A program made the translations under genes and the position numbers. Below the pieces are notes generated by a model. It worked only from the letters and a program-made list of their open reading frames with translations, did no database searches and had not been told where the DNA came from. DNA of 40,794 nt from Chloroflexota bacterium (GTDB taxonomy: Bacteria; Chloroflexota; Limnocylindria; P2-11E): NCBI GenBank assembly GCA_028876375.1, contig JAGWSB010000014.1, positions 1 through 40,794 of the forward strand, written 5' to 3'. Below, piece by piece: positions 1 through 40,794 of this stretch; the stretch's first letter is position 1, and the number at the start of each line of letters is the position of its first letter.

Positions 1-1
1 C

Positions 2-136
2 GGCCGCGGCTTCGGCCACGGCGTCGGCATGTCGCAGTGGGGCATGCAGGGCATGGCGCTCGCGGGGGCGAGCGCGGAGCAGATCCTCGAGCACTACTAC
101 ACCGGGATCGCGCTCACCGAGAGCGGGGGGCCCTAG
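2..136 (+). CDS. SpoIID/LytB domain protein, C-terminal end (partial)
   Basis: Only the last 44 codons lie in the window, in the frame that starts at base 2 and stops at TAG 134-136. The visible residues contain GHGVGMSQWGMQGMA, then EQILEHYYTGI. This is the conserved end of the SpoIID/LytB domain, where G-H-G-x-G-M-S-Q-x-G and a final HYYxG are diagnostic. The family includes lytic transglycosylases that trim denuded glycan strands during sporulation or division, and also many non-sporulation wall proteins, so a role in peptidoglycan remodelling outside the membrane is likely. The start and any signal peptide are off the left edge. Confidence 0.85.
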   Translation, partial: GRGFGHGVGMSQWGMQGMALAGASAEQILEHYYTGIALTESGGP

Positions 137-238
137 CCTGCTCCGTGGGCTAGTACCGAAGGCCTATCCGCGGGTCATAGACAAGAAGGCGCCTCCGTGC
201 GTCCAGTGCGCCTCGGAGTACGGGTGGAGGTGCACGCG

Positions 239-838
239 ATGCGTGTCGCGCTCGCGACGATCTCGACTGTGGCGATCCTCCTCGCGACGTCCCTCACGGC
301 CGCGGCCGGCGAGGCGGGCGACTTCGGACGGCAGCTCAACGCGGCGGCGTGCGCGACGGGCCGTCAGGTCATCGACGTGTCGTACCGGATCCTGAACGAC
401 GACGATTCCGGGTACGCCGGAAACGCGTGGGCCGTGGACACGATCCACCGGCACGTGCAGGTCTGGCAGAACGGCGACGCGTACTGCGCCGTGGCGCGGG
501 ACGAAGGCAGCTTCGTGACGCGCGCCGGAGCGAGCCCCGACAACACGACGACCATCGCGGCGGGCATCCGCGGTGAGATCGAGGGCGGCTATCGGACGAC
601 GAGCTTCAGCGGCACGCTCAACGGCGGGCTCCGGATGCGCGGCGAGCTCGGCACCTACGACTTCGCGTGCGACGGCCACTTCGGCTGCCCCGGCTACTTC
701 TCGTGGGTCGCCCACTTCTTCTCCGCCACGACGGGCTTCGACCTGGCGTGGTGGGGCTGGCGCTACCGGGCGGGCCGGCACGGCAGCTGGATCGACGCCG
801 TGGACGTGCCGCAGGCGAGCGCCGGGGACATCCGCTAG
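239..838 (+). CDS. secreted protein of unknown function (199 aa)
   Basis: I do not recognise a named family. The ATG at 239 is preferred over an in-frame GTG at 197 because a GGTGGAGG-type ribosome site lies about 8 nt before it and the protein then opens with a classical signal peptide: MR, a hydrophobic stretch to about residue 20, and an AAA-G cleavage region near residue 23. The predicted mature part has four cysteines (possibly two disulfides, consistent with export), a Gly/Thr/Ser-rich beta-like middle, and an aromatic C-terminal third (GYFSWVAHFF, WWGWRY). It follows the SpoIID/LytB gene by about 100 nt on the same strand, so it may be co-transcribed and sit at the cell surface. No catalytic motif is visible. 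Confidence 0.7.
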   Translation: MRVALATISTVAILLATSLTAAAGEAGDFGRQLNAAACATGRQVIDVSYRILNDDDSGYAGNAWAVDTIHRHVQVWQNGDAYCAVARDEGSFVTRAGASPDNTTTIAAGIRGEIEGGYRTTSFSGTLNGGLRMRGELGTYDFACDGHFGCPGYFSWVAHFFSATTGFDLAWWGWRYRAGRHGSWIDAVDVPQASAGDIR

Positions 839-877
839 AGCGGGCGTCCGAGGCCACCTCTCCTCGGCGGGCGCGCA

Positions 878-901
878 GGGGCCGCGGAACATTCCGGCCC
901 C
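878..901 (+). terminator. candidate hairpin terminator
   Basis: An inverted repeat lies 40 nt after the secreted-protein stop: GGGGC (878-882) pairs with GCCCC (897-901) and CGGA (885-888) with TCCG (893-896), with a 2-nt bulge and a 4-nt loop. It is followed by TTCGCGTGTT, which is only mildly T-rich, so termination strength is uncertain. Confidence 0.4.
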
Positions 902-920
902 TTCGCGTGTTACCTATGTC

Positions 921-1166
921 GTGAAGACATCTGGCCTCCCCTGCCGCGCCTCGCACGACTGCGACGAGGTGTTCAGCCTCGCGAGCCAGGACTCGATGGA
1001 CGCGCTCCGCGACGCCGCCAAGCGCCGCGACCGCCACGAGCTGGAAGCGCACGGCTACCGCCACGTCGCGACCGCCTCCATGACCGCCACGCCCTTCGCC
1101 CAGTCCCTGCCGGGCCGGCGTGGCCGCCGCGGCCGTCGCCGCGACGAGGAGCTCAACGTCGTCTAG
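921..1166 (+). CDS. small Cys/His protein with basic tail, zinc-finger-like (81 aa)
   Basis: Reads GTG 921 to TAG 1166. The N-terminal half has C8-x5-C14 followed by H39-x4-H44 and H48, spacing that resembles a small Zn-binding C2H2-like module. The C-terminal part has a cluster of arginines (RRGRRGRRR) that could bind nucleic acid or simply be disordered. No Shine-Dalgarno site precedes the GTG; TTACCTAT lies 4-11 nt upstream, so leaderless initiation is possible. The pattern resembles small conserved hypothetical proteins of GC-rich bacteria, but I cannot name the family. It ends 15 nt from the convergent kinase gene. Confidence 0.55.
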   Translation: MKTSGLPCRASHDCDEVFSLASQDSMDALRDAAKRRDRHELEAHGYRHVATASMTATPFAQSLPGRRGRRGRRRDEELNVV

Positions 1167-1181
1167 GTAGCTCGCCCGCCG

Positions 1182-2219
1182 TCAGGAGATGAGGGCGGGG
1201 GCAGCCTTGATCGGCACAGCGACCTGCAGCGCCACCGAGCCATCGGGCCGCGTCGACTGCTCCGCCTGACCGCGGAGCAGCGACACGCGCTCGCTCAGGC
1301 GCAGGCCCGACGCCAGCTCTCCGTCCGCCGCCAGCTCGCGGCCGTCGCTCTGGAGCGAGATCTCGAGGGAGGTGTCCTTCCATTCGAGGGCGACGGCGAT
1401 CTGCTTCGCCTGGCCCTTCTCGATGCGCTCGAGGAGCGCGTCCTGGACGAGCCGGAAGATCGCGATCTCGTCCTCCGCCTGAAGACGCCGATCGCGGCCC
1501 GTGCTCGAGAGGTCGATCCGCGCCTTGTGCTTGTCGATGAGCGTCTGCACGTAGCGCCGCAGCGTCGGGACGATCCCGAGGTCGTCGAGGATCATCGGCC
1601 GCAGCTCGAAGATGAAGCTGCGCAGCTCTTGCAGCGTCTTGTTCACCATCTGGCGCAGCGCCGCGAGCTCGGCGCGTGAGCGGTCGCGGTCGACGTCGTA
1701 CAGACGCTCGCTGATCTCCGACTGCAGGACGACGTTCGCCATGGCCTGCGCCGGTCCGTCGTGCACCGCGCGCGCGATGCGGCGGCGCTCCTCCTCCTGC
1801 GTCTCGACGACCGCCTTGAGGAGCCGCGAGCCGTCCTCGGGCGCGCTTCCGCCGGCGTCCTCGCCCGCCGCGGCGGACCCGTGCTCGGAGAGCTGCTGCT
1901 GCGCGCCGTGGATGAGCGAGCGCACGCGGTCGATCAGCTTGCGCTTGGCCTGGAGCTGCCCGAGCTGGCCCTCCATCGTGAGACGGCGCGCGATGGCCGT
2001 GCTGTGCTCGTCGGACGCGGCGAAGACGTCCTCGGGGCTCACGCGCGTCGGGTCGGCGCGCGCCTCGTCGAGACGCGCGCGCGCCTGCTCCTCGCGCGCC
2101 TTGAGCCGGTCGACCTCGGTCTTCGTCGACTCGATGAGCAGATCGAGCTCGCGGATCTCGACGAGCAGGCGCTCCTGCTCGCCCGCGAAGCCCTGCACCA
2201 GCTCCTGCACCGCGGTCAT
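1182..2219 (-). CDS. DegS-like sensor kinase with degenerate ATP-binding domain (345 aa)
   Basis: Cytoplasmic, with no membrane segment. Residues 1-110 are a long charged coiled coil. A HisKA_3 dimerisation/phosphoacceptor helix follows, with the H-box ARAVHDGPAQAMAN (His153) preceded by QEEERRRI, as in DegS/NarX-type kinases, and the conserved ELRPMILDDLG downstream. The HATPase_c part is abnormal: the N-box position reads LVQDALLERIEKGQA, without the usual Asn and His, and the DxGxG position reads LQSDGRELAADGE. It may therefore not bind ATP and may act as a phosphotransfer or scaffold partner of the intact kinase two genes upstream. Its ATG overlaps the regulator's stop by 4 nt (ATGA), so translation is coupled. 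It is the last gene of the mreB-led operon. Confidence 0.85.
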   Translation of the reverse strand: MTAVQELVQGFAGEQERLLVEIRELDLLIESTKTEVDRLKAREEQARARLDEARADPTRVSPEDVFAASDEHSTAIARRLTMEGQLGQLQAKRKLIDRVRSLIHGAQQQLSEHGSAAAGEDAGGSAPEDGSRLLKAVVETQEEERRRIARAVHDGPAQAMANVVLQSEISERLYDVDRDRSRAELAALRQMVNKTLQELRSFIFELRPMILDDLGIVPTLRRYVQTLIDKHKARIDLSSTGRDRRLQAEDEIAIFRLVQDALLERIEKGQAKQIAVALEWKDTSLEISLQSDGRELAADGELASGLRLSERVSLLRGQAEQSTRPDGSVALQVAVPIKAAPALIS

Positions 2220-2926
2220 CGCTCCGAACGCACCTCAGGCCCCTTGATCCATCCCTGGCGCATCGCGTACACGACCGCCTGGGTGCGGTCGTTGACGCTC
2301 AGCTTCCGAAGGATGCTCGACATGTGATTCTTCACCGTCTGCTCGGAGATGGCCAGCGTGTACGCCACCTCCTTGTTCGTCTTCCCTTGCGCGATGTTGT
2401 CGAGTATCTGGACCTCGCGCGGCGAGAGGGGCGCGAAGACATGGCTCGAGGCGGGGCCGTAGACGGCGAGCTCGCGGAACTCGGCGAGGACGCGCGTCGC
2501 CAGCGCGGGCCGGGTGAAGACCTTCTCGTTGATGAGGAACTGGCCGTCCTTCACCTTCTTGATGGTGTCGACGAGCTCCGCCGGATCGCAGTCCTTCCGC
2601 AGGTAGGCCGCGGCGCCGGCGCGGATCGCGTCGAAGAGGTGCTGCTCCTCGTCGCGCCCGGTGATGATGACGACGCCCACGTGCGGCATCTCGCGGCGGA
2701 CGCGCTGCGCGGCCTTGTCGCCGCTCAGCTTCGGCAGGTCGATCTCCATGACGACGACGTCGGGCTCGAGCTCGCTGGTGCGCGCGACGACCTCCTCGCC
2801 GTCGGCCGCCGTGGCGATGACGTCGATGCCGTGCTCGCGCTCGAGCACCTGCTTGAGCCCGAGGAGGGTGAACTCGCTCGGGTCGGCCAGGAGGACGCGG
2901 ATGCGGCCGTCCTGCGGCTCGTTCAC
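2216..2926 (-). CDS. NarL/FixJ-family response regulator with Glu at the phospho-site (236 aa)
   Basis: A receiver domain (residues 8-125) is followed by a LuxR/GerE helix-turn-helix (LSPREVQILDNIAQGKTNKE, then ISEQTVKNHMSSILRKL), so it is a DNA-binding transcription factor of the NarL/DosR/DegU class. The phosphoacceptor position has Glu61 (PDVVVMEIDLP) where the family has Asp, and the N-terminal acidic pair is reduced to a single Asp15 followed by Pro. The switch Thr (IITG) and Lys (YLRKD) are kept. Start chosen: GTG at 2926, whose G is shared with the TAG stop of the upstream kinase (TAGTG). The end overlaps the downstream kinase by ATGA. A Glu here can mimic phosphorylation, so activity may be constitutive or controlled by protein contacts. 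Confidence 0.9.
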   Translation of the reverse strand: MNEPQDGRIRVLLADPSEFTLLGLKQVLEREHGIDVIATAADGEEVVARTSELEPDVVVMEIDLPKLSGDKAAQRVRREMPHVGVVIITGRDEEQHLFDAIRAGAAAYLRKDCDPAELVDTIKKVKDGQFLINEKVFTRPALATRVLAEFRELAVYGPASSHVFAPLSPREVQILDNIAQGKTNKEVAYTLAISEQTVKNHMSSILRKLSVNDRTQAVVYAMRQGWIKGPEVRSER

Positions 2927-3867
2927 TACGTCTGCTCCCGCTGCGCCGTGAGCCGGACGGAGACCGTCGCCCCATGCCCGGGCGTCGAGCGGACGTCGAA
3001 CGACGCGCCGATGAGCTCGGCGCGCTCGCGCATGGAGAGGAGCCCGACGGAGCGCGCCTGACGCGCGGCGCGCATGAGGTCGAACCCGATGCCGTCGTCG
3101 GCGCAGCGCAGGATCCACGTCGAGGGTCCGTCGCGCTCCCACTCGATCCGCACCGTCGTCGCCTGCGCGTGCTTGTGCGTGTTCTGGAGGGCCTCCTGCA
3201 TGACGCGGTACACCGCCAGCTCCTGCTGCGGGTCGAGGCCGGTCTCGCGCTCGTCGAGCTGCAGCAGGATCTTGAGCCCGTAGCGCGACTCGTACTCGCG
3301 CGCGTACGTCGAGATGGCGCCGGTGAGGCCGAGCTCGGAGAGGACCGGCGGGCGCAGGTCGTAGATCATCGCGCGCACGCCGTCGAGCGACGAGCGGAAC
3401 CGACCCTTGAGCCCACCGATCTCCGTGCGTAGCGCGTTGCGGACGTCGGTCGGCGTGCGCTCGGCGATGCGCTCGAGGTACTCGAGCTCGAAGATGGCGT
3501 TCGCCAGCACCTGGGCCGGGCCGTCGTGGACCTCGCGGACCAGCCTCTCGCGCTCGGCCTCGAGGCTGTCGAGGACGCGGCGCTCGAGGGCGGCGCGGTC
3601 GTCGTCGGTGCCTTTGCGCTCGGGGGCGATGCCCGAGCCGAGGAGGTACGCCGCGCTCGACTCGATGTGGTCGACGATGAGCTGCAGCTGGCGGAGCCGG
3701 CGGAACGCGCGGCGCGTCGTCTCGTCGTCCGTCGTGCTGCGCTTCTGGTAGGCGCGCCGGAACCGCTCGACCTGCGTGCGCAGCCGCCGGACGTCGCGGC
3801 GGAGCCCGTCGACGAGCGTCTCGAAGAGCAGGTCGAGCTCGCCGTCCGCGCGTCTGTCGACGCGCAG
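2926..3867 (-). CDS. DegS-type sensor histidine kinase, intact catalytic core (about 313 aa, start uncertain)
   Basis: Cytoplasmic kinase: a coiled-coil N-terminal region, then a HisKA_3 H-box (LVREVHDGPAQVLANAIFEL, about residue 114), DLRPPVLSELGL, and a good HATPase_c domain with N-box YRVMQEALQNTHKHAQA, G1 box CADDGIGFD and G2 box GLLSMRERAELIGA. It should autophosphorylate and presumably signals to the regulator that follows with a 1-nt overlap. No ATG, GTG or TTG exists in frame between the preceding stop codon (3957-3955) and the H-box. CTG at 3867 is a guess that leaves a 49-nt gap after the upstream gene; CTG at 3831 is another option. Confidence 0.8.
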   Translation of the reverse strand: MRVDRRADGELDLLFETLVDGLRRDVRRLRTQVERFRRAYQKRSTTDDETTRRAFRRLRQLQLIVDHIESSAAYLLGSGIAPERKGTDDDRAALERRVLDSLEAERERLVREVHDGPAQVLANAIFELEYLERIAERTPTDVRNALRTEIGGLKGRFRSSLDGVRAMIYDLRPPVLSELGLTGAISTYAREYESRYGLKILLQLDERETGLDPQQELAVYRVMQEALQNTHKHAQATTVRIEWERDGPSTWILRCADDGIGFDLMRAARQARSVGLLSMRERAELIGASFDVRSTPGHGATVSVRLTAQREQT

Positions 3868-3916
3868 CGGGATAGGCGCGGGACCTGTCGCGGAGCGCTC
3901 TTCCGTGGCGGGGAGT

Positions 3917-5332
3917 CTAGGGCCGTGTCCCCTGATAGGCGTCTGAGACCTGGATCAACACGAACGACGGACCCCTCGCGAGGACGGGCCATCCGAGGTC
4001 GGTCGCGCGGACCGCCACGGGGTCGCGCCGGCGCACGAGGATCCAGCGGATGCCGCGGCGAGACACGACGCCGCGCCATCCGGGCCGCGCCTCGAGGACC
4101 GTCCGGTAGTCGTCCATGACGGCGCCGAGGTAGGGGGTGAGGCGGCCGTCGACGAAGACGGGCGTCGTGGGCGCGTTCCAGATGAGCCAGCCTCCCCAGT
4201 CGTACTGCGCGAACAGCCCGGGCCCCTGCGGGAGACGCGCGAGCGCGCCGACGGGAAAGCCTTCCTCGTCGACGGCGCGCGGCGCGAGAGCGACGCCCGC
4301 GACCAGGAGAACGAGCCCGGCGAGGCCGAGCGCGACGTCGGCGCCGCGCGGGATCGCCGCGCGCCGCGGCGGCGCGACCGCGGCGCCGACGGCCCCCGCG
4401 AACGCCACGCGCAGCGCGACGGGCAGCCGCTCGGCGAGGACCGGGGTCGCCGCGATCGCGAAGAGCGGGGTGTGGCGGATGGCGACGAGCGAGAGCAGGG
4501 CAAGCGGAACGACGAGGACGACGTCGCGCGCGCGGGCGCGCGGCGTGAGCGCCGCCGTCGCGACGACGAGCCCGAGGATGAGCGCCCACACCGCGCCGGC
4601 GAGGGTCGTCGGATCGGGGATGGCCCACTCCTGGATCTCGCGCGGCGGCTGGAGCAGGTGGAAGCCGGGAGCGCCGAGCGTGCCGATGCCGGCGGGCGTG
4701 AGGACGCACGACGCGACCGCGCCGGCGAGCGCGACGACGTAGCCGCGGCGGAGCGCGCGGTCGGTCGCGAGGCCCCAGGCCGCGACGAGCGCGACGACGC
4801 CGGCGCCGAGCGCGAAGGATCCGTGGACGTTCGCCCACACGACGAGGAGCGCCGCGATGGCGAAGAGCGGACGCTCCCCCGGCAGCTGCAGCAGGAGCAC
4901 GACGGCGGCGAAGAGGGCCGCGCCGAAGAGCTCGGGGCGCTCGGTCCACTCGAAGCGCGACAGGAGGATCGCCGGCAGCGCGATGGCGACCGCGACGAGC
5001 GGACGCTGCGGACGGCGTACGAGCGCCGCGGCGACGATGGCGAAGACGCACGCGGCGACCGCGACCACGCGGACCGCGAGCACGCCGAGCCATCCACCCG
5101 CGAGGTAGCCGCCGTAGAGGACGAGCTGGCCGAGCCACTGATCGGTGCTGACGGCGGCGCCGCGCGCGGTCCACGAGTACGTGTCGGCGCGTACCAGTCC
5201 GTGAGCGAGCGTGTCGCGCGCGAGCGCGAGCTGCCAGTAGAGGTCGCTGTCGCGCACCGGGAACGCCGCGCTCGACGCCGCGAGCGCGCCGGCCGCGAGC
5301 AGCGCGACCGCGACGATGGAGCGGCCCCTCAT
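3917..5332 (-). CDS. polytopic membrane protein, GT-C-like, second of two paralogues (471 aa)
   Basis: About 10-12 hydrophobic segments run from residue 7 to about 370, then a soluble C-terminal domain. The first extracytoplasmic loop has acidic D-x-D-L-Y-W followed by TYSWTARG and STDQWLGQLV, reminiscent of the first loop of GT-C glycosyltransferases, where acidic residues contribute to catalysis. The C-terminal domain carries YDWGGWLIWNAPTTPVFVDG and RLTPY. This signature is shared almost word for word with the adjacent upstream gene, showing tandem duplication. The ATG overlaps the upstream stop (ATGA). In the context of WecG- and GT4-like enzymes it probably handles lipid-linked sugars or surface glycans, but the substrate is unknown. 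Confidence 0.8.
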   Translation of the reverse strand: MRGRSIVAVALLAAGALAASSAAFPVRDSDLYWQLALARDTLAHGLVRADTYSWTARGAAVSTDQWLGQLVLYGGYLAGGWLGVLAVRVVAVAACVFAIVAAALVRRPQRPLVAVAIALPAILLSRFEWTERPELFGAALFAAVVLLLQLPGERPLFAIAALLVVWANVHGSFALGAGVVALVAAWGLATDRALRRGYVVALAGAVASCVLTPAGIGTLGAPGFHLLQPPREIQEWAIPDPTTLAGAVWALILGLVVATAALTPRARARDVVLVVPLALLSLVAIRHTPLFAIAATPVLAERLPVALRVAFAGAVGAAVAPPRRAAIPRGADVALGLAGLVLLVAGVALAPRAVDEEGFPVGALARLPQGPGLFAQYDWGGWLIWNAPTTPVFVDGRLTPYLGAVMDDYRTVLEARPGWRGVVSRRGIRWILVRRRDPVAVRATDLGWPVLARGPSFVLIQVSDAYQGTRP

Positions 5333-6864
5333 CGCGGCCGCTCGAGCAGGACGTAGCCGCTGCCCTGCGCCACCGTCGTCCAGCCGTCGTCGCGTAGGGC
5401 CTGGACGAGCGGACGGTCCGGCCGCAGCAGCGCCTGCGCCACGTTCCAGCGACGGATCGTCGCGCGCCAACCGGGGAGCACGGCGATCGCCGTTCGGTAC
5501 TGGTCGAGCACGCCGTCGGTGGCGTAGGGGAAGAGGCGGCCGTCGACGAACACGGGGCGCGTGGGTGCGTTCCAGATGAGGTAGCCGCCCCACGTGTATT
5601 CGTTGAGCAGCACTCCCGACGTGCTCCGCAGCTCGTCGAGCGCCGCGGCGGGATATGCGCTGACGTCGGGCCGGGTCGGGATCGTCGCGATGCTCAGGAG
5701 TGCGGCGACCCACATCACGAGAGCTGCGAGCACTAGCCGGCTTCTCGGCGTCGTCCTCGACGGATCGGGCTTCGCTTCCCGCCGCGGCTCACGCACAGGG
5801 TGCACAGGATCGTCACTCCTGCTCTGTCGGCTCGCCGCGGCGCCGCTCAGACGATCCGCCTCGGACGACGCCTCGCGCCGGCCGCCAAGCGAGAGCAGTC
5901 CCGGTGCGTTCGGCGTCCGATCCGTCGACGACGACGCCGAGAAGCCGGCCGCAAGATCCGACGGCAAAGAGATGAACGGCACTGCCGCGAAGCCGAACAG
6001 CGGGATGTAGCGCTGCGCGGAGAGGGCGAGCCACAGCATCGGCACGAGGACGATGGCCGCGAGGAGCGACCCGCCGCCGCGCAGGAACGAGAGCAGCGTG
6101 ACGCCGAGGACGAGGGCGAAAAGCGCGCCGAACGGCGTGAGGACGTCGACCGGCGACTCCTCGACGATGCCGCGCGTGGCGCCGGCGACGTGCGCGACGC
6201 TGCGCGCCAGCGGCAGCGCACCGGGGTCCGCCGAGACGGCGAGGGTCGCGGCGAGGGCGGCGACGAGGAACGCGCCGGCGTCCCGACGCTCGAGGAGCGC
6301 GTCGAGGGCGAAGAGCCAGAGAAGGACGACGCCGAGGGCGTATCCGGCGTGCAGATCCGACCACACGAACAGGAGCGGGACGGCCGCGACGAGCGCCCGG
6401 CGCGATCCGCCGCGCGCGGCGAGCAGCAGGTCCAGGACGACCGGGAAGAGCGCGAGCGTGAAGAGCTGCGGGCGGTCGGTCCAGACCGGCTTCGACAGGA
6501 CGAGCGCGACCGCGGCGACGGGGACGGCGACGGCGGGCGGCGCTCCGCGCAGCGCGAGGCGCGTGACGAAGAAGGCCGCGACGGCGACGAGAGCGGCGCG
6601 CAGCACGAGGAGGCCCGGCCACGACGCCGCGGCGAACACGAGATAGAGAACGACCTCGCCGAGCCACTCGCCGAGGGCGTAGGGCTCGCCGGTCGCGGTC
6701 GAGGAGAAGATGTCGACGCGCAGCACGTCGCGGTGCTCGACCATCCAGCGACCCGACGCGAGGTGCCACCACGTGTCCGGATCGCCGGCAGGGAGACCGA
6801 CCGCGAGCGCGAACGCCGCGGCCGCGACGGCGAAGGGCCACGCCTGCCGCGACAGGATCCTCAC
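5329..6864 (-). CDS. polytopic membrane protein, GT-C-like, first paralogue, carrying an in-frame insertion (511 aa)
   Basis: Same architecture as the following gene: an N-terminal helix, the loop DPDTWWHLASGRWM with DIFSSTATGEPYALGEWLGE, about ten membrane segments, then a C-terminal domain with YTWGGYLIWNAPTRPVFVDG and RLFPY. The GTG start overlaps the preceding stop (GTGA). Between the last two membrane helices, codons 306-377 form a Ser/Arg/Pro-rich hydrophilic segment missing from the paralogue. That segment is the translation of a 214-bp palindromic element with 33-bp inverted ends, and the reading frame stays open through it. Probable role is in surface glycan assembly; whether the inserted segment impairs the protein cannot be judged from sequence. 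Confidence 0.82.
   Translation of the reverse strand: MRILSRQAWPFAVAAAAFALAVGLPAGDPDTWWHLASGRWMVEHRDVLRVDIFSSTATGEPYALGEWLGEVVLYLVFAAASWPGLLVLRAALVAVAAFFVTRLALRGAPPAVAVPVAAVALVLSKPVWTDRPQLFTLALFPVVLDLLLAARGGSRRALVAAVPLLFVWSDLHAGYALGVVLLWLFALDALLERRDAGAFLVAALAATLAVSADPGALPLARSVAHVAGATRGIVEESPVDVLTPFGALFALVLGVTLLSFLRGGGSLLAAIVLVPMLWLALSAQRYIPLFGFAAVPFISLPSDLAAGFSASSSTDRTPNAPGLLSLGGRREASSEADRLSGAAASRQSRSDDPVHPVREPRREAKPDPSRTTPRSRLVLAALVMWVAALLSIATIPTRPDVSAYPAAALDELRSTSGVLLNEYTWGGYLIWNAPTRPVFVDGRLFPYATDGVLDQYRTAIAVLPGWRATIRRWNVAQALLRPDRPLVQALRDDGWTTVAQGSGYVLLERPR
5736..5768 (+). repeat. left 33-bp terminal inverted repeat
   Basis: Begins GCCGGCTTCTCGGCGTCGTC and is the reverse complement of 5917-5949 with one mismatch. 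The base pairs outside and inside the arm do not continue the symmetry, so the limits are sharp. Confidence 0.75.
5917..5949 (-). repeat. right 33-bp terminal inverted repeat
   Basis: Mirror copy of 5736-5768. Read on the minus strand (the coding strand here) it encodes A-G-F-S-A-S-S-S-T-D-R. Because of the inversion the plus strand of the left side encodes nearly the same peptide. Confidence 0.75.
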
Positions 6865-8432
6865 GGCCGCGCGGCCATGATGCAGCGCTTGTCCTCGCGC
6901 ACGGCGTAGAAGCGGATGCCGCCGTCCCGCCCGCGCGCGGTGAAGTACACGGAGCTGTCCGAGCCGTAGAGACGGTCGTACGCGCTGAAGTGCGCCGGCT
7001 CGAGGATGAGCGTCGGCGCGAGATACACGTCCGCCGCGCACGACGCCTCGTACTCGCCGTCCGCCGGCGCGACGACGGCCTCGCGGCCGGTGATCCAGGC
7101 CCAGGCCGCGGCGTCGATGGCGACGACGCCGCCCGGCGGGAGGTCCGCGGCGGCCGCCGCGCGGAGGCGGTAGACGGAGTTGAAGTCCGCGTCCCACTGG
7201 GCGAGCGCGAAGACCGAGACCCCGGCGAACGCGACGAGCGCGCCGGCGGCGGCGACGCGGAACGCCGGCCGCTCCCAGCCGGCGAAGAGATCCTGCGCGC
7301 CGACGGCCGCGAGCGCGACGGCGAACGGGAAGAACGCGGCGAGCGAGTGGAAGTAGCTGCCGCGCACGGCATGGAGCGTGAAGACGAGGCTCTCGGCGAG
7401 GTACACGACGAGCGCGAGGTACGCGAAGGCGCGCACCTCGGCGCGCCGCCAGCGGCACCGCGCCGCGACCGCGAGGGGGACGACGAGCACCAGTAGCAGC
7501 GCCATCGCGGCCGTGACGAGGTCGGCCACGAGGGCCGAGGCCTTCGCCGCGATGACCGCGGCCGGCGCGGACGCGAACGCGTCGAAGGTCGGCGCAGCGA
7601 CGGCGAAGAAGTCCTCGTAGCGCACCAGGAGCAGCGAGCGCGCGAGGAGGTCGTCGGGGAAGCCGAGCGTCTCGTTGCGCACGAGCCAGCCGAGGCCGAA
7701 CGCGAGCGCGACGGCCAGGCCGGCGGCGCCGGCGCGGCGCGTGCGCGGCCGCCCCGCGAGCCACACGAGGGCGAGGCCGAAGAGCGCGCCTTCGGCGCGC
7801 GCGAGGTAGAGGAGGCCGACGAGGATGCCCGCCGCCGCGCCCCAGCGCGCGCTGCCGGAGAGGGCGCGGGCGAAAGCGAGGAAGAAGAGCGTGCCGATGA
7901 CGGCGGCGGGCGCGAACGCGTCCGCGCTCACCCACCCCGGCGCGAGAGCGCCGCCGAGACCCGCGATCGCGCCGGCGAGGAGCGCGGTCGGGCGCTCGGC
8001 GCCGAGCCGTCGCGCCGCGAGGTAGGTGACCGGCGGGATGAGCGCGGCCACGGCGACGATCGCGAGCTGGCCCGCTCGGAAGTCCGGCAGGACGCCGCCG
8101 AGGAGCTTGACGCCGACCGCCTGCACCAATGTCGCGAGCGGCATCCAGAAGCGATGGCTGGCGACGGGCAGCGCCGCGAAGTGCGGCGCCTCGACGAAGC
8201 TCCACACGAAGTCCGCGGTGAGCCCCTGACCGTGGGCGACGCGGGACGCGACCGCTGCGTAGTAGTAGGCGTCGGTGTAGCCCGGCTCCCAGACGACGAC
8301 GAGCGAGGCGAGGCGCACGGCGAGCAGGGCGAGCGTGAGGGCGACGACGGCGAGCAGCGGGCGGCGATCGCGCCGGCGGTCGAGCGGGTAGAGGCGGCGC
8401 ACGCCGCGGGCGGCGGCCCGCCGCTCGATCAT
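6861..8432 (-). CDS. GT-C type membrane glycosyltransferase, PMT/ArnT-like (523 aa)
   Basis: An Arg-rich cytoplasmic N-terminus leads into about 11-13 membrane helices. The first periplasmic loop contains EPGYTDAYYYAAVASRVAHG, the acidic loop-1 motif typical of family 39/83-like enzymes that take sugars from polyprenyl-phosphate donors. A second loop has SHRFWMPL. The C-terminus is a soluble extracytoplasmic domain of roughly 100 residues. The ATG overlaps the PHP gene's stop (ATGA) and the stop overlaps the next gene's GTG. Together with the WecG-like and GT4 enzymes upstream it probably adds a sugar to a lipid or protein at the outer face of the membrane. Exact donor and acceptor are unknown. 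Confidence 0.8.
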   Translation of the reverse strand: MIERRAAARGVRRLYPLDRRRDRRPLLAVVALTLALLAVRLASLVVVWEPGYTDAYYYAAVASRVAHGQGLTADFVWSFVEAPHFAALPVASHRFWMPLATLVQAVGVKLLGGVLPDFRAGQLAIVAVAALIPPVTYLAARRLGAERPTALLAGAIAGLGGALAPGWVSADAFAPAAVIGTLFFLAFARALSGSARWGAAAGILVGLLYLARAEGALFGLALVWLAGRPRTRRAGAAGLAVALAFGLGWLVRNETLGFPDDLLARSLLLVRYEDFFAVAAPTFDAFASAPAAVIAAKASALVADLVTAAMALLLVLVVPLAVAARCRWRRAEVRAFAYLALVVYLAESLVFTLHAVRGSYFHSLAAFFPFAVALAAVGAQDLFAGWERPAFRVAAAGALVAFAGVSVFALAQWDADFNSVYRLRAAAAADLPPGGVVAIDAAAWAWITGREAVVAPADGEYEASCAADVYLAPTLILEPAHFSAYDRLYGSDSSVYFTARGRDGGIRFYAVREDKRCIMAARP

Positions 8433-9127
8433 CGGCCGGGCTCTCCTCCGAAGCGCCGCGCGAGGCGCTTGCGCAGCACGTCCCAGCGCGTCCAGAGGTG
8501 GACGACGACGCCGCTCAGGCTGCCCTGGACCGTCCCGCTCGCGAGGGCGGCGACGAACCCGTCGCGATCGGTGAAATCGTCCATCTCGAGCCAGGCCGCG
8601 CCGATCTCGGACGCGCGGTGCGAGTCGCTCCCGACGGCGCCGGCGAGGCCGTGCTCGGCGGCGAAGCCAGCGGCGCGGAGGTTGTCCGAGGTGAAGGCCT
8701 CCCGCGCGTTGAAGATCTCGATCGCGTCGACGCGCGCGTGAACGCGCTCGAGACTCTCGCGGCGGATGTGGTTGAGGCGGTTGCGGCTGAACGGATGCGG
8801 GACGATGACGGCGCCGCCCTGGTCGCGGATGCGCTCGATCGTCTCCTCCGCGGACAGCCCGCGCGGGACGTCGCGCTCGAGGAAGAGCCCGACGATCTCG
8901 CCGTCGCGCGACAGGATCTCCGCGCCGACGATCACGCGGAAGCCGTCCGCCAGCTCGCGCAGGCGGAGCCCGCCCTCGATCGTGTTGTGGTCCGTCGCGC
9001 ACGCGACGTCGAGCCCGGCCTCTCGGATCCGCCGCGCCTGCGCCGCGACAGGCAGGCGGCTGTCGGGCGAGCGCTCCGAGTGCATGTGCATGTCGACCTT
9101 GACGCGGCGCGGCGTCGCGCCGCTCAC
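8429..9127 (-). CDS. PHP-domain metal-dependent phosphoesterase (232 aa)
   Basis: Shows the PHP-family metal-binding motifs in order: VDMHMHSERS (His14, His16) near the start, CATDHN, HPFSRNRLNH, and GSDSHRASEIG near the end. The family hydrolyses phosphate esters, for example histidinol phosphate, phosphotyrosine (CpsB-type) or 3',5'-nucleotide bisphosphates (TrpH-like). The HMHSxxSPDS opening resembles the TrpH/YciV-like branch. Its position inside a glycan operon leaves a CpsB-like regulatory phosphatase role open. GTG 9127 is chosen because it overlaps the glycosyltransferase stop (GTGA) and gives full family length. Confidence 0.85.
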   Translation of the reverse strand: MSGATPRRVKVDMHMHSERSPDSRLPVAAQARRIREAGLDVACATDHNTIEGGLRLRELADGFRVIVGAEILSRDGEIVGLFLERDVPRGLSAEETIERIRDQGGAVIVPHPFSRNRLNHIRRESLERVHARVDAIEIFNAREAFTSDNLRAAGFAAEHGLAGAVGSDSHRASEIGAAWLEMDDFTDRDGFVAALASGTVQGSLSGVVVHLWTRWDVLRKRLARRFGGEPGR

Positions 9128-10230
9128 GCGCTCGCCCTCGCGGCGCGTCCCGCGGCGAGCGCCTCGTCCACGATCCGCCCTGTCTCGCGCGTGAACACGG
9201 AGCGGTCGAACTCCGCGGCGCGGCGCGTGAGCGCGTCCCGATCGACGGACATCTTCTCGACGCGCAAGACCGCGTCCTCGAAGGCGTCGATCGTCCGCGC
9301 CGCGACGAGGATCCCGTCGACGCCGTCGCGCACGATGTCCGGCGCGCCGCCCGCCGCGAGCGCGACGACCGGCGCTCCCGACGCGAGCGCCTCGACGCAC
9401 ACGATCCCGAAGTCGTCCTCGGACGGGAAGACGAGGCCGCGCGCGGCGCCGAGGACGTCGCGCAGCGTCGGCTCGTCCACGCGGCCGGCGAACGTCACGT
9501 TCTCGCGGGCGCGCCGCTCGAGCGCGCGCCGCTCCCGGCCGTCGCCCACGACGATGAGGCGCATGCCGATGCGGTCGAAGACCTCGACGGCGATGTCGGC
9601 GCGCTTGTACGCCGAGAGGCGACCGACGAAGACCCAGAAGTCGCCGCGCTCGGCGGGGCGGAAGCTCGACACGTCGACGGGCGGGTGCACGACGGCGCTC
9701 TCGCGCGCGTAATAGCGGCGGATCCGCTCGGCGACGGCGCGCGAGTTCGCGATCCAGCGGTCGACGCGCGCCGCCGCGCGCAGGTCGGCCTCGCGCAGCC
9801 GCACGAAGAGCTCGCGCATGAACGAGTGCAGCGGCGCGGGCACCTCGTCGGCGAGGTACTGCTCGCTCTGGTCCCAGAGGTAGCGCGTCGGCGAGTGGCA
9901 GTACGCGACGTGGACCGTCCGCTCCGGCAGGGAGATGCCCTTGACGAAGGCGCTCGTCGACGAGACGAGCACGTCGGTGCCCTCGGCGACGCGCAGGTGC
10001 GACGCCGCGTTCGGGTAGAGCGGCAGGAGGACGCGGTGGACGCCGCCGCCGATGGGGAGCTGCTGCAGGTAGCTCGCGCGCAGGGTCCACCCCGCGAGCG
10101 GTCCGTACCTCTTGGCGTCGTGGAAGAAGGTGTAGACGGGCGCGTCCGGCCACATCTGGTGCAGGACCTCGACGACGCGCTCCGCGCCGCCGTGCGCCGA
10201 GAAGTACTCGTGCGCGAGGGCGACCTTCAT
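9124..10230 (-). CDS. glycosyltransferase family 4 (368 aa)
   Basis: GT-B fold retaining glycosyltransferase. N-terminal half: VALAHEYFSAHGGAERVVEV, the usual G-G-A-E acceptor-side motif. C-terminal half: VFVGRLSAYKRADIAVEVF, then FPSEDDFGIVCVEALASG, the E-x7-E donor-binding motif. CHSPTRYLWD is characteristic of WbaZ-like mannosyltransferases that build O-antigen or exopolysaccharide. It acts in the cytoplasm on a nucleotide-sugar and a lipid-linked acceptor. The ATG overlaps the wecG-like stop (ATGA) and the stop overlaps the PHP gene, so it sits in a tightly coupled glycan operon. Confidence 0.9.
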   Translation of the reverse strand: MKVALAHEYFSAHGGAERVVEVLHQMWPDAPVYTFFHDAKRYGPLAGWTLRASYLQQLPIGGGVHRVLLPLYPNAASHLRVAEGTDVLVSSTSAFVKGISLPERTVHVAYCHSPTRYLWDQSEQYLADEVPAPLHSFMRELFVRLREADLRAAARVDRWIANSRAVAERIRRYYARESAVVHPPVDVSSFRPAERGDFWVFVGRLSAYKRADIAVEVFDRIGMRLIVVGDGRERRALERRARENVTFAGRVDEPTLRDVLGAARGLVFPSEDDFGIVCVEALASGAPVVALAAGGAPDIVRDGVDGILVAARTIDAFEDAVLRVEKMSVDRDALTRRAAEFDRSVFTRETGRIVDEALAAGRAARASA

Positions 10231-10958
10231 CGGGCGAGACGCTCCAGCAGCACGTAGAAGACGAACGCGGGCAGCACGCGCTGGCGCCGCCAGCGGCGCG
10301 GATCGCGCAGGAGGCGCCACAGCCACTCCAGGCCGACGGCGTGCACGGGGGCGGGCGGCACGCGCGCGACGCCGGCGAGCTGGTCGAGCACGCCCCCCAC
10401 GCCGATGGCCACGCGCACCGACGGCAGCCGCGCGACGTTCCGCGCGATCCACCGCTCCTGTGCCGGCATCCCGTACGCGACGAGGAGCACCCGCGGAGCG
10501 GCGGCCGCGACGCGCGCGACGGTCTCGTCGTCGCCCGCGGGCGACGCGTCGCCGGCGTAGGTGCCGGCGATCCGGACGCGCGGATGGCGAGCGCGGATGC
10601 GCTCGGCGGCGCGCTCGGCGACGCCGGGCGCCGCGCCGAGGAGGAAGAGCGGCGCGCCGGTCGCCTCGGCGTCGGCGACGAGGAGGTCGACGAGCTTGCG
10701 TCCGGGAGCGCGGCCGGGCAGCGGATCGCCCAGGATGCGCGAGGCCAGGAGGATGCCCGTCCCGTCGGCGAGGACGAGGTCGGCCGCCGCGGCGATGGCG
10801 CGCAGGTCGGCATCGCGCCGCGAGTGCATCACGAACTCGGGGTTCGCGGTGATCGCGATGGTGCGCTCGCCGCGCTCGAGACGGTCGGCGAGAGCGCGCG
10901 CCGACGCGCCGAGGTCGAGCCGATCGAACCCCACGCCGAGGACGTCGACGCGCGACAC
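10227..10958 (-). CDS. WecG/TagA/CpsF-family glycosyltransferase (243 aa)
   Basis: All family landmarks are present: TANPEF (38-42), ADGTGI with the key Asp65, LLGAAPGVAERAA, YGMPAQERW (162-170), GVGGVLDQLAG and GLEWLWRLLRDPRR. Members transfer N-acetylmannosamine or its uronic acid from UDP onto undecaprenyl-PP-GlcNAc, the second sugar step of teichoic acid or enterobacterial common antigen synthesis. The GTG start gives normal family length and lies 28 nt after the mreB stop. A WecA/MraY-like enzyme that could make its lipid-linked acceptor is encoded elsewhere in the window (26583-27659), though with an altered active site. Confidence 0.92.
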   Translation of the reverse strand: MSRVDVLGVGFDRLDLGASARALADRLERGERTIAITANPEFVMHSRRDADLRAIAAAADLVLADGTGILLASRILGDPLPGRAPGRKLVDLLVADAEATGAPLFLLGAAPGVAERAAERIRARHPRVRIAGTYAGDASPAGDDETVARVAAAAPRVLLVAYGMPAQERWIARNVARLPSVRVAIGVGGVLDQLAGVARVPPAPVHAVGLEWLWRLLRDPRRWRRQRVLPAFVFYVLLERLAR

Positions 10959-10986
10959 AGTGCGGATCGTAGAGGCGGACGCCGCC

Positions 10987-12009
10987 CTAATGCGTTGCTA
11001 CGAGGCTCCGACGGAAGAAGTCGAGGTGCTCGAGCGCGAGGCCGGTGCCCTTCGCGACGCAGTAGAGCGGGTTCTCGGCGACGTAGCAGGCGACCCCGGT
11101 GACCTGCGTGAGCAGCTTGTCCATGTTGCGCAGCAGCGCGCCGCCGCCGGACAGGACCATGCCCTTGTCGATGACGTCGGAGGCGAGCTCCGGCGGCGTC
11201 TCTTCGAGCACGCTCTTCACGGCGTTCACGATCTGCTGGAGCACCGGCTCCATCGCCTCGGTGATCTCGTTGCTGCCGACGGTGATCGTCCGCGGCAGGC
11301 CGGCGATGAGGTCGCGCCCGCGGACCTCCATCGTCAGCTCCGGGTCCATCGGGAGCGCCGAGCCGATCTGGATCTTCACGTCCTCGGCGGTCCGCTCGCC
11401 GATCATGAGGTTGTAGCGGCGGCGGATGAAGTTCGCGATCGCCTCGTCGAGCTTGTTGCCGGCGAAGCGCACGCTCCGCGACACCACGATGCCCCCCAGC
11501 GAGATGACGGCGATCTCGGCCGTGCCGCCGCCGATGCCGATGATGAGGTTGCCGCTCGGCCCCGAGATGGGCACGTTCGCGCCGATCGCCGCCGCGAGCG
11601 GCTCCTCGATGAGATGCGCGGTGCGCGCCCCGGCGCGGATGGCGGCGTCCTTCACCGCGCGCCGCTCGACGCTCGTGACGCCGGAGGGGACCGAGATCAT
11701 GAGCTCGGGCTGGAAGACGCGCACGCGCCCGGCGACCTTGTTGATGAAGTGGCGGAGCAGGTGCTCGGTGATGACGTAGTCGGCGATGACGCCGTCGCGC
11801 ATCGGCTTGAGCGCGGTGATCGTCCCGGGCGTCCGCCCGATCATGAGGCGCGCCTCCTCGCCGACCGCGACGATGCGCGAAGGGCCCTTGGGGTCCTCGG
11901 CCTGCGCGAGCGCCACGACGGATGGCTCGGTGAGGACGATCCCCTTCCCGCGGACGTAGACGATGACGTTGGCGGTACCGAGGTCGATGCCGATCTGCCT
12001 GCTGAACAA
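10987..12009 (-). CDS. mreB: rod shape-determining protein MreB
   Basis: Actin-like ATPase of 340 aa that organises wall synthesis as membrane-bound filaments. Visible motifs: phosphate-1 loop IGIDLGTANVIVY, MISVPSGVT, IEEPLAAAIGA with the catalytic Glu, and the adenosine site GMVLSGGGALLRNMDKLL. The phosphate-2 motif reads IIGIGGGTAEIAV, with Gly158 where MreB normally has Asp. The start is TTG 12009, preceded by AAAGGA at good spacing; no better ATG exists. No mreC or mreD follows. Instead it leads the surface-glycan operon, the next gene being 28 nt away. A candidate -10 lies about 36 nt upstream. Confidence 0.93.
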   Translation of the reverse strand: MFSRQIGIDLGTANVIVYVRGKGIVLTEPSVVALAQAEDPKGPSRIVAVGEEARLMIGRTPGTITALKPMRDGVIADYVITEHLLRHFINKVAGRVRVFQPELMISVPSGVTSVERRAVKDAAIRAGARTAHLIEEPLAAAIGANVPISGPSGNLIIGIGGGTAEIAVISLGGIVVSRSVRFAGNKLDEAIANFIRRRYNLMIGERTAEDVKIQIGSALPMDPELTMEVRGRDLIAGLPRTITVGSNEITEAMEPVLQQIVNAVKSVLEETPPELASDVIDKGMVLSGGGALLRNMDKLLTQVTGVACYVAENPLYCVAKGTGLALEHLDFFRRSLVATH

Positions 12010-12044
12010 GAGAGATCCTTTCCGATGAGGGGGTGCAGCGGATC

Positions 12045-12050
12045 AGTCTA
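12045..12050 (-). promoter_or_regulatory. candidate -10 element of the mreB operon
   Basis: TAGACT on the minus strand (5 of 6 to TATAAT at the key T, A and final T positions) lies 35 nt before the TTG start, leaving room for a short leader that contains the ribosome site. No good -35 hexamer is visible. The same TAGACT occurs at a similar distance before the atp operon. Confidence 0.35.
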
Positions 12051-12112
12051 GAGGGGAACGCCGCCGCGGGATCGGCGAGCGACAGGTCGTGCGCTCGTCA
12101 GCGCCGGGAGGA

Positions 12113-12946
12113 TCAGGTCGCGGTGTTGACGACCGGACGCGGCGCGGTGATGCGATCGAGGAGCCGCGTCCGCCACAGGACCAGCGCGACGAGGTAGTAG
12201 CCGAGGTAGGCGATGCCCTCGAGCGCGGTGGGGTCGGCGGAGTATCCGAAGAGGGTCCGCAGGAGGCCGCCGACGCCCGCGTCGTCGGGCAGGGACGCGG
12301 AGAGGTCGAACAGCCGCGGTCCGCCGGCGATGAGGCCGCCCTCGACGAGCTCGTGGACGCCGTGCGTCACCAGGCCCGCGGCGAAGAGGACGAGGAGGAT
12401 GCCCGTCACGCGGAAGAAGATGCGCAGGTCGAGGCGGCGGCCGAAGGCGTAGATGGCGACGCCGATCGCGACGGCGGCGCCGATGCCGATGATGGCGCCG
12501 AGGAGCTTGCCCTGTCCCGGCGCCGCGAAGAGGAGGAGCGCGAGCTCGACGCCCTCGCGGACGACGGCGAAGAAGACCAGGAAGAAGACGCCCCACGAGG
12601 CGCCGGAGGCGATGACGTCGTCGACGCCGCGCCGCAGGTCGGTCCCCACGCTGCGCGAATTGCGCAGCATCCAGAAGATCATCCAGGTCAGGAAGGCGGA
12701 GGCCAGGAGCATCGCGGAGCCCTCGAAGACCGCCTCCGTCGCGCCGGAGAAGTCGGCGTCGAGGGCGTTGAGGATGCCGAGGAACGCGACGCTGACGGCG
12801 ACCGCCGCGGCGACGCCGGCCCAGACCCAGGGGATGCAGCGGTAGTGGCGCCGCTGCGCCAGATAGGCCAGGACGATGCCGACGATCAGCGTCATCTCCA
12901 CGCCTTCGCGGAGGGCGATCAGGAGGGCGCTGAGGTCTCCGGCCAC
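12113..12946 (-). CDS. FTR1-family high-affinity iron permease (277 aa)
   Basis: Integral membrane protein with seven predicted helices and both REGxE iron-binding motifs: ALREGVEMTL in helix 1 and VVREGVELALLL in helix 4. It matches EfeU/Ftr1, which import ferric iron. A longer in-frame extension upstream (to 13039) is not hydrophobic and overlaps a palindromic operator, so GTG 12946 is preferred; it places the first REGxE near residue 13, as usual. No EfeO or EfeB partner is adjacent. The gene is divergent from the FAH gene and convergent with nothing: its stop is 104 nt before mreB on the same strand. Confidence 0.88.
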   Translation of the reverse strand: MAGDLSALLIALREGVEMTLIVGIVLAYLAQRRHYRCIPWVWAGVAAAVAVSVAFLGILNALDADFSGATEAVFEGSAMLLASAFLTWMIFWMLRNSRSVGTDLRRGVDDVIASGASWGVFFLVFFAVVREGVELALLLFAAPGQGKLLGAIIGIGAAVAIGVAIYAFGRRLDLRIFFRVTGILLVLFAAGLVTHGVHELVEGGLIAGGPRLFDLSASLPDDAGVGGLLRTLFGYSADPTALEGIAYLGYYLVALVLWRTRLLDRITAPRPVVNTAT

Positions 12947-12969
12947 GACGACCAGGCTGCGGTCATAAA

Positions 12970-12988
12970 TCCGACCTGTCAAGTCGGA
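12970..12988. promoter_or_regulatory. imperfect palindrome before the iron permease (candidate metalloregulator operator)
   Basis: TCCGACCTGTCAAGTCGGA is a 19-bp near-palindrome with perfect outer arms TCCGAC/GTCGGA. On the minus strand it contains TTGACA, a good -35 box, and ends 24 nt before the permease GTG. A DtxR/MntR/Fur-type repressor bound here would block transcription. The sequence does not match a textbook Fur or IdeR box. Confidence 0.45.
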
Positions 12989-13003
12989 AAAGCCGCTATG
13001 GCC

Positions 13004-13019
13004 AGGGCCATTCGGCCCT
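13004..13019. promoter_or_regulatory. perfect 16-bp palindrome fitting GGGNC-N4-GNCCC
   Basis: AGGGCC-ATTC-GGCCCT lies in the divergent gap, 59 nt before the FAH start codon. The inner 14 bp fit the half-site layout of DosR/NarL-type boxes. It could equally form an RNA hairpin in a leader transcript. Confidence 0.4.
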
Positions 13020-13077
13020 ATTGGCCGCCCGCCCGCCACACTTCAGCCAGGATCGCCTCCAGAGGAGTTCGTATCGG

Positions 13078-13977
13078 ATGCGTCTGGTCACCTTCGGCGA
13101 CGGCCGTCCCCGCGTGGGCGTGATCGGCGAGGACGGGAGCGTCGTCGCGCTCGACGACGTCGTCCCCGGCGCGCCGCCCGACATGATCGGCGTCATCGAG
13201 CACTGGCGCGACGTCGAGCCGCGTCTGCGCGATCCCGCGCTCCGCGCGGTCGCCGGGACGCCGGCCGACCGCGTCCGCCTGCTCGCTCCCATCCCGCGGC
13301 CGCACAACATCTTCGCCGTCGGCTGGAATTACGCCGACCACTTCATGGAGAGCAAGTCGTTCCACCCCGCCGGCGGGAAGACGACGGCGGACATGCCGAA
13401 GCATCCGACGTTCTTCATGAAGAGCACGAGCTCGGTCGTCGGTCCCGACGCGCCCGTACGCCACCCCGGGAAGCATTCGAGCGCGCTCGACTGGGAAGCC
13501 GAGCTCGCCGTCGTGATCGGGAAGCCCGGCCGCGACATCCCCGAGGACCGCGCTCTGGAGCACGTCTTCGGCTACACGATCGCGAACGACGTCTCGGTGC
13601 GCGACCACCAGCGCGAGCGCCACGGCGGCCAGTGGATCAAGGGCAAGATCTTCGACACCCACTGCCCGCTGGGGCCGTGGATCGTGACCGCGGACGAGAT
13701 ACCGGACCCCCAGGTCCTGCGGATCGGATCGCGCGTCGGCGGCGAGACGATGCAGGACTCGAGCACGGAGCACATGGTCTTCGGCGTCGCGCGCATCCTC
13801 TCCGAGCTGTCCGTCGGCGTGACCATCCAGCCCGGCGACGTCGTCATCACCGGCACGCCGTCGGGGGTCGGCGACGGGCGCACGCCGCCGCGCTACGTGA
13901 AGGTGGGCGAGGTCATGGAGATGTGGGTCGAGCCCATCGGAGTGCTGCGGAACAAGGTCGTGGGGTACGACTCGTGA
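13078..13977 (+). CDS. fumarylacetoacetate hydrolase (FAH) family protein (299 aa)
   Basis: Metal-dependent enzyme of the FAH/HpcE superfamily, whose members cleave or decarboxylate beta-keto acids such as fumarylpyruvate, oxaloacetate or homoprotocatechuate intermediates. Seen: NIFAVGWNYADH, the metal ligands Glu140, Glu142 (DWEAELAVVIG) and Asp171 (ANDVSVRD), and the C-terminal GDVVITGTPSGVG. Start ATG 13078 follows AGAGGAG by about 10 nt; upstream in-frame sequence lacks a family match. The stop overlaps the GTG of the HicB-DinB gene. The precise substrate cannot be read from sequence. Confidence 0.9.
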   Translation: MRLVTFGDGRPRVGVIGEDGSVVALDDVVPGAPPDMIGVIEHWRDVEPRLRDPALRAVAGTPADRVRLLAPIPRPHNIFAVGWNYADHFMESKSFHPAGGKTTADMPKHPTFFMKSTSSVVGPDAPVRHPGKHSSALDWEAELAVVIGKPGRDIPEDRALEHVFGYTIANDVSVRDHQRERHGGQWIKGKIFDTHCPLGPWIVTADEIPDPQVLRIGSRVGGETMQDSSTEHMVFGVARILSELSVGVTIQPGDVVITGTPSGVGDGRTPPRYVKVGEVMEMWVEPIGVLRNKVVGYDS

Positions 13978-14636
13978 GCGGCACCATCTTCGTCCGCGGC
14001 ACGGACAGCGCCGGATGGATCGCCGACGTCGCCGAGGTCCCCGGATGCATGGCGCGCGGCGCGACGAAGGACGAGGCCGCGGCGAACGTGCGGCGCGCGT
14101 TCCACGACTACCTCGCGCTGCTCGAGAAGTACGGCGTCTCGACCGAGCACTGGAAGGGGCTCGACCCCGCGACCTTCGCCGTCGAGGAGTCGCCGGCGGG
14201 CGAGATCCCCGACGACTTCCGGGCGATGGAGGAGCACGAGCTGCGCGACTTCCTGCACCAGATGGAGGGCTCGCGCGCGGCGCTCCTCGCGCTCGTGCGC
14301 GGGCTCTCCGCCGACGAGCTCGAGCGACAGCCGACCGAGTCGATGTGGAGCGTCCGCCAGGCGCTCGAGCACATCATGACGACGCAGGCCACGTACCTGT
14401 CGAAGCTCGAGAAGTGGCCGGAGAACGACTTCGGCACCCTCCAGGCCGTCCACCGCGTCGCGTTCCAGCGCTTCAGCATCCTCGAGCCCGAGGACACCAA
14501 GATCGATCACACCATCCAGGGCCGGCGCTGGAGCACGCGGCGTGTCATGCGCCGCCTCCTCGAGCACGAGTACGAGCACATGGAGCACATCAAGGAGATC
14601 CTCGCCGCGCTCGGAGGGCGCAGGGCGCCGGAATAG
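13974..14636 (+). CDS. HicB-like domain fused to a DinB-like domain (220 aa)
   Basis: Residues 3-50 (GWIADVAEVPGCMARGATKD, then EAAANVRRAFHDYLALL) match the HicB-like partial RNase-H fold found in antitoxins and stand-alone proteins. Residues 88-215 form a DinB/YfiT-like four-helix bundle with the metal-binding His triad pattern: His133 (LEHIM), then His198/His202/His205 in LLEHEYEHMEHI. DinB-type proteins are often thiol-dependent metalloenzymes or of unknown role. The GTG start overlaps the FAH stop by 4 nt, so the two are co-translated, perhaps as part of one degradation or detoxification module. Confidence 0.82.
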   Translation: MSGTIFVRGTDSAGWIADVAEVPGCMARGATKDEAAANVRRAFHDYLALLEKYGVSTEHWKGLDPATFAVEESPAGEIPDDFRAMEEHELRDFLHQMEGSRAALLALVRGLSADELERQPTESMWSVRQALEHIMTTQATYLSKLEKWPENDFGTLQAVHRVAFQRFSILEPEDTKIDHTIQGRRWSTRRVMRRLLEHEYEHMEHIKEILAALGGRRAPE

Positions 14637-14678
14637 GGCTGCTGGCTAGCGAGTGTGATCAGCGGCAGCTTGCTGACG

Positions 14679-14715
14679 CTGGCGCACGAGCGACGCCAGG
14701 AGGCGCGAAGCGCCT
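14679..14715. terminator. two small hairpins between convergent genes
   Basis: CTGGCG (14679-14684) pairs with CGCCAG (14694-14699), and AGGCGC (14701-14706) pairs with GCGCCT (14710-14715). They occupy the gap between the HicB-DinB gene and the last gene of the atp transcript, the second one overlapping the latter's stop codon. There is no U-tract, so they are candidates for bidirectional transcript ends only. Confidence 0.35.
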
Positions 14716-15013
14716 ACTCCGGCGTCACCTGCGTGACCTTGTTCGTGCGCGGGTCGATGACGACGCGGAAGCGCTTGTTGTCCGACACGACCTCGACGAC
14801 CACCCCGCTGTCGCTCCGCTCGACGACCTGCGCCTGCACGTTCGTCCCGCCGCCGGGGGTCGGGTGGAACACTTCCGGCTGCGAGATGGCGATGGAGATG
14901 TAGTCGTCGTCGGAGAGCCGCGGCGTCGTGGGCGCCTCGCCCCACATCCCGAGCGCGAGCGCGACGGCCAGCACGATCGCGAGGAGCAGGATGATGCCGC
15001 GGCGCGGCGTCAT
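14714..15013 (-). CDS. small membrane-anchored extracytoplasmic protein (99 aa)
   Basis: The N-terminus is one hydrophobic helix (about residues 7-23) after MTPRRG, so it is an uncleaved anchor or signal peptide. The remaining 75 residues are polar, with DDDYISIAISQPEVF and a C-terminal beta-hairpin-like stretch (VVEVVSDNKRFRVVIDPRTN) that recalls PepSY-like modules. Function is not recognised. The ATG overlaps the M20 stop (ATGA), so it is translationally coupled and sits at the 3' end of the long ATP synthase transcript. Confidence 0.7.
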   Translation of the reverse strand: MTPRRGIILLLAIVLAVALALGMWGEAPTTPRLSDDDYISIAISQPEVFHPTPGGGTNVQAQVVERSDSGVVVEVVSDNKRFRVVIDPRTNKVTQVTPE

Positions 15014-16149
15014 CGCGCCCGCGTCAGCTCCGAGCGCAGCGTCGCGTCGGTCGCGATGCGGACGGCGGCCGCGGCGAGCACGTCGACGACGGTGAACGCG
15101 CTCTGGTGCGCGAGGTCGGTGGCCGAGGCGTCGCGCATCGCGTTCGAGTGGCCGGCGATCTTCTCCTTCGTGACGGGGAAGCCGACGTGGTCGGTCGGGA
15201 CGACCTCGGAGACGTTGCCGAGGTCGGTCGACGCCATCGTCTGATGCGGCGCCTGCGGCTCGATCCCGCGTGAGCGCAGCTCCTCCTGGAGCAGCGCGGT
15301 CAGGCGAGGGTGAGGCCTTACCGGCGCGTACAGCCGCATCGCTTCGGCGACCTCCACTTCGGTGCCGGTCTGCAGCGCCGCGCCGCGCGCGATGTCCTCG
15401 AAGGTCCTCTCCATCTCGCGCAGCTGCTCGATCGTCGCGGCGCGGATGCCGAACTTGGCCTCCGCGTGGGCCGGGATGATGTTCGACGCCGGGCCGCCGC
15501 CGTCGGTGATGACGCCGTGGATCCGCGCCTCGCGCGGCAGGTGCTGCCGCCAGCCGTCGACGCCGACGAAGAGGCGAATGACACCGTTGAGCGCGTTCCG
15601 GCCGCGCTCCGGCGAATACGCAGCGTGCGACGCGAGGCCGCGGAACGCGACGCTCTTCTCGACGATGCCGAGGCTCGAGTTGCCGCACTCCCAGCCTCCG
15701 CCGCCGCCCGGGTGCGACGAGAGGACGGCGACGCTGCCCTTGAACGCGCCGGCGTCGATGAGGTCGAGCTTCCCGCCGCCGCTCTCCTCCGCCGGCGTGC
15801 CGACGAGCTCGATGCCGACCGGGAGCCGCTCCGCCTGGCGCGCGGCGACGAGGAACGCACCGGCGTTCGTCATGGCGATCAGGTTGTGGCCGCAGGCGTG
15901 GCCGATGCCCGGGAGCGCGTCGTACTCGGCGAGGAGCGTGACGGCCGGCCCGCTCGGTCCGATCCGCGCGCGGAACGACGTCGCCAGCCCGCCGTAGGGG
16001 CGCTCGACGCGATGGCCGTGGCGCTCGAGGAGCGCGCTGATGCGATCGACCGCGCGCGTCTCCTGGTACGCGAGCTCCGGCTCGGAGTGGATGCCGCGCG
16101 AGAGCGCGAGGAGATCCTCGCGCAGGTCGCCGGCGCTGATGCCGCTCAT
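15010..16149 (-). CDS. M20-family amidohydrolase, AbgB/p-aminobenzoyl-glutamate hydrolase-like (379 aa)
   Basis: Zinc-dependent peptidase or amidase. Seen: GIHSEPELAYQE at the start, LLAEYDALPGIGHACGHNL with catalytic Asp and metal ligands, GTPAEESGGGKLDLIDAGAF with the catalytic Glu pair, and ASTDLGNVSEVVPTDH plus GHSNAM at the end. This pattern is M20D (aminobenzoyl-glutamate or N-acyl amino acid hydrolases). It would act in the cytoplasm on N-acyl amino acids or short peptides. The ATG overlaps the NUDIX stop (ATGA). Confidence 0.9.
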   Translation of the reverse strand: MSGISAGDLREDLLALSRGIHSEPELAYQETRAVDRISALLERHGHRVERPYGGLATSFRARIGPSGPAVTLLAEYDALPGIGHACGHNLIAMTNAGAFLVAARQAERLPVGIELVGTPAEESGGGKLDLIDAGAFKGSVAVLSSHPGGGGGWECGNSSLGIVEKSVAFRGLASHAAYSPERGRNALNGVIRLFVGVDGWRQHLPREARIHGVITDGGGPASNIIPAHAEAKFGIRAATIEQLREMERTFEDIARGAALQTGTEVEVAEAMRLYAPVRPHPRLTALLQEELRSRGIEPQAPHQTMASTDLGNVSEVVPTDHVGFPVTKEKIAGHSNAMRDASATDLAHQSAFTVVDVLAAAAVRIATDATLRSELTRAR

Positions 16150-16667
16150 GGTCGCCCCTCCTTCCGCGGTGGAACGCCGATCGTCGCGGGGTCGGTCCGC
16201 GTCCGCGCCCACGCGGCGACGTCCGCTCCGTGCCGCTCGATCAGCCCGCGCTGGTCGATCCGCATCGGCGGCAGGTCGTCGGCCGCGAACGCGCGCACCT
16301 CGTCGACCTCGCTCTCGCTTACGGGCGCGCTCCCGACGACGCGGTACGCGTACACGACCTCGACGCGCGCCCACCGCGATCCGGTGTTCGCCTCGAGTAT
16401 CGGGCCCACCTCGATCGCGAGGCCCGTCTCCTCCTCGAGCTCGCGGCGGAGCGCCTCGGGGAACGACTCGCGGCGATGGATGAAGCCCCCCAGGAGGCGC
16501 CACGGCGGCGAGCCGAAGCGGTGGCGCGCGAGGAGGAGCCGTCCGGTCGCGTCGACGCCGACTCCGGCGACGCCCACGAGGAAGCGCGGATTGGCGCGGT
16601 CGAGGATGCGCCGCTGCCAGCGGACGGGGATGCGGTTGAACACGAAGGCGAGCGCGCGCCACAGCAC
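16146..16667 (-). CDS. NUDIX hydrolase (173 aa)
   Basis: Contains a complete Nudix box: G61-x5-E67-x7-R75-E76-L-x-E-E-x-G-L (GFIHRRESFPEALRRELEEE then TGL), which binds Mg and hydrolyses nucleoside diphosphates linked to another moiety. About 30 residues precede the domain, as in some NADH pyrophosphatase-like or ADP-ribose hydrolases, but the substrate is not deducible. GTG 16667 lies 18 nt after the atpC stop on the same strand with no terminator between, so the gene probably reads through from the ATP synthase operon. Confidence 0.9.
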   Translation of the reverse strand: MLWRALAFVFNRIPVRWQRRILDRANPRFLVGVAGVGVDATGRLLLARHRFGSPPWRLLGGFIHRRESFPEALRRELEEETGLAIEVGPILEANTGSRWARVEVVYAYRVVGSAPVSESEVDEVRAFAADDLPPMRIDQRGLIERHGADVAAWARTRTDPATIGVPPRKEGRP

Positions 16668-16685
16668 GGGCGTAACGCTATGCCG

Positions 16686-17108
16686 CTATTCGCCTCGGCG
16701 GCGGTGTCGCCTCTCGCTCACCCGGATCCGGACGAGGGCGCGCTGGAGCGCGGCCTGTGCTCGCTGGATGTCCTCCGCCGACATCGGCGCCGCGGCCTCG
16801 AGGGCCGCCCGCGCCCGGTCGCGCGCCTCCTGCGCCCGCCGCACGTCGATCTCCTCGACGTGCTCGGCGGCCTCGGTGAGGACGGTGACGCGTCCCTCGC
16901 GCACGTCCATGAACCCGCCGAACACCGCGAGGACCTCCTCCGAGCCGCCCTTCTTCACGCGGAACTCCCCCGGCCCGAGGGCGGTGAGGAGCGGGGCGTG
17001 GTGCGGGAGGATCCCGAGGTAGCCCTCGCTGCCGGGGGCGATGACCATGTCGACGTCGTCCTCGTAGACCCTGCGCTCGGGCGTGATGACCTCGATGTGG
17101 AGGGGCAT
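16686..17108 (-). CDS. atpC: F1Fo ATP synthase subunit epsilon
   Basis: 140 aa, normal family length. The N-terminal beta-sandwich begins LHIEVITPERRVYEDDVDMV and contains GYLGILPHHAPLLTAL; the C-terminal two-helix hairpin (about 88-135) is rich in Ala, Arg and Glu. It is part of the central stalk and can inhibit ATP hydrolysis. The ATG is 4 nt after the atpD stop, the standard order at the end of the operon. Confidence 0.96.
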   Translation of the reverse strand: MPLHIEVITPERRVYEDDVDMVIAPGSEGYLGILPHHAPLLTALGPGEFRVKKGGSEEVLAVFGGFMDVREGRVTVLTEAAEHVEEIDVRRAQEARDRARAALEAAAPMSAEDIQRAQAALQRALVRIRVSERRHRRRGE

Positions 17109-17112
17109 CCCG

Positions 17113-19408
<2,296 letters not shown>

Positions 19409-19411
19409 GCG

Positions 19412-20953
<1,542 letters not shown>

Positions 20954-20962
20954 GGCTCCCCC

Positions 20963-21493
20963 TTAACTCGCGAGCTGCGCGCGCAGCTCGTCGAGCTGCG
21001 CACGGACGGATGCGTCGATGAGGTGGTCTCCGAGCTGAACGGTCGCGCCGCCGATGAGGCGGTCGTCGACGGCGAAGGTCGCGCGGACGCGGGTGCCGCT
21101 CGCGGCCTCGAGGCGCCGCACGAGGTCGTCGCGCTGAGCGGGAGCGAGCTCGATCGACGTCGTGATCCGCGCCGTGACGATCCCTTCGCGGCGGTCGACG
21201 AGCCCGCGGTACGCCCGGGCGATATCGGGAAGGAGGCCGATGCGGTCGCGCTCGAGAAGGATGTCGAGGACGGCGCGCACGGCCCTCGGCTCGCCGCCCG
21301 TCGCCGCTTCGAGCGCGGCGCGGCGCCGGGCCAGGGGCATGCGCTGATCGCGGAGCGAGCGGACGACGTCGGGGCCGAGCGCGTCGCCCAGCCGTTCGAG
21401 CGACGCGCCGTGCGCGGGCACGGCGTTCTCCGCCGTCGCCGCCTCGAGCAGCGCTTCGGCGTAGCGTCGGGCCGCGGAGCCTCCCAGTGCCAT
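20963..21493 (-). CDS. atpH: F1Fo ATP synthase subunit delta
   Basis: 176 aa. An N-terminal helical domain (ALGGSAARRYAEALLEAA) and the C-terminal conserved element DRLIGGATVQLGDHLIDASV that links the peripheral stalk to the top of F1. The ATG shares one base with the atpF stop (TGATG), so it is translated in step with the b subunit it binds. Confidence 0.95.
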   Translation of the reverse strand: MALGGSAARRYAEALLEAATAENAVPAHGASLERLGDALGPDVVRSLRDQRMPLARRRAALEAATGGEPRAVRAVLDILLERDRIGLLPDIARAYRGLVDRREGIVTARITTSIELAPAQRDDLVRRLEAASGTRVRATFAVDDRLIGGATVQLGDHLIDASVRAQLDELRAQLAS

Positions 21494-22026
21494 CAGTGGG
21501 TCCGGGCGTCGGAGCCGGCCTCATCGAGAGACCTCTCGATGAGGGCGCGGTGCTGCTCCGGGCCGATCTCTTTGCCGAGGATCCGGCCGGCCGCGAGCAC
21601 GACCATGGACGCGACCTCGCCGCGCAGCTGCGCGAGGGCCTGCTGGTGGAGCTGCTCGGCGTCGTTGCGGCCCTTGTCGCGGATGCGATCGGCTTCGCCC
21701 TTCGCCTGGGCGCGGATCTCCGCCGCGGCGTCCTCCGCCGCCTTGGTCGTCCGCTCCGCGAGCGCGGCCGCCTCCTGTCGCGCCTGCGCCAGGAGCTGCT
21801 CGACCTCGACGTGCATCTGCTCGCGCTCGTGCTTGGCGGCATCCGCGGCCTCGAGGCCCTCGTGGATGCGGTCGGCGCGCTGCTTGAGGGTCCCCAGGAT
21901 GGGGGCCCACAGGAACCGGCGCGCGAGCCAGAAGAGAAGGAGGAACTGGACGATCGAGACGAGGATCCAGTACGGGTGGACCGTCAGGGCGCCACCGCCC
22001 TCCTGCGCCAGGGGAAGGAGCTGCAT
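21493..22026 (-). CDS. atpF: F1Fo ATP synthase subunit b
   Basis: 177 aa. One membrane helix near residues 20-38 (ILVSIVQFLLLFWLARRFLW) and then a long charged Ala/Glu/Gln/Arg helix that forms the peripheral stator stalk as a coiled coil. The ATG at 22026 is taken because it puts the membrane helix at the usual position and follows the atpE stop by 4 nt; in-frame sequence upstream belongs to atpE in another frame. Confidence 0.95.
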   Translation of the reverse strand: MQLLPLAQEGGGALTVHPYWILVSIVQFLLLFWLARRFLWAPILGTLKQRADRIHEGLEAADAAKHEREQMHVEVEQLLAQARQEAAALAERTTKAAEDAAAEIRAQAKGEADRIRDKGRNDAEQLHQQALAQLRGEVASMVVLAAGRILGKEIGPEQHRALIERSLDEAGSDARTH

Positions 22027-22030
22027 CGCC

Positions 22031-23147
<1,117 letters not shown>

Positions 23148-23148
23148 C

Positions 23149-23436
23149 CTAGTCCTGCTTCTCCCTTTCGCGCTCTCGCTCTTCGAGCTCGGCTTCCCAC
23201 CGCCGTCCGGCCTTTCGCGCCGCCTCGCTCACCGAGGCGGCGCGGTCCTCCTCCGAGTACCGCCGGATCAGCAATGCGATCCCGATCCCTGCCACGGCCA
23301 TGCCCGCGAAGGTCAGTGTCAGCAGTCCCCAGGGCGCAGTACCGAGCCGCTCGTCGAGCTTCTGACCGAGCCAGGCACCGAGCGCGATAGGGACCGCGAC
23401 CGTTACACCGACCTGGCCCAGGATCGCCGCGTTCAA
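23149..23436 (-). CDS. atpI: AtpI/AtpZ-like ATP synthase assembly protein (95 aa)
   Basis: Two membrane helices (about residues 8-25 and 37-60) separated by LGQKLDERLGTAPW, the conserved loop of the AtpI/AtpZ family that helps assemble the c-ring or transport Mg/Ca. The C-terminal third is highly charged. TTG 23436 is the start, backed by GGTGGAG 5 nt upstream. First gene of the ATP synthase operon, as usual. Confidence 0.85.
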   Translation of the reverse strand: MNAAILGQVGVTVAVPIALGAWLGQKLDERLGTAPWGLLTLTFAGMAVAGIGIALLIRRYSEEDRAASVSEAARKAGRRWEAELEEREREREKQD

Positions 23437-23478
23437 CGCGCTCCACCCGGGGTGCGGAGTGCGGCCAAGACGGACGAA

Positions 23479-23484
23479 AGTCTA
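23479..23484 (-). promoter_or_regulatory. candidate -10 element of the atp operon
   Basis: TAGACT on the minus strand, 42 nt before the atpI TTG, in the only gap of the operon (88 nt). It is identical to the candidate mreB -10. No convincing -35 hexamer is seen. Confidence 0.35.
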
Positions 23485-23492
23485 CTCGATCG

Positions 23493-23509
23493 GCGCGCAT
23501 CCGGCGCGC
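23493..23509 (-). terminator. GC hairpin after the lone receiver gene
   Basis: GCGCGC (23493-23498) and GCGCGC (23504-23509) can pair around a 5-nt loop just downstream of the receiver-protein stop and just before the atp -10. No U-tract follows on the minus strand, so termination is only possible. Confidence 0.25.
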
Positions 23510-23524
23510 GGGGTCGCGGCGCCG

Positions 23525-23890
23525 TCAGTCGGCGAAGCGCCTCACGGTGCGGAGGAGCCGATCTGTGTCAAAAGGCTTGCTGAGGTATGCCTCGGCGTTG
23601 CAGCGATCGGCCTCGTGGCGCGGATCGGGAGCGCTGGTGACCACGATGAGCGGCACGTGGCGGAGGTGCTGGCGCAGCTCGAGCGCGAACGCCGGGCCGT
23701 CGACGCCGGGCATCTGGATGTCGAGGACGATCGCCGACGGCGGAGGGCCGGCCTCGATGGCGCGCATGGCCTCCGCACCGTCCCGCGCCGCGACCACGAT
23801 GAAGCCGTTGTCGACGAGCACGGCGCGTTCGGCAGCCAGGGTGTCGGCGTCGTCGTCGACGACGAGGATGGCACGCTCCCCGTTCCTCAT
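23525..23890 (-). CDS. single-domain response regulator (CheY-like receiver, 121 aa)
   Basis: A complete receiver with no output domain: acidic triad Asp12-14 (VVDDDAD), phosphoacceptor Asp57 (VLDIQMPGVDG), switch Thr85 (VVTSAP) and Lys105 (LSKPF). All catalytic residues are intact, unlike the NarL-type regulator earlier in the window. Such proteins act by protein contact. The ATG at 23890 gives exact domain length; upstream in-frame codons are not needed. It precedes the atp operon on the same strand and is divergent from the acetyltransferase. No kinase is adjacent. Confidence 0.9.
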   Translation of the reverse strand: MRNGERAILVVDDDADTLAAERAVLVDNGFIVVAARDGAEAMRAIEAGPPPSAIVLDIQMPGVDGPAFALELRQHLRHVPLIVVTSAPDPRHEADRCNAEAYLSKPFDTDRLLRTVRRFAD

Positions 23891-23936
23891 GCTGCCCGGG
23901 CATGCAAGCGGGATGCCGACGCATGATGGTCTCGAG

Positions 23937-24464
23937 ATGATCGCCTTCCGGCCGTTCGCCGAGGCCGACCTTCCGCTGGCGCGCGAGTGGCTGCTCACGC
24001 CGCACGTGCGGCGCTGGTGGGACGACGGTTCGAACGAGCCCTACCCCGACGGCGAGATCGACCACTACCGCGACGCGATCCGCGGGAAGGATCCGACGTA
24101 CCGCTACCTCATCCTGCGCGACGGCGTGCCCATCGGCCTCATCCAGCACTACCTCGTCGGAAGCCACGGCGCTTACGCGGAGGCGCTCGCGCTCGACGAG
24201 GACGCCGTCGGCATCGACCTCTTCATCGCCGAGCCCGGCCTCATCGGCCGCGGCATCGGCCCGGCCGCGCTCCGCGCGTTCCTCCTCGAGGTCGCCTTCC
24301 CGTTCCATGGGATCGCGACGTCGGTCATCGGGCCCTCGGTGGAGAACACCTCCGCGATCCGCGCCTACGAGAAGGTCGGCTTCCGCTTCATCAAGGACGT
24401 CGTCGTCCCGGGCGAGCGGCATCCGGAGCACCTGATGCGCGTGACGCGCGCGGAGCTCGGCTAG
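23937..24464 (+). CDS. GNAT acetyltransferase, AAC(6')-like (175 aa)
   Basis: GNAT fold of the Acetyltransf_8/aminoglycoside 6'-N-acetyltransferase type: opening FRPFAEADLPLAREWLLTPH, VRRWW, a middle GIDLFIAEPGLIGRGIGPAA (acetyl-CoA-binding R/Q-x-x-G-x-G/A region) and the closing VENTSAIRAYEKVGFRFIKD. It would acetylate an amine, possibly an aminoglycoside, but relatives also act on other substrates, so resistance is not shown. ATG 23937 matches the usual family start; an in-frame ATG at 23913 is an alternative. Neither has a good ribosome site. It ends 3 nt before the convergent MFS gene. Confidence 0.88.
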   Translation: MIAFRPFAEADLPLAREWLLTPHVRRWWDDGSNEPYPDGEIDHYRDAIRGKDPTYRYLILRDGVPIGLIQHYLVGSHGAYAEALALDEDAVGIDLFIAEPGLIGRGIGPAALRAFLLEVAFPFHGIATSVIGPSVENTSAIRAYEKVGFRFIKDVVVPGERHPEHLMRVTRAELG

Positions 24465-24467
24465 CTC

Positions 24468-25682
24468 TCAGAGCGGCCGGCGCAGCGCGAGGGCGACGAA
24501 TACGAGGCCGACGAGCTGGAGCGCGATCGACGTCGGGTAGATGGCGAAGGGGTCGAGCGCCGCGGCGATCCCGCCGAGCGCCGGCCCGACCACGAGCGCG
24601 AGATTGAGCGGCAGGTAGGAGAACGTCATCACTCGCGCGCGCGTCGCGTCCGTCGTGGACCGCGCGATGAGGTTGAACGAGAGGCTGAAGGGCCCGCTCC
24701 CGATGCCGCTGGCGAGCGCGTTCGCGACGAGGAAGGGCACGAAGTCCCGGAATGTCCAGGGCAGCGTCCACGACAGCGCCGTCAGGGCGCCCATCGCGAA
24801 ATAGGTGCGGAAGAGCCCAAAGCGGTCGGCGAGGGCGCCGATGCCGGGCGAGGCCACGACCGTGACGGCTCCGCCGGCGCCGAGGACGAGGCCGATCGCC
24901 GTCGCGAGCCCGGGGCCGGTGTGGACGTGCGCGACGACGAGCGGCGTGTACGCCAGCGTGAGCATCCACCCGGCGAACACGCACGTGACGGCGGGAAAGA
25001 GCCATCGCAGGCGGGGCGAGCGCCACAGGAGCGCGGCGCCGCCGAAGGCGCTGCGCAGGACCGGGACGACGTGGGCCGGGCGCGACCACGGATCGCGATA
25101 GCCGAGCGCGAGCGTGAGAACGACCATCAAGAGGAGGAAGGCTTCGAGGGCGAGGAGGGCGGGGACGCCGTAGCGATCGACGAGCGGGCCGCCGAACAGC
25201 GGCCCGACCACCGCCCCGAGGGGGCCCGCGCCGTTCAAGATGCCGTAGGCGAAGCCGATCCGCGACGGAGGCGCGGACTCCGCGAGCGTCGTCATCATCA
25301 GGCCGCTGTTGCCGAGGGCGAACGCCGAGATGCTGCGGCTCGCGAAGAACGTCCACGCGTTCGTCGCGAGCGAGGCGAACGCCAGCGCCGTCCCGGTCGC
25401 GGCGAAGGACCGCACGACGAGCGGCTTGCGCCCGTAGCGGTCGGCCAGCGCGCCCCAGAACGGAAGGAGGCAGATCCCGAGGGCGCTCGGGACCGCCGTC
25501 GTCAGCGCGATCCAGCGGGGAAGGTCGGCGTCCGGGACGCCGAGGCGCGAGAGGTAGGTCGGCGTGAACGCGGTGAGCTGGCCGTATGCGGTCACCTCGA
25601 CGAAGGCGGCGAGCGAGAACAGCGCGAGCATGCGCGGCCAGCTCGACTGCGTGCGCGCCGGGGTGCGCGCGCCGGAGGTCAC
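24468..25682 (-). CDS. major facilitator superfamily transporter (404 aa)
   Basis: Twelve predicted helices in two halves. Loop 2-3 carries the MFS signature GALADRYGRKPLVV and the second half repeats it as GIGALADRFGLFRT. This is the drug/sugar-efflux-like layout (DHA1/YceL-type). Start GTG 25682 overlaps the DUF72 stop (GTGA), leaving an 18-residue polar N-terminus before helix 1. The substrate is unknown. It is the last gene of the WecA-like > DUF72 > MFS operon. Confidence 0.88.
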   Translation of the reverse strand: MTSGARTPARTQSSWPRMLALFSLAAFVEVTAYGQLTAFTPTYLSRLGVPDADLPRWIALTTAVPSALGICLLPFWGALADRYGRKPLVVRSFAATGTALAFASLATNAWTFFASRSISAFALGNSGLMMTTLAESAPPSRIGFAYGILNGAGPLGAVVGPLFGGPLVDRYGVPALLALEAFLLLMVVLTLALGYRDPWSRPAHVVPVLRSAFGGAALLWRSPRLRWLFPAVTCVFAGWMLTLAYTPLVVAHVHTGPGLATAIGLVLGAGGAVTVVASPGIGALADRFGLFRTYFAMGALTALSWTLPWTFRDFVPFLVANALASGIGSGPFSLSFNLIARSTTDATRARVMTFSYLPLNLALVVGPALGGIAAALDPFAIYPTSIALQLVGLVFVALALRRPL

Positions 25683-26593
25683 TTCGGCGGGAACAGCATC
25701 TCGGACAGGTCGCGCGCGTTCGTGACCGCCTTGTCGCCGTAGCAGTTGTTCATGAGGAGGTCCACCTCCCGCGCTTCCTTCGCGACCTCGCGGATGCGCG
25801 GCAGCCACTCGGCGAGCTCGGGCCGCGTGTACTCGTAGTCGAAGCGCTCGGCGGCGGTGATGCCTTTCTTCTTCCAGCTCTCGGCGTTGCGGCCGTGGAA
25901 GCGTATGACGGCGAGATCCGCGCTCGTGACGGCGGCGATCGGCGGGACGCTCGAGGGGAAGCCCTGCGGCTCGTCGACGATGACGTAGGTCAGGCCGCTG
26001 TCGGAGAGGAAGCGCAGCGTCTCCTCTCTGTTGCGCTCGCTCATCCACGTCGCGTTGCGGAACTCGACCGCGAGCCGGTCGTCGGGCAGGAGCTCGCGCG
26101 TGCGGAGGATCGTGTCTTTGCTCTCGCGCGAGATGACGACCCACTCCGGGTACTGGAGGAGGATCGAGCCGAGCTTGCCCGCCTTGCGCAGCGGCTCGAG
26201 CGCCGTCCAGAAGCGGGCGTGGACCTCCTCAAGCGTCTCGTGCGGCAGGTCGCGCGCGTATACGCGCGTCTTCGCCGCGGCCTCGCGGGGAAGCCCCTCG
26301 CGGATGTCCTTCGGCAGGCGCTTCGTCTCGGTCGGGTGCGTCGTGATGAGCGCGTGGGCCTTGAAGCTCATCGTGAATCCGTCTGGCGTGCGCTCCGACC
26401 ACAGCAGCGCCTGCTTCGCGTCGGGCAGCGCGTAGTAGGACGCGTCGTTCTCGACGAGCGGGAACCGCTCGGCGTAGTAGCGCAGCCGCTTCTCGGGATC
26501 CTTGGCGACGCGCTCCGGGTACCAGCCCGACGCGATCAGGGTCGGGTCCGTCCACGAGCACGTTCCGACCTTGAGGACGGCCTTATGCGCGAT
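25679..26593 (-). CDS. DUF72 (YecE-like) TIM-barrel protein (about 304 aa, non-canonical start)
   Basis: The conserved opening VGTCSWTDPTLIASGWYP and later ENDASYYALP, FKAHALITTHP, LGSILLQYPEW, VEFRNATWM, VIVDEPQG and RFHGRN are the landmarks of the DUF72/YecE family, whose function is unsettled. The reading frame continues intact into the family N-terminus, but there is no ATG, GTG or TTG before VGTCSW. The best candidate is ATC 26593, seven bases after GCGGAG. The first canonical start (ATG 26371) would delete about 75 conserved residues. It overlaps the end of the WecA-like gene by about 11 nt and the MFS start by 4. Confidence 0.82.
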   Translation of the reverse strand: MAHKAVLKVGTCSWTDPTLIASGWYPERVAKDPEKRLRYYAERFPLVENDASYYALPDAKQALLWSERTPDGFTMSFKAHALITTHPTETKRLPKDIREGLPREAAAKTRVYARDLPHETLEEVHARFWTALEPLRKAGKLGSILLQYPEWVVISRESKDTILRTRELLPDDRLAVEFRNATWMSERNREETLRFLSDSGLTYVIVDEPQGFPSSVPPIAAVTSADLAVIRFHGRNAESWKKKGITAAERFDYEYTRPELAEWLPRIREVAKEAREVDLLMNNCYGDKAVTNARDLSEMLFPPK

Positions 26594-27659
26594 CGGCGTT
26601 CTCCGCGGGCTGCGAGCGGTCCGGCAGGGCGACGAGGAGCACCCCGAGGAACAGCGCGAAGGCGACGAACGTCGCGAGCTGCGCCTTGCCGTCCATCACG
26701 AAGCTGAGCGCGGCGAGGCCGCAGGTGAGCGCGTAGATGAGCAGCACCGACTGCGAGTGCGTCAGCCCGAGGTCGAGGAGGCGGTGGTGCAGGTGGCCGC
26801 GGTCCGGCGCGAACGGCGGCCGCCGCTGGATGGTCCGGCGGACGAGGACATAGAAGGTGTCGACGATCGGCACGGCGAGGACGAGGAGCGCCGTCGGGAC
26901 CTTGGCCGTCCCGAAGATCGACAGCACCGCGAGCATCGTGCCGAGGAACGTGACGCCGGTCGTCCCGAGGAAGACCTTGGCCGGATGGAAGTTGAAGACG
27001 AGGAAGCCACAGATCGCGCCGGCGAGGGTGAACGACATCCAGGCTACGAAGGGCTCCTCGACCCCGGGCAGGAGCGCGGTCGCCCCCAGGGTCAGCGCGG
27101 CGATGACCGCGACGCCGGCGGCGAGGCCGTCGAGGCCGTCGAGGAAGTTGATGGCGACGTTCATCCCGGTGACCCAGAAGACGGTGGACCCGACGGCGAT
27201 GGGCAGAGCGAGCACGGCGATCCCGCCCGGCGCGAAGGGGTCGGTGAGGAAATCGATGCGGATGCCGGCGGCGACGACGACCGCCGCGATGGCCACGTGG
27301 CCGAGGAGCTGCCAGCGCGCGCGCAGGTCGAACACGTCGTCGAGGAAGCCGACCACGAGCGCGACGACCGCGGCGACGGCCGTCAGCGTGAAGCGACGCG
27401 AACGGACCTCGTCGGGGATGAGGAAAGGATGTCCGGCGATGCGGTCGACGAGCCAGAAGGCGAAGATCGCGAGGCCGAACGCGGCCGCGATGGCCAGGCC
27501 GCCCGGGCGCGGGACGGGCCGCGGGTGCAGCCGTCGTCCGCCGGGGACGTCGAGGAGCCGCAAGCGCTCCGCCACGCGGGCGACGATCGGGCTGGCGACG
27601 ACGGCGAAGAAGACCGCGAGGAGCGTCGACCCGACGAACAGCAGGGTGACGGGCGCCAT
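26583..27659 (-). CDS. WecA/MraY-like polyprenyl-phosphate glycosyl-1-phosphate transferase, altered active site (358 aa)
   Basis: Ten or eleven membrane helices. Family motifs: PRPGGLAI (after helix 1), DDVFDL (107-112), MNVAINFLDGLDGLAAG and the HLHH loop (289-292). Such enzymes start wall or surface polymers by moving a sugar-1-phosphate from UDP to undecaprenyl phosphate, and a WecG/TagA-type second-step enzyme is encoded in the mreB operon. Unusually, the normally conserved G-D-(S/A/T)-G reads G-T-T-G (Thr233 where Asp is expected), so catalysis could be changed. ATG 27659 is chosen; a TATCGT box lies 7 nt upstream, suggesting a leaderless transcript. Confidence 0.87.
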   Translation of the reverse strand: MAPVTLLFVGSTLLAVFFAVVASPIVARVAERLRLLDVPGGRRLHPRPVPRPGGLAIAAAFGLAIFAFWLVDRIAGHPFLIPDEVRSRRFTLTAVAAVVALVVGFLDDVFDLRARWQLLGHVAIAAVVVAAGIRIDFLTDPFAPGGIAVLALPIAVGSTVFWVTGMNVAINFLDGLDGLAAGVAVIAALTLGATALLPGVEEPFVAWMSFTLAGAICGFLVFNFHPAKVFLGTTGVTFLGTMLAVLSIFGTAKVPTALLVLAVPIVDTFYVLVRRTIQRRPPFAPDRGHLHHRLLDLGLTHSQSVLLIYALTCGLAALSFVMDGKAQLATFVAFALFLGVLLVALPDRSQPAENADRA

Positions 27660-27666
27660 CACGACG

Positions 27667-27672
27667 ACGATA
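27667..27672 (-). promoter_or_regulatory. candidate -10 for leaderless WecA-like mRNA
   Basis: TATCGT (TAnnnT form) on the minus strand followed by exactly 7 nt and ATG, the geometry expected when transcription begins at the start codon. On the plus strand the overlapping GATAGT could serve the divergent SDR gene. Confidence 0.35.
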
Positions 27673-27716
27673 GTGGCAAGCGGCGTTCCATCGTCCGATA
27701 GAGGAGGCCCCGCGAG

Positions 27717-28460
27717 ATGAGGCTGCAGGACAAGGTCGCGGTCGTGACCGGCGGAGCGAAGGGGATCGGCGCGGAGACGGCGCGCGTCTTCGCCGCGGAG
27801 GGCGCGCGCGTGGTCGTCTGGGACGTCGCCGGCGGCGCGCCGGGCGAGGGCATCGCGTTCGCGACGGTGGACGTGACGAGCGCGGAGAGCGTGCGCGCGG
27901 CGGTCGACGGCGTCGTCCGCGCCCACGGGCGGATCGACGTCCTCGTCAACAACGCGGGGATCCTGCGCGACGCGCAGCTCGTCAAGCTCAAGGACGGCGA
28001 GGTCGTCGGGAAGATGTCGGAAGACGACTTCGACGCGGTGATCTCCGTGAACCTGCGCGGCGTGTTCGTGTGCACGCGGGCGGTCGCGCCGGTGATGATC
28101 CGCCAGGGATCGGGTCGCATCCTGAGCGCGTCGTCCGTCGTCGGGCTATACGGCAACTTCGGCCAGACGAGCTACGTCGCGACCAAGGCCGGGATCGTCG
28201 GGATGACCAAGGTGTGGGCGCGAGAGCTGGGGCCGCGGGGCATCACGGTCAATGCGGTCGCGCCGGGCTTCATCGGTACCGACATGGTCCGGCAGATGCC
28301 TGAGAAGATCCTCCAGGGGATGGTCGAGCGGACGCCGGTGAGGAGGCTCGGCGAGCCGCGCGACGTCGCCCTCGCGTACCTCTACCTCGCCTCCGACGAC
28401 GCGTCATTCGTGAACGGCGCGGTACTGAGCGTCGACGGGGGCGTCGTCGTCGGGACGTAG
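27717..28460 (+). CDS. short-chain dehydrogenase/reductase, FabG-like (247 aa)
   Basis: Classical SDR: nucleotide-binding TGGAKGIG (11-18), NNAG, catalytic Ser-Tyr-Lys (SASSV, then SYVATKAG), PGFIGTDM and the C-terminal LSVDGG. The layout resembles 3-oxoacyl-ACP reductase, but a 10-residue insertion after NNAGILRD (QLVKLKDGEVVGKM) appears in a sub-branch of FabG-like enzymes, so the substrate is open. ATG 27717 follows GAGGAGG by 9 nt. Divergent from the WecA-like gene with a 57-nt gap. Confidence 0.9.
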   Translation: MRLQDKVAVVTGGAKGIGAETARVFAAEGARVVVWDVAGGAPGEGIAFATVDVTSAESVRAAVDGVVRAHGRIDVLVNNAGILRDAQLVKLKDGEVVGKMSEDDFDAVISVNLRGVFVCTRAVAPVMIRQGSGRILSASSVVGLYGNFGQTSYVATKAGIVGMTKVWARELGPRGITVNAVAPGFIGTDMVRQMPEKILQGMVERTPVRRLGEPRDVALAYLYLASDDASFVNGAVLSVDGGVVVGT

Positions 28461-28481
28461 CCTGGTCCGTGGGAGGTCTTT

Positions 28482-28495
28482 GGGGCTAAGGTCCC
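28482..28495. promoter_or_regulatory. GGGNC-N4-GNCCC palindrome before the exporter genes
   Basis: GGGGC-TAAG-GTCCC, flanked by TTT and TT, lies 86 nt before the adaptor start. It fits the DosR/NarL-box layout (GGGAC-N4-GTCCC) with one changed base per left arm. A second site of this form precedes the FAH gene. Confidence 0.4.
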
Positions 28496-28528
28496 TTGCG
28501 ACCAGGGTCGACGGGCTCAGCCTGGGTG

Positions 28529-28557
28529 CGTCGTCACGCCGTCGCGGCCTGACGACG
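28529..28557. promoter_or_regulatory. 8-bp inverted repeat with 13-nt spacer
   Basis: CGTCGTCA (28529-28536) and TGACGACG (28550-28557) are perfect inverted copies just upstream of the adaptor's ribosome site. It could be an operator for a dimeric repressor or a leader hairpin that ends 4 nt before GGAAAGGAAG. Confidence 0.35.
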
Positions 28558-28580
28558 TGAGGAAAGGAAGACCGGATCGA

Positions 28581-30896
28581 ATGAGCGTCGGTGTCCCCTC
28601 GCTCCGCGGGCGCCCCGTCACGCCACCGCGCGCGGGATGGACCGGCGCGCTCTTCGGCACGTGGAAGGGGCGCATCGCGCTGCTCGTCCTCGTAGCCATG
28701 ATGGCGGGCGCCGTCGTCTACCGCTCCGCCACCGCCCCGACCGCGCCGGGCTACCGCACGGTCGCGGCACAGCGCGGTGACGTCGCGCAGCTCGTGCGCA
28801 TCACCGGGACGGTCGACCCCGCGACCGACACGCGCGTCGTCTTCAAGATCCCCGGCCGGCTCGCCGAGACGCTCGTGACCGTCGGACAGAGCGTGACCGC
28901 CGGGCAGACCCTCGCGCGCCTCGACGCGAGCGACCTCCAGCTCGCGCTCGCGCAGGCGAAAGCGGGACTCGCGGCGGCGCAGGCGAAGTACGACCTCACC
29001 GTGGCCGGCGCGCGGCCCGAGGACGTCGCCGCGGCGCAGCAGGCGGTCGACAGCGCGAAAAGCCAGCTCGACGCGACGCGCGCCTCGACGGCGGCTGACC
29101 TCGCGAGCGCGCAGCAGTCGCTCGCGACGCTCCGGACGGCGTACGCGTCCGCGCAGAACGGCTTCCAGCTCCTGGGCACGGGGATCCCCGACGACACCAC
29201 GACGCTGACGAGCGGGGTCGGCAGCGCGCGCTCGATCCTCGCGCAGGCGTTCGTCGACTTCACGACGATGTCGACCGCCGACATCACCGTGGCGAAGACG
29301 ACGCTCGGCCAGGCGGACGCGTCGCTCGGCAACGCGCAGAACGTCGCGCAGGGCCAGCTCGCCGACGCGCTCACGCAGTGGACCTCCGCGCGCGACGGCG
29401 CCATCGCGGCATGGCTCCAGTTCGACGGCGCCGTGCAGCGCGGGACGGACACCTCGGGGCCCTCCGCCGCGTATCAGTCGGCGCAGCTCACGTACACGAC
29501 CGCGACCTCGCGCCTCCAAGCGGCGCTCACGGTCGTGTCCACCGACGTGACGACGGCGCAGGCGAACGCGACCCTCGCGCAGAACGCCCTCGGCTCGTCG
29601 ACCAGCCGCATCGACGCGAGCCTCGACAGGGTGCGCGCCGACATCGCCGGGCTGCAGACGTCGCTGGCGGCGCAGGCGCAGCTGGCCGCGACGCTGACGA
29701 GCAAGCTGGGGCAGATGACGGCGAGCCTCGCCGTCGTCGGCGACGCCGTCGGCGGGAGCTACGTCACCGCGCAGCAGGCGGTCGCGAGCGCCCAGGCGAA
29801 GATCGTGAGCGCGGTGCAGTCGGCGCAGAGCGTGTACGACTCGGCGTTGAGCGCGCTCACGCGCACGTCGGCGCCGGCGCGCTCCTACGACATCGCGGCG
29901 GCGCAGGCCGGCGTCGTCGCGCAGCAGGCCGTCGTCGACAAGGCCGCGAGCGACCTCGCGAGCGCGACGCTCGCCGCGCCCGTCGCCGGCGTCGTCGCGC
30001 AGATCAACGGCGAGCCGGGTGAGCAGCTCGTGGGCGGGACGTCGGCGGCGCCGTTCATCGTCCTCTCCAACACGTCGACCATCACGCTGCACGGCAGCGC
30101 GGGCGAAGCGGACGTCGCGAAGCTGAAGCTCGGACAGGCCGCGACCGTGACGATCGACGCGGTCGGCCGCACGACGCGCTTCGACGGCCGCGTCACGAGG
30201 ATCGACCCGGTCGCGACGCTCCAGCAGGGCGTCCCGGTGTACGGGGTCGAGGTCACCATCGACGGCGCGAAGGAAGGGCTCCGCGCCGGGATGGTCGGGA
30301 CCGCGAGCGTCGTCATCGCGAGCAAGAAGGACGTCCTCCTCGTCCCGACGTCGGCGATCCGCGACGTCGAGGGCGGACGCGGGGTGCAGATCCTGCGCGA
30401 CGGCGCGCTCACGGCGGTCCCGGCGACCTTCGGGATCGCGGGTGACACGCTCACCGAGGTGTCGAGCGGCGTGCGCGAGGGTGACCTCGTCGTCGTGCCG
30501 GAGCCCGGCGCCACCGTGTCGAGCGGCATCGAGGTCACCGCCCTCGGCCCGTTCGCCTACGCGGCGCCGATCGACCCCGCGATCGGGCGCGTCGCCATCG
30601 TCGTACGCGTCACGAACACCTCGGAGGACGACCTCACGGTGTCGCCTTCCGACTTCGTCGCGCGCGACGCCGATCATCGCGTCTACGCCGCGAACGCCCA
30701 AGCCGGCGTCGCCGACGCGCGCCTCGTCCGCGCGGCGGTGCCGCAAGCCTCGCTCCCGCTCGTCGGGATGACGCTGCGGAAGAACGACGTCCTCGCCGGC
30801 TTCGTCGTCTTCGACGTCCCCGCCGGCGTGCGCCCGACGCAGCTCGTCTACCGGCAGACCGACGCCGACCACGTCGTCGACCTCGCGGCGCGCTGA
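28581..30896 (+). CDS. HlyD/MacA-like exporter adaptor with long coiled coil and C-terminal extra domain (771 aa)
   Basis: One membrane helix (about residues 30-48), then a lipoyl half-motif (IPGRLAETLVTVGQSVTAGQ), a very long Ala/Ser/Thr/Gln-rich coiled-coil region to about residue 460, the second lipoyl half (LAAPVAGVVAQINGEPGEQL), beta-barrel and membrane-proximal domains. About 115 residues follow that adaptors normally lack (RVAIVVRVTNTSEDDLTVSP, then FVVFDVPAGVRPTQLVYR), resembling DUF4352/immunoglobulin-like domains. It links the ABC exporter to the cell exterior. ATG 28581 has GGAAAGGAAG 10 nt before it. Length is about twice the family norm. Confidence 0.85.
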   Translation: MSVGVPSLRGRPVTPPRAGWTGALFGTWKGRIALLVLVAMMAGAVVYRSATAPTAPGYRTVAAQRGDVAQLVRITGTVDPATDTRVVFKIPGRLAETLVTVGQSVTAGQTLARLDASDLQLALAQAKAGLAAAQAKYDLTVAGARPEDVAAAQQAVDSAKSQLDATRASTAADLASAQQSLATLRTAYASAQNGFQLLGTGIPDDTTTLTSGVGSARSILAQAFVDFTTMSTADITVAKTTLGQADASLGNAQNVAQGQLADALTQWTSARDGAIAAWLQFDGAVQRGTDTSGPSAAYQSAQLTYTTATSRLQAALTVVSTDVTTAQANATLAQNALGSSTSRIDASLDRVRADIAGLQTSLAAQAQLAATLTSKLGQMTASLAVVGDAVGGSYVTAQQAVASAQAKIVSAVQSAQSVYDSALSALTRTSAPARSYDIAAAQAGVVAQQAVVDKAASDLASATLAAPVAGVVAQINGEPGEQLVGGTSAAPFIVLSNTSTITLHGSAGEADVAKLKLGQAATVTIDAVGRTTRFDGRVTRIDPVATLQQGVPVYGVEVTIDGAKEGLRAGMVGTASVVIASKKDVLLVPTSAIRDVEGGRGVQILRDGALTAVPATFGIAGDTLTEVSSGVREGDLVVVPEPGATVSSGIEVTALGPFAYAAPIDPAIGRVAIVVRVTNTSEDDLTVSPSDFVARDADHRVYAANAQAGVADARLVRAAVPQASLPLVGMTLRKNDVLAGFVVFDVPAGVRPTQLVYRQTDADHVVDLAAR

Positions 30897-30908
30897 TCGG
30901 GGCGCGGC

Positions 30909-31802
30909 GTGGCGGCGGTCATCGTGACGCAGGGCCTGTCCAAGAGCTTCGGCGCGCAGGTCGCGCTCAGCGGCCTCGACCTCGAGGTGCAGGAGGGCGA
31001 GATCCTCGGCTACCTCGGTCCGAACGGCGCGGGGAAGACGACGACCATCCGCCTCCTGCTCGGGCTCATCTCGCCGACCGCGGGGAGCGCGACGATCTTC
31101 GGCCTCGACGTCACGAGCCAGGCCCCCGAGGTCCATCGCCGCCTCGCCTACGTCCCCGGCGAGGCGAACCTGTGGCCCGGGCTGAGCGGCGCCGAGACCC
31201 TCGCCCTCCTCGGACGCGTGCACGGGCACGTCGACGGGGCCTATCGCGACGAGCTCATCGAGCGCTTCGACTTCGACCCGGCCAAGAAGGTGCGGTCGTA
31301 CTCGAAGGGGAACCGCCAGAAGCTCAGCCTCATCGCCGCGCTCATGACGCGCGCCGAGCTGCTCATGCTCGACGAGCCGACCGCCGGCCTCGACCCGCTG
31401 ATGGAGCAGACGTTCCGCGAGTGCATGCGCGAGTCGAAGCGGGTGGGCCAGACCGTGTTCCTCTCGTCGCACATCCTCAGCGAGGTCGAGGCGCTGTGCG
31501 ACCGGGTCGCGATCCTCCGCAACGGCGAGCTGCTGCAGATCGGCACGCTGGCGGAGCTACGCCACCTGTCCGCGCTCACGATCCACGTGACGTTCGCGGG
31601 CGAGGTCCCGGACGTCGGCGACGTGCCGGGCGTGAGCGCCGTCGCCGTCGAGGGTCAGCGCCTCAGCTGCGAGCTGACGGGGCCGATCCAGCCGCTCCTC
31701 GAGAGGCTGACGCGCTACGACGTGCGCGAGCTGCTGAGCGCGAAGCCGTCGCTGGAGGAGCTCTTCCTCTCGCACTACGGCGGCGCGGGCGGTACGGCCT
31801 GA
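30909..31802 (+). CDS. ABC exporter ATP-binding protein (297 aa)
   Basis: Complete ATPase: Walker A GPNGAGKTTTIRLLLG, a signature motif of the YSKGNRQKLSLI form, Walker B LLMLDEPTAGLDP and the switch His in FLSSH. About 75 extra residues follow the core, as in drug/antibiotic exporters of the ABC-2 class. GTG 30909 is 12 nt after the adaptor stop. It pairs with the next gene, whose start overlaps its stop. Confidence 0.94.
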   Translation: MAAVIVTQGLSKSFGAQVALSGLDLEVQEGEILGYLGPNGAGKTTTIRLLLGLISPTAGSATIFGLDVTSQAPEVHRRLAYVPGEANLWPGLSGAETLALLGRVHGHVDGAYRDELIERFDFDPAKKVRSYSKGNRQKLSLIAALMTRAELLMLDEPTAGLDPLMEQTFRECMRESKRVGQTVFLSSHILSEVEALCDRVAILRNGELLQIGTLAELRHLSALTIHVTFAGEVPDVGDVPGVSAVAVEGQRLSCELTGPIQPLLERLTRYDVRELLSAKPSLEELFLSHYGGAGGTA

Positions 31803-33394
31803 CAGACCGGCTCGTCATCGCCCGTCACGTCTTCCGCGGCGCGCTCCGCTGGGCTCTCACCTGGGGGGTCGTCTTCGCGGTGTTCGTCATCGCGACCGTC
31901 GCGGCGTTCCCGATCGCTTTCCCCACGCTCGCCGAGCGCGTGAAGGCGGTCGCGACGCTGGAGTCCTTCGCCATCCTCCTCGGGCAGCCGTACCACGCGG
32001 AGACGCTCGGCGGGTTCACGCAGTGGCGGGTCACGACCGCGATCGCGCTCATCGGCGCCATCTGGGGGCTGCTCACGGCGACGGGCCTGCTCCGCGGCGA
32101 GGAGGACGCGGGCCGCTGGGAGGTGCTGCTCGCCGGCCCGGTCACGAAGGCGCGCGCGACCGCCGAGACGCTCCTCGGGCTCGGCGGGAGCCTGGCCGTC
32201 ATGCTCGCCGTGACGGCGGTCGGGACCCTCGCCTCACTCCGGCTGCCCGGCGTGCACTACACCGCGCCGGAGGCGATCGCGTTCGCGGCGACGCTCGTGG
32301 CCGGCGCGGCGATGTTCGCGGCGATCGGCGCCCTCGTCAGCCAGCTGAGCGCCACGCGGGGGCAGGCGGCGACGCTGGCCGCGGGCGTCATGGGCGCGGC
32401 GTTCCTCGTCCGCATGGTCGCGGACTCGAAGAAAGGCTGGGACTGGCTGCTGTGGCTGACGCCGTTCGGGTGGATCGAGAAGGTGCGGCCGCTGCGCGAC
32501 ATGGACCCGCTCGCGTTCGTGCCCATCCTGGCGCTCGTGGCGATCTGCGTCGTCGCGACGCTCGAGCTCGCCGCGGTCCGCGACCTCGGCGCGAGCGTCC
32601 TCAGCGAGCGCGACGGCTCCGGGCGGATCGGCGGATGGGTGATCGGCCCGACGACCCTCGCGCTCCGCCTCGTGCGCGGGACGTCGATCGCGTGGATCGT
32701 CGGCATCGCGGTCTTCGGCTTCTTCACCGGCACCGTCACGCGGTCGGCGACGGCGCTCCTCGCCGACTCCCCCACCTTCGCCCAGGTCCTCGGGAAGCTC
32801 GGCTTTCGCGGCGCGTCCGAGGCGTACCTGGGGGTCTCGTTCTTCATGGCCGTGCTGCTGCTCGCGGTGATGGCCGCCGGGATGATGGCCTCGACGCGCG
32901 ACGAAGAGGCGAGCGGCCGGCTCGACAACCTCATCGTCCGGCCGACGCCGCGCATCCTCTGGCTCGCCGGCCGAACGGCGATCGCCTGCGTGGCCGTGCT
33001 CCTCGGCGGCATCGCCGCCGGGATCGCGACGTGGGCCGGCGCCGAGAGCCAGCACGTCGGCATCCCCTTCGAGAAGATGCTCGACGCGGGCGTCAACGCG
33101 ACCGCGCCGGCGATCTTCGTCATCGGCGCCGGGGTGCTCGTCCTCGGGGTCGGGCCGCGCCTGGTCAGCGCGGTGGCGTACGGGATCCCCGCCTACTCCT
33201 TCATCGTCGAGCTCGTGGGGTCGCTGGTGAAGGGGCAGGACTGGATCCGCGACACCTCGCTGCTGCACCACGTCGAGCTCGCGCCGGCGGTGAAGCCGGA
33301 CTGGGGCGAGGACCTGGCGCTGGTCGCCATCGCCGCCGCGATGGCCGCGGTCGGCGCGGTCGCGTTCCGCCTACGCGACGTCGAGTACGCCTGA
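31799..33394 (+). CDS. ABC-2 type permease, polyketide-antibiotic exporter-like (531 aa, CTG start)
   Basis: About twelve membrane helices in two similar halves, each opening with an amphipathic segment (LVIARHVFRGALRWAL; TLALRLVRGTSIAWIV) and containing ExxGR-like motifs: LRGEEDAGRWEVLLAGPVT and TRDEEASGRLDNLIVRPT. This is the layout of COG3559-type exporters. No ATG, GTG or TTG precedes the first helix in frame, but CTG 31799 forms a CTGA overlap with the ATPase stop, exactly like the ATGA/GTGA overlaps elsewhere in the window, so CTG is the likely start. Confidence 0.87.
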   Translation: MTDRLVIARHVFRGALRWALTWGVVFAVFVIATVAAFPIAFPTLAERVKAVATLESFAILLGQPYHAETLGGFTQWRVTTAIALIGAIWGLLTATGLLRGEEDAGRWEVLLAGPVTKARATAETLLGLGGSLAVMLAVTAVGTLASLRLPGVHYTAPEAIAFAATLVAGAAMFAAIGALVSQLSATRGQAATLAAGVMGAAFLVRMVADSKKGWDWLLWLTPFGWIEKVRPLRDMDPLAFVPILALVAICVVATLELAAVRDLGASVLSERDGSGRIGGWVIGPTTLALRLVRGTSIAWIVGIAVFGFFTGTVTRSATALLADSPTFAQVLGKLGFRGASEAYLGVSFFMAVLLLAVMAAGMMASTRDEEASGRLDNLIVRPTPRILWLAGRTAIACVAVLLGGIAAGIATWAGAESQHVGIPFEKMLDAGVNATAPAIFVIGAGVLVLGVGPRLVSAVAYGIPAYSFIVELVGSLVKGQDWIRDTSLLHHVELAPAVKPDWGEDLALVAIAAAMAAVGAVAFRLRDVEYA

Positions 33395-33397
33395 GCG

Positions 33398-34063
33398 CTA
33401 CCCCGTGCCGAACTGGCGGTCGCCGGCGTCGCCGAGGCCGGGGACGATGTAGCCCTTTTCGTTGAGCCGCTCGTCGAGAGCGGCGATGTGGATCGGCACG
33501 TCGGGGTGCGCGGCCGAGAGGGCGCGGACGCCCTCCGGCGCGGCGATGATCCCGACGTACTTGATCCGCTCGGCTCCCCACTTCTCGAGGAGATCGATGG
33601 TCGCGACGGCGGAGCCGCCGGTCGCGAGCATGGGGTCGAGGACGAGGCAGACCTGCACCGTCGCCTCGCTGGGGAGCTTGTTGTAGTACTCGATGGGGCG
33701 CAGCGTCCGCTCGTCGCGGAAGAGGCCGATGTGCCAGACCTGCGCCTCCGGCATGAGCGCGAGCGCGGCCTCGACCATGCCGATGCCGGCGCGCAGGACG
33801 GGGACGAGCCCCACCTTCTCCTTGAGGCGCGCGCCCGTCCACTCCGCGAGCGGCGTGCGGACGGCCTGGTCGACGAGCGCGAGGTCCGCGGTCGCCTCGT
33901 AGAGGACGAGCGTCGCGATCTCGTGGACGAGGCGCCGGAACTCGGTGGCCGGCGTCCGCTCGTCGCGCAGCCGCGTGAGCTTCTCGCGCACGAGCGGGTG
34001 CGACGAGACGTGCACCGGCGCCTGGAGGGGGGCCCTCGCCGCGACGACGCGGCCCGCGCTCAC
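33398..34063 (-). CDS. upp: uracil phosphoribosyltransferase
   Basis: Converts uracil and PRPP to UMP (pyrimidine salvage). Core 205 residues match: [33 protein letters not shown], the PRPP loop [13 protein letters not shown], and the uracil-binding end [20 protein letters not shown]. The GTG start overlaps the glyA stop (GTGA); about 16 extra residues precede the usual start. It ends 3 nt from the convergent permease. Confidence 0.96.
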
Positions 34064-35328
34064 GCCCGCACGGCCTCCCGGGTGATGCCCGGCACCGGGA
34101 AGCGCGACGTCAGCTCGAGGACCTCGGCCGCGATGTCCTTGAGCGCGGCCTCGTCGGTCGACGCGCGCAGCGCGCGCGCGATGAGCGAGCCGATGCGCTT
34201 CATCTCCGGCTCCTTCATCCCGCGCGTGGTGACCGCGGGGGTGCCGACGCGGATGCCCGACGCGACCGCGGGTTTCTCGGGGTCGTAGGGGATGGTGTTC
34301 TTGTTCACCGTGATGTTCACCGCGTCGAGCGTCTTCTCCGCGACCTTGCCGGTCAGCTTGAGCGGCCGCACGTCGACGAGCATGAGGTGGTTGTCGGTGC
34401 CGCCGCTCACGATGCGCAGGCCCTCGGCCGCGAGCGCCGCCGCGAGGGTCGACGCGTTCAGCTTGATCTGCCGCGCGTAGGCCTTGAACTCGGGCGTCGC
34501 CGCCTCCTTGAGCGCGACGGCCTTCCCGGCGATGACGTGCATGAGCGGGCCGCCCTGCGCGTACGGGAAGACGGCCTTGTCGACCGCCTTCGCGAGGTCC
34601 GCGGTGCAGAGGATCATGCCGGCGCGCGGCCCGCGCAGCGTCTTGTGCGTCGTCGTGGTGACGACCTGGCAATACGGCACCGGGCTCGGGTGTTCGCCGG
34701 CCGCGACGAGCCCGGCGAAGTGCGCCATGTCGGTGAGGAGGATGGCCCCGACCTCGTCGGCGATCTCGCGCAGCAGCTTGAAGTCCCACACGCGCGGGTA
34801 GGCGGTCGCGCCCGCGACGATCACGCGCGGGCGGTGGGCGACGGCGAGCCCGCGGACCTCGTCGTAGTCGATGAGCTCGTCGTCCTTGCGCACGTGGTAC
34901 GGGACGAACTTGTAGAGCTGCGCGGAGAAGTTCACCGGCGAGCCGTGCGTGAGGTGGCCGCCCTGGTCGAGCGCGAGGCCGAGGAACGTGTCGCCCGGCT
35001 TCGCGATCGCGGCGTACGCGGCCATGTTCGCCTGCGCGCCCGCGTGCGGCTGGACGTTCGCGTGCTCCGCGCCGAACAGCGACTTCGCGCGCTCGATGGC
35101 GAGCGACTCGGCCACGTCGACCCACTCGCAGCCGCCGTAGTAGCGCCGCCCCGGGTAGCCCTCGGCGTACTTGTTCGTGAGGACGCTCCCGACGGCCTCG
35201 AGGACCGCGGCGCTCGTGTAGTTCTCCGAGGCGATGAGCTCGACCTTCTCGACCTGGCGCTTCTCCTCCTTGCGGATGGCGGCGTACAGGTCCGGATCCT
35301 CTCGCTCGACGTGGCTCAGCTCGGTCAT
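34060..35328 (-). CDS. glyA: serine hydroxymethyltransferase
   Basis: 422 aa PLP enzyme that interconverts serine and glycine while charging tetrahydrofolate. Seen: [39 protein letters not shown] (Asp200, His203), and [14 protein letters not shown] with the PLP Lys229. ATG 35328 is preferred over an upstream in-frame GTG because GGGAGG lies 9 nt before it and the usual family start follows. One base separates it from the rpiB stop. Confidence 0.97.
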
Positions 35329-35329
35329 C

Positions 35330-35782
35330 TCACACGGCCTCCCTTTTCGCATCGAGCTCGGCGATCTGTTCCCGTCGCCGGGCGTGGCGGCCGCCTTCCG
35401 GCCGCGCCTCGAGGTACGCGTCGACGATGCTCTTCGCCAGCTCCCCGCCGACGACGCGCTGCCCGAGCGTGAGCAGGTTCACGTCGACGTGCGACACGGC
35501 GTCGCGCGCCGACCACTCCTCGGTCACGACGGCGGCGCGCACGCCGGGGATCTTGTTGGCCGCGACGGCCGGACCGATCCCCGAGCCGCAGCAGAAGATG
35601 GCGCGGTCGACCTCGCCGTGCGCGAGAGCGCGCGCCAGCGGGACGACGATGAGCGGGTAGTCGTCGTCGGCGGAACGCGGTCCGTCGTGGTCGACGATCT
35701 GGTGACCGCGCGAGCGGAGATGCGCGGCGAGCAGGTCGCGCAGCTCGACGCCGGCATGATCGCAGGCGAGACCGACCTTCAT
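35330..35782 (-). CDS. rpiB: ribose-5-phosphate isomerase B-like protein
   Basis: 150 aa RpiB/LacA/LacB family. N-terminal [12 protein letters not shown], the active-site Cys in [20 protein letters not shown], and [16 protein letters not shown]. It isomerises ribose-5-phosphate and ribulose-5-phosphate. The active-site loop has CGSGIG rather than the commoner CGTGIG. The ATG directly abuts the TAG of the upstream gene, and the downstream glyA follows by one base. Confidence 0.92.
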
Positions 35783-36376
35783 CTACGCCGCGCTCCGGAT
35801 GGCGGCGCGGATGTCCCGCGCCGGGATCGCGCCCTCGCGCAGGATCCGCGCCTCCGGACCGGTGCAGTCGACGACGGTCGAGGGCACGCCGCCGGGGGTG
35901 CGCCCGCCGTCGAGGACGAGGGCGATGCGGCCGTCGAGCTGCTCGAGGACCTCCCGCGCGGTCTGCGCATCGGGCCGGCCCGAGAGGTTCGCGCTCGTGA
36001 CCGGGAGCTGGCCGCCGCTCGCGGCGATGAGGCGACGCGCGAGGTCGCTCGCGGGCACGCGGAAGCCGACGGTGCCCCGCCGCGGCGCGGCGACGACGAT
36101 CGTCAGCGGTCCGGGCCAAAAGCGCGCCGCGAGCGCGCGCGCCGCGGGCGTCACGATCCCACTGGTCTCGAGGTGCGAGGCGTCCGAGAGCAGGACGGGG
36201 ATGGGCCTGTCCTGGGGGCGTCCCTTGGCCACGAACAGGGCATCCTCGTGGCCGAAGGCGGCCGCGACGCCGTACACGGTGTCGGTCGGGAAGGCGACCA
36301 CTTCCCCCCTCGTCAGTGCCTTCGCCGCCTCGGTGACCGCGCCCGGCGCATCCGCCTTGAGAAGCCGGGTCTTCAC
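35783..36376 (-). CDS. tsaC: threonylcarbamoyl-AMP synthase (TsaC/Sua5 family)
   Basis: 197 aa YrdC-domain enzyme that makes threonylcarbamoyl-AMP for the t6A37 modification of ANN-decoding tRNAs. Seen: FPTDTVYGVA, AKGRPQDRPIPVLL, FWPGPLTIVV, PVTSANLSGRPD and GGVPSTVVDCTG. It lacks the extra C-terminal Sua5 domain, so it is the short TsaC form. GTG 36376 has a TATGCT box 6 nt upstream and no ribosome site, suggesting leaderless translation. Confidence 0.94.
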   Translation of the reverse strand: MKTRLLKADAPGAVTEAAKALTRGEVVAFPTDTVYGVAAAFGHEDALFVAKGRPQDRPIPVLLSDASHLETSGIVTPAARALAARFWPGPLTIVVAAPRRGTVGFRVPASDLARRLIAASGGQLPVTSANLSGRPDAQTAREVLEQLDGRIALVLDGGRTPGGVPSTVVDCTGPEARILREGAIPARDIRAAIRSAA

Positions 36377-36382
36377 GGGTGG

Positions 36383-36388
36383 AGCATA
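36383..36388 (-). promoter_or_regulatory. candidate -10 for leaderless tsaC operon mRNA
   Basis: TATGCT (5 of 6 to TATAAT) on the minus strand, followed by 6 nt and the GTG start. No recognisable -35. It lies back to back with the ECF42-type promoter. Confidence 0.4.
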
Positions 36389-36400
36389 GGCGGGCGGGCA

Positions 36401-36427
36401 TGTCGAAGCGGACCCCCGCCGTTCGAC
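36401..36427 (+). promoter_or_regulatory. candidate ECF42-type promoter
   Basis: TGTCGA (36401-36406), 17-nt spacer, CGAC (36424-36427), about 80 nt before the YCII start codon. As I recall, promoters of the ECF42 group have TGTCGA at -35 and CGA(T/C) at -10, upstream of DGPF genes, which fits a self-regulated unit here. Confidence 0.55.
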
Positions 36428-36509
36428 GTGTATGTAGGACCCGGAACGCGGATCGGCCTCGTGAGAGGCGCGCGGGACCGGACGAAGGATCGACAGGAGG
36501 AAAAGTCAC

Positions 36510-36905
36510 ATGCGCGTTCTCGTGTTGGTGAAGGCATCCCCCGAGAGCGAGACCGGTCAGTTCCCGCCGGACTTCAAGGATCTGGTGAGCGACATGGACA
36601 AGTACAACGACGCGCTGACCAAGGCGGGCGTCATGCTCGCGGCGGACGGCCTGTACCCGAGCTCGAAGGGCAAGCGGGTGCGCTTCGACGACGCGAAGCG
36701 AACCGTCATCGACGGCCCGTTCGCCGAGACGAAGGAGCTCGTCGCCGGGTTCTGGATCTGGCAGGTCCGCTCCATGGACGAGGCGGTCGAGTGGCTGAAG
36801 CGCGCGCCGTTCGGCGGCGGCGCCGAGGTCGAGATCCGTCCCATCCAGGAGCAAGAGGACTTCCAGCGCGACCTGGACGCGACCGCGGCGCGCGCCGCGC
36901 GTTGA
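36510..36905 (+). CDS. YCII-related DGPF-domain protein (131 aa)
   Basis: Ferredoxin-like alpha-beta fold of the YciI superfamily. The name-giving motif is visible as TVIDGPFAETKELVAGFWIW; the opening MRVLVLVKASPESE and MLAADGLYPSSKGKRVRF are also typical. Biochemical role unknown; such genes are the regular neighbours and targets of ECF42 sigma factors. Ribosome site AGGAGG lies 9 nt before ATG 36510. The stop overlaps the sigma factor's TTG. Confidence 0.93.
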   Translation: MRVLVLVKASPESETGQFPPDFKDLVSDMDKYNDALTKAGVMLAADGLYPSSKGKRVRFDDAKRTVIDGPFAETKELVAGFWIWQVRSMDEAVEWLKRAPFGGGAEVEIRPIQEQEDFQRDLDATAARAAR

Positions 36906-38167
36906 CGGTCGAAGCCCACCGCGCGATCGACGCGGTCTGGAGGATCGAGTCGGCCCGGCTCATCGCCGGGCTGGCTCGCGTCACCGGGGACGTCGGCGTC
37001 GCGGAGGAGCTGGCGCAGGACGCGCTCGTCGCCGCGCTCGAGCAGTGGCCCTCCGCCGGCGTCCCCGAGAAGCCCGGCGCGTGGCTGATGTCGACCGCGA
37101 AGCACCGGGCCATCGACCGCATCCGGCGCGACGCAACGCTCTCGCGGAAGTACGAGCGGCTCGGGCGCGAGCTGCTCGCGGCGGAAGAAGGCGGCGATCC
37201 CGAGTCGCGGATGGACGAGGAGATGGGCGACGACGTCCTCACCCTCGTCTTCACCGCGTGTCACCCCGTCCTCGCGATGGAGGCACGCGTCGCGCTCACG
37301 CTGCGGGTCGTGGGCGGGCTGACCACCGAGGAGATCGCGCGCGCGTTCCTCGTGCCGACGGCGACGATGTCGCAGCGCATCGTCCGCGCGAAGAGGACGC
37401 TCGCCGAGGCGCGCGTCCCGTTCGTGGTGCCGTCGCCCGGCGAGCGACCGGCGCGCCTCGCCGCGGTCCTCGAGGTCGTCTACCTGATCTTCAACGAGGG
37501 CTACTCGGCGACCGAGGGCCAGGACTGGGTCCGCCCGGGGCTGTGCGACGACGCGCTGCGGCTCGGGCGCGTGCTCCAAGCGCTCGCGCCCGACGAGGCC
37601 GAGGTGCACGGGCTCGCCGCGCTCATGGAGATCCAGGCATCGCGCCTGCGGGCGCGGATCGGTCCGGGCGGCGAGCCCGTCCTGCTCCTCGATCAGGATC
37701 GCGGCCGGTGGGACCGGCTCCTCATCCAGCGCGGCCTCGCCGCGCTGGAGCGGGCCGTGCGGCTCGGCCCGCTCGGGCCATATGCGCTGCAGGCGGCGAT
37801 CGCGGCGTGCCACGCGCGGGCGCGGACGGCGGCGGAGACGGACTGGCCGAAGATCGCGGCGCTGTACGACGCGCTCGCGCAGCTCGATCCGTCGCCGATC
37901 GTCGAGCTGAACCGTGCCGTCGCCGTCGGGATGGCGTTCGGTCCAGCGGCGGGCCTCGAGGCCGTCGACGCCGTCGCGAGCAGCCCCGCGCTGCGGCGCT
38001 ACCACCTGCTCCCGGCGGTGCGGGGCGATCTGCTGCGCAAGCTCGGACGCTGGGCCGAGGCGAGGAGCGAGTTCGAGAAGGCCGCCGACCTCACCGCGAA
38101 CGAGCGGGAGCGGCGGCTCCTGCGGCATCGCGCGGCGGAGTGCGCCGCGGACGAGATCGCCGGCTAA
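36902..38167 (+). CDS. ECF42-type sigma factor with C-terminal TPR-like extension (421 aa)
   Basis: RNA polymerase sigma-70 family. Region 2 (VGVAEELAQDALVAALEQWP, then KPGAWLMSTAKHRAIDRIRR) and region 4 (ALTLRVVGGLTTEEIARAFL, MSQRIVRAKRTLAEA) fill residues 15-180. The remaining 240 residues are helical (VYLIFNEGYSATEG, then LLIQRGLAALERAVRLGPLG and LAQLDPSPIVELNRAVAVGM) and match the COG4941/ECF42 C-terminal TPR domain. There is no anti-sigma factor nearby, in keeping with this group. TTG 36902 overlaps the YCII stop (TTGA), giving strict coupling. Confidence 0.92.
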   Translation: MTVEAHRAIDAVWRIESARLIAGLARVTGDVGVAEELAQDALVAALEQWPSAGVPEKPGAWLMSTAKHRAIDRIRRDATLSRKYERLGRELLAAEEGGDPESRMDEEMGDDVLTLVFTACHPVLAMEARVALTLRVVGGLTTEEIARAFLVPTATMSQRIVRAKRTLAEARVPFVVPSPGERPARLAAVLEVVYLIFNEGYSATEGQDWVRPGLCDDALRLGRVLQALAPDEAEVHGLAALMEIQASRLRARIGPGGEPVLLLDQDRGRWDRLLIQRGLAALERAVRLGPLGPYALQAAIAACHARARTAAETDWPKIAALYDALAQLDPSPIVELNRAVAVGMAFGPAAGLEAVDAVASSPALRRYHLLPAVRGDLLRKLGRWAEARSEFEKAADLTANERERRLLRHRAAECAADEIAG

Positions 38168-38173
38168 GGATCT

Positions 38174-38551
38174 CTAGAGCAGCGCGTCGAAGGCGCGCGC
38201 GATCGCCTCGAGGATCCTCGCGCTGCGCTCGCTCGAGAGGCGGTAGCGGACGACGTTCCCGTGGCGCTCGGCGACGACGGCGCCCACCTCGCGCAGCGCG
38301 CGGATGTGCTGGCTCGCGCCGGACGGAGTGCGTCCGGTGATGCGCGCGAGGTCGCCGGCGGCGAGCGGCGTCTCGGCCAGCGCGCGGATCATGCGGATGC
38401 GGGTGAGGTCGTCGGCCGCGGCGAGGAGACGGCCGACCTCGTCCTCGTTCCGCGCGGGGACGAGGACGCGCTCGGCGAGAGCGGACGCGTTGGCGTCGAT
38501 CGGCCGCGTTCTCGCCGGACGCTTCGCCGAGGGCCGTGTGGTGGAGGGCAT
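38174..38551 (-). CDS. ArsR-family transcription regulator (125 aa)
   Basis: Winged helix-turn-helix: LAAADDLTRIRMIRALAETP, LAAGDLARITGRTPSGASQH (recognition helix), and the wing VVAERHGNVVRYRLS. No ArsR-type cysteine metal-binding motif (CxC) is seen, so metal sensing is not supported. A 30-residue basic N-terminal tail precedes the domain. It ends 6 nt from the convergent sigma-factor gene and lies 91 nt after the EamA gene. Confidence 0.87.
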   Translation of the reverse strand: MPSTTRPSAKRPARTRPIDANASALAERVLVPARNEDEVGRLLAAADDLTRIRMIRALAETPLAAGDLARITGRTPSGASQHIRALREVGAVVAERHGNVVRYRLSSERSARILEAIARAFDALL

Positions 38552-38591
38552 CGGTCAGGCGCGATCCTTCCAGACCGACGAGCAAGCGTGC

Positions 38592-38610
38592 AAGCGCTTC
38601 AGCGATCGCT
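38592..38610. promoter_or_regulatory. adjacent short palindromes upstream of the ArsR gene
   Basis: AAGCGCTT (38592-38599) and AGCGATCGCT (38601-38610) are perfect palindromes about 41-59 nt before the ArsR start codon. A binding site for the ArsR protein itself is possible; AGCGATCGCT is also common by chance in GC-rich DNA. Confidence 0.25.
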
Positions 38611-38642
38611 AACTTTCGGATCGACGCAAGTAGCGCGTCCGC

Positions 38643-39611
38643 CTACGCCGAGCCGACGGCCTCCAGCGCCTCGAGGCGAGCCGGCCGCCGCGCGTTCTCG
38701 AGGTCGAGCGCGGCGATGGCGATCCACAGCACGACCGTGCCCGCGAGCTGGAGCGAGGTGATCGTCTGGGCCGGCGTCACCAGGAACATGTTCACCACGA
38801 CCCCGGTGATGGGGAACGCGAGCTCGGCGAGCGTCGACATCGACGCGGGGGCGCTCGAGAGGCCGCGGTAGTAGAGGAGCATCGCGACGAGCCCGGGGAT
38901 GAGGGCCAGGCCGAGGTACAGCGGCAGGTCGGCCGCGCGATAGACGCCGAACGCGGCGCCGCCGCCGATCATCGCGAGCGACACCGCGAGCGCGGGCAGT
39001 GCCGTGACGAAACGCAGGGCGGTGACCGTGGGGAAGCGGATGTCGGCGAGCGCGTAGCGGCCGAGGACCGTGCCGGCCCCCCACAGCGCCGCGGCCCCGA
39101 TCGCGGTGAGCGCCGTGGCGACGTGGAAGTCCTGCCACGCCAGCCCGGGGTCCAGCGGCTCGGGGACCGCGAGGAGATAGGCGCCGACGAGGCCGATAGG
39201 GACCCACACGTAGGACCGCGGCGGAAGCCGCTCGCGCAGCCACAGCGCGGCGAGGAAGAGCGCGACGAGCGGCTGCAGCTTCTGCAGCAGCAGGGTCTCG
39301 ATGAAGTGGCCGTACGTGAACGACAGCGTGAAGAGGACGGTCGCGAGGCCGGACGCGCCCGCGCCGATGACGACGATGGCGGCCCAGCGCGAACGCCCGA
39401 GCCGGGCGATCTCCCGCCTCGCGCGCCACAGGATCGGGACGACGGCGACGGTGAGGATGACGTGCTCCGCGAACACCAGCTGGACCGAGGCGACGAGCGC
39501 GTCGCGCGAGAGGTGCCCCAGAAGCGGGATGCGGAAGAGCGTGTCGGTGCCCCACATCATCGCGGCGACCGCGATGACGACGACGGCGAAGCGATCGATC
39601 AGCGCGCTCAT
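38643..39611 (-). CDS. EamA-family (DMT superfamily) membrane transporter (322 aa)
   Basis: Ten membrane helices in two EamA repeats. First half: VVVIAVAAMMWGTDTLFRIP, then FIETLLLQKLQPLVALFLAA LWLRERL. Second half: TAIGAAALWGAGTVLGRYAL and LLYYRGLSSAPASMSTLAEL. Members export amino acids or other small metabolites; the substrate here is unknown. ATG 39611 gives the usual N-terminus. It diverges from cofD across 28 nt that may hold a shared promoter. Confidence 0.88.
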   Translation of the reverse strand: MSALIDRFAVVVIAVAAMMWGTDTLFRIPLLGHLSRDALVASVQLVFAEHVILTVAVVPILWRARREIARLGRSRWAAIVVIGAGASGLATVLFTLSFTYGHFIETLLLQKLQPLVALFLAALWLRERLPPRSYVWVPIGLVGAYLLAVPEPLDPGLAWQDFHVATALTAIGAAALWGAGTVLGRYALADIRFPTVTALRFVTALPALAVSLAMIGGGAAFGVYRAADLPLYLGLALIPGLVAMLLYYRGLSSAPASMSTLAELAFPITGVVVNMFLVTPAQTITSLQLAGTVVLWIAIAALDLENARRPARLEALEAVGSA

Positions 39612-39626
39612 GGGCGCGATCGACAC

Positions 39627-39633
39627 TACCGTA
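39627..39633. promoter_or_regulatory. overlapping divergent -10 boxes between the EamA gene and cofD
   Basis: TACCGTA reads TACCGT on the plus strand, ending 7 nt before the cofD GTG, and TACGGT on the minus strand, ending 16 nt before the EamA ATG. Both fit TAnnnT. This suggests a bidirectional promoter with a leaderless cofD mRNA. Confidence 0.35.
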
Positions 39634-39639
39634 TCCGGC

Positions 39640-40593
39640 GTGGCGGATCGAAGACGGTGCGTCGTGCTCTGCGGGGGCGTCGGCGCCGCGCGCTTCCTGA
39701 GCGGCCTCGTGCGCGTCGTCGATCCGGCCGACGTGACGGCCATCGTCAACGTGGCCGACGACGAGACGTTCCACGGCCTGCACGTCTCACCCGACCTCGA
39801 CACGGTGCTCTACACGCTGGCCGGCGTCGTCGACCAGACGCGCGGCTGGGGCGTCCGCGACGACACGTACGCGGTGCAGCAGGCGCTGTCGCGCCTGGGA
39901 CGCGACACCTGGTTCCAGCTCGGCGACGCCGACCTCGCGACGCACATCCACCGGACGGCCCTCCTCCGCGAGGGGCACCCGCTCAGCGACGTGACGGCCC
40001 GCCTCGCTCGCGCCTTGGGCGTCGCGACGCGCGTCCTTCCCGCCTCGGACGACCGCCAGGCGACGAAGGTCCTCTGCGACGGCGGCTGGCTCGACTTCCA
40101 GGAATGGTTCGTCCATCGCGCGACGCGCGACCGCGTGCGCGAGGTGCGCTTCGAGGGCGACGCGCGCCCGGCTCCGGGCGTCCGCGAGGCGATCGCCGCC
40201 GCGGACGTCATCGTCCTCGCGCCGAGCAACCCCTTCGTCAGCATCGGCCCGATCCTCGCGGTCGCCGGCGTGCGCGAGGCGATCGAGCGCGCCGCCGCGC
40301 CCGTCGTCGCGGTCTCGCCGATCGTCGGAGGCGAAGCGCTCAAGGGGCCGGCCGCGGCGATGCTCGAAAGCCTGGGGCACGAGGTCTCCGCTCTCGGCGT
40401 CGCGCGGATCTACCGCGGCCTCGTGGACGTCTGCGTCGTCGACGAGCGCGACGCCTCTCTCGCTCGCGCGATCGCGGACCTCGGGATCGGCGCGGTCGTG
40501 ACGCGCACGATCATGAGCGACCGCGCGGCGAAGGAGTCGCTCGCGCGTGCCGTGCTCGACGCGGCGTCCGGGACGGTCGGTGCCGCGCGCTGA
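39640..40593 (+). CDS. cofD: 2-phospho-L-lactate (or phosphoenolpyruvate) transferase, F420 biosynthesis
   Basis: 317 aa CofD/FbiA family. It joins the activated three-carbon phosphoester to the deazaflavin Fo to form F420-0 (or dehydro-F420-0). Seen: VVLCGGVGAARFLSGL, NVADDETFHGLHVSPDLDTV, LGDADLATHIHRT, LAPSNPFVSIGPIL and VSPIVGGEALKGPA. GTG 39640 is chosen because the family match begins there and a TAnnnT box is 7 nt upstream; an in-frame ATG at 39610 overlaps the EamA start. cofC overlaps its end by 14 nt. Confidence 0.95.
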   Translation: MADRRRCVVLCGGVGAARFLSGLVRVVDPADVTAIVNVADDETFHGLHVSPDLDTVLYTLAGVVDQTRGWGVRDDTYAVQQALSRLGRDTWFQLGDADLATHIHRTALLREGHPLSDVTARLARALGVATRVLPASDDRQATKVLCDGGWLDFQEWFVHRATRDRVREVRFEGDARPAPGVREAIAAADVIVLAPSNPFVSIGPILAVAGVREAIERAAAPVVAVSPIVGGEALKGPAAAMLESLGHEVSALGVARIYRGLVDVCVVDERDASLARAIADLGIGAVVTRTIMSDRAAKESLARAVLDAASGTVGAAR

Positions 40594-40794
40594 TCGCTGG
40601 CTCGTCGTCCTCGCGCGCGACCCGCGGGGCGCGAAGTCGCGCCTGGCGACGGTGCTGAGCACGGAGGAGCGCGCCCGCCTCACGCTCGCGCTCCTCGACG
40701 ACGTCCTCGACGCCGCGCGCGGCGCGCCGGGCGCGCGCCTCCTGGTCGCGACGGAGAGCGACGAGGTGCGCGCGGTCGCCGCGCGTCACGGAGC
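40580..40794 (+). CDS. cofC: 2-phospho-L-lactate guanylyltransferase, N-terminal part (partial)
   Basis: 71 codons before the right edge. The start GTG 40580 lies inside the end of cofD. WLVVLARDPRGAKSRLATVL is the nucleotide-binding opening of CofC/FbiD nucleotidyltransferases (K-S-R-L), followed by LTLALLDDVLDAAR and LLVATESDEV. The enzyme activates 2-phospholactate or phosphoenolpyruvate with GTP to feed CofD, so the two form the F420 module. A related MobA-like TIGR04282-type glycosyl/nucleotidyltransferase cannot be fully excluded from the fragment. Confidence 0.82.
   Translation, partial: MPRADRWLVVLARDPRGAKSRLATVLSTEERARLTLALLDDVLDAARGAPGARLLVATESDEVRAVAARHG

Follow-up and report, generated by a model that had tools for sequence, protein, structure and literature searches.

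The window analysed here, which is the whole 40,794-nt stretch of contig JAGWSB010000014.1 from a Chloroflexota bacterium, carries two adjacent genes for paralogous proteins, one of which hosts the palindromic repeat that is the subject of this work (Table 1). Searches of Pfam and NCBIfam with the host protein assigned no family. Its similarities point to GT-C glycosyltransferases, with ArnT and oligosaccharyltransferase subunits (STT3) as the best Foldseek matches, at an E value of only ~1e-3 and from a low-confidence AlphaFold2 model (mean pLDDT 60); as modelled, the protein resembles a GT-C-like membrane enzyme.

Inside this gene lies the longest and cleanest inverted repeat of the window, where nothing else is comparable. 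The original prediction, made from the DNA alone, had described two 33-bp arms, identical at 32 positions and separated by 148 bp, within the coding frame of a 511-aa protein. Both the arms (97% complementary) and the minus-strand open frame around them were reproduced, with an inverted-repeat score of 33 within the gene versus 17 at most in 30 dinucleotide-preserving shuffles. The inserted residues read AGFSASSSTD...RTTPRSRL, and the adjacent paralogue, as had been proposed, lacks these ~71 extra residues in its loop. A codon-usage scan trained on the other genes of the window scored the two flanks (5341-5736 and 5971-6885) as coding in the same frame and the stretch in between (5737-5970) as non-coding-like, as expected of a recent insert. 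In the AlphaFold2 model, residues 301-373 form the longest stretch with pLDDT below 50, mostly without secondary structure. Such low confidence is in part to be anticipated, as few sequences of the alignment reach this region. The insert falls in a low-confidence stretch that is free of helices from 313 to 372 and is flanked by helices 284-299 and 373-394.

Table 1. Features of the host locus (window positions) and intragenic copies of the four repeat families; hairpin arms are written in mRNA sense.
Feature	Position	Strand	Description
Host gene	5332-6864	minus	Open frame, 511 aa, multi-helix membrane protein; stop codon 5329-5331
Adjacent paralogue	3917-5335	minus	Loop without insert; the counterpart loop in the congener G002 carries family D
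Whole insert	5736-5949	minus	In frame, residues 306-377; absent from normal-loop orthologues
Family A repeat unit	5736-5891	minus	~156 bp; end-to-end alignment with C56:220-366 and C61:299-439
Hairpin 5' arm	5852-5886	minus	GGCCGGC-GCGA-GGCGTCGTCC-GAGGC-GGATCG
Hairpin 3' arm	5736-5768	minus	CCGATCC-GTCGA-GGACGACGCC-GAGAA-GCCGGC; doubles as one arm of the 33-bp inverted repeat
Additional inverted arm	5917-5949	minus	32/33 complementary to the 3' arm
Family A, intragenic			Window site only
Family B, intragenic (four copies)			GT-C loop; second membrane protein; glutamate synthase linker; upstream of a subtilase prodomain
Family C, intragenic (two copies)			GT-C loop; galK-galU-like junction (L099), which may be intergenic
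Family D, intragenic (two copies)			Paralogue loop; DinG-like helicase linker

Each of the 28 genomes in the taxonomic family encodes relatives of the host protein. Named relatives among the public genomes are metagenome assemblies that bear the label Chloroflexi bacterium. Counted from the conserved motif RH..F..A..P to EY.WGG, the loop measures 72-84 residues in insert-free orthologues, including the one from the same genus (G001), versus 131 in our genome (G000). This is the comparison of orthologues with and without the insert that the original prediction had proposed, and relative to these orthologues the segment is a true insertion. Three other orthologues show enlarged loops (105 residues in G004, 129 in G003 and 116 in G021), as does the G002 paralogue that carries an insert (110 residues). 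By inspection, each clearly enlarged loop copy in the close relatives holds a palindromic repeat, in most cases from an unrelated, species-specific family.

A genome-wide search with the segment found related DNA on two further contigs (C56 and C61), with 69% identity over ~150 bp. These two copies are 87% identical to each other and sit between the convergent 3' ends of transaldolase-like and DNA polymerase III delta-like genes (named from their translations); since their coding flanks are near-identical, we took them for one locus, apparently present in two strain versions. The element is oppositely oriented in the two (L002, L005), a possible sign of either an inversion polymorphism or an independent insertion. 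Because both copies stop at window position 5891, the repeat unit, which we call family A, is the one given in Table 1, and not the 33 + 148 + 33 bp arrangement first proposed. The outer 33-bp symmetry arises because an extra inverted arm adjoins the unit, and this arm is probably the remnant of a second, inverted copy.

Family A counts only two loci in this genome, with one intragenic copy. In the congener G004, 59 bp of the element (88% identity) adjoin a subtilase-like gene as a partial copy, and the orthologous loop of G004 shows degenerate arms in the same order, whose alignment score (112.5, with 200 shuffles reaching 105 at most) suggests a homology of modest strength. The earlier idea of a non-autonomous family that creates protein segments holds as far as the existence of copies in the genome and in G004 is concerned, while mobility and translation are parts of it that we only infer.

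A poorly conserved loop that varies in length across this protein family might be taken for an ordinary variable stretch with chance symmetry. We consider this extremely improbable, and the additional copies already refute it: 33-bp arms exceed anything obtained by shuffling, the same DNA recurs at intergenic positions, three other repeat families sit in the same loop, and both the same-genus orthologue and the distant short-loop ones lack the segment. An artificial palindrome, created by a chimera during assembly or amplification, deserves attention as well, as these are metagenome-assembled genomes and the C56 and C61 copies lie at contig ends. It is nevertheless very unlikely, given that the insert continues the frame of the gene without a stop, that G004, which was assembled separately, has related arms at the same place of the orthologue, and that families B to D recur at many internal sites.

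These other families were recognized because they are located in this loop. In G003 the loop contains a 60-bp near-perfect double palindrome (TGATGTGTTTCCGTGCC...GGCACGGAAACACATCA), or family B, which occurs at ~15 sites of that genome and at essentially none elsewhere in the taxonomic family. The G021 loop carries family C, a ~104-bp hairpin with 8 sites, and in G002 it is the matching loop of the adjacent paralogue that harbors family D, a ~160-bp hairpin. Family D has ~9 sites, with identities of 80-95%; six of these sites are full length and reach at least 91%. Judging from the sequences, no fewer than four independent insertions have struck the loop (families A, B and C, plus D in the paralogue), and the number of families B to D has to be weighed against how many loops were inspected. 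If ~5 genic insertions were spread uniformly over every 2 Mb of coding DNA, which is an assumed rate, ~0.01 hits would be expected in this loop over 28 genomes and two genes, versus the three additional ones seen, and the expectation would rise to ~0.1 with fifty genic insertions per genome. The GT-C loop would then be either unusually tolerant or targeted, two options that the rate estimate does not separate. A different motif (CGGGTGATGTCG..GG / GCGGGTGCGTCACCCG) was seen in the DinG linker of G002 (L176:1560-1665), split there by the family D core, and also in the G004 loop (L037); it is possibly a fifth palindromic family with a nested insertion.

With two loci and a single intragenic copy, neither the mobility nor the frame bias of family A can be judged alone, and in-frame bias, which the original prediction had proposed to check in other copies, was assessed by pooling family A with families B to D. 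The pool comprises 35 sites, and according to a simple codon scan, 8 or 9 of them are intragenic, where the coding frame runs on unbroken and contains no stop codon (Table 1). The four intragenic copies of family B share one frame of the palindrome (DVFPCQ-GT-PCQ-GTETH). Orthologues again lack the extra residues: glutamate synthases of G000 and G001 are without ~30 residues at the family B site, and DinG proteins of G000 and G004 without ~25 at the family D site. The other sites are mostly found between co-directional or convergent genes, and no clear divergent-promoter site was noticed among the 35. In G021, a family C copy (L099:1500-1600) falls in one uninterrupted frame that runs from a galactokinase-like to a nucleotidyltransferase (galU-like) sequence, and may have fused both frames.

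Regarding their predicted architecture, families A and C follow a common layout in mRNA sense, with a stem, GCGA, a 10-bp stem, GANGA, a stem, the apex, and then a stem, GANGA, a stem, GAGAA and a final stem. The stem sequences differ between both families despite this common arrangement of internal loops, and family B lacks such loops. The arrangement may stem from either a shared origin or a shared constraint. A scan for paired GANGA motifs over 355 kb of DNA returned the A and C copies and one other match. Family C alone, analysed with RNAalifold on real sequences, gave a consensus hairpin with modest covariation. A covariance model (R1), with a seed alignment in which one row was hand-completed from N-containing copies and whose pair counts were excluded as evidence, recovered family C and not family A in a family-wide search, and added no new genomes. 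Searches with the Rfam 15 covariance models produced only chance-level matches, far below the gathering scores.

At one locus (L103:1479-1580), the apex of family C is found within wholly different arms, which are mutually complementary, and the family D core in the DinG linker likewise sits within different arms. The arms and the core of family C seem to be exchangeable modules.

Such features invite an alternative in which the inserts function chiefly as structured RNA, or as single-stranded DNA, and act as hairpins in the mRNA. The ribosome would skip these hairpins, or they would be processed, and the encoded peptide would then be incidental or never made. Very stable predicted hairpins, the non-canonical loops (GCGA, GANGA, GANGA and GAGAA) common to A and C over differing stems, and the L103 copy with its entirely different yet complementary arms all speak for it. 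We nonetheless consider it improbable, since each of the nine intragenic copies keeps the frame and contains no stop codon, a property that neither skipping nor splicing would demand, and there is neither a match in Rfam nor any such loop in family B. A related and speculative proposal, still rather unlikely in our opinion, is that A and C belong to a single superfamily of mobile elements, either structured RNA or hairpin DNA. A machinery independent of RAYT transposases would read the internal loops and bring the elements again and again into a few protein loops, and the GT-C loop would be a true hot spot instead of a site that just tolerates insertions. The GA-loop architecture of both families offers a handle for finding the mobilising machinery.

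The feature of the window is very probably a family A hairpin repeat that was inserted in frame into a transmembrane-protein loop and forms part of a wider pattern with multiple families. Its repetition, its insertion relative to orthologues, its open frame, its predicted hairpin and the recurrence of such repeats in one loop can be read in the DNA itself; for movement in trans by an enzyme, translation and the purging of frame-breaking copies, we infer the following path. Non-autonomous hairpin repeats would be copied in trans by an enzyme, and several unrelated, species-specific families would in this way have spread, chiefly to intergenic positions and now and then, with the frame preserved, into loops and linkers. 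Insertions that break a frame or a promoter would be lost, and the survivors would be those between genes or those free of stop codons in tolerant loops and linkers. In the case of family A, a small interspersed repeat able to form a hairpin, and derived from non-coding DNA, would have landed in the loop between two transmembrane helices and survived with the frame kept and no stop codon, so that a flexible segment of ~71 residues would be translated.

As for the enzyme, the REP-associated tyrosine transposase (Y1_Tnp, PF01797) was found in 0 of 28 genomes from the taxonomic family, with controls positive in 5 of 14. No clear target-site duplication was seen in the aligned flanks. Insertion into pre-existing hairpins, a candidate mechanism that we examined through the complementarity of flanks versus swapped flanks, was not supported for family B (p ~0.8) or family D (p 0.08-0.4), and the same test gave a weak signal for family C (p 0.01-0.02, n=6).

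In-frame palindromic repeats are best known from Rickettsia and Wolbachia; REPs and MITEs located inside genes have been described in several species (PMC10969869, PMC2229807, PMC3733652). GTAG REPs have been reported from Chloroflexi, and different REPs occupy approximately the same recB site in two Xanthomonas species (PMC3733652); REP families are known from three Chloroflexota species (PMC12306157). Like the REPs tagged with GTAG or CGTC, the elements described here are short palindromes located downstream of or between genes and occasionally in coding regions, although our units are longer (60-160 bp) and no RAYT transposase accompanies them in the 28 genomes. MITEs such as ERIC, Correia/NEMIS and others are small inverted-repeat elements able to add in-frame peptides (PMC10969869, PMC2229807); our elements also have terminal inverted repeats, and no clear target-site duplication was seen in the aligned flanks, nor was a parent insertion sequence with matching ends noticed. 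The original prediction knew of no palindromic inserts of this type described for this kind of organism, and our search of an open-access library likewise turned up no account of palindromes inside Chloroflexota genes.

Several unrelated families occur in these uncultured Chloroflexota, and in four lineages one loop of this pair of enzymes has received independent insertions. Nature has thereby repeated an experiment that can tell where proteins tolerate added segments and whether the surviving inserts are neutral.

The closest comparison is that with the Rickettsia palindromic elements (RPEs) and those of Wolbachia, repeats of ~100-150 bp that fold into long stem-loops and are found both between genes and in frame in unrelated protein genes, with several families per lineage (PMC10969869, PMC2229807). 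The likeness to RPEs, already advanced in the original prediction, holds in behaviour and is set by description, not by sequence: as in Rickettsia and Wolbachia, these are interspersed repeats with long stem-loops, intergenic or intragenic, the latter always in frame and open, and absent from orthologues. Sequence homology to the Rickettsia families would not be expected across phyla. Our elements differ from RPEs in their phylum, in their high-GC uncultured hosts, in the far fewer copies found and in their repeated independent hits in one loop. By analogy, they would work like RPEs, and what appears to be new here is their Chloroflexota host and their unusual recurrent target.
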